From assembly GCF_014931565.1 (NCBI RefSeq), contig NZ_CP063353.1:868001-932000 (forward strand): 64,000 nucleotides of DNA. Reading direction: 5' to 3'. Positions within the stretch are counted from its first letter, which is position 1; each line of letters begins with the position of its first letter. Shown in pieces: positions 1-64,000 of the stretch. The notes beneath the pieces were generated by a model that was not told where the DNA came from, made no database searches, and was given only the letters and a program-made list of their open reading frames with translations. This DNA comes from Clostridium sp. 'deep sea'. Its GTDB lineage: Bacteria > Bacillota > UBA994 > PWPR01. The translations under genes and the position numbers were made by a program.

Positions 1-92
1 GAGTCTCCACCATGTGCTTCATATCTGTTAGTTAAGCCTTTTTTAATCATATCATTATATCTTTTTTGATTTTCGTATTTATGCCATTTCAT
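1..92 (-). CDS. hypothetical protein, 5' end only (runs off window)
   Basis: An ATG at 90-92 (minus strand) is preceded by GAGGAAAAG, a good ribosome site, and opens a frame that stays open to the window edge (30 codons, starting MKWHKYENQKRYNDMIKK). The visible part is rich in Lys, Tyr and Asn, with no signal peptide or membrane segment. It lies downstream of the Mrr-type nuclease gene on the same strand, separated by about 235 bases with no clear terminator. Too little is visible to assign a function; a partner of the nuclease is only a guess. Confidence 0.45.
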   Translation of the reverse strand, partial: MKWHKYENQKRYNDMIKKGLTNRYEAHGGD

Positions 93-328
93 AGTCTTTT
101 CCTCACTTTTCTATCTTTTAGAAGTCGGTTAAACTCTACCGTAATTTCTCACAGTACTTTATGGCGTTGTCTCTGTTTAAATTAAACCATTTATTACTTT
201 TTCTATATAGTATTACATAATTTATATACAAGTGAAATTCATTATTTTAAATAGGTGTTGCACACAGAATTATTTGTGTTAAATACATGTTTGCTTATTG
301 CTTTCATAAGGATATTTGAATTATCTGT
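93..328. other. AT-rich intergenic region
   Basis: No open frame with a ribosome site and no convincing intrinsic terminator were seen. It separates the nuclease gene from the edge-truncated gene downstream. Confidence 0.4.
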
Positions 329-1969
329 TTACTTAGCATTAAGTAATTTAGCTTGCTTAAGGTCTATGTGATAACTATATCCATGTTTATGTAACAAGTC
401 TAATAGTTTATTTCCATCAATCAAAGTAATATTGTGTTTAGAGGCATATTCCCTTGAACTTTCTCCAAATTTAGAAGTAGTTATCAATATACCTCTTATT
501 GCATTATGATCGTCCATTGATCCTTTAAGAGCACGTACTGGTTCAGGTGTTACTATATTTGTGTACCTTTTAGCTTGAAGTAGTATTGTTCCACCTGAGT
601 ATGGATTACTATTAAATGCTACAACATCAACTCCTCCATCATTTGAGCACTGTGTATTATTAATTTCAATATTTTGCTCTTTAAATTCAAGCTCAAAAAC
701 ATCTCTTATTAGTACTTCAAAATCTCTCCAGTCCATTGCTGCAAGATTTGTATCTGCAGATAAATGAGCGAGAATAGGATCTGAATCAATTAATTTAAAT
801 TGGGATTTATTAGTAAATCGTAATGGTTCAACTCTAGTTATGTTATTAATATCAGGTATTCCTTTTCCTGAAAAGTGTTTAAAAGTCTCTCTAGGATTAA
901 TATACTCAAAGTTTATTTCCTTAAATTCGCTTATCCTAATTTTTGAAGTCATAATGCAAACATTAAATTTTGTTCCTTTTCTTTTATCAACTCCATTATA
1001 ATAACCATTTAGGACCAAATCTTTAATATAAAACTGTGTATCTATGCGTAAAATTTCAAGAGCAATTGCAATATACAAGCTGTAGTATATGTCTTTAATC
1101 ATTGAGTATAATTCTTTATCTTTAAAACATACCTTACGTATTTCTTTCTTAGTTTTAATATACTTATATTCCCTTTCTATAGGAAAGGTATTTTCTTGAG
1201 GAAATTCAAAACTTACAATAGCTACCTTATCGTCAGTATCAATATCTATATCAAATTCGATTTTATTAAACAATTTATTTAAAGTAGATGAATTGTTAAG
1301 TGTTAACATAAAGTAATCTTTGATAGCCTCTTTTGAGTGTTGCTCTATATACTTTGAGTGTATTTTGTCATATTTCTTTGCTAGCAATTTTCGACTCTTT
1401 ATATATGACTCAAGTATCTCTATATAACTTCTATTAATTTCATTATTTGCTTCGGAAATTTCTTTATAATAATTTAATTTTTCATTATATCTTTGTGTAT
1501 CTTCTTCAAACAATTTATCTAATTTTTTTTGTCTTTCTTTTGAGACTCCTAATAATTTATGATGCCATTTTGCTTCAAATATATACTTTTGATTACTTTT
1601 TAATGGCTTTTGTAGGAGTTTAGGTAAAATAAAATAGTTTGGTTTTTTTGGAGTATGCCCTATTTCGCATATTATTTTTTTTACAGCAAATAGATTGTAA
1701 TAAAAGGGCTTTTCATTACTTATTAGTGTATGTACAATTTTTGCGTTTTCATAAAATGTTTTATTTTTATAATTTTTTACTTCAACAAACCACTCATTAT
1801 TTAGTTGTTCAACTGCTTTATTAAATTTTTGAATATATATTTTATAATCTCTGTGTCTAACTTCTAATGTTTTATCTAATTCAGTATGGTGGATTAAAGA
1901 TTTATAGGCTTTAATTGAGTTATTCTTATAAAATTCTTTTGAGTTTTCAACTCTAATAAAATTACTCAA
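329..1969 (-). CDS. restriction endonuclease-like protein with C-terminal Mrr catalytic domain
   Basis: A 546-residue protein. About the last 140 residues form an Mrr-type PD-(D/E)xK nuclease domain: WRDFEVLIRDVF, then GGVD (Asp near 448) and QAKRY (Gln near 465, Lys near 467), the usual catalytic D...QxK arrangement, followed by a conserved GILITTS strand. Residues 1-400 match no family I recognise; roughly 140-215 are Lys/Glu-rich and probably coiled coil. Mrr proteins cleave modified or foreign DNA and are typical of defence loci, so DNA restriction is the likely role (inference). The start is TTG at 1967-1969, supported by AAGGAGGT seven bases upstream. No methyltransferase or helicase is adjacent. 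The protein is well above the usual ~300 residues of stand-alone Mrr because of the N-terminal extension. Confidence 0.75.
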   Translation of the reverse strand: MSNFIRVENSKEFYKNNSIKAYKSLIHHTELDKTLEVRHRDYKIYIQKFNKAVEQLNNEWFVEVKNYKNKTFYENAKIVHTLISNEKPFYYNLFAVKKIICEIGHTPKKPNYFILPKLLQKPLKSNQKYIFEAKWHHKLLGVSKERQKKLDKLFEEDTQRYNEKLNYYKEISEANNEINRSYIEILESYIKSRKLLAKKYDKIHSKYIEQHSKEAIKDYFMLTLNNSSTLNKLFNKIEFDIDIDTDDKVAIVSFEFPQENTFPIEREYKYIKTKKEIRKVCFKDKELYSMIKDIYYSLYIAIALEILRIDTQFYIKDLVLNGYYNGVDKRKGTKFNVCIMTSKIRISEFKEINFEYINPRETFKHFSGKGIPDINNITRVEPLRFTNKSQFKLIDSDPILAHLSADTNLAAMDWRDFEVLIRDVFELEFKEQNIEINNTQCSNDGGVDVVAFNSNPYSGGTILLQAKRYTNIVTPEPVRALKGSMDDHNAIRGILITTSKFGESSREYASKHNITLIDGNKLLDLLHKHGYSYHIDLKQAKLLNAK

Positions 1970-2328
1970 AATAAGTACCTCCTTATAATTATTGAAAATT
2001 TTATATGGTTTTATTAATATCTATATCATACCATCTTTAAAATCTTCCATACTACCATATTACTCTTTTTTAACAAAAATTCACGAATATTCTACATTAC
2101 TTTTTGAGGTATATCCTCAATTGTAATACTAGTATCCTCAATCGTTTTTACTTTTTTCCTACTATCAAAAATAAAATAGAAATACAAGCTATAAAATAGT
2201 ATTAATTACAATTCTCTCTTGTTATTAAATATTTGAACAGTTATTAAATAAAAATCCTTATACTTGCTTATTCTTATTGTACATTATTGGTAATTAACTC
2301 TAAATACTATAGGGTATTGCTTTACAAA
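1970..2328. other. AT-rich intergenic region between tRNA-Pro and the nuclease gene
   Basis: Apart from the nuclease ribosome site at about 1975-1986, no gene, tRNA or terminator is recognisable. The right part leads into the hairpin array that starts at 2329. Confidence 0.5.
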
Positions 2329-2404
2329 ATGAAGTGCCTTCGGCATGAAGTGTTACTTTGTAACATGAAGTATACCTATGGTATATGAAGCGTGCTAAAG
2401 CACA
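2329..2404. repeat. tandem array of ATGAAG boxes separated by variable perfect hairpins
   Basis: Four ATGAAG boxes (2329, 2345, 2365, 2385) are each followed by a short perfect hairpin of different sequence: TGCC-TTC-GGCA, TGTTAC-TTT-GTAACA, TATACC-TAT-GGTATA and GTGCT-AA-AGCAC. The last three boxes have an exact 20-base period. The linker is constant while the stems differ at nearly every position and still pair, which is the mark of selection or templating for the fold. A related piece occurs at 3490-3522 and a decayed one at 13362-13390. It directly follows the tRNA-Pro terminator in the minus direction. Confidence 0.75.
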
Positions 2405-2411
2405 TTAAAAA

Positions 2412-2440
2412 AACAAGTAATCAAAATTTGATTACTTGTT
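2412..2440. terminator. bidirectional intrinsic terminator behind tRNA-Pro
   Basis: Perfect inverted repeat: arms 2412-2425 (AACAAGTAATCAAA) and 2427-2440, with T runs on both sides. On the minus strand it lies five bases after the CCA end of tRNA-Pro and would end that transcript. Confidence 0.85.
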
Positions 2441-2444
2441 TTTT

Positions 2445-2521
2445 TGGTCGGGATGACAGGATTTGAACCTACGACCTTTTGACCCCCAGTCAAACGCGCT
2501 ACCAAGCTGCGCCACATCCCG
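2445..2521 (-). tRNA. tRNA-Pro (anticodon GGG)
   Basis: On the minus strand a full cloverleaf is readable: acceptor CGGGATG pairing with CATCCCG, D arm with GGTAGCGC, anticodon stem TTTGA/TCAAA around loop CTGGGGG giving anticodon GGG, T arm with GGTTCAAATCC, discriminator A, and an encoded CCA tail (2445-2447). It stands alone, with its own terminator just downstream. Confidence 0.93.
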
Positions 2522-2880
2522 TTATTAATTTTGTATAGGTATGATAACACAGAATGGTAGGTTTTTCAATATGAATTTATAGTTTTTGGAGGTTGTATAT
2601 TAATAACTTTGTTACATATGTTCCATAAGTATATATATAATAATAAACTTATTTGACATATTTTACACTAATTTATATAATATATTTTAATATAAAAATT
2701 AGCCTATATTTAAATAGAAAACAAATATTAAATCAAGAGTGTATATAAATATTGTATAATATTTAATCTACTATAATAATTGGAGAAGTATATTCTGATT
2801 TTTATTAATAATAACGCTATTATGGATAAAGCATTTTATAACTACTATAATGTAAACAATTAACAGAAGGGTCTTACTTA
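2522..2880. other. very AT-rich intergenic region
   Basis: This should contain the promoters for the divergent tRNA-Pro and the small membrane protein gene. Several TATAAT-like boxes are present, but none is paired with a convincing -35 box, so I do not call one. Confidence 0.4.
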
Positions 2881-3366
2881 ATGTTTAAAATAAAAAAAGG
2901 TACAAAATATATTATTTACAGCATAATTATTATTCTAAGTATATTAAGTATTTTATTATTTAATCGTAGCCGTTATTTGATAGATTATGCTAAATTGAAT
3001 ATTGACGTAAATGAAATTGAAATAGTAGATACAATATCAAATAATAGTTTTAATATTAATGAACCAATTATTGGTAGTTTATGTGTTTTTAGAAAATCTG
3101 AAATACTATGTGATATAAAATTACATAAAGAGTATGAACTCTTTTTTAAAATGAAGAAGGGAAACATACGAAAGCTATATATTAGTTCCTTTACTGAAGT
3201 ACCTTATTGTTCGCCATCTGATATTGATACACTCGCTATTATTAAAAAAAAGTACCAGCATAATGGAAAATATTATTTAGCTGAAGACAAAAGAGCATAC
3301 GTATTATTCGGAGATGAATTCTATGATAGAATTTTTAAGGTAATAGACTCTCAGTCCGAGAAGTAA
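2881..3366 (+). CDS. small membrane-anchored hypothetical protein
   Basis: A 161-residue protein. Residues 9-27 (IIYSIIIILSILSILLF) form one membrane segment, preceded by lysines, so the N-terminus should be inside and about 130 residues outside the cell or on the membrane surface. The outer part has two Cys (around residues 69 and 76) and no motif I recognise. The ATG follows a weak AGAAGGG site about nine bases upstream. It is one of the few plus-strand genes and is flanked by repeats and IS elements, so it may be an acquired gene. Function unknown. Confidence 0.6.
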   Translation: MFKIKKGTKYIIYSIIIILSILSILLFNRSRYLIDYAKLNIDVNEIEIVDTISNNSFNINEPIIGSLCVFRKSEILCDIKLHKEYELFFKMKKGNIRKLYISSFTEVPYCSPSDIDTLAIIKKKYQHNGKYYLAEDKRAYVLFGDEFYDRIFKVIDSQSEK

Positions 3367-3397
3367 AGTATGGCTCTAAAAGTCCATATGTTGATAG

Positions 3398-3450
3398 CTA
3401 AGGGTCAGTTTCAAAATTATCATTAAATTTGTAGTTTTAAAACTGACCCT
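3398..3450. repeat. inverted repeat downstream of the small membrane protein gene
   Basis: AAGGGTCAGTTT and AAACTGACCCTT form a 12-base-pair stem with a long AT-rich loop, starting about 30 bases after the stop of the plus-strand gene and followed by a T-rich stretch. It probably acts as its terminator, although the long loop is atypical. Confidence 0.5.
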
Positions 3451-3484
3451 TGTTGTAGTTTTTCCTATAATAGGTGTGTATGTG

Positions 3485-3557
3485 GGGGTATGAAGCTTGC
3501 CTTTGGCAAATGAAGTGTGCTTGGCTCATTCAGGAGGGAGAACCCCTTCTAATTTAC
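3485..3557. repeat. second copy of the ATGAAG-hairpin repeat with GGAGGGAGAACCCC box
   Basis: ATGAAG boxes at 3490 and 3510 (period 20) flank a TTGCC-TTT-GGCAA hairpin. They are followed by GAGGGAGAACCCCTTC, which recurs at about 13403-13420 in the same relative position. Same family as the array at 2329-2404. Confidence 0.6.
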
Positions 3558-3690
3558 TGTTGCTCTAAATAAGAGATTGGGAATGGCACAGAGGCACACA
3601 ATGTCATTAAGTTTGTAAAAAGGTTAGGTAAAGATGCGAAAAGAATAATGAATGATAGTGTCGATTAAATAATTAAAGGTATGCTAATGA

Positions 3691-3711
3691 GACAGATTTA
3701 AAATCTGTCTA
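3691..3711. repeat. palindromic hairpin at the 3' end of the IS4 transposase gene
   Basis: AGACAGAT and ATCTGTCT pair around an AT loop just downstream (minus strand) of the transposase stop, followed by an AT-rich tail. A sequence of the same shape with compensating changes (AGGCAGAT / ATCTGCCT) lies at 42563-42583. Likely a terminator. Confidence 0.45.
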
Positions 3712-3735
3712 AAATATTTTGACCATTTACAATAA

Positions 3736-5041
3736 TTAAGCTATCCTATAAATGAAACTTATAAAAGATTTTTTCTTAACATTACGAGAAAACTTGCGGT
3801 CTAAACGTATTGGTTGAACATATCTTTTTATAAGTGTTTCAACATCAGGTGGATTCTCATCTTTCCAAGAGAAAAAGCGCTTGCAAATGTATATAGCTTG
3901 AGTAAAATTGATTTGATAATAGTGTTTATTGCTAAGCTTCTGTTTTATTATTGTGTGGAGAGTAATGATAGCACAGAAATTATACATAGTAAGTCTAGCA
4001 AAAATTTCTTGGAAGATGGAATCCATCTTTTTAGCATGGAAAGCAGTTAATCCAATAGAATATTTTAGTTCACGAAAAGAAGTTTCAATACCCCAACGCA
4101 TATGATAAAGCATTTTAATCTTAGACTTGGGAAACTCATCGGTCGGAAGATTGGTAATGAAACTATGATACACATCTTTTTCAATTTGCACTCGAACAAC
4201 CCTAAAGGAAAAAGGATAGAAGTGACATTTATCTTCATCAAAGTAGCTAAAGCTAGAGGTGTGATGTATATATTTATATAGCTTTGAATTGGCTCTAACT
4301 TTTGATAATTTTCTAGTTAGTATTAAATTAAACTCAACGTCAAATTCATCAGAAGATGGTAATTTTAAGCCCTTGAGTATGCCATTACTTGTAGGACCTT
4401 TGACTCTGGCAAGGTATTTCCACCCTTTTCTATCCATATGGGCGATATTATTATAACTTTCTAAGCCACGATCAACGATGCATAAGACCCTTTTTATTTG
4501 TGAGCGGTCAATCATGCTAATTAAAGCCTTATGCTCATCATATATACCAATAGGTTGTATAATTGCATCTAAATACATCTTATTTTTAAGATCATACATA
4601 GTATTAAGATGCAACAAATTATAGCCTCTAGAAGTTACTTTTGTCTGACAATATGTTAAAGGGTTTTTGGGTTATGATGAATATGCAAATCTGAGCCATC
4701 GAAGGCCAATAAACGATATCCATCATAGGTTTTTAAGTTATTGAAAGATTGTGTAAATACATTAAAAATATGTTCCAAAGCTTTTGGTAATACCTTATTA
4801 CGTTGTTGAACAAAGGCAGAAGAAGTGGGAGTATTAGTGTTAAAGGAATAGTAGTTTAATAACTCTGAATTTAAATTACTTCCCCCATAGATATTAGCAG
4901 GTTTAATACTGTTTCAAAAGAAATCTTTCTTTTACGAGTAAAATCCGATTTAGGATTTCTGACATACTGGTCTTTATTTAGTGACATTCCATTAATAATT
5001 GATGTTAGTTTGCTCTTAATAAAACAAGGGTAGTTAGACAT
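3736..5041 (-). pseudogene. IS4-family transposase, two frameshifts
   Basis: Three pieces in different frames make one IS4-type DDE transposase. The N-terminus (MSNYPCFIKSKLTSIINGMS) starts at 5041 with AAGGAGG upstream. The frame breaks in the G run near 4893: read with one more base it continues GGSNLNSELLNYYSFN... through FDGSDLHIHHNPKTL. It breaks again near 4665, and the rest (3736-4617) holds the core IVDRG strand and the YxxRW-IE-FRE-K signature (YHMRWGIETSFRELK) of the IS4 family. The two breaks make a functional product unlikely. The transposase lies inside the element bounded by 3599-5193. Confidence 0.85.
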
Positions 5042-5203
5042 AGGGCGCCTCCTTAAAAATATTTCATCTAAAGGGCTGCGCCACATTTTTTGAACTATTT
5101 GTCAAGGATTCTTGCAAAAAAAAAGAAGTTTTTATTAAAACCTCTCTCATAATCTATTAGTATTTTAATTTATTTCTTAACTTAATGACATTGCAGAGGC
5201 ACA

Positions 5204-5606
5204 TTCCCTACAGCAAAGCATAATAGAGGTAATTAAAATAACCAACTGACCGTGCCATTATGACGTGGCTTTCAGAATTATGTCAGCTCAAGGAATAGAA
5301 AAAATTCTAATAGCAGTAAATGATTATGGAAGTCTCCGTAAAAAAAACGTTAATAACCATCTGAACGTTAGGCATTACGTGGCTTTCAGAATTGCTTTAT
5401 ATCAAGGCATGAAAAAAACTGTGATAAAGGTAATCCAAGTTGTATGCCTTTGAACAGTTTTATTTTGTAAACGTAGAGATAAAGCTATTATGGAAGCATC
5501 CGTAGAAAAAAACTACCTTAACCAACTGAACGTTAGGCATTACGTGGCTTTCAGAATTGAGTTTAGATAAAGGCATAGTAAAAAACCTGCAAATCATAAT
5601 ACGAAC
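5204..5606. repeat. tandem array of ~115-165 base repeats with variable central hairpins
   Basis: Units are bounded by a conserved start (CTGAACGTTAGGCATTACG then TGGCTTTCAGAATT) and a conserved end (ATTATGGAAG, CCGT, an A run, TTAACC). The block TGGCTTTCAGAATT ends at 5279, 5393 and 5558. Unit 1 is about 5243-5357, unit 2 about 5358-5522, and unit 3 starts at 5523 and continues after the IS3 insertion at 8961-9040. The left neighbour (split by the IS4 element) looks like a further copy. Centres differ: unit 2 has AAAACTGT/ACAGTTTT and unit 3 has AAAAAACCTGCAAA/TTTGCAGGTTTTTT. No convincing protein is encoded. Confidence 0.7.
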
Positions 5607-5675
5607 TGAACTGACCCATTGAAAGTAGACAATAAATAAAATCAAATAGGTGCTTGTCTTCTAAACTCTAAAGGA

Positions 5676-7354
5676 GCTAAGCAGAGACTGTAAATATTTC
5701 TGTGTCTAAATAAGTTTGCTTAAAATCTGACAACAAAAACAAAGAAGAAACTAATTTAAATATAGAATTGCCAAAATCAAAGATTTTATGTATAAAAATA
5801 AATGATTTTGGCAATTTAATTTATGCTAGAATGTAATATTTTTTGAATTATTATATAAATACTTATCTATAGTTATTCTCATATGCATAACAATATCCTG
5901 TTCTGTGTACTCATAAATCTGGTCATCAACAATTGCATGAGAACCAAGGTCAAATAGTAACTTCACTTCAATATACTTAGGATAAAGATAAAATGACCTC
6001 TAAGTAACTTTTAAGATATTCTTTAGTAAGCGACATAAGCTCATCTTAAAGCAAAAGCAGCAAGCCTTTCGCCATAGAAAATCATCAGCTGATTAAGGAC
6101 ATTATCCCAATCCCTATATCTGGTAGTCCATTTTTCCATAATATTTTGACTAGCCAAATAAAGCATTTTTTCAAGTGATTTATTAGTTGGAAAGACTGAC
6201 TTAGTTTTAGTTACTTTTCTAAACTGTCTATGAACACCCTCAATAATATTGGTAGTATACATAATTCTTCTAATTGCTAAAGGAAACTTGAAAAATGGAG
6301 ATAGTATATCCCAATTTGACTCCCAACTAGTTATAGCGTATGGGTATTTCTTGCTCCACTTTTCACCTAGCTCAGTAAGAGTTTCAAAAGCAACTTCTTC
6401 ATTGACTGCTCTATATACTTGTTTGAAATCTCTAGCAAACTCTTTTCTATCCTTATAATTAACAAATTTAAAGGTGTATCTTAACTGATGTATAATACAT
6501 CTTTGTACTTCAGCGTTTGGATATGAGGCTTGTATGGCTTCTTTTAGACCTTTTAACCCGTCTATACTAAATATTAGCACATCTTTGACTCCTCGGTTCT
6601 TGAGTGAATTAAGTATTGTTAGCCAGAACTTTGAAGATTCATTTTCACCTATCCAGATACCTAATATGTCTTTTTTACCATCAATTGTTACTCCTAATAC
6701 TACATAAGCTGCTTTACTCTTAATTTGACCATCTTCTCTCACTTTATAGTGAATTGCATCCATAAATACAAATGGATAGATGTCGTCTAAAGGTCTATTT
6801 TGCCATTCATTTATTTTAGGAATAATTTTATCTGTTATTTTACTAACCATTTCTGCTGATAATTTTATACCATATATGTCTTTTAGTTGGTCATGTATAT
6901 CTCTTGTTGACATACCTCTAGCATATAGTGATATTACATTTTCTTCTATACCTGAAATATCTCGTTTATGCTTAGGTACTACCTTAGGTTCAAATTCTCC
7001 ATCTCGATCCCTAGGTACTTCAATTGCTAGTTCCCCATATTTTGTTTTTACTTTTTTTGAGGTATAGCCATTACGTTTGTTCTTTGTTTGTTTATCCTTA
7101 CGCTCTCTTTTTTCATATCCTAAGCTTGTCTCTAACTCTACTTCAAGCATTTCCTGTAGGGTATCTTTGAATAGGTCTCTTAAATAGTTATGCACATCTT
7201 CTGATGTTTGTAGTTTACCTTCACTAATTATCTCTCTTAGCAATTGCTGACGTGCTGTTTTCATTAAAAAAACTCCTTTTCTGGCTTCTCTTTGCTAAGT
7301 ATTGCCAGATTAGAGTTTCTTTAGACACAAAATTTTTTACATACCCGCTAAGCA
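5676..7354. mobile_element. IS256-family insertion sequence nested in the IS3 orfB
   Basis: The element is 5684-7346 (1,663 bases), flanked by an exact 8-base target duplication GCTAAGCA at 5676-5683 and 7347-7354. Terminal inverted repeats match over TGTAAA and TGTGTCTAAA at both ends (5689 onward; 7341 backward). Transposase intact. Because it sits inside the IS3 copy, it is the younger insertion. Confidence 0.92.
6041..7264 (-). CDS. IS256-family (mutator-type) transposase
   Basis: A 407-residue, full-length transposase. It has the N-terminal region with EMLEVELETSLGYEK, then the DDE core with Asp169 (FMDAIHYK), Asp235 (FSIDGLKG), the CIIHQLR motif and Glu342 (TTNIIEGVHRQFRK), as in the mutator superfamily. 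ATG at 7264 is preceded by AAAGGAG with about eight bases spacing. No internal stop and both element ends are present, so this copy could still move. It is likely the active member among the three insertion sequences here. Confidence 0.95.
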   Translation of the reverse strand: MKTARQQLLREIISEGKLQTSEDVHNYLRDLFKDTLQEMLEVELETSLGYEKRERKDKQTKNKRNGYTSKKVKTKYGELAIEVPRDRDGEFEPKVVPKHKRDISGIEENVISLYARGMSTRDIHDQLKDIYGIKLSAEMVSKITDKIIPKINEWQNRPLDDIYPFVFMDAIHYKVREDGQIKSKAAYVVLGVTIDGKKDILGIWIGENESSKFWLTILNSLKNRGVKDVLIFSIDGLKGLKEAIQASYPNAEVQRCIIHQLRYTFKFVNYKDRKEFARDFKQVYRAVNEEVAFETLTELGEKWSKKYPYAITSWESNWDILSPFFKFPLAIRRIMYTTNIIEGVHRQFRKVTKTKSVFPTNKSLEKMLYLASQNIMEKWTTRYRDWDNVLNQLMIFYGERLAAFALR

Positions 7355-8177
7355 CCTTAGCTTTTTTTGAAACCTTTTCTCATTGTAAAACTTAATATAG
7401 CTAATAATCTTAGATTTTAACTCTTCTAATGAATTAAACTTTTTACCATAGAACATCTCTGTTTTAAGTATGCCAAAGAAGCATTCCATTGGACCATTGT
7501 CAATACACTTACCAACACGTGACATACTTTGAATCATCTCAGAATCCTTAATTCTTTTCTTAAAAAGACTTGTAGTGTATTGAAAACCTCTATCGCTATG
7601 AAATATTGGTTTAGCATTAGGATATTTTTTTATCGCATTATCAAACATGCTAAACACTAGTTGGTTATTATTCCTAAAGGATAACTTATATTCAATAATG
7701 CTATTATCATATAGATCCATTATAGGACTCAAAAAGAGTTTACGACTGTCATTAGGAATACTAAACTCTGTTACATCAGTGAGCCATTTTTCATTTGGTT
7801 TTTCTGCTTTAAAATTCCTAGCTAACACATTATCCTTAGTGTAATTGGGTTCAACTATTTTGCGACTTACTTTCTTCAACCTAATTCTAGCTTTGATGCC
7901 TAGAAATTTCATTAAGCGATGAATATATCCCTTTGAATAAGACTTATGGTTAAGCCTATTTATAAACATGGTCATTCTTCTATAGCCCAGAATACCGTCA
8001 AAGGTTGAATGGTACTCTTTTATTAAAGTACATACTAATTCATCGTTCTTTTCTTTTATAGATTTTTCTCTATTCCTATGTTTGTAATATGCACTTCGTG
8101 AGATTCCTAAGACATTACAGATTATGCTTACTTTATAACCCTTTTCACTGTAATATTTTACTGTTTTGTAACTAGAT

Positions 8178-8888
8178 TCATTTCTTACTTTTGAGAGAGT
8201 ATATTTTTTTGAAACTCCTCTTTTTTTTGAGTACTTCAATCTCAAATTCTCGTCTTTTTCTAAGCTCTCTCTCCATTTTAAGCTCAAGCTTTAATCTCTC
8301 TACCTCACTTAGTTTAGATAAATCTATGTCTTCTAATTTTTTTGGACCACGCTTCTGATGTCTAAGTCCATCTGCACCATTTTTTAAATAAGACTGAGTC
8401 CAATTGTATATATTATGGTAGGCATTATTAAACTTCTTTGTAGCCTCTTTATAGTTCATTCCATTCTCAATAACCCACTTAACTATTTCTAACCGTTCAT
8501 CAAAGGTTGTTTTATGAGATTTCATGGTACAGATTTCTCCTTTAGTCTTATAATTTCTTAAATCTATACCATTATAATACTTACTGATCCACTTAGAAAT
8601 AGTTGTAGATGTTATATCGTATTTTGCACTTAAATCCTGCAGCCCATATTCTCCTGTTTGATATTCTTTAATTACTGATTCTTTGAATCCTTTTGTATAC
8701 TGTCTATTCTTTTCTTTAGGATCGAATGCTTTTTCTCCATGAATCTTATACGTCAAACACCACTGTCTTAGCATCATATGGTTACAACCATACTCCTTGG
8801 CTACCCCTCTGTATCCCATGTTCCCTTCAATGTATTTTTTACATGCTGCTATTTTTTCTTCTTTACTATATTTATATTTTCTTGTCAT
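8178..8888 (-). CDS. IS3-family transposase orfA (helix-turn-helix part)
   Basis: A 236-residue protein with two helix-turn-helix segments (around 10-50 and 75-100 in MLRQWCLTYK and ISKWISKYYNG contexts), then a third near 150-170 and a C-terminal leucine-rich coiled coil (KLELKMERELRKRREFEIEVL). ATG at 8888 has GGGAGG eight bases upstream. The frame overlaps orfB by about 110 bases. The A run at 8221-8228 (minus AAAAAAAAG) is the expected -1 slip site, joining EIEVLKKK to RGVSKKYTL. orfA alone usually binds the ends and regulates transposition. Confidence 0.88.
   Translation of the reverse strand: MTRKYKYSKEEKIAACKKYIEGNMGYRGVAKEYGCNHMMLRQWCLTYKIHGEKAFDPKEKNRQYTKGFKESVIKEYQTGEYGLQDLSAKYDITSTTISKWISKYYNGIDLRNYKTKGEICTMKSHKTTFDERLEIVKWVIENGMNYKEATKKFNNAYHNIYNWTQSYLKNGADGLRHQKRGPKKLEDIDLSKLSEVERLKLELKMERELRKRREFEIEVLKKKRSFKKIYSLKSKK
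8221..8228 (-). promoter_or_regulatory. probable programmed -1 frameshift site (orfA to orfB)
   Basis: Eight A residues followed by G on the minus strand within the orfA/orfB overlap. A -1 slip here joins the orfA coiled coil to the orfB frame without a stop, as in other IS3-family elements. Confidence 0.65.
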
Positions 8889-8960
8889 TTTATAAACCTC
8901 CCATTGTAGTCTTGTAATTTTAATTAATTACGTGTCTACTTTGGGAGGATCAGTTCAAAC

Positions 8961-9040
8961 TAGTATATGGTTTGCAGGTTTTTTATGTATAACGCATAGC
9001 TAAGCTTGATTATGGAAGCGACCGTGGAAAAAAAGATATC
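8961..9040. repeat. right half of the IS3-split repeat unit 3
   Basis: Contains the second hairpin arm TTTGCAGGTTTTTT (8971-8984) and the conserved unit end ATTATGGAAGCGACCGTGG plus an A run, running right up to the ymxH stop codon. Joined to 5523-5606 it restores one complete repeat unit. Confidence 0.65.
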
Positions 9041-9277
9041 CTAAGTACTCTCCATTTCTATCAATATCATATCAACCCCAAATGTTTTTATTGCACTCCA
9101 AGGAACTATATACGTTGAGGGGTCGCGTAGCCCTAGGGTTGAGCCTTTGCTTATTTCTAGGGCAATTACTTTTCCTGTTTTTTGGTTAAATGATACGTCC
9201 ATTTCTCCTAGGATTCCTATTCTTGAGCCATCATTTAGGTTTATTATTTCTTTGTTTTTCATTTCACTTAGTCGCAT
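9041..9277 (-). CDS. ymxH: YlmC/YmxH-family PRC-barrel protein (sporulation-associated)
   Basis: A 78-residue single PRC-barrel domain with the family pattern RLSEMKNKEIINLNDGSRIG at the start and a conserved DPSTYIVPWSAIKTFGVDMILIE end. It follows ylxY with a 10-base overlap, and AAAGAGGTG lies before its ATG, the same order as in Bacillus subtilis (rpsO-pnp-ylxY-mlpA-ymxH) but without mlpA. The exact molecular role is unknown; the family is widespread in spore formers. It is the last gene of this unit, and the next DNA is the repeat array. Confidence 0.85.
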   Translation of the reverse strand: MRLSEMKNKEIINLNDGSRIGILGEMDVSFNQKTGKVIALEISKGSTLGLRDPSTYIVPWSAIKTFGVDMILIEMEST

Positions 9278-10278
9278 GTTTTCACCTCTTTATTGTATGG
9301 TGATAATAACTCTCTTAATGGAACAACCTCGTAGTTGTTATTTTTAAACCATTCTAAAAGCTGTGGTAAGGCATCTAACGTACACTGTTTGGGGTGCATT
9401 AGGACAATTCCCCCGTTTACTGCATTTTTAGTTATTTTTTTTACTATTTTTTCACTAGGGGGTTCACGCCAATCTACGGTATCTAAACCGTGGGTCCAAA
9501 GTACTGTTCTATAATTCAGCTCTAGGGCGGCATCTAGGATATTATCGTTTATGATACCAGAAGGCGGACTATAGTATATCATTTTTGTATCTACTGCTTT
9601 TTTTAAGGCACTTTGAGTTTTGGTAAAATCCTCTATAAATTCTTGTTTTGTCATGCTGTGATAGTTATGAGTGCTACCGTGATGGTAATAGCCGTGTGAG
9701 GCAATCTCGTGACCCTCAAGCACTATTTGCGCAACTGTTTCAGGAAACTTATCTATTATTCTTCCTGTTACGCAAAAGGTTGTAGTTACATTAAAGCTTT
9801 TTAGTACTGATAAAAAATAGCTAAGAGGATCGGGTATACCCCAATCTACGTTTATCATAAGAGTTACTTGTTTTTTTTGAGGATTTCCTTGGCGAACTAT
9901 TGCTTTAGGATAATTTTTTAAGGTGATTTTTGGATTTGTATAGATTTTTACTAACTTTAGTTTTTCTCCTTTTTTTGCTTTTAAAGCGTTGTTTATGGTT
10001 TTTATTTGATCAACAGTACTACCACATATTTCGGGTACAATGGTGTTTTCTTTTTTATTGTAAACAGCATCCACAGCCTTTGTTTCGTGAGCCTTAGCCA
10101 ATTCTGCAACTATTTGCTCTAACTGTGGCCTAGTGCATTTTTCAACATTTATGTTTTCAATAAAAACCTCCGCCTCTACTCTATTAAATAGTATTTTAGC
10201 TGTTTGCCACCAGCTAAATATAATAGTTGTTAGCAACAGCGTTATTATAAAGGAGAATATTAGTAGTTTTTTACTCAT
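9268..10278 (-). CDS. ylxY: polysaccharide deacetylase-like protein, YlxY type
   Basis: A 336-residue protein with one N-terminal signal-anchor (residues 5-25), so it probably acts at the cell surface. The catalytic half (about 135-325) has the NodB fold: MINVDWGIPD, EIASHGYYHHGS (metal-binding His pair), YSPPSGIIN and GGIVLMHP. The first motif, usually TFDDG, is VDWG here, so the second Asp of the catalytic pair is replaced. YlxY-type proteins are often divergent at this point, and activity should not be assumed. The position after pnp matches B. subtilis ylxY. ATG at 10278 has GAGGG seven bases upstream. Confidence 0.85.
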   Translation of the reverse strand: MSKKLLIFSFIITLLLTTIIFSWWQTAKILFNRVEAEVFIENINVEKCTRPQLEQIVAELAKAHETKAVDAVYNKKENTIVPEICGSTVDQIKTINNALKAKKGEKLKLVKIYTNPKITLKNYPKAIVRQGNPQKKQVTLMINVDWGIPDPLSYFLSVLKSFNVTTTFCVTGRIIDKFPETVAQIVLEGHEIASHGYYHHGSTHNYHSMTKQEFIEDFTKTQSALKKAVDTKMIYYSPPSGIINDNILDAALELNYRTVLWTHGLDTVDWREPPSEKIVKKITKNAVNGGIVLMHPKQCTLDALPQLLEWFKNNNYEVVPLRELLSPYNKEVKTCD

Positions 10279-10390
10279 AGCTATCCCTCATTTTTTTGGT
10301 TTAAGTTTTCTTATACATATTTATGTTTTAGTTTTGGGATTTATTATTGTAATAGCTAAAAGTATTATTTTTTGGCTTTAAAAAAACATA

Positions 10391-10419
10391 AGACTGCACT
10401 CATATTTATGAGTCAGTCT
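10391..10419 (-). terminator. intrinsic terminator downstream of pnp
   Basis: Stem AGACTG-ACTCATA with its complement (one bulge) and a two-base loop. On the minus strand it is followed by a U-rich stretch (TTATGTTTTTT). It should separate much pnp transcription from ylxY. Confidence 0.7.
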
Positions 10420-10452
10420 GCTTGTTTATTTTATGATACTGGTGAAACTGTT

Positions 10453-10484
10453 CGCTATCGAGCTTTGTTGTAGCTCGAATAGCG
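10453..10484 (-). other. stable hairpin just after the pnp stop codon
   Basis: CGCTAT(T)CGAGCT pairs with AGCTCGATAGCG around a seven-base loop, about 17 bases after the pnp stop. It has no U run, so it is probably an RNA-stabilising or processing structure and not a terminator. Confidence 0.6.
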
Positions 10485-10500
10485 AGACTTGTCATCAGTT

Positions 10501-12603
10501 TTACTCGTTGCTTTCTTTTTTTTGCTGCTCTAATAAAAGCTGTTTGCGAGATAATTTAATTTTACCACTATCATCAATGTTAATTACTTTAACTTGAATA
10601 ATATCACCTAAAGATACAATATCTTCGGTTTTATTAACGCGTTTAACATCCATTTCAGAGATATGAAGTAAACCATCTTTACCAGGTAGTAGTTCAATAA
10701 ATGCACCATATTTTTCAATACGATTAACTTTACCATCATAGATCTCGCCAACTTCTACATCTTTTGTGATTTGAGAAATTAACTCTAATGCGCTATGACC
10801 AGCCTCAGTTGATTCAGCAGATACGTATACTGTACCGTCTTCTTGGATATCAATTTGAACCCCTGTTTCATCAATGATTTTGTTGATTGTTTTTCCACCA
10901 GATCCTATAAGTACTTTTATTTTATCAACAGGAATATTTGTTACAAACATTCTTGGTGCGTACTTAGATAAGTCTGATTTTGGTTCACTGATTTCCTTAT
11001 TCATAACACCTAATATATGAAGTCTACCTAAACGAGCACGTTCAAGAGCTTCTGCGAATTTATCTAAACTTAAACCCGTAATTTTAATGTCTAACTGAAT
11101 AGCAGTAATTCCGTTTTCAGTACCTGCCACTTTAAAGTCCATATCACCATTAAAGTCTTCTAGTCCTTGAATATCTGATAAAATTACATGTTTATCATCT
11201 TCTTGAACTAATCCTAAAGCAATACCAGCTACTGGTCTTTTAATTGGTACACCAGCATCCATTAATGATAATGAGCTACCACAAACACTTGCCATAGAAC
11301 TAGAGCCATTAGATTCTAATACCTCTGACACAACTCGAATAGAGTATGGAAACTCCTCTTCTGTTGGTAATACTGGAACTATTGCTTTTTCTGCTAAAGC
11401 ACCATGACCAATTTCACGACGTTTAGGTCCACGCATTGGTCTTGCTTCACCTGTACTATAAGGTGGGAAGTTATAGTGATGCATATAGCGTTTTTTCTCA
11501 ACTGCACCAATATCATCTAGCTTTTGACTGTCACCTACAGTACCTAAGGTTGTAACAGATAATACCTGGGTTTGTCCACGGGTAAATAGTCCACTACCAT
11601 GGGTACGAGGTAACATGCTAATGCGAGTACTTAGTGGGCGAATCTCTGTTATAGTTCTACCATCTACTCGGCGACCTTCATTAATAATCATCGATCTTAT
11701 TAGCTTTTTGTTTAACTTACCCAATAACTTAGAGATTGTTTTCTCCATTTCTGGAAACTCTTCTGCTAAAGCTTCTTTAATTTCTGTTTTAACAGCATCT
11801 ACAGCGTTCTGTCGAGTAAGCTTGTCTACATTACGTAAAGCAGTATCCAGCTTATCTGTTGCTAATTCATTAACTCTAGCTACTAAAGCTTCATCAATAG
11901 TTGGAGCAATGAATTCTTTTTTAATAGTACCAATCTCATTAATGATTTTTTCTTGGAACTCAATAATTTCAACAATTTGCTCATGAGCAATCTTAATAGC
12001 TGTAACTATATCTTCTTCACTCACTTCTTCAGCATTTGTTTCAACCATTAAAACTGAATCTTTAGTAGCTGCTACAAATACGTGCAAATCACTTGCTTCA
12101 TCTTGAGCAATAGTTGGGTTAATTATGTAGTCGCCATTTACTCTACCAATAATAACTGCACCAACAATCTCTTTAAATGGTATATCCGAAATACCTAAGG
12201 CAATTGAAGTACCAATTAGAGTTACTACCTCTGGAGTATTATCTTGATCTACAGAAAGAATAGTTCCTACTATTTGAACATCGTTTCTATAATCTTTTGG
12301 AAATAATGGTCTAATACTTCTATCAATGATCCTTGAATTAAGTATTGATTGCTCACTTGGACGACCTTCTCTTCTTAACCACCCGCCAGGAATTTTACCT
12401 ATTGCATATAAACGTTCTTCTAAATCAACTGTTAAAGGGAAAAAGTCAATTCCTTCGCGTGGTTCATTAGATGAGGTAGCTGTTATTAGTACAACTGTAT
12501 CATCGAATCTTACTAAAGCAGCTCCGTTTGCTTGTTTAGCTACTTCTCCAATTTCCACACATAGTCTTCTACCACTTAAATTTGTTACAAATTCTTTTCT
12601 CAA
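10501..12603 (-). CDS. pnp: polyribonucleotide nucleotidyltransferase (PNPase)
   Basis: 700 residues, the full family length. Two RNase PH domains (about 10-220 and 310-540) with the catalytic region [29 protein letters not shown], then a KH domain (about 550-610, [13 protein letters not shown]) and an S1 domain (about 615-690). It degrades RNA 3' to 5' with phosphate, mainly in mRNA turnover. The start is TTG at 12601-12603 with AGGAGGG upstream. It follows rpsO, from which a terminator hairpin separates it, so it is probably expressed partly by read-through, as in other bacteria. Confidence 0.97.
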   Translation of the reverse strand: [700 protein letters not shown]

Positions 12604-12652
12604 TCTTATCCCTCCTAATACACATTGTACCCTTTCTTACTTTTGTATGCAA

Positions 12653-12674
12653 AAAGCGGGGTTTTCCCCGCTTT
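12653..12674 (-). terminator. rpsO-pnp intergenic hairpin (attenuating terminator)
   Basis: On the minus strand AAAGCGGGG-AAAA-CCCCGCTTT is followed by a short T tail. It lies directly after rpsO and before pnp, the place where rpsO terminators and RNase III processing hairpins are found. Confidence 0.85.
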
Positions 12675-12678
12675 ATTA

Positions 12679-12948
12679 TTATCGACGTATACCTAGTCTT
12701 TTAATCAAGCTACGATAACGTTCAACATCTTTTTTACGTAAATAGTTTAATAAACGACGACGTTGACCAATCATTTTGTACATTCCTCTACGAGAATGTT
12801 TATCATTGTGATGTGCGCGCAAATGTTCTGTTAGCTCTTTTATTTGTGTTGATAAAATTGCAACTTGAACTTCTGGAGAACCAGTATCACTTTCATGTGT
12901 GCGATATTCCGCAATGATTTCATTTTTTCGTTCATTTGTTAAAGCCAT
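12679..12948 (-). CDS. rpsO: 30S ribosomal protein S15
   Basis: 89 residues, the normal length, with the family core [34 protein letters not shown] and the [12 protein letters not shown] helix. It binds the central domain of 16S rRNA. ATG with GGAGGATTTTAAA upstream. Its own promoter (13038-13066) and a structured leader (12977-13026) precede it, and the terminator hairpin follows, so it forms a short transcript with leaky extension into pnp. Confidence 0.98.
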
Positions 12949-12976
12949 TTTAAAATCCTCCTGTTTATATGATTTG

Positions 12977-13026
12977 CCTAAAATCCACGCTAACGTTGGA
13001 GTATAGTCGTGTAGCCTAGATTTTGG
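12977..13026 (-). promoter_or_regulatory. structured rpsO leader (probable S15 autoregulatory site)
   Basis: Imperfect long stem: CCTAAAATCCACGCTAACG at 12977-12995 and CGTGTAGCCTAGATTTTGG at 13008-13026, in the 5' untranslated region between promoter and ribosome site. S15 represses its own mRNA through leader structures in several bacteria. The position fits, but the sequence is not matched to a known class. Confidence 0.6.
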
Positions 13027-13037
13027 TCACGAGATTT

Positions 13038-13066
13038 ATTGTACCATTAACTTTACCATTTGTAAA
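13038..13066 (-). promoter_or_regulatory. rpsO promoter
   Basis: Minus strand: -35 TTTACA (13061-13066), 17-base spacer, -10 TACAAT (13038-13043), each one mismatch from consensus. Start of transcription expected near 13031, just ahead of the leader stem. Confidence 0.8.
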
Positions 13067-13450
13067 CAAAACCTGCATAAAAAACATTGTAAATATATTG
13101 TGTTTTTATGTTTTGGGTTGTAGTTATTTATGAATATGTCACAGAGCAAGACGACTACTAAGGTTGTTGCAATTTGTAATCACCACAATTGAACTCGCTA
13201 CTTAACGGCTATTATTTCAAAGTAGAGATATCGATACATTTTCAACAAAAATTTGATTTGGAAACATACCCAATCTCAGTGGATCAATCCCCACATGTGG
13301 AATAACAGACAGTGTTTTCATTTTTTTTGCTCCTCTTTGTTTATAAACCCCCCTGTAGGGTATAAAGTTTGCATTTGCAAATCAAGTATTCTGTCAAAAT
13401 CAAGAGGGAGAACCCCTTCGCCACAGGATTTTCGATAGTTTTGGTTAAAA
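13067..13450. other. intergenic region between ribF and rpsO with a decayed hairpin repeat
   Basis: No gene seen. At 13362-13420 lie a worn copy of the ATGAAG-hairpin repeat (ATAAAG-TTTGC..GCAAA-ATCAAG) and the GAGGGAGAACCCCTTC box that also occurs near 3535-3551. The rest is featureless AT-rich DNA. Confidence 0.5.
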
Positions 13451-14356
13451 CTACTCTCCTACAATCCTATTAATATCATGCTGTATCTGTTGTATTAACT
13501 CATTCTTGTCATCAAATTTTATTTGAGGTCTTAAGTATTCGGTTAGCTCTATTTTTAACTCTTGATCATATAAATCACCATTATGTTCCAATATAAAAAC
13601 CTCTATAGATCTCTCGCGATTCTTAAAAGAGGGGTTAATCCCTATACTTATGGCTGCTAGGCTTTTTTTATTCACTAAACCTGCGTACACTCCGTTTGCT
13701 GGTATTAGTTTTTCATTAGCTACCTTTAAATTAGCTGTAGGAAAACCTAACTTTCTACCAACCTTTTTACCATGTATCACTTTACCTGTTAAGCTATAAT
13801 ATCTTCCTAAGGCCTCTGTTGCTAATGCTAAATCACCTCTTAGCAACATGTTTTTTATTAGGGTACTACTTATATTTTTATTGCTACTACTAAATTGAAC
13901 AGCATCCACTACATGTAAAGTGTAATTGTATTTTTCCTCTAAACTAGCTAATAAGTTTACACTACCCTGTTTGCCTTTACCAAATTTAAAGTTAAAGCCT
14001 ACAACTATATTTTGAAGATTACAATGTTTACTAATAGTTTTCACAAAATCAGCTGGACTCATATTAGCTACATCTTCATTAAAATTCAAGTTAAACCAAT
14101 AACTCAAGTTAAGGTCTTTAAGGATGTTTTTTAGCTCACTGTTTAAGGTTAGCCTACTAAATGTTTTTTTTGAAAAGAACTCCACTGGATGCGGGTTAAA
14201 AGTTAACAATACAGTTTGTTCATTGTTAACACTTATTTGTTTTGCAGTTTTTATTAACTGTTGGTGTCCTAAATGTACACCATCGAAATTACCTATTATA
14301 AGGGTAATAGGCTCTTTTACTAATTCTAACTCTTCCCACTTTGTGATGATTTTCAT
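13451..14356 (-). CDS. ribF: bifunctional riboflavin kinase / FAD synthetase
   Basis: 301 residues. The N-terminal adenylyltransferase domain (1-180) has GNFDGVHLGHQQLI, the nucleotide-binding HxGH-type site, and the TFNPHPVEFF strand. The C-terminal flavokinase domain (185-300) has VIHGKKVGRKLGFPTAN and GVYAG. It converts riboflavin to FMN and then FAD in the cytoplasm. It follows truB by 24 bases, as in most Firmicutes. FMN and FAD made here would feed the Rnf flavoproteins and ApbE encoded later in the window. Confidence 0.96.
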   Translation of the reverse strand: MKIITKWEELELVKEPITLIIGNFDGVHLGHQQLIKTAKQISVNNEQTVLLTFNPHPVEFFSKKTFSRLTLNSELKNILKDLNLSYWFNLNFNEDVANMSPADFVKTISKHCNLQNIVVGFNFKFGKGKQGSVNLLASLEEKYNYTLHVVDAVQFSSSNKNISSTLIKNMLLRGDLALATEALGRYYSLTGKVIHGKKVGRKLGFPTANLKVANEKLIPANGVYAGLVNKKSLAAISIGINPSFKNRERSIEVFILEHNGDLYDQELKIELTEYLRPQIKFDDKNELIQQIQHDINRIVGE

Positions 14357-14380
14357 TCTCTACACCACCAAAACTAAATT

Positions 14381-15235
14381 CTATATAAATACTCTAAAAG
14401 GATGATACTTAGTACTTAAAACTCTTTTACCTAACGCTACAAGCTCTTTTTGTTCATTTAAAAAAGCTATGTGCTGTGTATTGTTATTAGTTTTTAAGGT
14501 TATAACTTTCCCTGTTTTTATATTCTGTAAGGTTTCCTCATTACATACCTCATAAGGCCAGTCTGCTACGGCATATAATAAAGGCAGTAACTCTGTTTGC
14601 TCGTTTGTCATTATTCTACTATTATTGAGGTTAAATTTACCTACTGCTGTTCGTAATAGGTATGACATACAACCGACTGTACCTGCTTTTAAAGCTATAT
14701 CTGCACATAATGTTCTAATATAAGTACCAGCAGAACAGGAAACATCAAACAGAAGTTTTTGTGTTATTCTATTATAACTAATTAATTTGCAAGAGTATAT
14801 GGTAATTTTACGACTTGGTCTTTCAACTGTTTTACCCTCTCTTGCTAATTTATATAACGCCTTACCATTGATTTTAATTGCTGAGGTCATTGGTGGAATC
14901 TGTTCTGTTTCGCCCACAAATGAAGATAAGATATTTTGCCATTCATTATCTGTTAGAATAGCAATTTGCTTTTTAAGGCTTATAGGGCTAAAAAGGTCTA
15001 GGCTATCTGTTGTAAATCCTAAACTCAGTTCTGCTCTATAGGTTTTAACTTTACCCTGTATATAAGGTATTAAACGAGTTGCTTTACCTATCGCTAATAC
15101 TAAAATTCCCGCAGCCCCAGGGTCTAAAGTACCTGCATGTCCTATTTTGCGGGTATTGTAAACACGCCGTGCCCAGTTAACAACATCATGTGAGCTTATT
15201 CCAGAAGGCTTTATTATTGAAAGTATGCCATCCAT
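14381..15235 (-). CDS. truB: tRNA pseudouridine-55 synthase
   Basis: 284 residues. The catalytic motif is HAGTLDPGAAGIL with Asp38 as nucleophile, followed by KTYRAEL and the YIRTLCADIA motif (around 175). It makes pseudouridine 55 in the T arm of tRNAs. It overlaps the nrnA stop by one base (15235), which points to coupled translation. The C-terminal PUA-like part is short, as in many Firmicutes. Confidence 0.96.
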   Translation of the reverse strand: MDGILSIIKPSGISSHDVVNWARRVYNTRKIGHAGTLDPGAAGILVLAIGKATRLIPYIQGKVKTYRAELSLGFTTDSLDLFSPISLKKQIAILTDNEWQNILSSFVGETEQIPPMTSAIKINGKALYKLAREGKTVERPSRKITIYSCKLISYNRITQKLLFDVSCSAGTYIRTLCADIALKAGTVGCMSYLLRTAVGKFNLNNSRIMTNEQTELLPLLYAVADWPYEVCNEETLQNIKTGKVITLKTNNNTQHIAFLNEQKELVALGKRVLSTKYHPFRVFI

Positions 15236-16215
15236 TACTTTGCCTCAGTTCTATTTAAATAGTTTTTTACAGCCTTAATCACTGTTTTAATTGTTTTATC
15301 CAAATTACCAGCTAGTTTACAACCCGCTGCGTTTTTGTGCCCTCCACCATTAAATATTTTTGCAACCTTGCTAATATCTATATGGGGTTGACTTCTAAAG
15401 CTAATCTTAGTAAAGTCTTTTTCAACTTCTAAAAAGAGAATGGCTATTTCTACAGCTTCAATAGAGCGAATATAGTTAACTAACTCTGGTAATTGACTAG
15501 CATCAATGTTATGTTTTTGTAACATATTATAAGGAACATACATTGTTGCTACATTATCATAAAACTCTACTGTAGATAAACAATCACTAATTAGGTTAAA
15601 GGCCTTTCTACTTTGCTTTTCTAAAACCTGCATGTTCAAAAAAGCAACATCAAGTTGATAGTCGAGCAGTTTAGCAGCTATATTGAGCACCTTAGCTGAG
15701 GTGTTACCGTACCTAAAGCCACCAGTGTCACCAATTAAAGCAACATAAATTGCCTGGGCAATATTATGATTTAGGCTTTGTTCATTTTCATAAAATAGAT
15801 CAAAAAGTATTTCACCTGTGGCTGATGCTTGTTTATTAACTATATTAATGTCTCCAAACATGGTGTTGTCTGGATGATGATCAATATTCATTACAGGCAT
15901 AGACCAGATGATATGATCTTCAGCAGTATATGTTCTTGCTTTATTACTACAATCCAAGGCGATTGTAGCTTCAAAATGCTTATTATTATTAGCAAAAGAT
16001 AAATAGCTAGTTATATCTATGTCATTTAACAAAAATTTCAAATTAGCAGGTATTTTGGCATCGAGAACAAGTAATGCTTTTTTACCTAGGAGTTCTAAAT
16101 ACCTATATACTGCCACAGCAGAGCCCAATGCATCTGGATCAGGATTAGCATGTGCTGTAATTATAAACGATTTATAGGTATTTAAAAAACTTCTGAAGAT
16201 GCCTTTACTTGACAT
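15235..16215 (-). CDS. nrnA: DHH-family bifunctional oligoribonuclease / pAp phosphatase
   Basis: 326 residues. DHH domain with AHANPDPDALGSAVA, ALDCS and NIDHHPDN (the DHH metal site), then the DHHA1 domain ending in FNGGGHKNAAGC. NrnA degrades short RNAs left by other nucleases and hydrolyses 3'-phosphoadenosine 5'-phosphate. Its place between rbfA and truB is the usual Clostridia arrangement. It overlaps the rbfA end by about ten bases. Confidence 0.93.
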   Translation of the reverse strand: MSSKGIFRSFLNTYKSFIITAHANPDPDALGSAVAVYRYLELLGKKALLVLDAKIPANLKFLLNDIDITSYLSFANNNKHFEATIALDCSNKARTYTAEDHIIWSMPVMNIDHHPDNTMFGDINIVNKQASATGEILFDLFYENEQSLNHNIAQAIYVALIGDTGGFRYGNTSAKVLNIAAKLLDYQLDVAFLNMQVLEKQSRKAFNLISDCLSTVEFYDNVATMYVPYNMLQKHNIDASQLPELVNYIRSIEAVEIAILFLEVEKDFTKISFRSQPHIDISKVAKIFNGGGHKNAAGCKLAGNLDKTIKTVIKAVKNYLNRTEAK

Positions 16216-16555
16216 CTTCTTCTACCTCTTTAAGCAATTTATTTATATGTGAGCCGTAGTTTAGTGAATCATCATGCTCAAAAATCAATTCGGGAGCCCT
16301 ACGTAAATTAGCCCTTTTACTCATCTCTTTTCTTAAATAACCACGAGCAGATTTTAAAGCCTTTAATGATTCTTCTACTTTGTCATTTGACCCAAAAACA
16401 CTAATAAACACTTTACACTGAGCTAAATCTTTTGTTAAGCGTACATCTGTTACTGATACAAATCCTAAACGAGGGTCTTTAACCTCATTTTGAATTAAAT
16501 GGCTTAATACAAGTTTAACACGTGCTTGTTGTTGATTTATACGATATCCAGACAC
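16205..16555 (-). CDS. rbfA: ribosome-binding factor A
   Basis: 116 residues, normal length, a single KH-like domain with RINQQQARVKLVLSHLI at the N-terminus, DVRLTKDLAQCKVFISVFG in the centre and RRAPELIFEHDDSLNYG near the end. It acts in maturation of the 30S subunit and in cold adaptation. It follows ylxP by about 15 bases in the nusA-infB unit. Confidence 0.95.
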   Translation of the reverse strand: MSGYRINQQQARVKLVLSHLIQNEVKDPRLGFVSVTDVRLTKDLAQCKVFISVFGSNDKVEESLKALKSARGYLRKEMSKRANLRRAPELIFEHDDSLNYGSHINKLLKEVEEDVK

Positions 16556-16570
16556 ATTTAATCCTCCTTA

Positions 16571-16840
16571 CTATTGTAAAATTATCTCCACAATAGATAA
16601 TCGAAAATCATTGTCAAATAGATTTATTATTTTATCTACTATATTTTGATTATAACTTTCACTATTGCTGACAACTGCAAAGGTAATCTCAGATAAATTC
16701 CAAGTATCTAACTCACCAGTTTCAGCAATAGATACGTTATATTTTTTGCTTTTTTCTATTAAGCTTTGAATTATTCTACGCTTAGCTTTAAGTGAAGAAC
16801 ATTCTCCTAAATAAAGCTTTAAGCTAACTGCTTTTATCAT
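16571..16840 (-). CDS. ylxP: YlxP-like protein (DUF503)
   Basis: 89 residues with the DUF503 pattern: LYLGECSSLKAKRRIIQSLIEK at the N-terminus and FAVVSNSESYNQNIVDKIINLFD later. The family is small, ferredoxin-like and almost always located between infB and rbfA, as here, so a role in ribosome assembly is suspected but not shown. It starts two bases after the infB stop. Confidence 0.9.
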   Translation of the reverse strand: MIKAVSLKLYLGECSSLKAKRRIIQSLIEKSKKYNVSIAETGELDTWNLSEITFAVVSNSESYNQNIVDKIINLFDNDFRLSIVEIILQ

Positions 16841-16842
16841 TA

Positions 16843-19185
16843 TTAAACAACTGGCATTTCTTTCATTTCATATACTTCAATAACGTCTTGTTCTTTAACG
16901 TCATTGTAATTCTCTAAGCCAATACCACATTCGTAACCTGTAGCTACTTCTTTGGCATCATCTTTAAAGCGCTTTAGAGATGAAATATTACCTTCATATA
17001 TTTTAACACCTTGTCTAAATAACTTTGCAATAGCGTTACGTTTTATTACACCATCTGTTACATAACAACCAGCTATTAAACCAATTTTAGGTACTTTAAA
17101 TGTTGCCCTCACAGTGGCACTACCTACTACTATTTCTTCGTATTCTGGCTCTAACATACCTTTACCTAATTGCTCTAGGTCTTCAAGTAGGTTGTAAATA
17201 ATAGAGTAGAATCTTATTTCAACTTGTTTTTCATCTGCAAATTTGCGCGCTTCAGTAGCCGCATTTACATTAAAGCCAAATATAAAGGCTTGTGATGCAG
17301 AAGCTAACATTATATCTGATTCATTAACTGCACCTACACCAGAGTGTATTACTTCAAACTTAAATCTAGTGTCTTTTTCATTTAATTTAATAATTGAAGA
17401 TTTAAGTGCTTCTACAGAACCTTGTACATCACCTTTTACAATTACATTTAAGGTATGTGTCTCGTTATCGTCTTTCATTTTTGCAAATAACTCTTCAAAT
17501 GACATACGTTTACTATTTTTTAGTTTTAGCTCTTCACGTCTAGCAGATTCTGACCTAACTTCAGCTATACTGTGGGCTTCTTTTTCTGTGTTAAAGCCTA
17601 CAAAGATATCACCTGGCTCTGGCAGTCCATCCAAACCAGAAACTAATATAGGAGATGATGGCCCAGCTTCTTCAATGCGTTTACCTTTGTCATTTAACAA
17701 GGTCTTTACCTTACCATAGAAATTACCTACAACAAAAGCATCACCTCTATGAAGTGTTCCTGCTTGAACAATAACTGTTGCAACTCTACCTTGCCCTTTT
17801 TCAATACGTGACTCAATTACTGTGCCTCTGGCTAGCCGATCTTCGTTTGCTTTAAACTCAGACATTTCAGCAACTAATAGTACAGACTCAAGTAGGTCTG
17901 GTATACCTTCTCCTGTTAAGGCAGAGATATTAACACATATTGTGTTTCCACCCCAATCCTCAGGTACTAATTCATACTTAGTTAGTTCTTGTTTTATTCT
18001 ATCTGGGTTAGCATCAACTTTATCACATTTATTAATAGCAACAATAATTGGCACTTTTGCTGCTTTAGAGTGATTTATAGCCTCTATTGTTTGTGGCATT
18101 ATTCCATCATCTGCTGCTACAACAAGTATAACAATATCAGTTACTTGAGCACCCCTAGCACGCATTGCTGTAAAAGCTGCATGACCAGGAGTATCTAAAA
18201 ATGTTATTTTTTTATTATTTATTTCTGTTTGATAAGCACCAATGTGCTGAGTAATTCCACCAGATTCAGTCTCTAAAACTCTTGAGTTTCTAACTCTATC
18301 GAGTAAAGAAGTTTTACCATGATCTACGTGACCCATTACTGTTACAATTGGTGGACGCTCTGTCATTGTTACAGGGTCATCCTCAATATCAATTGTAAAG
18401 TCAGTTTTATCTTGCTGTAAAACAATTTTAAATCCCATTTCTTCGCCAACTAATATAGCTATATCTGATTCAATGGTTTGATTAAGCGAAGCCATCATAC
18501 CTAATTGCATTAGATTAGATATTATTTGTGTAGGACTAACTTTAGTTAACTTTGCTAATTCTCCTACAGTAATTAATGGTGGAATTTCTATGCTTTTAGT
18601 GATAGTTTGTTGCTGCTCTCTTTTACCTTTTTTTTGTTTTTTACGAGATTTTTTCTTTCTTTTACCCGTAGAAACAAATTTTTCTTTGGCAATTTCCTCT
18701 TCCCATACTTCCTCAACGCTTTTACTGTGTTTAATGATTGTATAATCACTTTGTAAATCGTTTGGAATATCTTCGTAGATGACATCATCCTGCTTTAATC
18801 TTTTAATGCTTTTCTCTTTAATTTTCTTCTCTTCCTCTTCTGTTTTGTTTTGTTGTTTATTTTTATTTATTTTTTCCTGCTGTTGTTGTTTATTTTTATT
18901 TAATTCATTATTATTTTTATTGTTTTCAATCTTTGGGGTTTTATTATGTTTTTGCGGTGAATGATTATTTCCTTCATTAGTTTGTTTTGTATTTGCTGCT
19001 TTATTATCACTAACAGCAATGCTTTTACTACCTACTAACATTGCTCTGATTTGATTTGATACCTCAGGCTCTAAAGTGCTCATGTGACTACTCACTTCAA
19101 TACCAACTTGTTTTAAAGCCAAAACTAATTTTTTACTGGAAATATTAAGCTCCTTAGCAATCTCATACACTCTAACTTTTTCCAA
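16843..19185 (-). CDS. infB: translation initiation factor IF-2
   Basis: About 780 residues. It begins EKVRVYEIAKELN (IF2N domain), then a low-complexity Asn/Lys/Gln linker (about 65-200), a second IF2N part, the G domain with GHVDHGKTSLLD (G1), DTPGHAAF (G3) and NKCD (G4), and domains II-IV. It delivers initiator tRNA to the 30S subunit. The longest frame begins with a GTG that is part of the Shine-Dalgarno site itself (CGGAGGTG), so I place the start at the next in-frame TTG (19183-19185), eight bases from GGAGG. The gene overlaps the end of ylxQ. Confidence 0.96.
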   Translation of the reverse strand: MEKVRVYEIAKELNISSKKLVLALKQVGIEVSSHMSTLEPEVSNQIRAMLVGSKSIAVSDNKAANTKQTNEGNNHSPQKHNKTPKIENNKNNNELNKNKQQQQEKINKNKQQNKTEEEEKKIKEKSIKRLKQDDVIYEDIPNDLQSDYTIIKHSKSVEEVWEEEIAKEKFVSTGKRKKKSRKKQKKGKREQQQTITKSIEIPPLITVGELAKLTKVSPTQIISNLMQLGMMASLNQTIESDIAILVGEEMGFKIVLQQDKTDFTIDIEDDPVTMTERPPIVTVMGHVDHGKTSLLDRVRNSRVLETESGGITQHIGAYQTEINNKKITFLDTPGHAAFTAMRARGAQVTDIVILVVAADDGIMPQTIEAINHSKAAKVPIIVAINKCDKVDANPDRIKQELTKYELVPEDWGGNTICVNISALTGEGIPDLLESVLLVAEMSEFKANEDRLARGTVIESRIEKGQGRVATVIVQAGTLHRGDAFVVGNFYGKVKTLLNDKGKRIEEAGPSSPILVSGLDGLPEPGDIFVGFNTEKEAHSIAEVRSESARREELKLKNSKRMSFEELFAKMKDDNETHTLNVIVKGDVQGSVEALKSSIIKLNEKDTRFKFEVIHSGVGAVNESDIMLASASQAFIFGFNVNAATEARKFADEKQVEIRFYSIIYNLLEDLEQLGKGMLEPEYEEIVVGSATVRATFKVPKIGLIAGCYVTDGVIKRNAIAKLFRQGVKIYEGNISSLKRFKDDAKEVATGYECGIGLENYNDVKEQDVIEVYEMKEMPVV

Positions 19186-19513
19186 ACTTTTCACCTCCGA
19201 TTAATACTTCAAAACCAAACTTACTCTTTAAAACTTCACTAAAGTTCTTATCTATAATGGCTAGTATCACTGAATCTTTAATTCCCAATGCTCTACCATA
19301 CTGTTTGCTAACCCCATAACAAACTAACTCTTTATTATGTTCTTTACACCTTCTTAGCATTTTTTGCTTCATTTTATCTGAGGCATCTTCTGCTAAAATT
19401 ATGAGCTTTGCTTTATTAAAGTTATCTTTTACTGTGTCATATCCTGCAATTATTTTACCAGTTTTCTTTATAATACCTAAAAAGCTATAGTACTTATCCT
19501 TGATTCTGCTCAC
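19172..19513 (-). CDS. ylxQ: L7Ae-family RNA-binding protein YlxQ
   Basis: 113 residues with the L7Ae/L30e fold: FLGIIKKTGKIIAGYDTV, KLIILAEDASDKMKQK and the switch-like CYGVSKQYGRALG. Members bind kink-turn RNA and this one is probably a ribosome-associated protein. The start is GTG at 19513, overlapping the 3' end of ylxR by 20 bases. It sits between ylxR and infB as in B. subtilis. Confidence 0.92.
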   Translation of the reverse strand: MSRIKDKYYSFLGIIKKTGKIIAGYDTVKDNFNKAKLIILAEDASDKMKQKMLRRCKEHNKELVCYGVSKQYGRALGIKDSVILAIIDKNFSEVLKSKFGFEVLIGGEKFGKS

Positions 19514-19766
19514 CTAGCTTTTTTAGTTCTTCATATACATCTGCAGGTATATTAACTTCCAGCGCTCTACTAATTTGCTTCTTTTTTATAGCTTGATTTA
19601 TGCATTCACTATTTTTGCATAAGTACGAGCCTCTGCCATTTACTTTACCTGTTGTATCAACCTTTACATCTCCTTCAGGTGTTTTTACAACTCTTAATAA
19701 CTGTTTTTTTTCTTTCATTTCTCGGCATGCTATACACATACGTTTTGGTATTTTTCTTTTTTTCAA
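19494..19766 (-). CDS. ylxR: YlxR-family RNA-binding protein (DUF448)
   Basis: About 90 residues with the YlxR signature RKIPKRMCIACREMKEKKQLLRVV and NGRGSYLCKNSECI; the Cys pairs are in CIAC and LCKNSEC. The longer frame from 19814 would overlap nusA by 44 bases, so I use the in-frame TTG at 19766, which follows GGGGTGAT and sits just after the nusA stop. Probably an RNA-binding regulator linked to translation or RNase P; the exact role is not settled. Confidence 0.88.
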   Translation of the reverse strand: MKKRKIPKRMCIACREMKEKKQLLRVVKTPEGDVKVDTTGKVNGRGSYLCKNSECINQAIKKKQISRALEVNIPADVYEELKKLGEQNQG

Positions 19767-19770
19767 GCTA

Positions 19771-20832
19771 TCACCCCAAATCGTTCTCTGTTTCAAAGCC
19801 TGCTTGACTTGCACTCTTTATATCAATCTTCCAAGATGTTAATCTGGCTGCTAATCTAGCATTTTGGCCTTCTCTACCAATTGCTAATGATAATTGATGG
19901 TCTGGTACAACAGCCTTTACTTTATGCTCATCTTCACTTTCTACCCCAACATCTAATACCTTAGAAGGGCAAAGTGCATTTTTTACATAAACTCTTGGGT
20001 CATCACTCCACTCGACTATATCTATTTTTTCGCCATTAATTTCAGCTACTATTGACTGTACTCTGGTACCCTTTGGTCCTACACAAGCACCAACTGGATC
20101 AACATTTTTATCTGCTGCATGTACAGCAATTTTTGTTCTACTACCTGCTTCACGGGCTATTGATTTTATTTCTACTGTACCATTATATATTTCTGGAACT
20201 TCAAGCTCAAATAATCGCTTAATTAATCCAGGGTGAGTACGTGATACTACAATTTGTGGACCTTTACTTGTTTTACGAACCTCAGTCACATATACTTTTA
20301 TTCTCTCTCCAACCTGATAAGTCTCTCCAGCTACTTGCTCTGTAGGTGGAAGTATTGCCTCAGTATTATTTAGGTCAACATAAAAATTTTTACCATCACT
20401 TCTATGCAATAAAGCTGTAATTATGTCATCTGTTTTATCAATATATCTGTCATAAACTACATTTCGTTCGGCCTCTCTTATACGCTGTACTACCATTTGT
20501 TTAGCATTTTGAGCTGCTTTACGACCAAACTCTTTAGTTGTAATCTCAACCTCTACTATCTCACCAGTTTTTGCCTTACGATTAAATATAATGGCATCTT
20601 CTAGTAGTAGTTCAGTGCTCTTATGGTTCACTTCTTCCACTACCTCGTATAATCTATATACCTTTACATCACCAGTTAATCTGTTAATTACTACTTTAAT
20701 ATCTGCTGTACTGCCAAGCTGATTTTTATAGCTAGTTTTAAGAGCTGTTTCCACTGCATCATACAGTATTTCTTGATCAATTCCTTTTTCTAAACCCAGA
20801 TCTTTAATTGCTTTTATAAACTCCCTGTTCAA
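19771..20832 (-). CDS. nusA: transcription termination/antitermination factor NusA
   Basis: 353 residues, the short Gram-positive form: N-terminal RNA polymerase-binding domain (1-125), S1 domain (about 135-200), then two KH domains (about 205-345) with DPVGACVGPKGTRVQSI and SLAIGREGQNARLAARL. It lacks the acidic repeats of proteobacterial NusA, as expected. TTG start at 20832 with AGGAGG eight bases upstream. First of the run nusA-ylxR-ylxQ-infB after rimP. Confidence 0.97.
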   Translation of the reverse strand: MNREFIKAIKDLGLEKGIDQEILYDAVETALKTSYKNQLGSTADIKVVINRLTGDVKVYRLYEVVEEVNHKSTELLLEDAIIFNRKAKTGEIVEVEITTKEFGRKAAQNAKQMVVQRIREAERNVVYDRYIDKTDDIITALLHRSDGKNFYVDLNNTEAILPPTEQVAGETYQVGERIKVYVTEVRKTSKGPQIVVSRTHPGLIKRLFELEVPEIYNGTVEIKSIAREAGSRTKIAVHAADKNVDPVGACVGPKGTRVQSIVAEINGEKIDIVEWSDDPRVYVKNALCPSKVLDVGVESEDEHKVKAVVPDHQLSLAIGREGQNARLAARLTSWKIDIKSASQAGFETENDLG

Positions 20833-20844
20833 TTTATAATCCTC

Positions 20845-21309
20845 CTAAAAGCTAAAATGTAATCTTATTGTTGATATCATTTTTCTTTCAATCTTGTATG
20901 TTTGATCTTCGTTTTGTATCTCTACTTCTTTTTCGTCATATGATTTTAAAATTCCTACTAGAGTTTTTGGCCAATTATCTGTAGCTACAAATGTTTTAAC
21001 AAATACTTCTTTGCCGATGCTTTTAGATATTGCTAACTCTGATTTTAAACTAGCATCTAAACCAGGTGAACTAACCTCTAAAAAATAGCTATCTTCTATT
21101 GGGTCAACTTCGTCTAAATATTTGCTTAGTTCAACATGCACTTTATGACAGTCGTCAAGGCTTACACCATTATCACTAGTAAGCTTTACACTCAATATCA
21201 TACTTCCACCTTTAGTCTCAATGTTTACATCAAACAATTGTAAGCCATATTTTTGTGCTAAAATATCTGCTTCAGCAATTAATAAATCTTTGACTTCTTT
21301 CTTTTTCAC
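20845..21309 (-). CDS. rimP: ribosome maturation factor RimP
   Basis: 154 residues with the RimP pattern: [36 protein letters not shown] and [11 protein letters not shown]. It is needed for 30S assembly. The GTG start at 21309 is preceded by AAGGTGGG. First gene of the rimP-nusA-infB unit; 12 bases separate it from nusA. Confidence 0.95.
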
Positions 21310-21595
21310 AGTTAACCCACCTTAAAAAAATATGTATTTTGATTCATCAAGCTACAGTTTTTAATGTTTGTTTTTATATTTATATAATTGTAGTTCTTAC
21401 TCTAAATGCATAATAATAGTAAAAGAGTGGGCACCACCCACTCTTTCTAAGAACCTATAATCAACTAGCAATATATTATCAAATAATCACTTGCTATGCA
21501 AGTAGTATATTAATTGTGATAGTATATTAGCTTTGTTAAAAACTATGAAACTACAAATATCTTATTTTTATAATTATTTTGCTATTAGCAAAATA
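21310..21595. other. intergenic region before rimP, with the ispG terminator
   Basis: Contains the ispG terminator (21422-21446). An AT-rich stretch near 21360-21400 could hold the rimP promoter, but no box pair is clear enough to call. No gene seen. Confidence 0.45.
21422..21446 (-). terminator. intrinsic terminator after ispG
   Basis: AAAGAGTGGG and CCCACTCTTT form a 10-base-pair stem with a five-base loop followed on the minus strand by T residues. It closes the rpsB-to-ispG gene run and separates it from rimP. Confidence 0.85.
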
Positions 21596-22660
21596 TTACT
21601 TACATAAGTCTTCAATTTCTTGTAGTAAACATGTTACATAGTCTTGCTCTAAGATTGTTTTCACTACTTTACCATGTTTAAATAACGCAGCTTTTCCTTT
21701 TCCTAATGCCAAGCCTAAATCTACTTCCCTTGCCTCACCTGGGCCATTTACAACACAGCCCATGATAGCTATGGTTAGTGGTGTTGTAATATGTTTAGTT
21801 TTGGCTTTTACCTCATTTACTATACTTATTAAGTCAGATTGAGTTCTACCACAGGTGGGGCAAGAAATTATTTCGAGACCTGTTTTACGTAAACCGGTTG
21901 ACTTTAAGATATTTAAGGCAGTTCCTATTTCTACTACTGGATCGGCAGTTAGAGTTACCCTAAAGGTTGAGCCGATGCCATCACATAAAAGTGAGCCAAT
22001 TCCAATGGCAGACTTGATATTGCCGATATCTGGTGTGCCTGCTTCAGTTACACCCAAGTGCAAAGGGGTATCACTCTCTTTAGCAAAGATGCGATTTGCC
22101 TCGATATTACGTTTAACGTTAGAAGACTTTATAGCCATAACAAAGTTACTGAAACCATAGTCTAGCAATTTTTTATCGTACTCAAGAGCAGACTGGGCTA
22201 AGGCTTCACTTGTAGGAGAGCCGTATTTTTGCAATAGCTTTTTATCAAGCGAACCGCTATTAACACCAACTCTAATACAGGCATTGTGTTCTTTTGCTAC
22301 ATCAACAACCTTAAGCACCTTGCTCCAATCACCAATATTACCAGGGTTTATCCTTACTTTCTCCGCTCCTGCCTCAAATGCACTAACAGCTAAGCGATAA
22401 TCGAAATGGATATCTGCTATTAATGGCTTGGTAATTTGCTCTCTAATCTGTTTAAAAGCCTCAAGTGCTTTTTTATCGAGAATAGCTACCCTAACTAAAT
22501 CAGCTCCGGCTGTATAAAGCTGTTTAATTTGCTTTACAGTAGCCTCCACATCAGTTGTTTTTGTATTGGTCATAGATTGAATAGCTATGTTATTATTGCC
22601 ACCGATTTTTACTGAGCCTATGGTTACCTCTCTTGGCAGTTTATACATTTGTTTATACAT
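21596..22660 (-). CDS. ispG: 4-hydroxy-3-methylbut-2-en-1-yl diphosphate synthase
   Basis: 354 residues. TIM-barrel part (IAIQSMTNTKTTDVEAT, ADIHFDYRLA, RINPGN) plus a C-terminal domain with the 4Fe-4S cysteines in SCPTCGRTQ and GCVVNGPGEA. It makes HMBPP in the MEP route of isoprenoid synthesis. With dxr just upstream, two MEP steps lie together. In B. subtilis proS and polC occupy this interval. It follows rseP by about 15 bases. Confidence 0.97.
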   Translation of the reverse strand: MYKQMYKLPREVTIGSVKIGGNNNIAIQSMTNTKTTDVEATVKQIKQLYTAGADLVRVAILDKKALEAFKQIREQITKPLIADIHFDYRLAVSAFEAGAEKVRINPGNIGDWSKVLKVVDVAKEHNACIRVGVNSGSLDKKLLQKYGSPTSEALAQSALEYDKKLLDYGFSNFVMAIKSSNVKRNIEANRIFAKESDTPLHLGVTEAGTPDIGNIKSAIGIGSLLCDGIGSTFRVTLTADPVVEIGTALNILKSTGLRKTGLEIISCPTCGRTQSDLISIVNEVKAKTKHITTPLTIAIMGCVVNGPGEAREVDLGLALGKGKAALFKHGKVVKTILEQDYVTCLLQEIEDLCK

Positions 22661-22675
22661 TTTTTTCTCCTATAG

Positions 22676-23692
22676 CTAATTCCCTAACCTTAATATATCT
22701 TGGTATGTTACAAATACAGCAAAAATTATAAGCAATGCAAATCCAATAAAGAAAATAAGATTTTCCTTTTTAGGATCCATTGGCTTTCCTCTAATGGCTT
22801 CTATTACAATGAGCAGTATTCTACTGCCATCAAGAGGCGGTATTGGAAGTAGGTTAAAAATCCCTACATTAATACTCAACATAGCTGTAAACGACAAGGT
22901 ATTTACCAAACCAGTTTGTGAAACCTGCCCAACCATTTGAGCTATACCAAGTGGCCCAGCCCCTTGGGCACCAGCTTTTCCAGTAATTATTGCAAGCAAA
23001 GCTGTAAATATTAATTTAAATAGCAATATAGTTTGTTTAAAACCAGTAACTATAGCGTACATAAATGATGCCCTTTTAAATCTTGGAGCAATACCAATAT
23101 AGCCTTCTTCACTTAACTCATCTATTTTAGTTTTTAAGGTGTATTCAATTATTTCGGTTCCACGTTCAATCTTTATTACTAGGTTTTGATCGGGTCTTTG
23201 TTTAATTTCTTTGGTTAAATCTTCCCAGCTATTAATAGAAACACCTTCTATAGAAGTTAGCTTATCTCCAGCCTGCAATCCTACCTCTGCAGCAGGGGAG
23301 TCTGGCAGTACCTCTCCTATATATGCTGTGCCATCTGGAGTTCCTTGAGCAAAAACTACAATTGTATAAATTAAAACAGCTAGTACAAAATTCATAAAAG
23401 CTCCAGCTACAGAAATAATAATTCTTGCTAAGTAACTTTTTTTATTAAGACCTCTAGGATCATCATCTTCTTCTGGATCTTCACCAGCCATACGCACAAA
23501 TCCACCCATAGGTATAGCCCTTAATGTATACTCCGTTTCACCTTTTTTAAATGAAAAAAGCTTTGGACCCATACCCAGTGCAAATTCATACACATGTACA
23601 TCTGCCGCTTTAGCAGCCATAAAGTGTCCTAATTCGTGAAAAAGAATCATGACACCTAAAATTAATATAGTTATAATTACAGTAGTAACCAC
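22676..23692 (-). CDS. rseP: site-2 intramembrane metalloprotease (RseP/RasP)
   Basis: 338 residues. HELGH (His19, Glu20, His23) lies in the first membrane segment; one PDZ domain follows (about 115-190, IGEVLPDSPAAEVGLQAGDKL); then a membrane segment with NLLPIPPLDGSR (around 277), whose Asp completes the zinc site, and a last membrane segment. It cleaves anti-sigma factors and signal-peptide remnants inside the membrane. It lies between dxr and ispG. Confidence 0.95.
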   Translation of the reverse strand: MVTTVIITILILGVMILFHELGHFMAAKAADVHVYEFALGMGPKLFSFKKGETEYTLRAIPMGGFVRMAGEDPEEDDDPRGLNKKSYLARIIISVAGAFMNFVLAVLIYTIVVFAQGTPDGTAYIGEVLPDSPAAEVGLQAGDKLTSIEGVSINSWEDLTKEIKQRPDQNLVIKIERGTEIIEYTLKTKIDELSEEGYIGIAPRFKRASFMYAIVTGFKQTILLFKLIFTALLAIITGKAGAQGAGPLGIAQMVGQVSQTGLVNTLSFTAMLSINVGIFNLLPIPPLDGSRILLIVIEAIRGKPMDPKKENLIFFIGFALLIIFAVFVTYQDILRLGN

Positions 23693-23706
23693 TATAAACC
23701 TCCAAA

Positions 23707-24849
23707 CTACAGCGTAATACTAAGCGCTGTCTTTATTGCCATACTCTGAACATAAAGTACATCTTCTACACTATTAATTTTAGTATTATATTGTTTCGAC
23801 ATTACTATCGATATTAGTTCAGGTATTTGTAAAAATGTTATTTCTTTTGCTAAAAATTTATTTACTGCAACCTGATTGGCAGCATTTAACACAGCTGGCA
23901 TAGCTTCACCCATCTTTAAGGCTTGATACGCTAAACCCAAACACTTAAACAACTCTAAATCCGGCTCAAAAAATGTTAATTTTTGAATGTCTGCTAAGCT
24001 TAAACATGGCCTAGTGGTTTTTACCCGACTTTTATTAAATAAGGCATACTGAATAGGTTGCCCCATATCAGTAATACCCAACTGAGCAATAAGGGCACCA
24101 TCATCATACTCTACTAAAGAATGAATTATGCTTTGAGGATGCACTAAAACATCAATCTTATTAAGAGGCATATTAAATAATACTGAAGCCTCAATCACCT
24201 CTAAACCTTTATTCATTAAGGTAGCTGAATCAATAGATATTTTGTTTCCCATATTCCACGTAGGGTGTTTAAGGGCTTGTGCTGGTGTTATTTTTGAAAG
24301 CTGATTTTTACTAAAGTTAAAAAACGGCCCACCAGATGCTGTTAAAATTATTTTACTTACACTATTATACTTTTCTCCTTGTAAACACTGCCATATAGCT
24401 GAATGTTCACTATCTAGCGGCAGAATTTTACTGCCTGTTTTTTTTGCCAATTCCATTAGCAGTGGTCCAGCGCTTACAATAGATTCTTTATTTGCTAAAG
24501 CTAAATCTTTACCTAAACTTAAAACTTGATATGATGCTTCGAGTCCATTAATTCCACTAATAGCATTTACAAATATATCACAGTCACAACTACTTATAAA
24601 CTCTTTTATATGGCTATCGCCATATATCTTCTTACAGTTGTAGTTTAACTCTAGTTTTTCAGCAAATTCCTTTTTAGAAATTGCTACAATTACAGGCTTA
24701 AACTCGTTTGCCTGTTGGCTTAATAAGTTAAAGTTACTCCTAGCACTTATACCACAGAGTTCAAAATCATCTTGATACTCTTTTATTATCTTAACAGTTT
24801 GGGTTCCTACAGATCCCGTACTTCCTAATATTGCAATTCTCTTTTTCAT
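23707..24849 (-). CDS. dxr: 1-deoxy-D-xylulose 5-phosphate reductoisomerase
   Basis: About 380 residues. NADPH-binding GSTGSVGTQT at the N-terminus, ALANKESIVSAG, LPLDSEHSAIWQC (metal and substrate residues) and HPTWNMGNKISIDSATLMNKGLE. Second step of the MEP pathway. The longer frame starts at a GTG inside the Shine-Dalgarno GTGAGGA; the ATG at 24849 is correctly spaced, so I use it. It begins just after the cdsA stop. Confidence 0.97.
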   Translation of the reverse strand: MKKRIAILGSTGSVGTQTVKIIKEYQDDFELCGISARSNFNLLSQQANEFKPVIVAISKKEFAEKLELNYNCKKIYGDSHIKEFISSCDCDIFVNAISGINGLEASYQVLSLGKDLALANKESIVSAGPLLMELAKKTGSKILPLDSEHSAIWQCLQGEKYNSVSKIILTASGGPFFNFSKNQLSKITPAQALKHPTWNMGNKISIDSATLMNKGLEVIEASVLFNMPLNKIDVLVHPQSIIHSLVEYDDGALIAQLGITDMGQPIQYALFNKSRVKTTRPCLSLADIQKLTFFEPDLELFKCLGLAYQALKMGEAMPAVLNAANQVAVNKFLAKEITFLQIPELISIVMSKQYNTKINSVEDVLYVQSMAIKTALSITL

Positions 24850-24857
24850 GTTAATCC

Positions 24858-25634
24858 TCACTGAAGCTTTAATACAACAAATATTAAATAGGTTAATGGT
24901 AATATTGGTAAAACACTATCAAACCTATCTAAAAACCCTCCATGTCCAGGCAATATCTTACCTGAATCTTTAACACTGCAAAATCTTTTAATAGATGACT
25001 CAATCAGATCTCCGCATTGAGCTAAAAACACTGCAAACAAAGCGTATATTGCCATATTAACTAAGTTCCAATTATTGATAGAGGCAAATAATAATACAAC
25101 TAATACTGTTCCTACCGCACCACCCATTACCCCTTCAATTGATTTTTTAGGACTTAACTCTGGCCATGGCCGTCTACGCCCCCATTTTACTCCTGTAAAA
25201 TAGGCACAAGAATCATAGGCCCAAGCGGTTATAAAACTAATTATTAGTAGTGCCTGACTTATGTCTGCTAACATAAATAAGTACATACCTAAAAATATAA
25301 TATATAAAGAACCTATAATAGCTAAACTAATTTTACTTAAATTATGTTTTCTAACTACTATAATGTTTATTATCAGCATTATTATTATAAAAAAGGACGC
25401 AATAAGATTTGCATTACCCCAATTATAATAGTAATTGGCGTAAGAAGTTACTAAGTAAAGCAAAGATGGCAAGTATAATATTATGTCTAATTTACCTGCT
25501 ACCATTCTATTTAACTCAAAAAGCAAAATAGACAATACTAAAAACCAAGCTATGTCGAATATAATACCGCCTTTTAAAACTATATAAAGTAATATTGGAA
25601 CAGCAACAATAGCACTCATAATTCTTTTTTTCAT
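24858..25634 (-). CDS. cdsA: phosphatidate cytidylyltransferase
   Basis: 258 residues with about seven membrane segments and the C-terminal family signature SVKDSGKILPGHGGFLDRFDS. It makes CDP-diacylglycerol for phospholipid synthesis in the membrane. Its start overlaps the uppS stop by four bases (ATGA), so the two genes are translationally coupled. Confidence 0.96.
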   Translation of the reverse strand: MKKRIMSAIVAVPILLYIVLKGGIIFDIAWFLVLSILLFELNRMVAGKLDIILYLPSLLYLVTSYANYYYNWGNANLIASFFIIIMLIINIIVVRKHNLSKISLAIIGSLYIIFLGMYLFMLADISQALLIISFITAWAYDSCAYFTGVKWGRRRPWPELSPKKSIEGVMGGAVGTVLVVLLFASINNWNLVNMAIYALFAVFLAQCGDLIESSIKRFCSVKDSGKILPGHGGFLDRFDSVLPILPLTYLIFVVLKLQ

Positions 25635-26326
25635 ACTGATATCTTTCCAAACTTTCTATTTCTATTACTATAAAACTCTATGGCTTTTGTTAAATCTTTT
25701 GCTGTAAAATCTGGCCAAAGTTTTTCAGACATATATAATTCAGCATAGGCTATTTGCCAAAGTAAAAAGTTGGATATTCGGTGCTCATTTCCTGCTCTAA
25801 TTACTAAGTCTACATCTGGCACGTTAGGTAAATAGAGATTACTTCTAAATATATCTTCGGTTAATTCTGAGCTTTTTATATTGATATCTAATAGATTTTT
25901 ACAAACATCAATAATTTCAGCTCTACCTCCATAATTAAAGGCAAATACAATAGTAAGTCCTTCGTTATCTTTTGATGTTTGCTCTAGTTCTCGAAATAGC
26001 TCAAGAGATTTTTTAGGTATACCCTCTAGCCTTCCAGAAAGTAGAAATTTCATATTATTGCTCTTTAGTCTTGATTTAAACTTGTTGTATATTAAAAATG
26101 GCAGTTCTCTTGTAATAAAGTGCACCTCAGCTGTTGGTCTACTCCAGTTCTCTGTTGAAAAGGCATATAATGTAATATATTTTACACCTAACTCATGACA
26201 CTTTTCTGCTATTTTAAATATGTGTTCACCACCAACTTGATGACCATAAGTACGAGGTTTACCTCGTTTAACTGCCCACCTTCCGTTACCATCCATAACC
26301 ATTGCAATGTGCTTGGGGATATTCAT
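25631..26326 (-). CDS. uppS: undecaprenyl diphosphate synthase
   Basis: 231 residues with the cis-prenyltransferase motifs: HIAMVMDGNGRWAVKRG (catalytic Asp), TLYAFSTENWSRP, and DLVIRAGNEHRISNFLLWQIAYAELY near the C-terminus. The last motif usually reads RTGGE-RISNFL; here it is RAGNEHRISNFL, a mild variation. It makes the C55 lipid carrier for cell-wall synthesis. Confidence 0.96.
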   Translation of the reverse strand: MNIPKHIAMVMDGNGRWAVKRGKPRTYGHQVGGEHIFKIAEKCHELGVKYITLYAFSTENWSRPTAEVHFITRELPFLIYNKFKSRLKSNNMKFLLSGRLEGIPKKSLELFRELEQTSKDNEGLTIVFAFNYGGRAEIIDVCKNLLDINIKSSELTEDIFRSNLYLPNVPDVDLVIRAGNEHRISNFLLWQIAYAELYMSEKLWPDFTAKDLTKAIEFYSNRNRKFGKISV

Positions 26327-26458
26327 AGTTCAATTCTCCCTATATCAAAATATACCTTATTATAAAGCTATAACGCCTAAAAGTCATATTTAATAAATCA
26401 TTATACAAGTATTATAAAACACTTTATAAAATATCCAAAATACTATATTTAATTTTGA

Positions 26459-26488
26459 TACCCCCTTACATTTTAGAAGAAGGGGGTA
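26459..26488 (-). other. G/C hairpin between the small frr-linked frame and uppS
   Basis: TACCCCC and GGGGGTA (extended by two A-T pairs) around a loop of about 12 bases. On the minus strand it has no U run, so it may be an RNA-end or processing structure and not a clean terminator. Confidence 0.5.
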
Positions 26489-26516
26489 CTTAAGCAATAC
26501 TTTCAATATTCAACCA

Positions 26517-26738
26517 TTATTCTATGTATGGTTGTTGTTCAGGGTTTACTAGTATTTCTAAAACGTCATCTTTTAAGATTATTTTAAGAACTCTTAAATT
26601 ATTACTAAGCTCAAATCTGCATCGATCTGGCTGATAATTTAAGAGTTTATAAGGTATACTTTCTTTATCAAGTATAACTTTTAAATCGCTAAAAGGCCTA
26701 GCAAGATAGTCATCATACTTTTTTAGACTTCTAATAAT
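26517..26738 (-). CDS. small conserved-looking frame without a standard start codon
   Basis: Directly after frr a frame of about 69 codons reads KKYDDYLARPFSDLKVILDK... to LEILVNPEQQPYIE, stop at 26517-26519. It is compact and protein-like: an amphipathic DDYLARPFSDLKVILDKESIPYKLLNYQP part followed by a beta-rich NNLRVLKIILKDDVLEILV part. Upstream the frame is open into frr but has no ATG, GTG or TTG. ATT codons at 26733-26738 lie a few bases after AAGGAAG and could start it, or an ATG was lost by a frameshift near 26718-26726. I do not recognise the family. It may be a PASTA-like or binding domain, which is a guess. Confidence 0.45.
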   Translation of the reverse strand: MIRSLKKYDDYLARPFSDLKVILDKESIPYKLLNYQPDRCRFELSNNLRVLKIILKDDVLEILVNPEQQPYIE

Positions 26739-27280
26739 TCTTCTTCCTTTTTCTTTAAGACAACATCCGTCTCTTTAACATACTTATTTGTTAAATCCTG
26801 AACTTGCTCAAGACCACGACGAGAATCATCTTCAGTAATCTCTTTTTCATTCTCAAGCATTTTAACTTCATCATTAGCATCTCTGCGAATATTTCTTACT
26901 GCAATTTTACATTCTTCAGCCATTTTTCTGATAACCTTAAGAAGTTTTTGTCTTCTTTCAGATGTTAACTGAGGAATATTTAGTCTTATTACTGTGCCAT
27001 CATTATTTGGGTTTAGACCTAAATCTGATTGCAAAATAGCTTTTTCAACTAAAGGAATAACTGTTTTATCCCATGGTTGAATAACTAAGAGCCTTGGCTC
27101 TGGGGCTGTTACATTACCTACTTGTTTAATAGGAACACTACTACCATAGTATTCAACTGTAATTTTATCTAGTAGAGATGGTGTAGCTCTGCCTGCACGT
27201 ACAGATTTTAAATCTCCTTCAAAGACTTTAATCGTTTTTTGCATCCTACTTTCGCAATCTGCTAAAACTTCTTTTATCAT
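26723..27280 (-). CDS. frr: ribosome recycling factor
   Basis: 185 residues, standard length, with LKSVRAGRATPSLLDKITVEYYGS, PEPRLLVIQPWD and the C-terminal three-helix bundle. It releases ribosomes from mRNA after termination with EF-G. Four bases separate it from pyrH upstream. Confidence 0.97.
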   Translation of the reverse strand: MIKEVLADCESRMQKTIKVFEGDLKSVRAGRATPSLLDKITVEYYGSSVPIKQVGNVTAPEPRLLVIQPWDKTVIPLVEKAILQSDLGLNPNNDGTVIRLNIPQLTSERRQKLLKVIRKMAEECKIAVRNIRRDANDEVKMLENEKEITEDDSRRGLEQVQDLTNKYVKETDVVLKKKEEELLEV

Positions 27281-27284
27281 TAAT

Positions 27285-28007
27285 TTAGTCCCCCTTAATT
27301 ACTGTTCCAATCTTATCACCCAGAAGTACTTTTTTAATATTTCCAGATTCCATTAAACCAAAGACAATAATAGGTATGTTATTATCCATACATAGTGATG
27401 TTGCAGTAGAATCCATAACCCCTAAACCCCGTCTTAACACTTCAATATAGGTTAATTCAGTAAATAATACAGCCTCTGGGTTTAATAATGGATCAGAGTC
27501 ATATACTCCATCTACTTTACCTTTTGCTAATAAAATAGCATCTGCTTCAATTTCTGCAGCTCGTAATGAGGCTGTAGTATCTGTTGTAAAGTAAGGATTG
27601 CCTGTTCCTGCAGCAAATATAACAACTCTGCCTTTTTCTAAATGTCGAATTGCACGTCTTCTAATATATGGTTCTGCTATTTCACGCATTTCTATTGCAG
27701 TTTGCACTCTAGTTTGAACTCCAACGTTTTCAAATGCGTCTTGTAATGCCAATGAATTAATACATGTAGCTAACATTCCCATATAATCTGCTGTTGCTCT
27801 ATCCATACCACGGGCACTACCTGTAGCACCTCTCCATATGTTTCCAGCACCCACTACAACGGCAACTTCAACTCCTAATTCTACTACTTCTTTAACTTGG
27901 TTTGCTATATCGGCAACTACTGTATGGTCAATACCACCATTACTTTTACCGGCTAAAGCTTCACCGCTTAATTTTAACACAATTCTCTTGTATACTGGCT
28001 TACCCAT
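27285..28007 (-). CDS. pyrH: UMP kinase
   Basis: 240 residues of the amino-acid kinase fold: [36 protein letters not shown] and the [14 protein letters not shown] segment. It phosphorylates UMP to UDP. The longer frame begins at an ATG that overlaps the ribosome site; the ATG at 28007 lies six bases after GGAGGT and is chosen. It lies between tsf and frr as usual. Confidence 0.97.
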
Positions 28008-28070
28008 TATTGTACCTCCTGCCATATGTCATTCGACAACGATAAAATAATTCCTGCTTGCTGAAAAAAA

Positions 28071-28088
28071 GGAACACTTACGTGTTCC
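28071..28088 (-). terminator. intrinsic terminator after tsf
   Basis: GGAACAC-GTAA-GTGTTCC followed by seven T on the minus strand, seven bases after the tsf stop. It separates rpsB-tsf from pyrH, so pyrH transcription needs read-through or its own promoter. Confidence 0.9.
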
Positions 28089-28094
28089 GTTTTT

Positions 28095-28745
28095 TTATTT
28101 TACCATTTGAGCAACTTCATCAGCGAAGTCATTTGCTTTTTTTGCTAAACCTTCGCCCATTTCAAAACGTACAAATCGACGAATTTTAATGTTTTCACCT
28201 GTAGTAGCTATACTTTCTTTTAATAATTGCTCTACAGTTTTTTCATCATCTTTGATGAATGGTTGCTCTAATAAACAAACACTCTTAAAGAATTTATTAA
28301 TACGGCCTTCTACAATCTTTTCAACGATATTAGCAGGTTTCTTTTTACCTTCGTTTTCGATTTGAGCCATTAAAATATCTTTTTCTTTTTGAATAAGCTC
28401 AGCAGGAACTTCTTCTCTGCAAACATATTCTGGCTTTGAAGCTGCGATTTGCATTGCAATATCTCTAGCTAGAGCCTTAAAGTTATCAGTTTTAGCTACA
28501 AAGTCTGTTTCACAGTTAATTTCAACTAAAACGCCAACTTTACCATTTCCGTGAATATATGAACTAACAAGACCTTCTGATGCTAAACGACCTGCTTTTT
28601 TTGAAGCAGATGCAAGTCCTTTTTTCCTTAAATGATCAATAGCCTTATCAACATCACCATTGTTTTCTTTTAAGGCATTACGGCAATCTAAAACACCAGC
28701 ACCTGAACGAACTCTCACTTCTTTAATCATATCAGTAGTAATCAC
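28095..28745 (-). CDS. tsf: translation elongation factor Ts
   Basis: About 216 residues, the shorter Firmicutes/Thermus form. N-terminal TDMIKEVRVRSGAGVLDCRNAL, then HGNGKVGVLVEINCETDFVAK. It is the nucleotide exchange factor for EF-Tu. I start it at GTG 28745 (MITTDM...), eight bases after GGAGG, because the upstream ATG of the longer frame overlaps that GGAGG. Confidence 0.96.
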   Translation of the reverse strand: MITTDMIKEVRVRSGAGVLDCRNALKENNGDVDKAIDHLRKKGLASASKKAGRLASEGLVSSYIHGNGKVGVLVEINCETDFVAKTDNFKALARDIAMQIAASKPEYVCREEVPAELIQKEKDILMAQIENEGKKKPANIVEKIVEGRINKFFKSVCLLEQPFIKDDEKTVEQLLKESIATTGENIKIRRFVRFEMGEGLAKKANDFADEVAQMVK

Positions 28746-28779
28746 ATTAAATACCTCCATATCCTTTATTGGTTAAAGA

Positions 28780-29514
28780 CTAGTTATTCTCTTTTACTTC
28801 TTCTGCAGCTTCTTCTGCTAACTCAGCAACAGCTCCTTGGTTGCCTTCTAAAATAGCGTCAGCAATAACCGATGACAGCAACTTAACAGCTCTGATTGCA
28901 TCATCATTACCAGGAATAACATAATCTATAAGATCTGGGTCACAGTTTGTATCAACCACAGAAACAATAGGAATATTTAGTTTTTTAGCCTCTGCAACAG
29001 CAATCTTCTCTTTGCGAGGATCAACAATAAATAAAGCACTAGGCATTTTTTTCATTTGTTTAATTCCGCCTAAAAACTTCTCTAAACGATCTTTTTCTTT
29101 TCTTAATGCAACTACTTCTTTTTTAAGTAATACATCGAAACTACCGTCTACTTCCATTTCTTCGAGCAATAATAATCTTTTAATTCGCTTATTGATTGTT
29201 TGGAAGTTAGTTAAAGTTCCACCTAACCATCTTTTATTAACATAAGGCATACCACAACGAACTGCTTCTTCTGCTATGCTCTCAGATGCTTGCTTTTTAG
29301 TTCCTACAAACAATACTGATCCACCAGCGGCAGCGATATCTCTTATAAAATCATAAGATTCTTCAATTTTGCGAACTGTTTTTTGTAAATCAATGATGTA
29401 AATACCATTACGCTCTGTAAAAATGTATGGAGCCATTTTTGGGTTCCAACGACGTGTTTGGTGACCAAAGTGAACACCAGATTCGAGTAACTGTTTCATT
29501 GCAACAACTGACAT
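28780..29514 (-). CDS. rpsB: 30S ribosomal protein S2
   Basis: 244 residues with the S2 motifs [51 protein letters not shown] and [13 protein letters not shown] with AGGAGG seven bases upstream. It has its own promoter (29639-29667) and a leader of about 115 bases with a folded stem (29556-29606), then tsf follows after 20 bases. Confidence 0.98.
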
Positions 29515-29555
29515 ATATTATTTCCTCCTAGGTTTGAACCTCCGCCTGATCACTT

Positions 29556-29606
29556 AGTTTTACGACTTATAAACTTTATAATTAAGCTATAAGCACCTGT
29601 AAAACT
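29556..29606 (-). promoter_or_regulatory. rpsB leader stem (possible S2 regulatory RNA)
   Basis: In the 5' untranslated region AGTTTTAC pairs with GTAAAACT (29556-29563 and 29599-29606), with an inner CTTATA/TATAAG stem. Ribosomal protein leaders of this kind often carry the repressor site of the protein. The class is not identified. Confidence 0.5.
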
Positions 29607-29638
29607 ATCACATGACGTGTGTAATTTATACCCGAACA

Positions 29639-29667
29639 AGTATACCATACGGGGGCTTTATATGCAA
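29639..29667 (-). promoter_or_regulatory. rpsB promoter
   Basis: Minus strand: -35 TTGCAT (29662-29667), 17-base spacer, -10 TATACT (29639-29644). The structured element begins three bases upstream of the -35 box. Confidence 0.65.
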
Positions 29668-29669
29668 GA

Positions 29670-29987
29670 GGTTTGGGTAGTTGCAAGCAACTCCGGGGTA
29701 AACTCGTTTTTAGCAAACCTCGTGGGGTGGATTTTTCACCTTGTGAAATATGGGGTGGGTTCGCCTTTGGCTCACGGAAAGTTATGCTCGCTAAAGCATC
29801 GCTATATCACGTCAATGAAGAGCTACGTATCACACCTTTTGCTGAAAGCAAACTCAATCCGCGAGCGAAGTGAGCCCACTCCGTTTTGAATTGTCAAAAC
29901 CCACCCCACGAAGCCGATAGGCGAGTCCTCCCCGTATTTGACTAGTCAAATACCCAAACCGTAACTGCCTAGCAGTTACCCACCCCA
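29670..29987. repeat. GC-rich element of nested inverted repeats between codY and rpsB
   Basis: Three nested complementary arms are visible: GGTTTGGGTA (29670-29679) with TACCCAAACC (29951-29960); CGGGG..ACTCG (29694-29706) with CGAGT..CCCCG (29922-29934); CGTGGGGTGG (29721-29730) with CCACCCCACG (29901-29910). Between them are small perfect hairpins such as AGTTGC-AA-GCAACT, TTTGACTAGTCAAA, GTAACTGC-CTA-GCAGTTAC and TTTTGA-ATTG-TCAAAA, several followed by CCCACCCC or CCCAAACC linkers. Open frames across it look like by-products. No known RNA class is recognised. It could be a mobile repeat or a structured RNA. Confidence 0.75.
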
Positions 29988-29991
29988 AAAC

Positions 29992-30019
29992 AAAAGAGTT
30001 GCCAAACGGCAACTCTTTT
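29992..30019 (-). terminator. intrinsic terminator after codY
   Basis: AAAAGAGTTGCC and GGCAACTCTTTT form a 12-base-pair stem around AAAC (plus strand), with T residues after it in both directions. It lies about 50 bases after the codY stop. Confidence 0.85.
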
Positions 30020-30067
30020 GTTTATTGTGAGTGGTTGTTATCACTTAAAGTCTTTTATACAATGCAC

Positions 30068-30838
30068 TTATTCTAAAGAAATATTAAGTTGATCTAATAA
30101 TCTTTCGTTTAATACTTTAATATATGTGCCTTTCATTCCTAAAGAGCGTGATTCAATTACGCCGGCACTCTCGAGTTTTCTTAGAGCATTAACAATTACT
30201 GAACGTGTTATACCCACTTTATCAGCAACCTTGCTAGCAACTAAAAATCCTTCTGTGTTGCCAAGTTCTTGGAAGATACTTTTTGCTGCCTCAATTTCCG
30301 AATACGATAAAGCATCTAAAGCAATTTCTACCATAACATTTTTACGATATTCTTTTTGTTTAAACTCTACCTCTCGATATACTCGTTCCATTGTAAGCAA
30401 ACTACAAATTATTTCTCCAAAAATATGATCAACATCATCATATTTATCGTTGAATTTTATTGCAACAATTTTAATAATATGTCTTTTTTTATTTAGTAAA
30501 GGAATAGTCATTACACTTATATTGTCATAAGCACAGTCATCTTCTGTACCCAATAAACATTCTTCTTGTGACAAATCTTTAATAACAACGTTTGGTGTTG
30601 CGTTAGTAAAGTAGCTTTGCCCAAAACTAAAAATGTTGTTTTTAACTGTTTTCTCTAATATTTCACCTTGTAAGTCATTTAAGTAAGCTTTGGCTAAGAC
30701 CTCGTTGTCATCATTAACAGCTATAATATTAGCATTAGTTAATCCTGTTAAAATAGATGTTAGTTCAGATAACTTGACCTTCCCCGTATTATCTCTTAAA
30801 TAACTAGTTATCATTTGAACTCGTTCTAGAAGCCCCAT
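30068..30838 (-). CDS. codY: GTP-sensing transcriptional repressor CodY
   Basis: 256 residues, normal length. N-terminal GAF domain (1-155) for branched-chain amino acids, linker, and winged helix-turn-helix (about 195-250) with ASKVADKVGITRSVIVNALRKLESAGVIESRSLGMKGTYI. It represses nutrient and protease genes when amino acids and GTP are plentiful. It follows hslU by ten bases, the conserved hslV-hslU-codY order. The secreted subtilase and peptidases in this window are plausible targets, but I found no perfect CodY box. Confidence 0.97.
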   Translation of the reverse strand: MGLLERVQMITSYLRDNTGKVKLSELTSILTGLTNANIIAVNDDNEVLAKAYLNDLQGEILEKTVKNNIFSFGQSYFTNATPNVVIKDLSQEECLLGTEDDCAYDNISVMTIPLLNKKRHIIKIVAIKFNDKYDDVDHIFGEIICSLLTMERVYREVEFKQKEYRKNVMVEIALDALSYSEIEAAKSIFQELGNTEGFLVASKVADKVGITRSVIVNALRKLESAGVIESRSLGMKGTYIKVLNERLLDQLNISLE

Positions 30839-30848
30839 TATTGTCTCC

Positions 30849-32240
30849 TTAAATTATATATTTATGAAGATTGTCATTATCCATAATTGAGCCAAGTTGA
30901 TCATATACGTATTTTGAATCGATAACTATTTTATTATCATCAAGCTCTGTTGCATTGTATGATATATGTTCTAATAATCTCTCCATAATCGTGTGTAATC
31001 TTCTTGCACCGATATCTTCACTTGTATTATTAACTTGACAAGCTATTTTTGCTATCTCCGATATTGCCTCGTCAGTAAAAACTACTTGTATATGCTCTGT
31101 GCCAAGCAAAGCTATGTACTGTTTTATTAACGAGTGTTTTGGCTCAATAAGTACGCGCTTCATATCGTCTGTACTTAAACTCTGTAGCTCTACTCTTATT
31201 GGAAAACGACCTTGCAATTCTGGTATTAAGTCGGATGGACTTGCTATGTGAAAAGCACCAGCAGCTATAAACAGAATATAATCTGTTTTTACTGGTCCAT
31301 ACTTAGTATTTACAGTTGTTCCCTCAACTATAGGTAAAATATCGCGCTGAACGCCTTCTCTTGATACATCAGGACCACGTCCACCACCAGATTTTACAGC
31401 TATTTTGTCGATTTCATCTAAAAATACAATACCACTTTGCTCCGTTTTTTCAATTGATACTTTAATTACATCATCCATATCTACTAAATTCTCTGATTCT
31501 TCTTGGACAAATACGCGACGAGCTTCAGCAACTGTTACCCTTCTATTTTTCTTTTTGCTAGGTAATAAATTACCAAATATATCGCCCATATTAACGCCCA
31601 TTTCTTCTAGACCAGAGCCACCACCAATAAATTGAATTGAAGATGATTTTTCTGTTACTTCAATTTCAATTACCATATTTTCAAGTTCACCACTTAATAG
31701 TCGTTCACGTAAACTCTCTCTTCTCTTTTTTTGCTCTTCTGTTTCTATTGATTGGGTTTGTGAGGTACTGCCAAAGCTGTTAGAGAATATCATGCCTAAT
31801 GGGTTGCTATTTTGTTGTTTAGGCTGAGGATCAACTAAAACTTCTAAAATTCGCTCATTTGCTAATTTCTCAGCTTCAATTTCAGCATTTTTCATTCTTT
31901 TAGTTTTTTCCATTCTTATACATATCTCTAAAAGCTCTCGAATCATAGATTCTGCATCTCTACCTACATAGCCAACCTCTGTGAACTTAGTTGCTTCAAC
32001 CTTAATTAGAGGGGCCTCCACTAGCTTAGCTAACCTACGCGCTATCTCAGTTTTTCCTACACCAGTAGGCCCTATCATAATAATATTTTTAGGCATTATT
32101 TCTTCTTGCAAATCAGGCATTAATAATTTACGTCTATATCTATTTCTTAAAGCGATTGCAACAGCTTTTTTGGCTTCATGCTGACCAACAATATATTCAT
32201 CAAGCTTTGCCACTATTTGTTTAGGGGTTAAATTATTCAT
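30849..32240 (-). CDS. hslU: ATP-dependent protease ATPase subunit HslU
   Basis: 463 residues. AAA+ protein: [22 protein letters not shown], Walker [18 protein letters not shown] (about 53-69), the inserted I domain (about 110-245, with the [14 protein letters not shown] helix), Walker [10 protein letters not shown], and a C-terminal sensor region ending LHKYII, the tail that docks on HslV. It unfolds substrates for HslV. It overlaps hslV by eight bases. Confidence 0.97.
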
Positions 32241-32781
32241 TACATTTACCTCCTACAGTTTCACAAATAATACTATCATTTGTATAAACACAAATTTCAG
32301 CTGCAATTTTTAATGCTGCTTTTGCAATCTCTGCTGCATTTAACTCTGTATGTCTATATAAAGCTCTAGCTGCTGATAAAGCATAGTTACCTCCTGATCC
32401 TATTGCCATAACTCCATCCTCTGGCTCTATAACATCTCCATTTCCTGAGATTAATAGTAAACAGTCTTTATCTGCCACCAAAAGTAAAGCCTCTAGCTGC
32501 CTTAAAGCACGGTCAGTTCTCCATTCCTTTGCTAGTTCAACTGAAGCCCTTATTAAGTTACCTGAAAACTTATTAAGAGTTGCCTCAAATCTCTCTTCTA
32601 AGGCGAAGGCATCAGCTACAGCACCAGCAAAACCAACTATTACTCTATCATCGTAAATACGTCGAACCTTTCTGGCTGTATGTTTAATAACAGTTTTTTC
32701 GCCAAAAGTTACTTGTCCATCACCTGCGATTGCAATTTCTTTGTCTTTTTTTACTGCAACAATTGTAGTGCCTCTGTACAT
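32233..32781 (-). CDS. hslV: ATP-dependent protease subunit HslV
   Basis: About 182 residues. The N-terminus reads [27 protein letters not shown]; the Thr in TTIVAV is the catalytic N-terminal residue after processing. The longer frame to 32832 adds 17 residues that the family lacks, and GGGAGTGG lies just before the ATG at 32781, so that start is preferred. The xerC gene often found between trmFO and hslV is absent. Confidence 0.95.
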
Positions 32782-32936
32782 ATAACCACTCCCGCTCAGA
32801 ATTAATATATCAAAATATTTTAGATTCTTCAAATAATCTTGAGGTAAAATAAATAAAATACGATTATCTAAATATTTTACTACCTTAAATTTTTGGTATT
32901 ACTTTAACTATTTTAGGTTGTTACTAATATTTTATA

Positions 32937-34235
32937 TTATTCTAAAAATTCTTTTAGTATTTCTAAGGCTCTAGAGCTTACAGCTTCTTTACGTTCTCTA
33001 CGCTTACGAACTTTTCTTCCTAAAGGAGGTATTATGCCAAATGTAATATTCATTGGTTGAAAGCCCTTAGTGGGGGCAGTCGTAATATAGTTCATAAGTG
33101 ATCCGTGAGCTGTTTCTGCTGGCCAAATAATTGGTTCATTACCCATTGCTATTTTGGCTGCATTAATACCACAAATCAAACCACTTGCTGTAGATTCAAC
33201 ATATCCCTCAACACCAGACAGTTGACCAGCTATTAATACATTCTTATAATGCTTTAATTGACCTGTTGGTAAAAGTGTTTTGGGGGAGTTAACAAAGGTG
33301 TTGCGATGCATAACTCCTAAACGTTCAAATTCCGCACTTTCTAAACCAGGTATTTTTCTAAAAACTCTTTTTTGCTCTGGCCATTTCAAACGAGTTTGAA
33401 AGCCAACCATATTATACAATGTACCTTCAATATTATCTTGCCTTAGCTGTACAACAGCATGTGGCTGTTCACCATTCAAATCAGTTAATCCAACTGGTTT
33501 TAGCGGACCAAATAAAAGTGTTTGCTCACCTCTGCTTGCCATTACTTCCACTGGCATACACCCTTCAAAATAGCTTTTATCCTCAAACTCGTGTAAGGGT
33601 TGCACCTCAGCATTAATGAGTTCCTTATAAAATTCTTCATACTGATCTTTATTCATTGGGCAATTTATATAGTCCTTACCCCCCTTGTCATATCGAGAAC
33701 CCCAAAAAGCTACATTAAAATTAATAGACTCTTTATTGACTATGGGTGCTGCGGCATCAAAAAAGTGTAAATGTTCTTCCTTAATAAGTTTTGATATATC
33801 TTCTGCGAGGTCATCAGAACATAACGGTCCAGCCGCAACAATACAAAGTTCATCTGTATTTATATGTTTAATTTCTTGATTAATGACAGTTATTAAATCA
33901 TGTTCTTTAATTTTATTGGTAATATACTTCGCGAAACCCTTTCTATCGACAGCTAATGCTCCTCCAGCAGGCAAACTGAACTTATCTGCTGCTTCCATTA
34001 TGAGTGAGTTTTGTAATCTAAGCTCTTCTTTTAGTAGACCAACAGCATTTGATAAACCTTTAGCCCTTAAAGAATTACTACATACCAACTCTGCAAAGTC
34101 AGCTGTTTTATGAGCAGGGGTGTTTTTTTGAGGACGCATCTCATATAGGTTAACTGCTATTCCTCTACTAGCTAACTGCCAAGCTGCCTCAGAACCCGCT
34201 AAGCCAGCTCCTATAACATGTACAAGCTTATTCAT
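32937..34235 (-). CDS. trmFO: methylenetetrahydrofolate-tRNA-(uracil-5-)-methyltransferase TrmFO
   Basis: About 432 residues. FAD-binding [22 protein letters not shown] at the N-terminus, [15 protein letters not shown]-type region ([18 protein letters not shown]), [25 protein letters not shown] and the C-terminal [11 protein letters not shown]. It methylates U54 of tRNA using folate and FADH2. ATG at 34235 overlaps the restored topA frame end (ATGAATAAG). GGAGG lies 12 bases upstream; a TTG at 34244 is an alternative start. Confidence 0.96.
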
Positions 34236-36308
34236 TTTTTTCAATAACCTCCTGATAACTACAAGTATCACTGCTGCATTTAATCAATGTTGTGCCATCT
34301 TTTTTAGTCTTTTCAACTAAGTTAGCTTTACACTCTGGACATAACTTATCAATAGGTTTATCCCATGAAACAAATTTGCACTCTGGATAATTACTACATC
34401 CGTAAAAAACCCTGCCTTTTTTACTCTTCTTTTTACTAAATCACCATTACACTTTGAGCATTTAACACCTACTTTGTCAAGAATAGGTTGAGTATTTTTG
34501 CATTCTGGGAAACCTGAACATGCTAAAAACTTTCCATATCTACCCTCTCTTATTACCATAGGTTTGCCACATTTTTCGCACTCTATATCTGTTATTTCAA
34601 CTTTTCTTTCAATTTTAATTCTCTCGGCTTTTTCTTCAGCAACTTCAAGTTGCTCTTCAAACGTAGCATAGAAATCGCTAATGGCTTTATGCCAATCTAT
34701 TTTACCACTGGCTACTTTATCGAGATCTTCTTCCATGTTTACTGTAAACTCAATATTCATAATTGAGGTGAAGTAATTCTCTAGCAAACCATTAACCCCT
34801 TTAGCTAAAGCTGTGGGCAATAGTTTACCTTTTTCCTTTTCTACATATCTTCGTTTCATTATTGTATCCAATATAGGAGCATAAGTACTTGGTCTACCTA
34901 TACCTTGTTCTTCTAATTCTTTTATTAATGAAGCCTCAGTGAATCGGGCTGGTGGTTCCGTAAAATGTTGTTTACCCAGCGTATCTATTAGGGGTAGCTT
35001 AGCATCCTTTTTTAACTCAGGAAATTCTTTATTATCATCCCTTAATTTATCATCACCGTAAACCTTTAAAAAGCCATTAAAAATAAGTTTAGAACCAGTA
35101 ACCTTAAATAAATAGTCTTTGATAGCTATTTCTGAGTTTTTTAGAGCATATATGGCTGGAGTCATTTGAGAAGAAACAAATCTATTCCAAATAAGGGCAT
35201 ATACCTTTAGTTGATCTGCAGTTAAATTATCTTTAATTGACTCTGGAGTTAAACTAATATTTGTAGGTCTAATTGCTTCATGAGCTGCCTGAGCATTCTT
35301 TTTGCTTTTAAATACTCTCTTTTGAAAATAATTGTCACCATACTCTGTTTTAATAAAGCTCTCTGCACTTTGCATTGCCTCATTACTTAACTGCACAGAG
35401 TCAGTTCTCATATAGGTAATTAAACCAGTACTGTTTTTGCCGATCTTAATACCTTCGTATAGCTGTTGCGCAACAGACATAGTTTTGCGTGCGGAAAACT
35501 TAAATCTTCGAGCTGCATCTTGCTGTAAAGTACTTGTTATAAAAGGTGGTAGTGGATTACGTTTTCGTTCTGACTCAGAAATACCTACAACTGTGCCTTT
35601 TTCACCTTTAATATTTGTAATCACTTCTTTAACATCTGTTCCAGATAATTTATCAAACTTTTTACCATTAATTTTGGTTAAAGAAGCTAAAAACTCTTTA
35701 TTCAAACAGTCTGCAAACTTTGCCTCAAGAGTCCAGTATTCTTCTGATTTGAACGCGTCACGCTCTTTTTCACGGTCTACAATAAGCTTAACTGCAACCG
35801 ACTGTACTCTACCTGCACTTAGTCCTCTCATAACTTTTTTCCATAATAATGGACTAAGTTTATATCCTACAATTCTATCCAGTATTCTGCGTGCTTGTTG
35901 TGCATTAACTAAGTTTATATCTATATGACGAGGATTTTTAAACGCCTTTTTGATAGCTTCTGTTGTTATCTCATGAAACTCAACTCTTAATGGCTCTTCT
36001 TTATTTAGCTTTAGTAACTCTGCTAAATGCCAAGATATAGCTTCTCCCTCTCGGTCTGGGTCAGTTGCTAAAATTACGTTATCTGCTTTTTTCACAGACT
36101 CTCTTAAACCCGAAATAACGTCGCCTTTACCTCTAATAGTTATATAGTTTGGTTCAAAATTGTTTTCTATATCAACACCAATTTTACTTTTAGGTAAGTC
36201 ACGAATATGACCCTTTGATGCCTTAATAATATATTTACTGCTACTCAATATACTTTTTATTGTTCTTGCCTTTGTAGGTGATTCTACAATTACTAATGTT
36301 TTCGCCAC
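34228..36308 (-). pseudogene. topA: DNA topoisomerase I with a frameshift in the C-terminal zinc-finger region
   Basis: The core is intact: TOPRIM (KTLVIVESPTKARTIKSIL), the DREGEAISWHLAELL segment and the catalytic Tyr in GLITYMRTDS. As it stands the frame ends at 34317 (663 residues) with an odd tail after DLVKRR. In the neighbouring frame the expected sequence continues: [20 protein letters not shown], then [16 protein letters not shown]...[10 protein letters not shown], ending at 34228 and overlapping trmFO. Restoring one base near 34425-34431 gives about 693 residues with three zinc ribbons. GTG start with GGAGG. The gene is essential, so this is either a sequencing error, a tolerated truncation or frameshifting. 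The short product may still relax DNA. Confidence 0.88.
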
Positions 36309-36352
36309 GTTTATTCCTCCCGCTTTTTAGCGTACACCTAAACTATTATACA

Positions 36353-37441
36353 TTATTTTTTAATTGAGAAAAGTCTACCAGCCGATTCTTCTATAATTCC
36401 ACGTATTGATAGTATTGTTAAAGTAGATTGAATATTTGAAGCTTTTTCATCAAGCTTTAAAACAATTTCATCAACTGATATTGGTTCACTATTTAGTAAG
36501 CTATATATTTTTTTCTCTAATTCATTGTTTAGTTTTGGCTTAGTTTTTTTATTTATTTCAACACTAAGTGTTAAAAATTCTTCAGCTATATCTTCACTAG
36601 CTAATATCGGCTTTGCTCCATTTTTTATTAAGGTATTAGTTCCTATGCTAGTTGTGCTCAAAATACTGCCTGGAACAGCTAAAACTTCTTTACCAAGCTG
36701 GCTTGCAAAGTCCGCAGTTATTAATGATCCACTTTTTTTACCAGCTTCAACTACTAATACAGCATCACTCACACCTGCTATAATACGGTTTCTTGCTGGA
36801 AATGTCCATTTTCTTGCTTCAAAATTTGGTGGATACTCACTAATCAACGCCCCATTCTTAAGAATTTTGTCTACTAATGAAAAATTACCTGATATAAACT
36901 TATCATCTAGTCCCGATCCAATTACCGCAATTGTATAGCCATTATTGTCTATTGCACATTGGTGTGAATCAGAATCAATGCCATAAGCCATTCCACTTAC
37001 TATTGTAAGCCCTTGACGAATTAAACTAGGCAGTAGGTCTTTTATAACTCTTTGACCGTATAGTTTTCGACTTCTACTGCCCACAACTCCTAAATAGCAA
37101 TCTTGTTCATCTATTTTAAGCTCTCCTTTTACATATAAAGCTAATGGAGGGTCATGCAAGTGACTTAGTCTTTTAGGATAACCTTGGTCTTCTATGGTTA
37201 TTATTTTTATTGCTTTTTTTTGTAAGTTATTCTCAAAAGAAACAGGGTCGAACTCTTGCTGAGCTTTTGAAATTGCTGACTTTACTATATTGCTCATTCT
37301 AGGAATATTCCATTCTTTAACTGGTGTTTGCCAAAGCTCAGATGCTGATCCATACCTAGCTATTAATGTATGGATTCTTCTGGGTGTTAAAATACCTATA
37401 GATGATAACCCCCATAGTGCATATTTTTCTACATTACTCAT
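36353..37441 (-). CDS. dprA: DNA-processing protein DprA (Smf)
   Basis: About 362 residues. Rossmann-like core with YLGVVGSRSRKLYG, TIVSGMAYGIDSDSHQCAI, TIAVIGSGLDD and GSLITADFASQLGKEVLAVPGS; N-terminal helix-hairpin-helix part and C-terminal winged helix (SEPISVDEIVLKLDEKASNIQSTLTILSIRGIIE). It loads RecA on single-stranded DNA in natural transformation. ATG at 37441, six bases after AAAGGAAA, is preferred to the longer TTG frame. It lies next to topA as is common; comM further on fits a competence role. Confidence 0.95.
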   Translation of the reverse strand: MSNVEKYALWGLSSIGILTPRRIHTLIARYGSASELWQTPVKEWNIPRMSNIVKSAISKAQQEFDPVSFENNLQKKAIKIITIEDQGYPKRLSHLHDPPLALYVKGELKIDEQDCYLGVVGSRSRKLYGQRVIKDLLPSLIRQGLTIVSGMAYGIDSDSHQCAIDNNGYTIAVIGSGLDDKFISGNFSLVDKILKNGALISEYPPNFEARKWTFPARNRIIAGVSDAVLVVEAGKKSGSLITADFASQLGKEVLAVPGSILSTTSIGTNTLIKNGAKPILASEDIAEEFLTLSVEINKKTKPKLNNELEKKIYSLLNSEPISVDEIVLKLDEKASNIQSTLTILSIRGIIEESAGRLFSIKK

Positions 37442-37529
37442 AGTAGTTTTCCTTTTTTTCAAAATATTCTTGTTTTAAATACAAGCTTATAATAAAATAC
37501 AGACAGAATTTAGTAAAGGAGATTATTAT

Positions 37530-38573
37530 ATGAAATTTGAATTTAACCCCACTTATACTATTAACTTTATGCAAAAGTTATTAAATACACCTAGTGCATC
37601 TGGCTACACCAAGGATGCTATTGAATTAGTAAAAAACGAATTTAAGACTTTAGGTATTGACTCTTATCTTACAAATAAGGGTGGCTTAATAGCTACAATT
37701 AAAGGTGAAAATGATGAGCAGCAACGCACCATTTCTGGCCATGTAGATACTTTAGGCGCTATGGTAAGATCAATTAAAGCTGGTGGGACTTTGCGTTTAA
37801 CACCTGTTGGTGGTTACATGTGGAATGCTATAGAAGGTGAATACTGTACAATAATTACTGATGAAGGAAAAAAATATACAGGAACAATTCTGTTCCACAA
37901 ACCAAGCACCCATGTTTCACGTGCAGGTCGTACCGAAAAACGTGAAGAACATACTATGGAGGTTCGTTTAGACGAAAAAGTTAAAAATGCCGATGATGTT
38001 AAAAAACTTGGCATTAACGCTGGTAACTTTGTTTGCTTTGACCCACGCTGTGTTGTTACTGAATCTGGCTTTATTAAGTCTCGCCATTTAGATGACAAAG
38101 TAAATGTTGCTACTATACTGGGCGTTGCTAAGTATATTGTTGAAAACAATATTAAATTACCATACACCTTAAATATGTTTATCACCAACTATGAAGAGGT
38201 TGGCCATGGTGCTAGTTATGGTACACCACAAAAAACTGTTGAGTTTTTAGCAATTGACATGGGATGTGTTGGAGAAGACCTAAACGGTAGTGAGTATGAG
38301 GTTTCTATCTGTGCCAAAGACTCTAGTGGACCTTATGATTATGAGCTTCGTAAAAAGCTTCAGAACATTGCCAAAGATAATGGTGTTGATTACTGCGTAG
38401 ATATTTTTCCATTTTATGGGTCAGACGCTAGTGCAGCTTTAAGAGCTGGTGCAAATATTAAACATGCCTTAATTGGACCTGGTGTTCATGCTTCACATTC
38501 AATGGAAAGAACCCATACTGATGGAGTAGTAAATACAGCAAAATTATTGTTTCATTACTTAGTTAGTAAATAA
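37530..38573 (+). CDS. M42-family metallo-aminopeptidase (cellulase M-type)
   Basis: 347 residues. Zinc ligands and catalytic residues of the M42 family are visible: GHVDTLGAMV (His and Asp), RHLDDKVN (bridging Asp), FITNYEEVGHGAS (catalytic and ligand Glu), AIDMGCVG and GVHASHSMERTH (last His). These enzymes are cytoplasmic, form large tetrahedral complexes and trim peptides. ATG after AAAGGAG with eight bases spacing. It is convergent with the minus-strand genes on the right and divergent from dprA. With the subtilase it suggests a peptide-using lifestyle. Confidence 0.93.
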   Translation: MKFEFNPTYTINFMQKLLNTPSASGYTKDAIELVKNEFKTLGIDSYLTNKGGLIATIKGENDEQQRTISGHVDTLGAMVRSIKAGGTLRLTPVGGYMWNAIEGEYCTIITDEGKKYTGTILFHKPSTHVSRAGRTEKREEHTMEVRLDEKVKNADDVKKLGINAGNFVCFDPRCVVTESGFIKSRHLDDKVNVATILGVAKYIVENNIKLPYTLNMFITNYEEVGHGASYGTPQKTVEFLAIDMGCVGEDLNGSEYEVSICAKDSSGPYDYELRKKLQNIAKDNGVDYCVDIFPFYGSDASAALRAGANIKHALIGPGVHASHSMERTHTDGVVNTAKLLFHYLVSK

Positions 38574-38609
38574 ATTGCTAATTTAATATTTTATTTGTTA
38601 ACAACTAAA

Positions 38610-38631
38610 AGGGGCGTATTTATACGCCCCT
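38610..38631. terminator. bidirectional intrinsic terminator
   Basis: AGGGGCGTAT and ATACGCCCCT form a 10-base-pair stem with a two-base loop; T-rich on the plus side and TTTTAG on the minus side. It sits between the convergent M42 gene and the small membrane protein gene. Confidence 0.85.
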
Positions 38632-38655
38632 ATGTTTTAAAGTAAAAATGCTTAA

Positions 38656-38895
38656 CTAGTCTTTTTTACCAAAACCTATAGCAGCTATTATTAAACCTAA
38701 AAAAACTACTAAATACTCATATCCTCCAAGATCAGAACGTGTATCAACTGCAATAATTCCACCCACTAAGATTATGCTTATTCCAATTAAGATAACTTTT
38801 ATTCCTGAAAAATTATTCTTTAGCTTTGGCACTATAAAAAAAACTCCAAATCCTAATACAACCCAAAACAATACTGCTGCTACTATGGCTGACAT
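38656..38895 (-). CDS. small three-helix membrane protein
   Basis: 79 residues, three predicted membrane segments (about 3-23, 31-50 and 57-75) with short loops, ending GKKD. No known family is recognised. It is the last gene of the PadR-led unit, two bases after the DUF4825-like gene, so it is probably expressed with it. Confidence 0.7.
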   Translation of the reverse strand: MSAIVAAVLFWVVLGFGVFFIVPKLKNNFSGIKVILIGISIILVGGIIAVDTRSDLGGYEYLVVFLGLIIAAIGFGKKD

Positions 38896-38897
38896 AG

Positions 38898-39461
38898 CTA
38901 CTCTCCCTCTGTAAAATCTAAAAACATAGTTCCTACAATATCATTATCATTAAGATCTTTTTGAACTTCGTTTTTCCATTTCTCTTCTGTTAATAATGAA
39001 TTTAAATTATCAGTATCATACCAAAACTCTACTATTTCTCTGGTAATAGAATAAGTATTGCCCGTAAAAACATAATTAACTTTTTGTAAGTTATCTATTA
39101 ACGCAAAGCTAGCAGTAGCATTATATATAAGAGCTTGTTTTAAGAGAGTTTTATCTATAGCCCCTGTATTTTCCTTATAATAAACCTCGGCAGTTAACTC
39201 ATTACTGTTAAGCTTAAGACTATTACTAATAGTACTTAGTGGCAAGTTGTTATATAGCTGAGATATATTTGAAGCGTTGCCCATATACTTATTTTGATAC
39301 TTTAGAATGCTCTTTAGGCTATGTTTCATTGGATCCTGCTGACTTTTAAGATACTCTTTTTTGTTCTGTTCAATACGGGGTAGTACAATAAACTGCATAA
39401 TTAAAGTTGCTATTAAGGCTATTGAAACCAGTACTATGATAACTTTATTTTTAGAACTCAT
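38898..39461 (-). CDS. membrane-anchored DUF4825-like protein
   Basis: 187 residues. One N-terminal membrane segment (about 7-27), then a region outside the membrane. The part about 95-160 (ALIYNATASFALIDNLQKVNYVFTGNTYSITREIVEFWY) resembles DUF4825-type domains. Its start overlaps the previous gene by about ten bases. Such proteins are often encoded next to PadR or anti-sigma-like membrane regulators. Function unknown. Confidence 0.6.
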   Translation of the reverse strand: MSSKNKVIIVLVSIALIATLIMQFIVLPRIEQNKKEYLKSQQDPMKHSLKSILKYQNKYMGNASNISQLYNNLPLSTISNSLKLNSNELTAEVYYKENTGAIDKTLLKQALIYNATASFALIDNLQKVNYVFTGNTYSITREIVEFWYDTDNLNSLLTEEKWKNEVQKDLNDNDIVGTMFLDFTEGE

Positions 39462-40122
39462 TTAGCTCATCTCCTTTATAATTGAGTATAAAATTAGTAG
39501 TGTGATTAAAGTAAAAAGGAATTAGTATCGTAATTAGAGGCATATAATACCTAGACAACAATTCTCCTAAAGCATAGGGTCCATCTACTTTTATTGCAGT
39601 TCCAAACCATACATTACTACCAAACTGTACTGCTGTTGCTGTTATAATAATAACAGTAAACAAAGTGCCCCAAAGTATCCAAATAAGTTTTTTCATGCTT
39701 TTTATTTTATTTATATCTACAACAATTTCATCATCAATCACCTTAGCGCTTGATTTAAATCCTACATATCTTATACCTAAACCTAATGTTATGATTAAGG
39801 TGCAAAAATTAAATACTCTACCAAAGCTATATAACATTAAAGGTATGCTTAATATTAAGCCAATTAAGCTATAAATAAAAGCTAGTTGTGCTAGCTCAGT
39901 TTTATACTGCATTTTATTAACTGTTATTACTCCATCTATTGTAAAATCTTTAACATCTTCAATGGCAATTTTAATAGCTTGTTGCTGTGAATAACCCTCT
40001 TTTATTAAGTCTTGCACTTTTTCTTGTAAATTAGAAAACAACTCTTCTTTAAACTCCATAACTTTTGGGGTATGGGGATAATGTTTAAATAATTTATTTA
40101 CTTCTCTATGCAAATTATTCAA
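39451..40122 (-). CDS. membrane protein with permease prefix-like N-terminal domain
   Basis: 223 residues. The N-terminal ~60 residues (PKVMEFKEELFSNLQEKVQDLIKEGYSQQQAIKIAIEDVKD) match the permease prefix / DUF1700-type helical domain, followed by four or five membrane segments (about 75-95, 100-118, 145-165 and 185-205). It starts two bases after the PadR stop. A PadR repressor followed by such a protein is a common Firmicutes pair thought to sense envelope stress or drugs. The substrate is unknown. Confidence 0.7.
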   Translation of the reverse strand: MNNLHREVNKLFKHYPHTPKVMEFKEELFSNLQEKVQDLIKEGYSQQQAIKIAIEDVKDFTIDGVITVNKMQYKTELAQLAFIYSLIGLILSIPLMLYSFGRVFNFCTLIITLGLGIRYVGFKSSAKVIDDEIVVDINKIKSMKKLIWILWGTLFTVIIITATAVQFGSNVWFGTAIKVDGPYALGELLSRYYMPLITILIPFYFNHTTNFILNYKGDELNEF

Positions 40123-40124
40123 TA

Positions 40125-40472
40125 CTAGCCCTCCTTTTGACTCTCAATTAATTTATTTATTAACTTTTGGGCCTGCTTCCATTCACTTAGGTTATTATGA
40201 TAGGCAAGCTTACCACTAGCAGTAATGCTATAATATTTTCTTCTTCCGCCTTGGCTTTCATTACCCCAGTATGATTTAATATACCTTTGTTTTTCTAGCC
40301 TACGTAAGCTGGTATATAAAGAAGGTTCTTTTAGCTGATAAATTTTTTCACTATCATTATAAATAGTTTTAATTATTTGATAACCATAACTATCTGCTGT
40401 AATTAAAACCCTTAGTATAATAGTGTCAATATTGCCTCTTATTAAATTACTATTAATAATGCTTTCTTTCAC
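40125..40472 (-). CDS. PadR-family transcriptional repressor
   Basis: 115 residues with the PadR winged helix: GNIDTIILRVLITADSYGYQIIK, LKEPSLYTSLRRLEKQRYIKSYW and GGRRKYYSITASGKLAY. It has no C-terminal effector domain beyond a short helix, so it belongs to the short (subfamily 2) type. It heads a four-gene unit. A perfect palindrome covers its own promoter (40497-40536), so it very probably represses itself and the genes behind it. Confidence 0.92.
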   Translation of the reverse strand: MKESIINSNLIRGNIDTIILRVLITADSYGYQIIKTIYNDSEKIYQLKEPSLYTSLRRLEKQRYIKSYWGNESQGGRRKYYSITASGKLAYHNNLSEWKQAQKLINKLIESQKEG

Positions 40473-40496
40473 TAAATCAACTCCTTTAGCAATTGC

Positions 40497-40536
40497 ATTG
40501 TATCATATATTACTATGTGTGTCAAAGTAATATATG
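40497..40536 (-). promoter_or_regulatory. padR-operon promoter with overlapping palindromic operator
   Basis: Minus strand: -35 TTGACA (40520-40525), 17-base spacer, -10 TACAAT (40497-40502). Perfect inverted repeat CATATATTACT (40504-40514) / AGTAATATATG (40526-40536) with an 11-base centre containing the -35 box. ATAT/AGTA-type palindromes of this size are usual PadR operators. Confidence 0.8.
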
Positions 40537-40630
40537 TAATTTAGTATTATGGGTTAAAAAAAAAGCGATAATATCGCTCTTTGTAGTCTATTGTATTTAC
40601 TTTCCTCTTTGATTAAACCTCAAGTTAATT

Positions 40631-41065
40631 TTACTTTTTGGGTGGATTTTTCTTTATTGTTATTAGCTTTTTAACATCTTGTAATTCATTATGAGTAAAA
40701 ACTCTATAATGAAGCCAACCACCACTACCACAAGGGTAGCGATTTTGCCATAATTCTTGGGTTTTAGGTAAAAACGTTGCAAAAACATTTTGCAGTTTCT
40801 CAACCTCATTTGTGCCTATTTGGATAGTTATAGTAAAAGAATGTTTTTCAGGAAATATATAACATAAATGCTTAGTTTTATGGCTACATTTTATACCCCA
40901 ACCATATTTATTTCCAAAAGGGTATTTAATATCAGTTGATAGGTCATAAAAATCATTTAAAAAGGATAACAGTTCATTAAAAAGCACTGCTTTACATTCC
41001 CCTATTGTTTCAAGAATTTTTTCTAATGTTGGTTTTTCATTTTTGTTATAAAATCTTTCATACAT
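40631..41065 (-). CDS. DUF3788-family protein
   Basis: 144 residues. The family pattern is visible: WGIKCSHKTKHLCYIFPEKHSFTITIQIG in the centre and YPCGSGGWLHYRVFTHNELQDVKKLI near the end. Soluble, no signal peptide. The fold is related to small YdhG/DUF1801-like proteins; function unknown. ATG with GGAGG and seven bases spacing. It stands alone between the padR unit and the M1-like gene. Confidence 0.8.
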   Translation of the reverse strand: MYERFYNKNEKPTLEKILETIGECKAVLFNELLSFLNDFYDLSTDIKYPFGNKYGWGIKCSHKTKHLCYIFPEKHSFTITIQIGTNEVEKLQNVFATFLPKTQELWQNRYPCGSGGWLHYRVFTHNELQDVKKLITIKKNPPKK

Positions 41066-41227
41066 TTTTTCTCCTCCAAATCATTATATCAACATTATAT
41101 ATTTACTGGATAATTATAGCAATGTATTTTTTATTCTTTAATTTAAGATATCTATAACCTAAAATGATTAGCTATTATTTGATATATTATCAAAAATACA
41201 AGATTACTATATACTCTTTAGCATACC

Positions 41228-41256
41228 TTGACACTTGATATTATTAAGGTTATATT
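41228..41256 (+). promoter_or_regulatory. promoter of the M1-like peptidase gene
   Basis: TTGACA (41228-41233), 17-base spacer, TATATT (41251-41256), about 50 bases before the ATG at 41312, which has GAGGAG as ribosome site. Confidence 0.7.
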
Positions 41257-41311
41257 TTAATTATTACAATATATTAATTAATTATTTTAATATTAATGAA
41301 GAGGAGAAAAC

Positions 41312-42472
41312 ATGGAAACCCTTATTAATGTAAATTTTAATGTCCAAAAAAAATCCTATACCGCCAATATGAAGATATTACACTGTAAACATATTATTGA
41401 TATGGATAGCTTTATAATACATAAAAATATTACAATAAAAAAGCTACTTGTGAACAATATTGCTGTAACCTGGCAATATAGCAATTCAACTATTTCTTAT
41501 ATGCCAGAAGGTAAAACTTTAACTTTAAATATTAACCCTAATCTTATTAATAAAAGCCTAAATACTGTTGAATTTGACTTTGAAGGTCATATTTCTCTAA
41601 CTGAGTATGACTTAAACAGAATAAGTAATAGCTTTATTGAACTTAATTTGTATTCTCCATGGTATCCAGTAATTAAAGATTTTAATCAATCAAAAACTAC
41701 AATTACAGTAAAAGGATTACAAGATTATTTTATTATAAAAGGTAACAAAAAAAATGATGTATGGAATATAGCTATTAATGATTTTGATAGCTATATAATA
41801 GGATATAACAACCCTATTATTAAAACAGTTAATACTAAATTTTGCACAGTAAATATTGTTGCAGCTAAAAACAGCAATATTTTAATGTTATCAAAAAATA
41901 TGATTGGCGAGGTACTAAATTATTGTAATAATACTCTTAAGAGCTCTATCAGTGATGCAATTCTTGATATTGCTGTAGTGCCAAGAACTAATGGTGGAGG
42001 TTATTGCCGTAGAAATTTAATTGTCTCTCCTGAAGATAATTATCAAAATAATGAATGGAAATTTGATATGTTTTTACTACATGAAGTCTCTCATTTATGG
42101 TTTACTGGTGCAAATACAAATAGTTGGGAAGATTGGCTTAATGAAAGTTTTGCAGAATATATATCTTTACTTTATATTGAACAGAAATATGGGAAAAAAT
42201 ACTATAATTTTAAGATTGATAATTATATTGAAATAACAAAAGATTGTGCAGCAATAAAAGGTTCTAATCGACATAGTAAAGAGGGTGCAAAAATAAGATA
42301 TAAAGGTACACTTTTATTACATAATTTACGAAAACAATTTGGTATTGATGTTATTAAAGATGTATTTAATATTTTAATTAAATTACCAACTAAAACTACT
42401 GATAACTTAATTAAAAAACTTAATTACTATAACAATAAGGTTGCCAGTTTCATAACATCTGGCATTAAATAA
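41312..42472 (+). CDS. M1-like zinc metallopeptidase, cytoplasmic, without a GAMEN motif
   Basis: 386 residues. HEVSHLW (about 252-258) followed 18 residues later by NESFAEY gives the HExxH-18-E gluzincin site of M1 peptidases. The N-terminal half is beta-rich and resembles the M1 saddle domain. The exopeptidase motif GAMEN, normally 30-40 residues before HExxH, is replaced by NGGGYCRRNLIV, so it may not be an ordinary aminopeptidase. No signal peptide. It lacks the long C-terminal helical domain of typical M1 enzymes. Substrate unknown. It is plus-strand, convergent with the FucI-like gene. Confidence 0.75.
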   Translation: METLINVNFNVQKKSYTANMKILHCKHIIDMDSFIIHKNITIKKLLVNNIAVTWQYSNSTISYMPEGKTLTLNINPNLINKSLNTVEFDFEGHISLTEYDLNRISNSFIELNLYSPWYPVIKDFNQSKTTITVKGLQDYFIIKGNKKNDVWNIAINDFDSYIIGYNNPIIKTVNTKFCTVNIVAAKNSNILMLSKNMIGEVLNYCNNTLKSSISDAILDIAVVPRTNGGGYCRRNLIVSPEDNYQNNEWKFDMFLLHEVSHLWFTGANTNSWEDWLNESFAEYISLLYIEQKYGKKYYNFKIDNYIEITKDCAAIKGSNRHSKEGAKIRYKGTLLLHNLRKQFGIDVIKDVFNILIKLPTKTTDNLIKKLNYYNNKVASFITSGIK

Positions 42473-42562
42473 AAGGGGTCATTAACTAACTACTTTGCTT
42501 TATTTTTTTACTTACTCTTACTGTTTTACTAAAGTAGTGTAAATTAATAAAAAATCTATAAA

Positions 42563-42583
42563 AGGCAGATATAAAATCTGCCT
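42563..42583. terminator. hairpin between convergent genes
   Basis: AGGCAGAT and ATCTGCCT around an ATAAA loop, about 90 bases after the M1-like gene and 40 bases after the FucI-like gene. On the minus strand TTTATAG follows. Similar in shape to the hairpin at 3691-3711. Confidence 0.6.
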
Positions 42584-42621
42584 AAGATATTTTATGGTAT
42601 ATATAATTTATAAGTTAACAG

Positions 42622-43827
42622 CTATTTTAATTCAAAAAAGAGATTAACTAAATCGGTATAATCACCATTACAAATTAAATGATGATTTCCATATGGGTGG
42701 TTTAAAAAATAGTTTACACTTTCATTCAGTTTCATGGTAATTTGAGTACGGCACAAGCTTTCATCATTATTATTTGCTAATATTTGAGCTGATGATACAA
42801 AATAATTTTCTGCGGCATTACTCATTCTAAAAACGGTAGCATCACCTATAGGGATTTCACCCTTTACCCCAATACCCTGACCAGTTTCAAAATGAGTATC
42901 TAGTTTAATATCTGTTGCCATATTCCATGGCAACGTACAATGAGCCATTAGCACCTCATTGCTCTCTTGATTAATTCTAGATGGGTTAGCCATAAATACA
43001 GGCTGACCAGATAACTTATTAAGTATTACCATAGAGATTACACCAGTAATATCTCCTTCACATCCTGAGATAATATTCTCAGAATTTAAGAATGATAAAG
43101 CTAAACAACCCGTACCGTAATCCTTTTCAACTAAGTCAAAACATCTTATAGTTAAGGCTTGCAAATTATATTTATTGATTAATATTTTTAGTACTTTATA
43201 GGCCGTATTGGCTCGAGAAACTTCCTGCTGGTTATAGTTTAGTATTGCTTGGTGCGAACTGTATTCTGTTCTTACAAAACCTTCGTCAATATCTTTCCAA
43301 ATGCTATAAAATTCATCAAGATTAATATCAATAAGCTCTATACCCAATTGCTCTTTAATACTTATGTAATTTACATCAGAGGCTATTAGCCAATCACTAG
43401 GTTTACCAATAACACCAATACGAGTATTCTTTAACTCTTTTATAGTCTTTTTAACTTTAGCTATCTTAGATATTCTCTCAACAATTTTACTCGGTGAACC
43501 GTGTAGTATTTCAGCTGTACATCCTTGTTGAGTAATAAACGAGTGTATCTCTAATGATGCTGGTAAGGAATTGTGTTTATCTGTTGTTAGTAAGATATAG
43601 TGTTTATTACTACTATCAAACTTTTCTTCAAAATAGTTCTCTACCCCACCTGATTTTACATACCAAACCTCTAAGTCTATTGGACCCTTATACTCTTCTC
43701 CAACAAATTTAATTCCTCTTTTATGAGCCTCAGCTTCTAGGCTACAATTAAAATCATGTAGAGCTTTATTAATAGAGTCACTATTATGGATTTTAGATAA
43801 AAGTGTATTAAAACGGATTATCATCAT
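42622..43827 (-). CDS. L-fucose/L-arabinose isomerase-like protein
   Basis: 401 residues. The C-terminal half shows the FucI/AraA-like pattern: ALTIRCFDLVEKDYGTGCLALSFLNSENIISGCEGDITGVISMVILNKLSGQPVFMANPSRI and MAHCTLPWN, with conserved Glu and His that could bind a metal. The N-terminal half is a Rossmann-like domain (RIGVIGKPSDWLIAS). Such proteins act on sugars, but this one has no sugar-gene neighbours; it overlaps the phosphatase gene by one base. The true substrate is unknown. Confidence 0.75.
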   Translation of the reverse strand: MMIIRFNTLLSKIHNSDSINKALHDFNCSLEAEAHKRGIKFVGEEYKGPIDLEVWYVKSGGVENYFEEKFDSSNKHYILLTTDKHNSLPASLEIHSFITQQGCTAEILHGSPSKIVERISKIAKVKKTIKELKNTRIGVIGKPSDWLIASDVNYISIKEQLGIELIDINLDEFYSIWKDIDEGFVRTEYSSHQAILNYNQQEVSRANTAYKVLKILINKYNLQALTIRCFDLVEKDYGTGCLALSFLNSENIISGCEGDITGVISMVILNKLSGQPVFMANPSRINQESNEVLMAHCTLPWNMATDIKLDTHFETGQGIGVKGEIPIGDATVFRMSNAAENYFVSSAQILANNNDESLCRTQITMKLNESVNYFLNHPYGNHHLICNGDYTDLVNLFFELK

Positions 43828-45146
43828 TATTCTCCTTCAAATTCAAGTATTATAATTAAGTAGTCATCATAATGTTCTGTAACATTCTCCTTATTTGGTA
43901 AATAAGGTGATAAGCTACTCATCATTTCGTTAGCAGATAAATTACCAAACTGCTTAATTAAATTCTTCATACTAATACTTGATGGCATCATATCAACCAA
44001 ACCATCTGTGTAGAGTATAAGTTTATCTCCTTTTTTATATTTTATCTTTTTTTCTTCATATTCACCTACGTCTATATCTACCCCTAACATTACTCCATGT
44101 GTTTTTATTATTTCTAATTCACCTGTTTCAACTCGATACATTAATGGTGGTTCATGACCTGCACTCGCAACTGTAAATTCTTTTAAATCTATATCTATGG
44201 CTAAATAACATGCTGTTGCTAAATAAGGTAAATTGGTACCCTCTTTTACATACAACCTTTCATTTAGCTTTTGCAGTGTTTCAGAGGGTTTTATTCTTCC
44301 GTAACCCATCATTTGAGTACTCGCTATTATGTCACTCATTATTAAAGCAGCTGCAGGGCCTTTACCTATTACATCTCCCACCAACAAACCACAATGACTG
44401 AGTTCTCGTGATTCTCTAAGCTGTTTTTCAAAGAATGTTGTACCAGGTAATATAATACTGCAAAAATCTCCTCCAACCTGCCATAGTGGCTCGTATCTTA
44501 AAGCAATATTAACATCTTTTATTTCGTTTCCTTTTGGTAAAGTACGAGCTTGTACTTGGCGAGCTATTTGTAACTGATGTTCTAACTCTACCTCACGTTT
44601 CTCTTTTATTTCTCTGACCTCTACTAATTCTTTTTGCAGTCTTTGAACAAGCCTATTCCAGTTAGCTATATACAAAACATAGGTTAAAGAAATAAAATAA
44701 TACAAATCAAAATACAAACCATATTGCTCATAAAATCCTTTAGATATTAAATATGAAATAATTGATAATCCATGAAATCCTACCCCTATAATTGATAGTG
44801 CTCTTAAATCATAACTATGATATTTATATGTTGTAAAATAATAAAATGGCCAAATAATAACCTGCATTAATGCTGCCCCCAATAGTCCATAAACAACTTG
44901 TCCATTATGGTCAAAAACTAATATAGTTGCATAACCAGCAATACAAGTTATTGCTAATGCAAAGTAAGCCTTCTTATTTCGAGCATAGTAGACAGATATT
45001 GAAAAGATAAATAAAGTTACATAAAATGCATTTGTTATATTCTTTACAATAAACTGAAATAAAGATGGACTACTATAATCAAATATTGGTAAGCTTAAAA
45101 TTAAAATTATAAATATTAATAGGTATTTTTTTTGCTTTTGATGCAT
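43827..45146 (-). CDS. membrane PP2C-type (RsbU/SpoIIE-like) serine phosphatase
   Basis: 439 residues. Six membrane segments in the first ~170 residues, then a coiled coil (about 170-205, RLQKELVEVREIKEKREVELEHQLQIARQVQ) and a PP2C/SpoIIE domain (210-438) with WQVGGDFC, GLLVGDVIGKGPAAALIMSD, ASAGHEPPL, LILYTDGLVD and HYDDYLIIIL; the metal-binding Asp residues are present. Such enzymes dephosphorylate anti-anti-sigma proteins in response to a signal. Its ribosome site GAGGGAG is formed by the remnant comM end just upstream, which suggests it once directly followed comM. Confidence 0.88.
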   Translation of the reverse strand: MHQKQKKYLLIFIILILSLPIFDYSSPSLFQFIVKNITNAFYVTLFIFSISVYYARNKKAYFALAITCIAGYATILVFDHNGQVVYGLLGAALMQVIIWPFYYFTTYKYHSYDLRALSIIGVGFHGLSIISYLISKGFYEQYGLYFDLYYFISLTYVLYIANWNRLVQRLQKELVEVREIKEKREVELEHQLQIARQVQARTLPKGNEIKDVNIALRYEPLWQVGGDFCSIILPGTTFFEKQLRESRELSHCGLLVGDVIGKGPAAALIMSDIIASTQMMGYGRIKPSETLQKLNERLYVKEGTNLPYLATACYLAIDIDLKEFTVASAGHEPPLMYRVETGELEIIKTHGVMLGVDIDVGEYEEKKIKYKKGDKLILYTDGLVDMMPSSISMKNLIKQFGNLSANEMMSSLSPYLPNKENVTEHYDDYLIIILEFEGE

Positions 45147-45390
45147 CTAAAGTACTCCCTCAGATACTGAATAGCCTCTATAATATTTAACCCCAAGAAT
45201 TCTACTATAGGGTTGGGGCTTAAACTATTCAGTTCTATAATATTTTTCTATTATGGTACTATTCATAGCGCTCTCATATCATAATTGGTTTATAAAAACG
45301 CATTAATTGAATATCTCAAGTAGTTTCTCTCTGGTCTTTTATTGTAGCATTTTTTTTGGTTTTTGTCTTGGGTTGTTAAATGTTGATATG
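45147..45390 (-). pseudogene. decayed 3' fragment of comM (copy 1)
   Basis: The sequence from 45147 (AAAGTACTCCCTCAGATACTG, ending GAATAGCCTC) and again 45231-45390 matches the 3' part of the intact comM at 53231-53590, with the middle replaced and many changes. It ends at the start codon of the phosphatase gene. No useful frame remains. A hairpin (CCCCAA/TTGGGG near 45192-45222) lies inside. Confidence 0.75.
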
Positions 45391-45618
45391 TGATTTTTTT
45401 AGTATAATAGCGTAAAAAATCTTATACCATATTATCAAAGTAAAATGTTTACATTAACTAAAAATATTTAGTAATATTGATATCTTTAATTTATGTTTTT
45501 GCTAATTATCAAGACTCAGTATAACTATAGAATTAAGCCTCTCAAATATTAATTTGAGAGGCTACTGGATAGCTAATGTTCAATTAAAATAAAGAGATAA
45601 CTATAATATATAACACTT
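45391..45618. other. intergenic remnant shared with 46840-46970, with AraC terminator
   Basis: AT-rich. Part of it resembles 46840-46970 upstream of comM copy 2, so the duplicated block is larger than the comM piece. No gene seen apart from the terminator at 45537-45563. Confidence 0.5.
45537..45563 (-). terminator. hairpin after the AraC-type regulator gene
   Basis: GCCTCTCAAAT and ATTTGAGAGGC around a short loop. Nearly the same hairpin (CCTCTCAAAA/TTTTGAGAGG) lies behind comM at 53147-53177, a further sign that this region is duplicated. Confidence 0.65.
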
Positions 45619-46455
45619 TTACATCTTATTAATAATTGGAATAAAGATAGTAAATTGATGCCTTATGAATCCTTTTGGTGATGAAACATGACCCATTCCA
45701 TAGCGATTATGGTAGGTAGGATCATTATTTTCATTGGCTAGTTCAAAGCAATCACTTTGTTCAATCCATTTCTTTAACGAATGATATGCTTTAGTTTTCT
45801 CTTCATCTTCATCATAGGTTGTAGTTACAGCATATAAACCTCCAGGAAAATCAAACACTTCATAACCATTTGTATCTGTTAAACCTTCTGGAATTGCATA
45901 TAGCCATTCTGGACGTCCAGTTTTTTCGTTGTTCCACCAAAAGTCCTTAGGAAACAACAAACCTTTTTCTTGAGCAGCAATAGTAGGCCACCACTTTCCA
46001 AACTCCCAAATATCCTTATCTCCTGATCTAGCCATTTTAGTTGCAGGTAATTCAATAATGCGATGTTCCATTGTATTCAATCCTCCAAATGATAATAAAA
46101 AGGTGAAGTGTGGATATACATTCAGTTTTATCTTTTCACTGTTTCTTACGTATGACGGTGTTACACCATGAAATTCTTTAAACGCACGTGTAAATGATGA
46201 ATGTGATTTATAACAATATTTTGTAGCTATGTCAATAATCTTTTCATTACTATTTTGCACATCATAGCCTGCTAAAGACAGTCTCCTTTTCATAATATAC
46301 TCATACAAAGATATACCAATAATAAAAGAGAAAAAGCGTTGAAACTCGTACTCTGAACAACATAGTATTTTAGAGAGCTCAGATAAGTTAATATTATCTA
46401 AAATATTATTCTCAATATAATTGATAGCTACTTTCATTTTTGTAATCCACTCCAC
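45619..46455 (-). CDS. AraC-family regulator with GyrI-like effector-binding domain
   Basis: 278 residues. Two AraC helix-turn-helix units (about 10-105): LSELSKILCCSEYEFQRFFSF and IDIATKYCYKSHSSFTRAFKEFHGVTPSYVR. Then a GyrI/BmrR-type ligand-binding domain (about 125-278; HRIIELPATKMARSG, GGLYAVTTTYDED, GYEVFDFPGG). Such regulators bind drugs or other small hydrophobic molecules and activate efflux genes, but no such gene is adjacent. It lies between two comM remnants and was probably acquired. Confidence 0.9.
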   Translation of the reverse strand: MEWITKMKVAINYIENNILDNINLSELSKILCCSEYEFQRFFSFIIGISLYEYIMKRRLSLAGYDVQNSNEKIIDIATKYCYKSHSSFTRAFKEFHGVTPSYVRNSEKIKLNVYPHFTFLLSFGGLNTMEHRIIELPATKMARSGDKDIWEFGKWWPTIAAQEKGLLFPKDFWWNNEKTGRPEWLYAIPEGLTDTNGYEVFDFPGGLYAVTTTYDEDEEKTKAYHSLKKWIEQSDCFELANENNDPTYHNRYGMGHVSSPKGFIRHQFTIFIPIINKM

Positions 46456-46569
46456 AACTCCACCTCCTTTACATCAATTGTACTAGCTTAAATATATGGC
46501 TGCTGTGCATATACTGCATAATTAAGCACAGGTGATATGTGTATTAATTTCATTAGCAAATAAAAGGGT

Positions 46570-46850
46570 TAAAGTACTCCCTCACGATACTGAATAGCCT
46601 CACCTATATGCTTCTCTGTAATTTGATCTTCTTTTTCTAAATCTGCTATTGTTCTAGCAACTTTTAAAATTCTATCATAGGCTCTGGCACTAAATTTTAG
46701 CTTCTCAAAGGCTTCTTGTAAAAGATTTTGGGCAAGGTTATTCATTTTACAGTATTTAAACTTCTTGACAGTTTCTCTGGTCTATTATTGTAGCATTTTT
46801 TTTAGTTTTTGTCTTAGGTTATTAACTGTTAATCTTGCTACTTTTGTAAA
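46570..46850 (-). pseudogene. decayed 3' fragment of comM (copy 2)
   Basis: Runs parallel to the last ~370 bases of comM (53231-53600): ACTCCCTCACGATACTGAAT, GCTTCTCTGTAATTTGATC and the ATCATAGGCTCTGGCACTAA stretch are nearly identical to the intact gene, with about 100 bases deleted in the middle and frameshifts. It is the better preserved of the two remnants. Confidence 0.88.
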
Positions 46851-47050
46851 ATAGTTGAGTAAAAAATCGCATAAACTAATCAGAAAATTAGCTGTTACAA
46901 TGGCAAAAAAGTACTCTCAGTGTTATTGATATTGTTTGCTTTATATTTTTACTAAATTAAATACACAAAGAGAACTTACCATTGAAGCTCACCTCTTGGT
47001 TAACACCACATACAACCCTAGAGACTATACCCATGCAGGCCACTAAAAAA
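46851..47050. other. intergenic region downstream of the ABC operon
   Basis: No gene seen. The left part is the non-comM sequence shared with 45391-45520. Confidence 0.45.
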
Positions 47051-47074
47051 CCTCCAAACCCGAAAGTTTGGAGG
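47051..47074 (-). terminator. intrinsic terminator of the ABC transporter operon
   Basis: CCTCCAAAC pairs with GTTTGGAGG around a six-base loop and is followed on the minus strand by TTTTTT, about 30 bases after the last gene of the cluster. Confidence 0.9.
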
Positions 47075-47104
47075 GATATAAGTTTATTCCTATTTAGTGA
47101 CAAG

Positions 47105-47833
47105 CTAACAACACCGTGTTTTTCTCTTGTCAGGTAACCACAGCGACATAATAATGCAAGCGATTCCAGCTAAGGAAAAAGCAATTCGTGCGACTACAAA
47201 GGCTAAGGTAAACGAGAAATCATACGTACCAGCATAAAGCGGCTGAGTTACTGAACTTCCTATAATATCGATATGAGCTGGAAGCGATACCCCAAAAACA
47301 CCAATTATCAGTACTACAATCAGCATAATATGTAGCAGTACTGTTTTTTTGTTACCCAGCAACATAGCGATACCAAATACCAGGATAGTGGACGGCAAGA
47401 GCAACGTCAAGGCCGAAACGATCAAGCTACCAAAAGCGGTATAGTCAAAGGTAAACCAGTAAAATGCGAAGCAAATTATTATTGGTAAAACTGCTACCAT
47501 CATAAAAGCACAAGCAATCGCACTGTAACGGATCACCTTAAACATCCGGACAGGCATGGGCGTGGCATTAATTATGGACATCGCCCCCCTCTCCGACGGC
47601 GTAAACTGCTGGGCACACAGGGCCAGCAACAGGATAAGTAGTAAAGACATCACAGAGGATATGTAATTACAAAATGTCCATTGGGAAAACGGTGCGGTAA
47701 ACATCGTTCCAAAAATAACAGCACTATGTAGTAACCTTTGACAGTAGAAGAGCACCACTGCTAGTAGCAGCAGGTAAGACCATGAACAAACAAGTCGCTT
47801 TAATTCATAATAAAATATCGTTTTTTTACGCAA
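47105..47833 (-). CDS. ABC-2 type permease
   Basis: 242 residues with six membrane segments (about 15-33, 50-72, 100-122, 132-155, 165-180 and 205-228) and a short cytoplasmic tail KRKTRCC. Last gene of the two-component/ABC cluster, overlapping the permease-peptidase gene by eight bases, so the two proteins probably pair as half-transporters with the ATPase. Composition is visibly more GC-rich than in the flanking genes. Confidence 0.85.
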   Translation of the reverse strand: MRKKTIFYYELKRLVCSWSYLLLLAVVLFYCQRLLHSAVIFGTMFTAPFSQWTFCNYISSVMSLLLILLLALCAQQFTPSERGAMSIINATPMPVRMFKVIRYSAIACAFMMVAVLPIIICFAFYWFTFDYTAFGSLIVSALTLLLPSTILVFGIAMLLGNKKTVLLHIMLIVVLIIGVFGVSLPAHIDIIGSSVTQPLYAGTYDFSFTLAFVVARIAFSLAGIACIIMSLWLPDKRKTRCC

Positions 47834-50030
47834 TGTCTAATTCCTCCCTACTTAGTCCAGTTAAGGACAAAAAGTCTTCATAAGTGATAGTGTTATTTAA
47901 ATACGCCTGGTAGAGCTGTGACAATTTATACTGAAGAGCCTTCGTACCACCAAGGGCTTCTTCCGCCTTCAACAACTGGAGCGGCATAATATCATATAAC
48001 CCGATATTATTTAGGGTACACTTAATACTTGACGCGTCTTTGTTTGAAAGCTTCTCCAAGTATTCGGGATTCTGTACACAAAAGGCTTTTTTATATTTAT
48101 TCCAGCTTTTTTTCCATATATCTACAAAATTTTTCTTAGCATAATCTTCTCCGAAGTAATGTTCCATGAAACGGTAGGTGCTGTAGCAGGTTACTCCCTC
48201 TGCAGACCAGTAGGACTCCCCGTCATGCATGGGATAGGTAGCAAGTCCCCACCACTGATGGGCTATTTCATGTACAATAGTCTCAATACCACCTTGGTAG
48301 TGGGGATTGTCTGACTCATTTGGAAGATATCCCGCCATGTAAAAACAGGTTTCATCCATCGCACTTATATTACCCATTGCGAATCCACCTGAAGAACTGG
48401 CTGGTAGCTCCAGCATAATTAGATTATTTTGATAGGTCAATGCCCCGTAGACTTCAGTAAAATAATTGATAGCTGCTTTCATGACATTGACGGCGTCCAT
48501 GTCGGCTATATCTTTATCATGTTTTTTAAAGTAGACAAAATCTATCTCAAGACCGCCCGCTTCAAAGGTTCTGGTGCAGTACTCTGCTGCCATAAAACCG
48601 CCTCTTGTATAATTCCACTGTATTTTTCCGTTTTCTGTACCAAATTTTTTGGCTTTTCCATTATAAAATACCGGCGTAAGGTACTCATCCAGGGTTATAA
48701 TACCTGAGTAAATACAATTCTCTGAAACCTCCGTGTCTACTTTTGGGCATACGCCCAAGCTAGGGAGATCAACATATTCACTACAGATACCAGTATCAAC
48801 TCGTTTTAAGGAACCGTTATTCTTAGGTCTGCCACAGTAACTTAATTCCAGTACAATTTTCGTATCGGAAGGAAGGTTGATATACCATGTTGCGTGGTTA
48901 CATTCTTCAATATCACCACGATTGGCATCAACTGGCTGACCGTTTACCAGCACATCCTCAATCCTATAGCCAGGATTGACAAGTACGGGGAGGATCTGTT
49001 CCTCACTAGTGAGGTTTTGAAGGGTATATTTTACTTTTCCAGATACCCTACGTTTGTCGGTATCGATCTCTACTTCAGCATACCTTTTAAACTGCAGTAG
49101 ATCTGTATTTGTTTTTTCATCCTCATCGTTGCTTGAAAATACTACGCTGATGCCAGTTCCAGAATCATATACTGGTTTCATGTCTCTGGGAATACTCTTA
49201 TCGAATATCGGCTCTGCCGCATAGCTTACTCCCGAAAAAGCAACTGTGATTATCAAAAAACCAGGCAACCAAACACACCGTGCATTGCTAACAAAGGAGC
49301 CGATAAGCCCCAGGCCATACCGCCTGAGAGAACACAGCCCCAGAAACCACACGCCCATAGCCGTCAGCATACAGAAAAGGCGGTTATATAAGATTAAATC
49401 AATCTGAAACTGGTTGCTTATTAAATCGGAAAATAATCTAGTTTTTGTCTGAACCCAAAAAATCAGGTAACTGGGGTCAAAGTTATACTGATATTCAAGC
49501 TTTATTGAAAGCATGATTAGGGCAACCATGGCGATAAAAGCTACCGACACCCGTTTAAAGAGCATATACATTCCTGATGACAGCAAGACGGAAAGCACCA
49601 GTGATCCCAGAAAAATCAGATACCATGAAGCGGCAAAGACATCCGCTTGAAAATATGCTCCTGCCTTAATAAGCGCATAAGGTAGTACAAATACTGATAC
49701 AATAAGTGCTGTGACAACAGCGACGCAGATAAGCGCTAGGGTGCGCCGTATTTGGTAAAAAATTGGGTTTGTGTATGTAAAGACTATGCTGTCAGTTTTA
49801 TTCTTATAGTCTCTGTGAAGCTGTATTAGTGTCAGCAACGTAAAGAGTAGTGCGCCTAATTTTGCACTATTTTTGGACGGATTAAGAATAAAAGCATCCG
49901 AGGCAGTGAAACCGCTGGAATTCAGGCAGTACCACACGACCCCTGCTGTTGTGAGGGCTATAAATAGTAAGGTAAAGCGCTCACGAAAGATCCGTTTCAC
50001 TTCCCGAAAAAAAATTAAAAAAGGTTTCAT
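47826..50030 (-). CDS. ABC-2 type permease fused to an M1-family metallopeptidase domain
   Basis: About 734 residues. Residues 1-290 hold about seven membrane segments of an ABC-2 permease; after a further hydrophobic segment (LPGFLIITVAFSGVSYA) the rest (about 290-730) is an M1 peptidase unit outside the membrane: a beta-rich saddle, GFAMGN (in place of GAMEN) and VHEIAHQWWG-18-EGVTCYSTYRF zinc site. Start at the second ATG (50030): it forms an ATGA overlap with the ATPase stop and is eight bases from GGGAGG. ABC exporters with a built-in peptidase may process or sense peptides such as antimicrobials. Substrate unknown. Confidence 0.9.
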   Translation of the reverse strand: MKPFLIFFREVKRIFRERFTLLFIALTTAGVVWYCLNSSGFTASDAFILNPSKNSAKLGALLFTLLTLIQLHRDYKNKTDSIVFTYTNPIFYQIRRTLALICVAVVTALIVSVFVLPYALIKAGAYFQADVFAASWYLIFLGSLVLSVLLSSGMYMLFKRVSVAFIAMVALIMLSIKLEYQYNFDPSYLIFWVQTKTRLFSDLISNQFQIDLILYNRLFCMLTAMGVWFLGLCSLRRYGLGLIGSFVSNARCVWLPGFLIITVAFSGVSYAAEPIFDKSIPRDMKPVYDSGTGISVVFSSNDEDEKTNTDLLQFKRYAEVEIDTDKRRVSGKVKYTLQNLTSEEQILPVLVNPGYRIEDVLVNGQPVDANRGDIEECNHATWYINLPSDTKIVLELSYCGRPKNNGSLKRVDTGICSEYVDLPSLGVCPKVDTEVSENCIYSGIITLDEYLTPVFYNGKAKKFGTENGKIQWNYTRGGFMAAEYCTRTFEAGGLEIDFVYFKKHDKDIADMDAVNVMKAAINYFTEVYGALTYQNNLIMLELPASSSGGFAMGNISAMDETCFYMAGYLPNESDNPHYQGGIETIVHEIAHQWWGLATYPMHDGESYWSAEGVTCYSTYRFMEHYFGEDYAKKNFVDIWKKSWNKYKKAFCVQNPEYLEKLSNKDASSIKCTLNNIGLYDIMPLQLLKAEEALGGTKALQYKLSQLYQAYLNNTITYEDFLSLTGLSREELDIA

Positions 50031-50758
50031 GCACATTCCCTCCCGTTAAGTAACGCCATATATGCCGATTCCAGAGAGAAAGCTCTTCTTGCTGTCATTA
50101 GTTCTTCTGGTGTCCCTAAATAGAGTAATTCGCCTTTGTTTAACACAATAAGCTGATCGCATGCCGATTGAACGTCTTCAATGATATGTGTTGATAGGAT
50201 GACCAGCCTGCTTTTGGCGGCAGCTGCAAAGAGGTTGCGAAAAGCAACGCGTTCGGCAGGGTCGAGGCCAACAGTAGGTTCGTCAAAAATCAGTAGCTTT
50301 GGGTCACCTAGTAGTGACTGGGCTATGCCTACCCTCTGTTTTTGTCCACCTGACAAGGTCCGGATCTTTGCCCTGCACTTGTCCTGCATATTGGTAAGAG
50401 TAATAACCCTGTCGATTTCTGCCTTTGCTGTCTTTGTGTCAAAATTTTTGAGTGCCGCCATATAGTCTAGAAACTGGACGACCGTTAGGTCTTCAAATAA
50501 ACCAAACTCCTGTGGCAGGTAGCCAAGGCTTGATTTAAGCTTATTTTCCTGTTTGCCAAGAAGAAGGCCATCAAGGAAAATCTCTCCTGAACTTTGTAGA
50601 AGATTGGTGGTAAGCAGCTTCATCAATGTACTTTTTCCGGCTCCGTTCGGCCCTACTAGACCAACCAAACTGGGACTTGCAAACGTAAGGTTAACATTTT
50701 TAAGAGCAGTCTTTCCACCCTTATAAATCTTGCTGATGTTGTTCAATTCAATTTTCAA
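50027..50758 (-). CDS. ABC transporter ATP-binding protein
   Basis: 243 residues. Walker A GPNGAGKST (about 36-44), Q loop in GYLPQEFGLFEDL, signature LSGGQKQRVGIAQ, Walker B LLIFDEPTVGLDP and the STHIIEDV switch His. It resembles ATPases of peptide and antibiotic exporters of the BcrA/NatA type. It should power the two permeases behind it and shares an ATGA overlap with the fusion gene. Confidence 0.95.
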   Translation of the reverse strand: MKIELNNISKIYKGGKTALKNVNLTFASPSLVGLVGPNGAGKSTLMKLLTTNLLQSSGEIFLDGLLLGKQENKLKSSLGYLPQEFGLFEDLTVVQFLDYMAALKNFDTKTAKAEIDRVITLTNMQDKCRAKIRTLSGGQKQRVGIAQSLLGDPKLLIFDEPTVGLDPAERVAFRNLFAAAAKSRLVILSTHIIEDVQSACDQLIVLNKGELLYLGTPEELMTARRAFSLESAYMALLNGRECA

Positions 50759-50844
50759 TTAAATTCCTCCATTCTTTGATCTATAAATACTTTAACACCA
50801 GCGAATGGAGTGATTATGGAAGACATGTGTAGTGGATGTGTAAT

Positions 50845-52314
50845 TTAAAAGTTTATGGTAAAACGCATGCCCTCTGGAGATATCATCGGTTCAAAGAGGT
50901 AATGCAACCCGAGCAGACGTAAAACAGTATCCGTTATGTACAGACCTAGCCCATTCCCACCTGTTTCACGACTTCTAGATTCATCCGGTCTGAAAAACGG
51001 TTCATACAGCCGACCTGTTTGATTCTGGGGAATCGGTTCACACTCATTTTCCACAAAAAGGCTTCGGTCTCTGCAGTAGACCGCTAGCCTTCCGCCCGGA
51101 TTAGTATACCTGACAGCATTTGAAAGTATATTCGAGAGCGCTTTACCAAGTAATTTTGGAGGGGCTGTAACAGTAAACGAGGCACTCCAATCGATGTATA
51201 AAAACAAACCCTTGGCACGGGCAATCATGATATATGGCTCAATGATGCCCATGCAAACGCTCTTTATGCTTTGGTTAACGTGCTCTTCCGTCACATCCTC
51301 AAGGCGTGAGGTAGACAAGATTTCCCGAAGCATATTCGAAAGACTGTCTACAAGCTCCCTGCATTTTGGAAGCCATTTCTCGTGGTTTTTATACTTGCCA
51401 ACACCCAGTATTATGTTGTCCAAAATAATGCTCAAAGCGGTGACCGGCGTTTTTAGCTCATGAGAGGCAGCTCTCAAGAAATTGGTTTTTGCCCGTTCTG
51501 CAGCACCGGTTTTTTCCAGTTCTGTTTCTAAAGAATTTATAGTATTCAAGAGATTTATGTAAAGATTGTTGACATTGGAGGCCAGAGCACCAATCTCATC
51601 TTTTGTGCGCACACTGCATTTGGCATTGTGATCTAGCGCCGTCATGCGGCGTGTCTCTTCAGAGATAGCTTTAATTGGTCGCGTGATTGCACGAGCATAA
51701 AGCAGTGAAAATACGATGGCTACAATGATACAAATTAATAAGGATAAGGGAAGCAAAGAAACAATGACACTCACAGCTTCGTCAACGGGTGCAAGAGCCA
51801 TTGAAGCCGTCAGCTCACCTTCTTCGCCCGCAATTATAAAATTGTGCTCAGTTTTTATTGTCTGAGAGGAGACTGATTTGGTACTATGCTCCCCCGAGAC
51901 ATTGTTATCAGTCATTACGTAAGCACTGGCTATTCCAATTTGTGCGTTGATAGAGTCGCTATTTGTTCTGTTTGGGTTTAACTCGTCTACATCATTAATG
52001 ATGAAGGATTTATAAACAGTGTCTTTCAACTTCGACTTATCGTCCCACATGTACAGAAAGTATCGGTGGTCACCAACTGTTATCTCGATGTTTGACTGCG
52101 AAGCAAGGGCAAAACTCTTCATTAGGCTTACAATATCCTCGCAATCCGAAGCTTTCAACTGCTTGATCAATTCATCTGCCCGCTCAGTAAGTTCATGTTG
52201 TTTTTGCTTTATGTAAGCACCGGGCATAAGGGTATAGATCAACCCATTGGCTATAAGTGCAACCAGCACCAAAAGAGCCAGTGTATAGAAGAAAGTCTTG
52301 GTAAATATCTTCAT
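50845..52314 (-). CDS. sensor histidine kinase
   Basis: 489 residues. Membrane segment at 8-30, an extracellular sensor region (about 31-185), a second membrane segment at 185-208 (PLSLLICIIVAIVFSLLYA), HAMP (about 210-265), then HisKA with FLRAASHELKTPVTALS (phospho-His in SHELKTP) and the HATPase with SNAVRYTN (N box) and GNGLGLYI (G box). It probably senses something outside the cell and controls the ABC cluster. It overlaps the response regulator by four bases (ATGA). Confidence 0.95.
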   Translation of the reverse strand: MKIFTKTFFYTLALLVLVALIANGLIYTLMPGAYIKQKQHELTERADELIKQLKASDCEDIVSLMKSFALASQSNIEITVGDHRYFLYMWDDKSKLKDTVYKSFIINDVDELNPNRTNSDSINAQIGIASAYVMTDNNVSGEHSTKSVSSQTIKTEHNFIIAGEEGELTASMALAPVDEAVSVIVSLLPLSLLICIIVAIVFSLLYARAITRPIKAISEETRRMTALDHNAKCSVRTKDEIGALASNVNNLYINLLNTINSLETELEKTGAAERAKTNFLRAASHELKTPVTALSIILDNIILGVGKYKNHEKWLPKCRELVDSLSNMLREILSTSRLEDVTEEHVNQSIKSVCMGIIEPYIMIARAKGLFLYIDWSASFTVTAPPKLLGKALSNILSNAVRYTNPGGRLAVYCRDRSLFVENECEPIPQNQTGRLYEPFFRPDESRSRETGGNGLGLYITDTVLRLLGLHYLFEPMISPEGMRFTINF

Positions 52315-52973
52315 CTTTCATCCTCCAACTTGTAGCCTACACCTGTTACAGTAACAATACAGTCAAGTCCAAGCTTTTTACGTAAATTCTTAATATGGGA
52401 ATCCACAGTCCTGTCAAAAACCGGTCGATCTTCCCCCCAAAGCTCGTTTAGAATACTCTTTCTTGAAAGTACCTTTCCTTTGCGCTCTACCAGTAAACGT
52501 AGAATCTTAATTTCTTTTGGAGTGATCTCTATAGCTCCGCTTTTACCTTGGGCAGTGTAACCGTCGAAATTCACAATAACATCTTTGTGCCTCCATATAT
52601 ACGGCATGTCGCTTGACCTTCTCCTCCGTAACAGAGCCTCTACCCGCTTTTCGAGCAACACAATGGAAAACGGCTTGGTAACATAATCGTCAGCCATTCC
52701 GTCAAAGCTTGTGATTTGAGTATATTCATCTCCTATGGCGGTAAGCATGATTACTGGCACGTTACTTGTTTTTCTCAGTTCATACAGTACTGCAAGTCCT
52801 GTTAGCTTTGGAAGCATCACATCCAACAAAATCAGGTCATAGACATCTTTTCCTGCCATTTTTAAGGCCTTCTCACCGTCATATGCAGGGGTAACCTCAT
52901 AACCACTTTCTCTGAAATATTCACATATTCCTTCACTTGTATCTAAATCATCTTCAACAACAAGAAGCTTCAT
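52311..52973 (-). CDS. OmpR/PhoB-family response regulator
   Basis: 220 residues. Receiver domain with VVEDD (acidic pair), LILLDVMLP (phospho-Asp near 52), TAIGD and the KPF switch Lys; C-terminal winged helix (about 130-218) with EITPKEIKILRLLVERKGKVLSR and DRTVDSHIKNLRKKL. First gene of the cluster regulator-kinase-ATPase-permeases, a layout typical of antimicrobial peptide detoxification modules. Confidence 0.95.
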   Translation of the reverse strand: MKLLVVEDDLDTSEGICEYFRESGYEVTPAYDGEKALKMAGKDVYDLILLDVMLPKLTGLAVLYELRKTSNVPVIMLTAIGDEYTQITSFDGMADDYVTKPFSIVLLEKRVEALLRRRRSSDMPYIWRHKDVIVNFDGYTAQGKSGAIEITPKEIKILRLLVERKGKVLSRKSILNELWGEDRPVFDRTVDSHIKNLRKKLGLDCIVTVTGVGYKLEDER

Positions 52974-53146
52974 CAGGAGGTCTCCTTTTCAAAATAATAA
53001 CGCATATAGATATTATCACAAACATATGTAGGAGTTATGAAATATGTAAAAAAACGTTTTTTTACCTCCTCATCAATATGTTTTTTTTAGTATTGCTACT
53101 AAGTAAATCATCATTTTTTCATTTTTTTTGCTGCAACTAAAAGTTT
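52974..53146. other. intergenic region with the response regulator promoter area
   Basis: AT-rich, with T runs. The promoter for the cluster should be here but no convincing box pair is seen. Confidence 0.4.
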
Positions 53147-53177
53147 AAGCCTCTCAAAATGAGTTTTGAGAGGCTTT
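53147..53177 (-). terminator. intrinsic terminator after comM
   Basis: AAGCCTCTCAAAA and TTTTGAGAGGCTTT form a long stem around a short loop, about 55 bases after the comM stop. Almost identical to the hairpin at 45537-45563. Confidence 0.75.
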
Positions 53178-53230
53178 GCTTAATCGTGCTGTATTGGTAG
53201 AAAGAAACAACTCATCAATTAAGAAATATC

Positions 53231-54745
53231 TTAAAGTACTCCCTGACGATACTGAATAGCCTCACCTATATGCTTCTCTGTAATTTGATCTGAGTTATCT
53301 AAGTCGGCAATTGTTCTAGCAACCTTAAGGATTCTATCATAGGCTCTTGCACTAAACTTTAGTTTTTCAAATGCCTGTTGTAATAGGGTCTGAGCTAAAT
53401 TACTCAGTTTACAGTGATTCTTTACTAATGTTCTATTCATGGCACTATTACAGTATATTTTTTTGCTATTAAACCGCTTTAATTGAATAGCCCTTGCCGC
53501 TTCTACTCGCTCTCTTATTGTAGAGCTATTTTCGGATTTTGCTTTGGCTGTGAGCTGTTGATAAGTAACCCTAGGAACATTAATATGTATATCTATTCTA
53601 TCAAGCAATGGACCCGAAAGCTTCTGTAAATACTTTCTTATTTGGGAGGCACTACAAGTACACTCTTTTTCATTGTCTCCATAATAACCACATGGACAAG
53701 GGTTCATAGATGCAACTAACATAAATTGAGCCGGAAAAATACAAGAGTACCGAGCTCTACTTATTGTAACAAAACCGTCTTCTAGGGGTTGCCTTAAATG
53801 CTCTAGGGTATGCCTAGAGAACTCTGGTAGTTCGTCTAAAAATAACACCCCGTGGTGAGCCATACTTACCTCACCGGGTCTAGGAACATGGCCTCCCCCT
53901 ATTAATCCAGCAAAAGAGATAGAATGATGCGGTGCTCTAAAAGGTCTAGTTCGTACTAGGCCATTATCGAGGCTACTATACTCAGTTACACTATGTATTC
54001 TGGTTACTTCTAGGGCTTCATCAAAGCTCATTTGGGGCAATATTCCTGGCATGGATCTGGCTAGCAATGTTTTACCTGAACCAGGCGGACCTATCATTAA
54101 AATATTATGCCCCCCAGCAGCAGCAATTTCAAGGGCTCTTTTAACATGTTTTTGCCCCTGAATATTACTAAAATCTACCCCCGCTAAATTGCTTTGTTCC
54201 ATATTTTCGTTAGGAATTACAGGCTCAATTACTACTTTGTTATGTAAAAATTCCACTAAATGTCGTAAATTTTCAACTGGATAAACTTTTAAATCTCGAA
54301 TTAAAGCAGCCTCTGGAGCTGACTTTATGGGAGCATAAAGGTATTTAAACTTTTGTTTATGTGAGGCTATTGCCGCAGATAACATTCCTTTAATAGCTCG
54401 CACTTCTCCATTTAAAGATAACTCACCTATTATCATACTTTGTTTTAAACCTTCTAAAGGACATTGGGAGGTTGCAACCAGTATCCCTATGGCAATGGGC
54501 AAATCAAATAATGGTCCTTCTTTTTTAATATCTGCAGGTGCTAAATTTACTGTTATTTTATTATCTGGAAAATTAAATCCAGAGTTTTTTATGGCAGATT
54601 TTACTCTTTCTCGGGCCTCTTTTACAGCGGTATCAGGTAGTCCAACTATATCAAAACCGGGTAGTCCATTCGCTACATCTACCTCTACTTTTACTGTAAA
54701 GCCATCAATACCCAAAACCGTACATCCATTTACTATAGCTAACAT
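53231..54745 (-). CDS. comM: YifB/ComM-family Mg-chelatase-like AAA+ ATPase
   Basis: 504 residues, full length. N-terminal Lon-like domain (about 20-130), Walker A MIGPPGSGKTLLARSMPGI (about 215-232), Walker B VLFLDELPEF, the family motif RPFRAPHHSISFAGLIGGG and a C-terminal Mg-chelatase region ending AIQYRQGVL. ComM is a helicase that promotes branch migration during natural transformation, in line with dprA in this window. Its 3' end is duplicated twice at 45.2 and 46.6 kb. Confidence 0.96.
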   Translation of the reverse strand: MLAIVNGCTVLGIDGFTVKVEVDVANGLPGFDIVGLPDTAVKEARERVKSAIKNSGFNFPDNKITVNLAPADIKKEGPLFDLPIAIGILVATSQCPLEGLKQSMIIGELSLNGEVRAIKGMLSAAIASHKQKFKYLYAPIKSAPEAALIRDLKVYPVENLRHLVEFLHNKVVIEPVIPNENMEQSNLAGVDFSNIQGQKHVKRALEIAAAGGHNILMIGPPGSGKTLLARSMPGILPQMSFDEALEVTRIHSVTEYSSLDNGLVRTRPFRAPHHSISFAGLIGGGHVPRPGEVSMAHHGVLFLDELPEFSRHTLEHLRQPLEDGFVTISRARYSCIFPAQFMLVASMNPCPCGYYGDNEKECTCSASQIRKYLQKLSGPLLDRIDIHINVPRVTYQQLTAKAKSENSSTIRERVEAARAIQLKRFNSKKIYCNSAMNRTLVKNHCKLSNLAQTLLQQAFEKLKFSARAYDRILKVARTIADLDNSDQITEKHIGEAIQYRQGVL

Positions 54746-54763
54746 TCTCTTCCTCCTATATAC

Positions 54764-55699
54764 TTACTTTTGGTAAGCAAAGGTATTTCTCTCCCAAAAT
54801 TGGCCATCTGTATAACCTTGTATTCTTTTATCTTTATCTGCTCTATTTAGTCGCTCAAGAGCTAAACATGAAAAGTACTCATCTAATTCTATGCCTATGT
54901 AATTCCTATTTAATTTTTTTGCAACTACAGCTGTTGTGCCTGAACCTAAAAACGGGTCTAACACTATATCGCCCTCTTTGCTACTCGCAAGGATAATTTT
55001 AGCTAACATCTTTTCGGGTTTTTGGGTTGGGTGAGGCGTATTTTCTTTCATAGACCAAAAAGGAACCGTTAAGTCAGTCCAAATATTTGATGGGAAGGTC
55101 ATTCGGTAACGGTCACTACCTTCTTGTTTCCAATCTTTTGGTTTACCCTCATTATTACGATATGGTGCTATAACTTTTTTACGCACCTTTACAGCATCCA
55201 CATCAAAATAGTAGTCATCGGATACAGTACAAAACCAAATATCTTCACTATTGTTTTTCCAATTACGTTTTGCTCCTCTACCCTTTTCACGTTGCCAAAC
55301 TATTCTATTTTGAATTTTTAAGTATTTATTTGCTATTTCGAATATTGGTATTGAGGTATTCCACTCACTACATATGTATACTGAAGCTGTATCTTTTAAT
55401 AAAGGCATTAATGTTTTTAACCAATTTTCAAAGACCTGCTGATACTCACTGTATGACCTAGAATGAAAAACACTTGAGTTAAACTTTTTAGTTAGGTTAT
55501 ATGGCGGATCCAACACCATTAAGTCTACGCTTTTCTTGGGTAAATATTTGCTAGCTTGTAGTAAATCTTGATTAATTATTTTATTAGTAATTTTGGTCAA
55601 ATCTCTTTTTCTTTTTAAGTACAAAAGGTTCTTTTTTAACTTTTTAATCTCTTTCTCTTCAAGTGTTATTGTTTTGTTTCTACTATTTTGCTTGGTCAT
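54764..55699 (-). CDS. site-specific DNA methyltransferase (DPPY type, orphan)
   Basis: 311 residues. Catalytic motif LDPPYNL (about 82-88), then the SAM-binding DPFLGSGTTAVVAKKLNRNYIGIELDE near the C-terminus; this order (DPPY before FxGxG) marks a beta-class adenine-N6 or cytosine-N4 methyltransferase. A Lys-rich N-terminal segment (about 13-35) may contact DNA. No restriction enzyme, helicase or specificity subunit lies next to it, so it is probably an orphan enzyme used in regulation or left from a lost system. It lies about 20 bases before comM on the same strand. Confidence 0.9.
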   Translation of the reverse strand: MTKQNSRNKTITLEEKEIKKLKKNLLYLKRKRDLTKITNKIINQDLLQASKYLPKKSVDLMVLDPPYNLTKKFNSSVFHSRSYSEYQQVFENWLKTLMPLLKDTASVYICSEWNTSIPIFEIANKYLKIQNRIVWQREKGRGAKRNWKNNSEDIWFCTVSDDYYFDVDAVKVRKKVIAPYRNNEGKPKDWKQEGSDRYRMTFPSNIWTDLTVPFWSMKENTPHPTQKPEKMLAKIILASSKEGDIVLDPFLGSGTTAVVAKKLNRNYIGIELDEYFSCLALERLNRADKDKRIQGYTDGQFWERNTFAYQK

Positions 55700-55726
55700 T
55701 CCTCACACTCCATATATTTGTCGATT

Positions 55727-56263
55727 CTACATTAATGCTTTTAATTCGCTTATATACCTTATATACCCTCTTTTTAATAGGAATATTAAGACCCTCTTAG
55801 AGGTTATCCCTACAAGATATCCTGTTACAATAGCTGAAACTAAAAGTACTGGTAAGTAATAAAAAATACCAGTTGTATTAACTACAATTGAAGCCACCAT
55901 AAGCTGCCCAATATTGTGACTAATAGCTCCAATTACACTTATTGATGCTAAGCTAAAAATCTTATTTGCCAAAAATATTAAAATTATCATGATTAGCATG
56001 CTTGTTAAAGCACCTGCTAAACTAAACCAAATAGCACTAAATCCTGTAAATAAAAAGCTTGTAATTAGTACTCTTAAAACAACCAAAAATATAACTTGTA
56101 AAAATGGAAGAGTAAAAATTGATATTATTGTAATTATATTAGACAAACCTAGCTTAACACCTGGTATTGTGGTTGGTAAAGTAATTAACCTTTCTATAAA
56201 ACCTAAAGCAATTGCTAACGCTAAATATACTGCTATTAAAGATATTTTTTTGGTTTTACCCAT
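55727..56263 (-). CDS. Gx/HepI-family membrane protein (heptaprenyl diphosphate synthase component I-like)
   Basis: 178 residues with five or six membrane segments. Family pattern: ALAIALGFIERLITLPTTIPGVKLGLSNIITIISIFTLPF. This family is usually encoded beside ApbE and the NusG-like protein, as here, next to Rnf genes, and is thought to be a membrane component of flavin or quinone-related processes; the heptaprenyl synthase name is uncertain. It starts about ten bases after the NusG-like gene. Confidence 0.85.
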   Translation of the reverse strand: MGKTKKISLIAVYLALAIALGFIERLITLPTTIPGVKLGLSNIITIISIFTLPFLQVIFLVVLRVLITSFLFTGFSAIWFSLAGALTSMLIMIILIFLANKIFSLASISVIGAISHNIGQLMVASIVVNTTGIFYYLPVLLVSAIVTGYLVGITSKRVLIFLLKRGYIRYISELKALM

Positions 56264-56273
56264 AAACTTAACC

Positions 56274-56648
56274 TCATTTTATAATATAATCTACTCCTAA
56301 ATCTTTAGCTGACTTAATCTCTACAACAAACCTATTTGGCAAACAAACAATACTCTCTCCTTGTCTACTAATTTCACCTTGATTAATACAGAGTTTGTCT
56401 TTGCAATCAGCAGCTATTATTCTGACCGTATTATTTTTTATTTTTATGGTATTGCTATGCCCTTGCCACTTAAATGTTTCCTGATACTCCATAGTGTCTG
56501 TTATTTTAAATTGTTTAATTACCTCACCATTTTGCTTAATTATAATAATTAATTCATCACTGGTAGTATTAGCAAAATAGTTATAAATAAAGTAACTAAA
56601 TATAGCTAATATTATTATACCGATAAGAACTTTGTCACCTAATTTCAT
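56274..56648 (-). CDS. membrane-anchored NusG domain II-like protein
   Basis: About 124 residues. One N-terminal membrane segment (about 7-25), then a single beta domain: IKQNGEVIKQFKITD, NTIKIKNNTVRIIAADCKDKLCINQGEISRQGESIVCLPNRFVVEI. The three conserved Cys (ADCKDKLC, VCLPN) are typical of this family. The start is the ATG at 56648, overlapping the end of apbE by 14 bases. Partner of ApbE and Gx proteins; function unknown. Confidence 0.85.
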   Translation of the reverse strand: MKLGDKVLIGIIILAIFSYFIYNYFANTTSDELIIIIKQNGEVIKQFKITDTMEYQETFKWQGHSNTIKIKNNTVRIIAADCKDKLCINQGEISRQGESIVCLPNRFVVEIKSAKDLGVDYIIK

Positions 56649-57654
56649 TAATAATAAACCCCTTATCAACTATATTAATTTTATCTTTTAAACCTTCTGT
56701 AATATATACCTGTTTATCATGGGTAACAAACATTGCCTCAACATTCTCTAATTTATTTATAAAACTATAGCCTTCTTTAAGGCCTAAAGCATATGTGGCG
56801 GTAGATATAGCATCGGCATTTATAGAGCTATTTGCAAAAATACTAACTGATGCCAATTTGTTATTTACTGGATAACCTGTTTCACTGTCTATAATATGAT
56901 GATATTTTACACCATCAACTACTTTAAATCTCTGATAGTCACCCGAGGTCACTAAGGCACCACTATAAATCTCACAGGTTGCAAAATAGCCTTTATCTGC
57001 CTCAATAGGATTTTCAAGACCTAAAACCCAAGGCTCATTGTTTTGTTTGCCGCCTATAGCTTGAATTCCCCCTCCTAGGCTAATTAAAGCATGTTCAATG
57101 CCCTTATCATTAAGGATATCTATAATTTTATCTGCGGCATATCCTTTAGCAATTGCTCCTAAGTCTATACCAGCATTTTTATTTGTTAAATAAATAGTTT
57201 TTTGCTCATCGTTTATTTGTAAATACTTGGTATTACTGTATTGCCTAACTTCAGCTATTTGATCTTGTGTAGGTATGGTTTCTGTATCTGAACTGATATT
57301 CCATAACTTCACCAATGGATAAATGGTTATTTGGAACGAGTTATTTGATAGTTCTTGATATTTAAGAGCTGTTTTTATTACTTCATAAGTTAACTCATTA
57401 ACTACTATAGGTTTAATACCAGCATTGCTATTAATCTTGTTAACGTCACTAGTAGTAATATTAACACTCATCAGTTTCTCAATTTCAATAATTTTTTGTT
57501 GAATATCATTTAGTACGTGTTTATCTTTAGTGAACACAGTTACATCAATTATAGTATTCATAGCAAAAAATTGTTTATTTTGAGTTTGGGGCTTACCAAT
57601 ACTACAGCCGCATAAAATAAAAAGCAAAATAACAATTAAATAGGTTTTTTTCAT
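56635..57654 (-). CDS. apbE: FAD:protein FMN transferase ApbE (lipoprotein)
   Basis: 339 residues. Signal peptide with a lipobox (LLFILCGC), so it is anchored outside the membrane. Then FFAMNTIIDVTVF, GIDLGAIAKGYAADKIID, ALISLGGGIQAIGG, HHIIDSETGYPVNN and ADAISTATYALG (metal-binding Asp and Thr). ApbE attaches FMN to Thr residues of RnfG and RnfD, whose genes are only three kilobases away. It starts the apbE-NusG-like-Gx unit. Confidence 0.95.
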   Translation of the reverse strand: MKKTYLIVILLFILCGCSIGKPQTQNKQFFAMNTIIDVTVFTKDKHVLNDIQQKIIEIEKLMSVNITTSDVNKINSNAGIKPIVVNELTYEVIKTALKYQELSNNSFQITIYPLVKLWNISSDTETIPTQDQIAEVRQYSNTKYLQINDEQKTIYLTNKNAGIDLGAIAKGYAADKIIDILNDKGIEHALISLGGGIQAIGGKQNNEPWVLGLENPIEADKGYFATCEIYSGALVTSGDYQRFKVVDGVKYHHIIDSETGYPVNNKLASVSIFANSSINADAISTATYALGLKEGYSFINKLENVEAMFVTHDKQVYITEGLKDKINIVDKGFIINEIR

Positions 57655-57768
57655 ATTTTAGCCCCTTTGCAAAATAGGTAAGTTATTGTTTATAGTTTTT
57701 ATAATTTTATAACAAGTAGGGTACCTCTGACAACTTATTGATACATGTAATTAAATAATATTTAAAAA
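57655..57768. other. apbE upstream region
   Basis: AT-rich DNA directly before apbE. No promoter pair is clear enough to call. The ribosome site of apbE is AAGGGG about eight bases before the ATG. Confidence 0.4.
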
Positions 57769-57806
57769 AACATAATATTTAGCACATATGCACTAAATAT
57801 TATGTT
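57769..57806 (-). terminator. intrinsic terminator of the subtilase gene
   Basis: AACATAATATTTAG (57769-57782) and CTAAATATTATGTT (57793-57806), 14 base pairs, followed on the minus strand by seven T. About 160 bases after the stop codon. Confidence 0.8.
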
Positions 57807-57857
57807 TTGTTGTTCGTCATTAATATTGAAAAAAATAAAAATCAATAAAAATGACTC

Positions 57858-57886
57858 TTAACATATAGGGGATTTTGTTTTATAAT
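57858..57886 (+). promoter_or_regulatory. plus-strand promoter of a candidate small RNA
   Basis: TTAACA (57858-57863), exactly 17 bases, TATAAT (57881-57886): one mismatch to consensus in total. There is no plus-strand gene behind it except the short stretch ending in the terminator at 57933-57959. Confidence 0.6.
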
Positions 57887-57892
57887 GTATAT

Positions 57893-57959
57893 TGCTTAGT
57901 TTTATACATACATTAATAAAAACAGCTAATTTGGAATAACTTTGTTATTCCTTTTTTTT
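57893..57959 (+). ncRNA. candidate small RNA (~67 nt), convergent with the subtilase gene
   Basis: A near-consensus promoter (57858-57886) is followed after about 45 bases by a textbook terminator: GGAATAAC-TTT-GTTATTCC (57933-57951) with eight T. No open frame lies between. The T run stops ten bases short of the subtilase stop codon on the other strand. The structure reads as a terminator only in the plus direction, which is why I assign a transcript. It could act on the 3' end of subtilase mRNA or elsewhere. Confidence 0.45.
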
Positions 57960-57968
57960 ACCAATAAA

Positions 57969-59672
57969 TTACTCGTCTTGAGTTAATGTAACACTTGAAG
58001 TACCAGCACTTATATCAAAGAAATAAGATCCTGAACCTCTATAAGAATCTACCTCTAATTTGTATGTACCAGTTACAGTTGGTGCGAATCTAATTGTTTC
58101 TTGGCGTCCACCGTACCAAGAATATGTAACTCTAGTACCACTTGGATCTATTAGATTGATATCGAAGTCAATACTACTAGTAAAGTTTTTAGTTATCATA
58201 GAAATAGCTATAGGATAACTAGTATTAGTAACATTAAAGCTCCAAACATCTGTTTTGCCAGTAGCAGCTAAATCCTCATGTTTCACAAAGTGATTAGGTA
58301 CAACAATATTTGTTCCTGTATAGTTACCAGCATCTTTAATTGCTTCATAAGCATCTAGTCTGCCATGACCAAAATCAACGTCTTGACCAGTGGTACCCCA
58401 ATCAAGGGCAGTGTTAGCAAGAGTAGTTTTTACTTGAGCTGGGGTTAATGATGGATTAGCATCCAACATAAGTGCTACAGTACCAGCTGTAAATGGAGAC
58501 GCCATACTTGTTCCAGATATAGTTCTGTAACCATTAGTTGTATTAGCATTAGCAGCAGTAATATTGGTACCTGGAGCAGCAATATCAGGCTTCATTCTTT
58601 CATCTGCTGTAGGACCTCTACTAGAATATTTAGCTAATACATAACCATTTTCACCTACATCATACATACTAGCAACTGTAATAACCTTTGCAGCTGCACC
58701 TGGTGATCCAATTGTTTTTTTATTAGGACCAGAGTTTCCAGCTGCTACTACTACTGAAATTCCTGCATCTACAGCGTTATTACAAGCCACAGATGTTATA
58801 TCAGTTCCATCAGAACTACCACTTGTTCCTAGACTCATATTAATTACATCAATTCCGTATGTACTTTTGTTAGTAACACACCAGTCTACAGAAGCTGCAA
58901 CATTACTCATTGAACCAGATCCATTACTATCAAGAACCTTTAATCCAACTAAAGCAGCACCTTTAGCTACACCTACGTATTGAGAATTTCCATCACCTGA
59001 ACCTGCAGCTATACCAGCTACATGTGTTCCATGATAATGGTCATCGTATGGAGTTGTTTGATTATTTACATAGTCTTTCCAACCAATAATCTTTCCGCCA
59101 TCTAGGTCTACATGGGTACCGTCTATACCAGTATCTATAATTGCGATAACTACGTCATTTTTAGTGTATGATGTAAGATTACCATCTTTATCACCATTAA
59201 CACCAAAGTCTGTACGAGCCTTGGTAGCACCATACCATTGGTTAGCTGTTTCCATACAAATATGTACAGGCTGATCATATTCTATGTGAGAAATAAAATC
59301 CATTTTAGCTAGTACTTCAATTTCAGTTTTAGTTAATTCCATTACAGCTGCTGGAATATTTTGAAACTGATATTTTACTTCATAGCCTTGCATAAACGTA
59401 TTTAATTCTGACTTAGTATTAACCTGTTTGTTGAACATAACCATTACAGGAATTTTAACTCCTTCTTTAGCTAGATCCATTTGAACTTGTAGGTTTTCAA
59501 ACACTTTGTCCCCATTAGTATCATACATTTTTGGTAACTCAGCTTGTGAAACCATAGATTGAGCTTTTTTAACTTTATCCACATTTGCAAAAGCTGTTAA
59601 CGACAACATTGTTATTAATGCAACACTTAAAACAACAAACAACAATCTCTTATTTAATAATTGTTTTTTCAT
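57969..59672 (-). CDS. secreted subtilisin-like serine protease (S8)
   Basis: 567 residues. Signal peptide (about 1-29, ending LTAFA), an inhibitor-like propeptide (about 50-130, KIPVMVMFNKQVNTKSELN), then the catalytic domain with Asp in IAIIDTGIDGTH, His in HGTHVAGIAAG and Ser in GTSMASPFTAG; oxyanion Asn in VVAAGNSG. A C-terminal beta domain (about 460-560) resembles PPC domains that are often removed on secretion. ATG with AGGAGG and seven bases spacing. Likely an extracellular protease for feeding; CodY control is plausible. Confidence 0.96.
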   Translation of the reverse strand: MKKQLLNKRLLFVVLSVALITMLSLTAFANVDKVKKAQSMVSQAELPKMYDTNGDKVFENLQVQMDLAKEGVKIPVMVMFNKQVNTKSELNTFMQGYEVKYQFQNIPAAVMELTKTEIEVLAKMDFISHIEYDQPVHICMETANQWYGATKARTDFGVNGDKDGNLTSYTKNDVVIAIIDTGIDGTHVDLDGGKIIGWKDYVNNQTTPYDDHYHGTHVAGIAAGSGDGNSQYVGVAKGAALVGLKVLDSNGSGSMSNVAASVDWCVTNKSTYGIDVINMSLGTSGSSDGTDITSVACNNAVDAGISVVVAAGNSGPNKKTIGSPGAAAKVITVASMYDVGENGYVLAKYSSRGPTADERMKPDIAAPGTNITAANANTTNGYRTISGTSMASPFTAGTVALMLDANPSLTPAQVKTTLANTALDWGTTGQDVDFGHGRLDAYEAIKDAGNYTGTNIVVPNHFVKHEDLAATGKTDVWSFNVTNTSYPIAISMITKNFTSSIDFDINLIDPSGTRVTYSWYGGRQETIRFAPTVTGTYKLEVDSYRGSGSYFFDISAGTSSVTLTQDE

Positions 59673-59709
59673 CTTTTAACCTCCTAAATTTTATACATCA
59701 GGTTGATAG

Positions 59710-59730
59710 CTACTCTGGGTACTTGTACAT
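59710..59730 (-). CDS. candidate six-residue leader peptide upstream of the subtilase
   Basis: ATG at 59730 opens MYKYPE then stop. It is preceded by GGAGGTGATTCCA: nine bases (GGAGGTGAT) match the 16S rRNA tail, a far stronger site than most genes here. The tiny frame ends about 37 bases before the subtilase ATG. Such arrangements regulate by translation of the leader. It might instead be a lost start of an earlier gene version. Confidence 0.4.
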   Translation of the reverse strand: MYKYPE

Positions 59731-59759
59731 TGGAATCACCTCCAAAGTCTTTTTTATTA

Positions 59760-59781
59760 ACAGTTAAACCTCTATAACTGT
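59760..59781. promoter_or_regulatory. inverted repeat upstream of the subtilase leader
   Basis: ACAGTTA and TAACTGT separated by eight bases, about 30 bases before the leader peptide. It could be an operator or a transcript hairpin. Confidence 0.35.
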
Positions 59782-60420
59782 AAATAACGTTTAAATTCGT
59801 ACCATATCTATAGGAGATTGTTAAGTTGTTTTTGTGTGTATGAGCTTATTAATGTGAGAGTTCAGAAGTAATTTTTGATTGTTTTTACTGAAGAGATTAA
59901 TAACTTATTTTTACTATTATAAAAATATATAAAATATGTTGTAGTGATATGTTTATTTAACTTTATTTTACATTTTATAAATTGGCTTGTCAATAATTTT
60001 TTGTATTTAAAGTTTATTTTTTATATATTTTACATTATTTTACAATTTAGTTGCCTATTAATAGTAAATATGTATATAAGCAATAAATATAATATATTCA
60101 TTGTTTTATTAAAGTTAGCTCTAAACAACTGCTGAAATGCTTTTTGAGTGAGATAAAATATTAGGTTTAAAGAATGAAGATATTGTATGTAGGTCAATTA
60201 ATTATTAGATATTATAACTAATTATTTAAGGTAAAATTACTTTGTGTTTATAATGAACATATAATCAATATATAACTTTATTATTAGCTGATTATATATT
60301 ATTGTACTATTATTTTTGTAATTTGTCAATAATTTTGTATTTAAAGTTTAATTATGTATTTAAATGTCATTTATTTACATTTAATTATGTTTTAATTTTA
60401 GTTAAATATACTTTATGTGT
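59782..60420. other. very AT-rich intergenic region with a 27-30 base direct repeat
   Basis: No gene is supported. TTGTCAATAATTTT plus GTATTTAAAGTTTA occurs at 59988-60017 and again at 60323-60350. The rest is simple A/T sequence. It probably contains the subtilase promoter, but no clear pair of boxes was found. Confidence 0.5.
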
Positions 60421-60439
60421 TCATCTCAATATTACTTTG

Positions 60440-60655
60440 TAGGTGAAGCCTGGCGAACATGAGGTTCGTCCCTACGTAAGAATACTTTGATGAAATGGTG
60501 TAACCTCATACTGCTTTTATGTATGCAACTGTTGTTGTAGATTTGAGTGACTTTATAAAGATCCCAATAGCAGAGGCGATGCTGGTATTCTCTTTTTTTT
60601 AAGATTATTTAAGATATTATTGCAGTCGAACACAAGGTTCGTAATCACGTTAAGG
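60440..60655. repeat. two copies of a GGTTCG-type interspersed repeat
   Basis: GGCGAACATGAGGTTCGTCC followed by CTACG (about 60452-60476) and TCGAACACAAGGTTCGTA (about 60628-60645). Both are inverted repeats (CGAAC..GTTCG) with a short centre, a form of small repeat found scattered in many bacterial genomes. No gene in this stretch. Confidence 0.5.
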
Positions 60656-60698
60656 TTTTATTATAATTTATTAATTGCGATTTTTTAATTTATTAAAA

Positions 60699-60724
60699 AG
60701 CTGTCGCACTTTTGTGCGACAGCT
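60699..60724 (-). terminator. intrinsic terminator of the rnf operon
   Basis: AGCTGTCGCAC and GTGCGACAGCT, 11 base pairs with a four-base loop, followed on the minus strand by TTTTTAAT, nine bases after the rnfB stop. Confidence 0.93.
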
Positions 60725-60732
60725 AATTTTAT

Positions 60733-61563
60733 TTATTGGGCCTTTGCCTCAGTCTTAATCTCAGCTTTTGGCTTTTTCTTTTTAGTATTCTCTATTGTAT
60801 TCATTGGACATTTGCTAGCACAAATACCACAGTTTATACATTTATCGTAATCAATAACTGCAATATTGTTTTCTATAACAATGGCATCTACAGGACAATT
60901 TTTCATACATATTCGGCATGCAATACATCCCTCTTGACAAACCTTACGAACTGTAGCACCCTTTGCATAGGAATTACATAATACATGAACTTTTTTATCT
61001 TCGGGTATAAGTTCTATTATATTACGCGGACAAGCAATTACACATTTACCACAGCTAACGCATTTTTCTGCATTAATAATTGGAAGATTATTTTCTCCCA
61101 TTTCAATTGCATCAAATGGACAAGCTGCCATACAATCACCAAGCCCCAAACAACCATAGGTACAACCTTTAAATCCATTTCCTACATCATTAGCGGCCTG
61201 ACAAGTTTTTATGCCTTCATATCTAAAACGTGCTGGGGCAATATTTTTATCACCTCTACACTTAACAACAGCAATTCTTTTAACTCCGCTTTCAGCTTCT
61301 AGACCCATAATAACGCCAATTTGGTTAGCTAAGCCCATACCACCTACTGGACAAGAGTCTACTCCAGCTTCGCCTTTAGCAACAGCTGCAGCGTATCCTC
61401 CACAACCAGGATAACCACAACCACCACAGTTTGCTCCTGGTAGTATGTTTAAAATAGCCTCTTCTCTTTCATCTACTTCAATAGCAAGTACCTTAGAGGC
61501 ATAAGCAAGCAAGGCACCAAACAATACTCCTAATGCACCTAATCCAATTATAGCTTCAGTCAT
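60733..61563 (-). CDS. rnfB: Rnf complex subunit RnfB (iron-sulfur protein)
   Basis: About 276 residues. N-terminal membrane segment, then the CGGCGYPGCGGYA...GVDSC 4Fe-4S site, and a C-terminal half with several ferredoxin CxxCxxCxxxC motifs (LGDCMAACPFDAI, CVSCGKCVIACPRN, CIACRICMKNCPVDAI, CINCGICASKCPMN). It accepts electrons from reduced ferredoxin in the ion-pumping ferredoxin:NAD oxidoreductase. The start ATG 61563 is eight bases from AGG of GGTGAGG. The last residues are charged (KKKKPKAEIKTEAKAQ). It is the last gene of the operon. Confidence 0.96.
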   Translation of the reverse strand: MTEAIIGLGALGVLFGALLAYASKVLAIEVDEREEAILNILPGANCGGCGYPGCGGYAAAVAKGEAGVDSCPVGGMGLANQIGVIMGLEAESGVKRIAVVKCRGDKNIAPARFRYEGIKTCQAANDVGNGFKGCTYGCLGLGDCMAACPFDAIEMGENNLPIINAEKCVSCGKCVIACPRNIIELIPEDKKVHVLCNSYAKGATVRKVCQEGCIACRICMKNCPVDAIVIENNIAVIDYDKCINCGICASKCPMNTIENTKKKKPKAEIKTEAKAQ

Positions 61564-61581
61564 ATCTAACACCTCACCTTT

Positions 61582-62160
61582 CTATAATACGCCTTGAAAA
61601 CCGCTAAAGGCCATAGCTAAAATACCAGCTACTACTAAGGCGATAGGCAAGCCCTTGTATACAGGTGAAACATCACTTTCATCGAGGCGCTCTCTTATAC
61701 CAGCTAATAATACAATAGCTAAAGTAAATCCTAGAGCGGCTCCAACACCGTTAAATACTGACTCTATCAAAGTGTATTCACTTTTAATATTTATTAAAGC
61801 AACACCTAATACAGCACAGTTTGTTGTAATTAATGGCAAAAATACACCCAATGCTTGATACAATGTTGGGCTACTCTTTTTAATAAACATTTCAACTAAC
61901 TGTACCAAAGTTGCAATAACTAATATAAACATAATTGTTTGTAAATATTGCAAACCAAATCTATTTAACACAAACTTTTGCAAAGCCCATGTTACAGCAG
62001 ATGCCATAGCCATTACAAAGGTTACAGCGGCACCCATTCCTAATGAGGTTTCAACTTTATCAGAAATACCTAAGAAAGGACAAATACCAAGCACCTGTTT
62101 AAAGACAAAGTTATTAACGATTGCAGCACTTGCAACTATAATTAAAATTGATTTTATCAT
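61582..62160 (-). CDS. rnfA: Rnf complex subunit RnfA
   Basis: 192 residues, six membrane segments, with the conserved GICPFLGISDKVETSLGMG and TTNCAVLGVALIN segments; their Cys residues (ICPF and TNCA) hold a membrane iron-sulfur cluster with RnfE in known structures. It overlaps rnfE by four bases. Confidence 0.96.
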   Translation of the reverse strand: MIKSILIIVASAAIVNNFVFKQVLGICPFLGISDKVETSLGMGAAVTFVMAMASAVTWALQKFVLNRFGLQYLQTIMFILVIATLVQLVEMFIKKSSPTLYQALGVFLPLITTNCAVLGVALINIKSEYTLIESVFNGVGAALGFTLAIVLLAGIRERLDESDVSPVYKGLPIALVVAGILAMAFSGFQGVL

Positions 62161-62765
62161 GCTTTTTTCCCTCCTTGCTTACGCATACTCAAATATCTGA
62201 ATAAAGCTAGTAATAAACCCAGTGTAATAAAACCGCCAGTTGATTCTTTCATTATGCTAAACGGAATATAGTTTTTAATTATTACCATATTAAATAGTGT
62301 TCCACTACCTAAAAACTCTCTTATACAAGCTAATAGAGTTAAAGCAATTGTAAATCCAATACCCATACCAAAGGCATCTGTAAGCGCCTTGCCAGGAGAG
62401 TTTTTAGAAGCCAAAGCCTCAGCTCTTTGTAAAATTAAACAGTTAACTACAATTAGGGGAATAAAGATACCTAAAACAGCATGTAAATCTGGTAAATAAG
62501 ATAACATTAGTAAATCTACCAAGGTTACGAATGTAGCAATAATTACTATAAATGCCGGTATTCTAATTTCACCAGGAATAACTTTACGCAGTAACGAAAC
62601 TACTAAGTTAGAACCAAGTAACACAAATGTGGTAGCTAACCCCATACCTATAGCATTAACAGCCTTTGTTGTTACACCTAAAGTAGGGCACATACCTAAA
62701 AGCATCACGAAAACAGGGTTACCTGCAAAAATACCGAAACGAAGATCTTCAATAAACGACTTCAT
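62157..62765 (-). CDS. rnfE: Rnf complex subunit RnfE
   Basis: 202 residues, six membrane segments, homologous to RnfA but inverted in the membrane. Conserved GMCPTLGVTTKAVNAIGMG and IVVNCLILQRAEALASK carry the paired Cys. It overlaps its neighbours by one to four bases in the operon. Confidence 0.96.
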   Translation of the reverse strand: MKSFIEDLRFGIFAGNPVFVMLLGMCPTLGVTTKAVNAIGMGLATTFVLLGSNLVVSLLRKVIPGEIRIPAFIVIIATFVTLVDLLMLSYLPDLHAVLGIFIPLIVVNCLILQRAEALASKNSPGKALTDAFGMGIGFTIALTLLACIREFLGSGTLFNMVIIKNYIPFSIMKESTGGFITLGLLLALFRYLSMRKQGGKKA

Positions 62766-63319
62766 TATTTATTCCCTCCATTCGCTATATTGTCTTTATA
62801 GAATATAGATGCTTTTTCTACACCTTTAACTGCTCCTTTAGAGGTATATGTTGCACCAGCAATTTTATCAATAGTTTTGTTTATAACAAATTCATCTTTA
62901 GCTAAACTCATGTTCACAAATTGCTGTAAAAACTCCGGTTGAGTATCTATTTTATCACCGTAACCAGGGGTTTCAACATGACCTAAAACTATCACTTTAG
63001 AGATAACTCCAGCACCATCTGTAACTACCATAAGCTTAATGGCATCTGCAAATCCTGCGCCACTTGTAGGAATAGCATAACCGAAGGCTTTGCCATTTTT
63101 AACAGCAGCATAGTATTTTGTTTTTCCAGTGCTTTCATCTTTAATAAACTTGTAGTCATCTGCACCAGCTAAATTTTCATTTAGTATTTTAAGGGCAGCT
63201 TCTTTCGCTCTTTCATCAATTATTGGTCCTGCAATATTATTATAAACATAAGATAATGATGCAGCTGAAATAACACAAATAGTTGTTAGAACTACTATTA
63301 ACTTTAGTGACTTAGGCAT
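62765..63319 (-). CDS. rnfG: Rnf complex subunit RnfG (FMN-binding)
   Basis: About 184 residues. One N-terminal membrane segment, then an FMN-binding domain outside: VLGHVETPGYGDKI and the flavinylation site AGATYTSKGAVKGV, where the Thr of the [ST]GAT-T motif receives FMN from ApbE. The start is the ATG at 63319, five bases after GGGGGTGG, rather than the longer frame; it overlaps the rnfD end by eight bases. Confidence 0.96.
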   Translation of the reverse strand: MPKSLKLIVVLTTICVISAASLSYVYNNIAGPIIDERAKEAALKILNENLAGADDYKFIKDESTGKTKYYAAVKNGKAFGYAIPTSGAGFADAIKLMVVTDGAGVISKVIVLGHVETPGYGDKIDTQPEFLQQFVNMSLAKDEFVINKTIDKIAGATYTSKGAVKGVEKASIFYKDNIANGGNK

Positions 63320-64000
63320 TAACGCCACCCCCAAACAAACGAGGTTTTACAATTTTATCAATTAATGGTGTAAAAGCATTCATAATTAAAATTGAATACA
63401 TTACACCTTCTGGCAGACCACCAAATATTCTTATTACAACTGTAACTAAGCCACAGCCTAACCCAAATATAAATTGCCCCCTGCGAGTCATTGGTGTAGT
63501 AACCATGTCTGTAGCCATAAAAATAGCTCCATAAGCTACGCCACCCGCTAAAACAGCGAATAACGGATCAACACCAAATATATATGAGAGTATAGCTGTA
63601 CTTCCTAAAAAAGCCACTGGAGTATGCCATGTTATATGACCACGGTATAATAGATATAGTCCACCAAGTAATATAGCTATTACTGATGTCTCTCCAATAC
63701 AGCCCCCAACTCTACCTAAAAACAACATTAAATAATCGCCTTCACCTGTTACTAGTGGGGTAGCCCCTACAACTTTATCTACAGGTAAAATCCATTCTTT
63801 TGACATAAAAGCTGGAAACGCCATTAACAAGGCAGCTCTTCCTACTAGTGCTGGATTAAAGCAATTTTGACCCAAACCACCAAACACATATTTACCAATA
63901 AAAATAGCTAAAAATGTTCCTATGGCAGCCATCCATAAAGGTAACAATGGGGTTAAGATATGCGCAAAAATTAATCCAGTCACAGCAGCACTACCATCAC
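63312..64000 (-). CDS. rnfD: Rnf complex subunit RnfD (5' end outside window)
   Basis: About 229 residues are visible; the frame runs out at 64000, reading DGSAAVTGLIFA at the edge, a conserved segment from the middle of RnfD. Several membrane segments, GQNCFNPALVGRAALLMAFP and the C-terminal ATDMVTTPMTRRGQFIFGLGCGLVTVVIR. The [ST]GAT-type region with the FMN Thr is in DMVTTPMT. rnfC should lie next outside the window. Confidence 0.95.
   Translation of the reverse strand, partial: DGSAAVTGLIFAHILTPLLPLWMAAIGTFLAIFIGKYVFGGLGQNCFNPALVGRAALLMAFPAFMSKEWILPVDKVVGATPLVTGEGDYLMLFLGRVGGCIGETSVIAILLGGLYLLYRGHITWHTPVAFLGSTAILSYIFGVDPLFAVLAGGVAYGAIFMATDMVTTPMTRRGQFIFGLGCGLVTVVIRIFGGLPEGVMYSILIMNAFTPLIDKIVKPRLFGGGVNA

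Follow-up and report, generated by a model that had tools for sequence, protein, structure and literature searches.

The closest described counterparts of the repeat reported here are the REP, BIME and REPIN sequences of bacteria. Published REPs comprise a bulged and a perfect type, carry a tag at their 5' foot and form inverted doublets (PMC8266576, PMC3116915); they occur as singlets, doublets and ordered tandem clusters, with compensatory changes in their hairpins (PMC3116915, PMC8266576). By definition, a REP bears a GTAG (or CGTC) tag beside a stem that is conserved within its family (PMC3733652, PMC8266576). The family described below extends this known kind of repeat (BIME/REPIN-like) with new features, the most surprising being fixed linkers combined with free hairpins; it is previously undescribed, and a literature search, with most subscription journals outside its scope, found no account of it. 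Eukaryotic foldback elements have long modular inverted arms around a variable centre, and the BOX elements of pneumococcus and other small modular repeats are modular, intergenic and non-coding. To our knowledge, neither a linker-hairpin grammar nor terminator-abutting ends are features of BOX or foldback elements.

The copy under study is a non-coding element of 318 bp (29670-29987) within a stretch of 64,000 nucleotides, which we will refer to as the window. It lies between rpsB (28780-29514, minus strand) and codY (30068-30838, minus strand), two assignments supported by family models, above the curated cut-offs for RpsB and below them for CodY. As claimed in a preliminary description of this DNA, the element is GC-richer than its surroundings (49% vs. 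33% for the window) and is flanked by the rpsB -35 box on one side and the codY terminator on the other: its left end lies two bases from the box (ATGCAA at 29662-29667 on the plus strand, i.e., TTGCAT on the minus strand), and its right end abuts a terminator hairpin (29988-30023) recognised by eye and not flagged by a simple terminator scan. This copy keeps the codY terminator apart from the rpsB promoter and probably has little effect past that spacing. A protein-coding reading was dropped, as the plus-strand ORFs, of 90 and 66 aa, extend through the hairpins, and a sequence scan found no promoter-like site inside the element. Both strands fold very stably, at -131.7 kcal/mol (z -8.8) for the plus strand and -138 kcal/mol (z -7.0) for the minus strand, with 0 of 100 dinucleotide shuffles equally good in either case.

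The long arms named in the preliminary description are all present on inspection of the sequence: GGTTTGGGTA (starting at 29670) with TACCCAAACC (ending at 29960), CGGGG..ACTCG with CGAGT..CCCCG, and CGTGGGGTGG with CCACCCCACG, the last within the pair I3 (29720-29735 / 29896-29911). The three nested arms described there are mostly recurring linkers together with their adjacent modules. The element, several of whose small hairpins are perfect, is better described as linker-hairpin modules forming two facing arms, whose parts and neighbours are as follows (strand given where assigned):

29639..29667, minus strand: rpsB promoter (-35 TTGCAT, -10 TATACT), neighbour; same promoter in the congener G001
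29670..29987: whole element (G-rich arm, centre, C-rich arm)
29670..29676, plus strand: outermost left linker GGTTTGG
29677..29693: outer left hairpin GTAGTTGCAAGCAACTC, outer pairs imperfect
29700..29723: class B-like module AAACTCGTTTTTAGCAAACCTCGT, after a degenerate linker
29724..29730, plus strand: linker GGGGTGG
29731..29751: class A hairpin ATTTTTCACCTTGTGAAATAT, one pair broken
29752..29758, plus strand: linker GGGGTGG
29759..29775: class B-like module GTTCGCCTTTGGCTCAC
29776..29860: centre with core ATGCTCGC..GCATCGC; TATCACGT..ACGTA, the core common to about 12 copies
29861..29875: class B-like module GCGAGCGAAGTGAGC
29876..29882, minus strand: linker CCACTCC, one mismatch to CCACCCC
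29883..29900: class A hairpin GTTTTGAATTGTCAAAAC
29901..29907, minus strand: linker CCACCCC
29908..29926: class B module ACGAAGCCGATAGGCGAGT, internal loop GAA/GA
29927..29933, minus strand: linker CCTCCCC, one mismatch
29934..29953: class A hairpin GTATTTGACTAGTCAAATAC
29954..29960, minus strand: linker CCAAACC
29961..29979: class A hairpin GTAACTGCCTAGCAGTTAC
29980..29986, minus strand: outermost right linker CCACCCC
29988..30023, minus strand: codY terminator hairpin, neighbour outside the element

Searching the 3.83-Mb genome for linker-joined hairpins revealed about 40 loci sharing this linker-hairpin grammar. The parsed copies hold 69 arms in about 43 loci, a few of the arms being weak, hence the rounder figure; the catalogue was drawn from pattern searches, the stretches around their matches and 20 evenly spaced 20-kb stretches, and misses degenerate copies. 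When the element was used as a DNA query, its own genome gave 39 matches, and 30 relatives gave none. Counts of the pattern GGGGTGG-N12-36-GGGGTGG were 38 here (1 in the reversed control), 8 in the congener (0 in the control) and 88 in G046, of the same phylum and a different family (2 in the control); for most of the remaining ~195 relatives they were close to those of the control, G046 being the clear exception. With the linker relaxed to GGKKTGG, the own genome yields 103 matches vs. 24 in the control. The class B module pattern described below has no match in viral contigs or in genomes from 84,980 species, collections that stand for other lineages only and may leave out the window's own and near records. 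Comparison of the element with plasmids and phages by blastn gave no match, and Rfam, at default as well as lax thresholds, gave no credible match, with weak sub-threshold ones only around the terminator and no membership at gathering score. Recent amplification is shown by tandem copies that are nearly identical, at 643.7-644.6 kb and 1568-1569 kb.

Across copies, the linkers are invariant (GGGGTGG or GGTTTGG in left arms, CCACCCC or CCAAACC in right arms), with one module between each two successive linkers and arms made of hairpins of 17-21 nt. In class A, the module is a perfect hairpin, in most cases 17-21 nt long: six or more outer Watson-Crick pairs form in 47 of 107 distinct inserts of 15-21 nt, vs. 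a shuffle mean of 0.04. Several pair types occur at each of the six outer positions (at pair 5, TA 32, CG 7, GC 5, AT 3), so the stems have changed on both sides while the linkers stayed, and swapping halves between modules of equal length retained the six pairs in only 54 of 390 combinations. These paired changes, the covariation sought among the copies, show palindromes drifting with their pairing kept. Class B modules have two outer pairs, then GAA, GAT or GAG on the 5' side against GA (26/33) or AA (7/33) on the 3' side, making a G·A-rich internal loop, and then an inner stem; the class is defined by these loop motifs, and their counts describe it and do not test it. This layout is read on the C-rich strand; in 19 modules vs. 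1, that strand folds more stably than the other. Neighbouring modules are A-B or B-A in 46 cases, A-A in 15 and B-B in none, many modules being unclassified; the two classes thus tend to alternate along the arms. Arms are found singly, doubly or in tandem. A G-rich arm followed by a C-rich one, i.e., a facing pair, was seen 18 times, and the reversed order once, between tandem copies; two C-rich arms follow each other seven times, in tandem or duplicated loci. Centre and module number vary freely: about a dozen copies have the core ATGCTCGC..GCATCGC, TATCACGT..ACGTA, and other copies an AT-rich centre bounded by GCTAGCGCGG / CCGCGCCAGC. Most of the 17 copies folded have z < -4, with both strands about equally stable.

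All parsed copies are intergenic and none lies in an identified gene, as judged by ORF position only. Often, an intrinsic terminator's T-tract runs straight into the outer linker (T-run|GGGGTGG or CCACCCC|A-run). Under a strict automatic rule, 9 of 58 arms have a terminator at their outer end, vs. 0.44% of the intergenic positions across 400 kb sampled evenly, which is about 35 times above expectation (P 5e-12); more copies, the one in the window among them, abut terminators by eye. These terminator-abutting ends point to a testable target rule. A copy at 395519-395900 (L220) lies just upstream of the apparent start, recognised by eye, of an RNase P RNA gene. Along the chromosome, 35 of the 43 loci fall at 0.33-1.69 Mb, about one third of its 3.83 Mb and mainly one replichore and the surroundings of the terminus (GC skew changes sign within 0.42-0.59 Mb, and dnaA is at 2.46 Mb). 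This bias stands against the mobile-repeat reading proposed below, and pattern searches could favour well-preserved copies.

Orthologous sites without the element were found in the congener. Its codY-rpsB interval contains a terminator and the same promoter, with no element in between (RpsB 90% identical), and only a short stretch with a single terminator hairpin, again without the element, lies between its mutS2 gene and the PBP gene convergent with it (78% identical). At the latter site, the genome under study carries an element followed by 7.7 kb of other genes and then a second element, which is partial and whose C-arm is homologous to that of the first; both elements adjoin a terminator. 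These homologous arms at both ends of the 7.7-kb insert suggest recombination between copies. The insert, located in L248 (426000-437300) and missing from the congener, encodes ankyrin-repeat paralogues, identified by eye, and a peptidase-like ORF. Copies have accordingly been gained or lost at both sites since the two genomes diverged, and presence/absence alone does not separate gain from loss.

Nine Y1_Tnp genes are present in the genome, one of them IS200-like and several RAYT-like, the latter called by length and by a match to NF047646 below the NCBIfam cut-off. No module array lies within 1.5 kb of the RAYT-like genes (L022-L027), and genes of this type are present also in relatives without these arrays. 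The IS200 gene (L021) is the sole Y1 gene with an arm nearby, an arm with a palindromic CCACCCC-TAAGA-GGGGTGG junction at 1499197-1499362. This gene at 1,499 kb was considered as an autonomous parent and rejected, no other copy examined adjoining such a gene; in our view, an IS200 inserted close to a copy. No transposase gene was found inside any copy examined, and the copies showed no movement, target-site duplication or exact junction.

We interpret this repeat, an intergenic family with its own grammar, terminator-abutting ends and presence/absence between congeners, as probably a lineage-specific set of dispersed, non-coding, non-autonomous foldback mosaic repeats of BIME/REPIN-like organisation. 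Each building block combines a short hairpin with one of the fixed linkers (GGGGTGG or GGTTTGG), and with two arms facing each other around a variable centre, one DNA strand can fold into a long branched hairpin. Copies may spread as such folded single-stranded DNA, with Y1/HUH transposases acting in trans and each hairpin having GTGG at its 5' foot as a putative tag; insertion directly after an intrinsic terminator's T-tract would be either favoured or tolerated, and tandem duplication may also lengthen the arms. It is from the REP/BIME/REPIN-like anatomy together with the Y1_Tnp genes that we infer mobilisation in trans, and the involvement of the genome's own Y1/RAYT-like transposases is plausible but unproven.

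This mobile-repeat reading is favoured over four others. The preliminary description had offered a mobile hairpin element or a structured RNA, and its first half, an apparently mobile element, is supported by some 40 dispersed loci with one grammar, empty orthologous sites in the congener and the lack of an Rfam match. The second half found no positive support: a transcribed element whose branched fold is the function would agree with its very stable folding, the paired changes in the stems and the greater stability of class B modules on the C-rich strand (19 vs. 1), yet the arms are oppositely oriented, so that each strand has one arm in the less stable sense, and the strands fold about equally well. 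Together with the missing Rfam match and internal promoter-like site, the unconserved centre, the free variation in module number and the occurrence of arms singly, doubly or in tandem, this makes a structured RNA decidedly unlikely. The abutment of terminators far above chance raises instead the idea of a transcription barrier kept by the host, in which the arrays back up termination, insulate convergent or neighbouring genes or protect mRNA 3' ends; the intergenic copies, and the separation of codY from the rpsB promoter in the window, agree with it. Nevertheless, the terminators are already complete without arrays, orthologous sites in the congener do without the element, and a spacer or barrier needs neither fixed linkers nor an A/B order, so we regard this explanation as unlikely.

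Conserved linkers beside drifting stems are also what would be expected if a DNA-binding protein recognised the linkers, which would then act as chromosome-organising sites clustered in one region, and the 35 of 43 loci in an arc (0.33-1.69 Mb) that includes the terminus would fit. This is nonetheless very unlikely, as the terminus is not at the middle of the arc, linker pairs are few in the congener, and plain binding sites require neither hairpins nor A/B order. As for a passive product of replication and recombination, it would arise without a transposase by tandem duplication, palindrome-keeping template switching and recombination at linkers; it accounts for the near-identical tandem copies, for paired stem changes (through palindrome correction) and for the 7.7-kb insert bounded by homologous C-arms, but leaves unexplained the some 40 dispersed sites, the terminator-abutting ends and the facing-arm layout, and we give it little credence.

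Should the mobile-repeat reading be true, BIME/REPIN-like repeats would be extended far from the well-studied Proteobacteria and with an inverted logic of fixed linkers and free stems, and bulged and perfect hairpins in one array would constitute a natural experiment on whether Y1/HUH recognition relies on structure or tag.

Regarding other known systems, the present repeat is, like BOX elements, modular, intergenic and non-coding, and its arms around a variable centre are foldback-like; no sequence relation to either was found, the sequence comparison consisting of Rfam only. With IS200/IS605 it shares hairpin-bearing DNA, a Y1 transposase in the genome and one IS200 gene beside an arm, whereas neither a transposase gene nor single left and right end hairpins were found in the copies examined, the arms being arrays of many different hairpins. 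Nearer in design are the ATGAAG-linked arrays, whose likeness to the element had been pointed out beforehand and holds: they share its design and make up a second linker class in this genome and the congener, again with perfect hairpins between invariant linkers, the linker being different. They are spread around the chromosome (window positions 2329-2390 and 3490-3515; genome positions 1920546, 1995456, 2202456, 2710451 and 3011078) and occur also in the congener. The GGGGTGG-linked arrays of the distant relative G046 (L060, L069, L075, L090-L096) likewise have perfect hairpins, invariant linkers and facing arms, around a centre of ~90 bp, and differ in their near-identical tandem units of 42-43 bp. 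A broader and more doubtful proposal, which we put forward tentatively, is that such repeats form a new class of mobile DNA in bacteria, with an invariant linker between hairpins of any sequence that have the right size and type (perfect or G·A-bulged, roughly in turn), copies entering terminator T-tracts as folded single strands and classes with other linkers (ATGAAG, the 42-bp G046 type) coexisting in Bacillota.

Finally, the likeness to the REP/BIME/REPIN system (TnpA-REP/RAYT; E. coli, Pseudomonas) includes palindromes that are small and intergenic and bear a G-rich tag at their 5' foot, their arrangement as inverted doublets and as singlets, doublets and tandem clusters, and compensatory hairpin changes, and the bulged and perfect REP types (PMC8266576) parallel classes B and A. 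In this sense, the repeat consists, as REPs do, of short, many-copy, intergenic palindromes, with inverted doublets as a common unit (18 facing arm pairs vs. 1 reversed). In contrast, its tag is GGGGTGG/GGTTTGG and not GTAG or CGTC; it keeps linkers and not stems, so that a GTGG tag within GGGGTGG stands beside stems that vary; it combines bulged and perfect hairpins in one array; and no copy adjoins a RAYT gene, unlike in a REPtron, where copies lie beside the cognate RAYT gene. These differences in tag, stem and REPtron lower the case that the repeat is a REP, not the case that it works like one.
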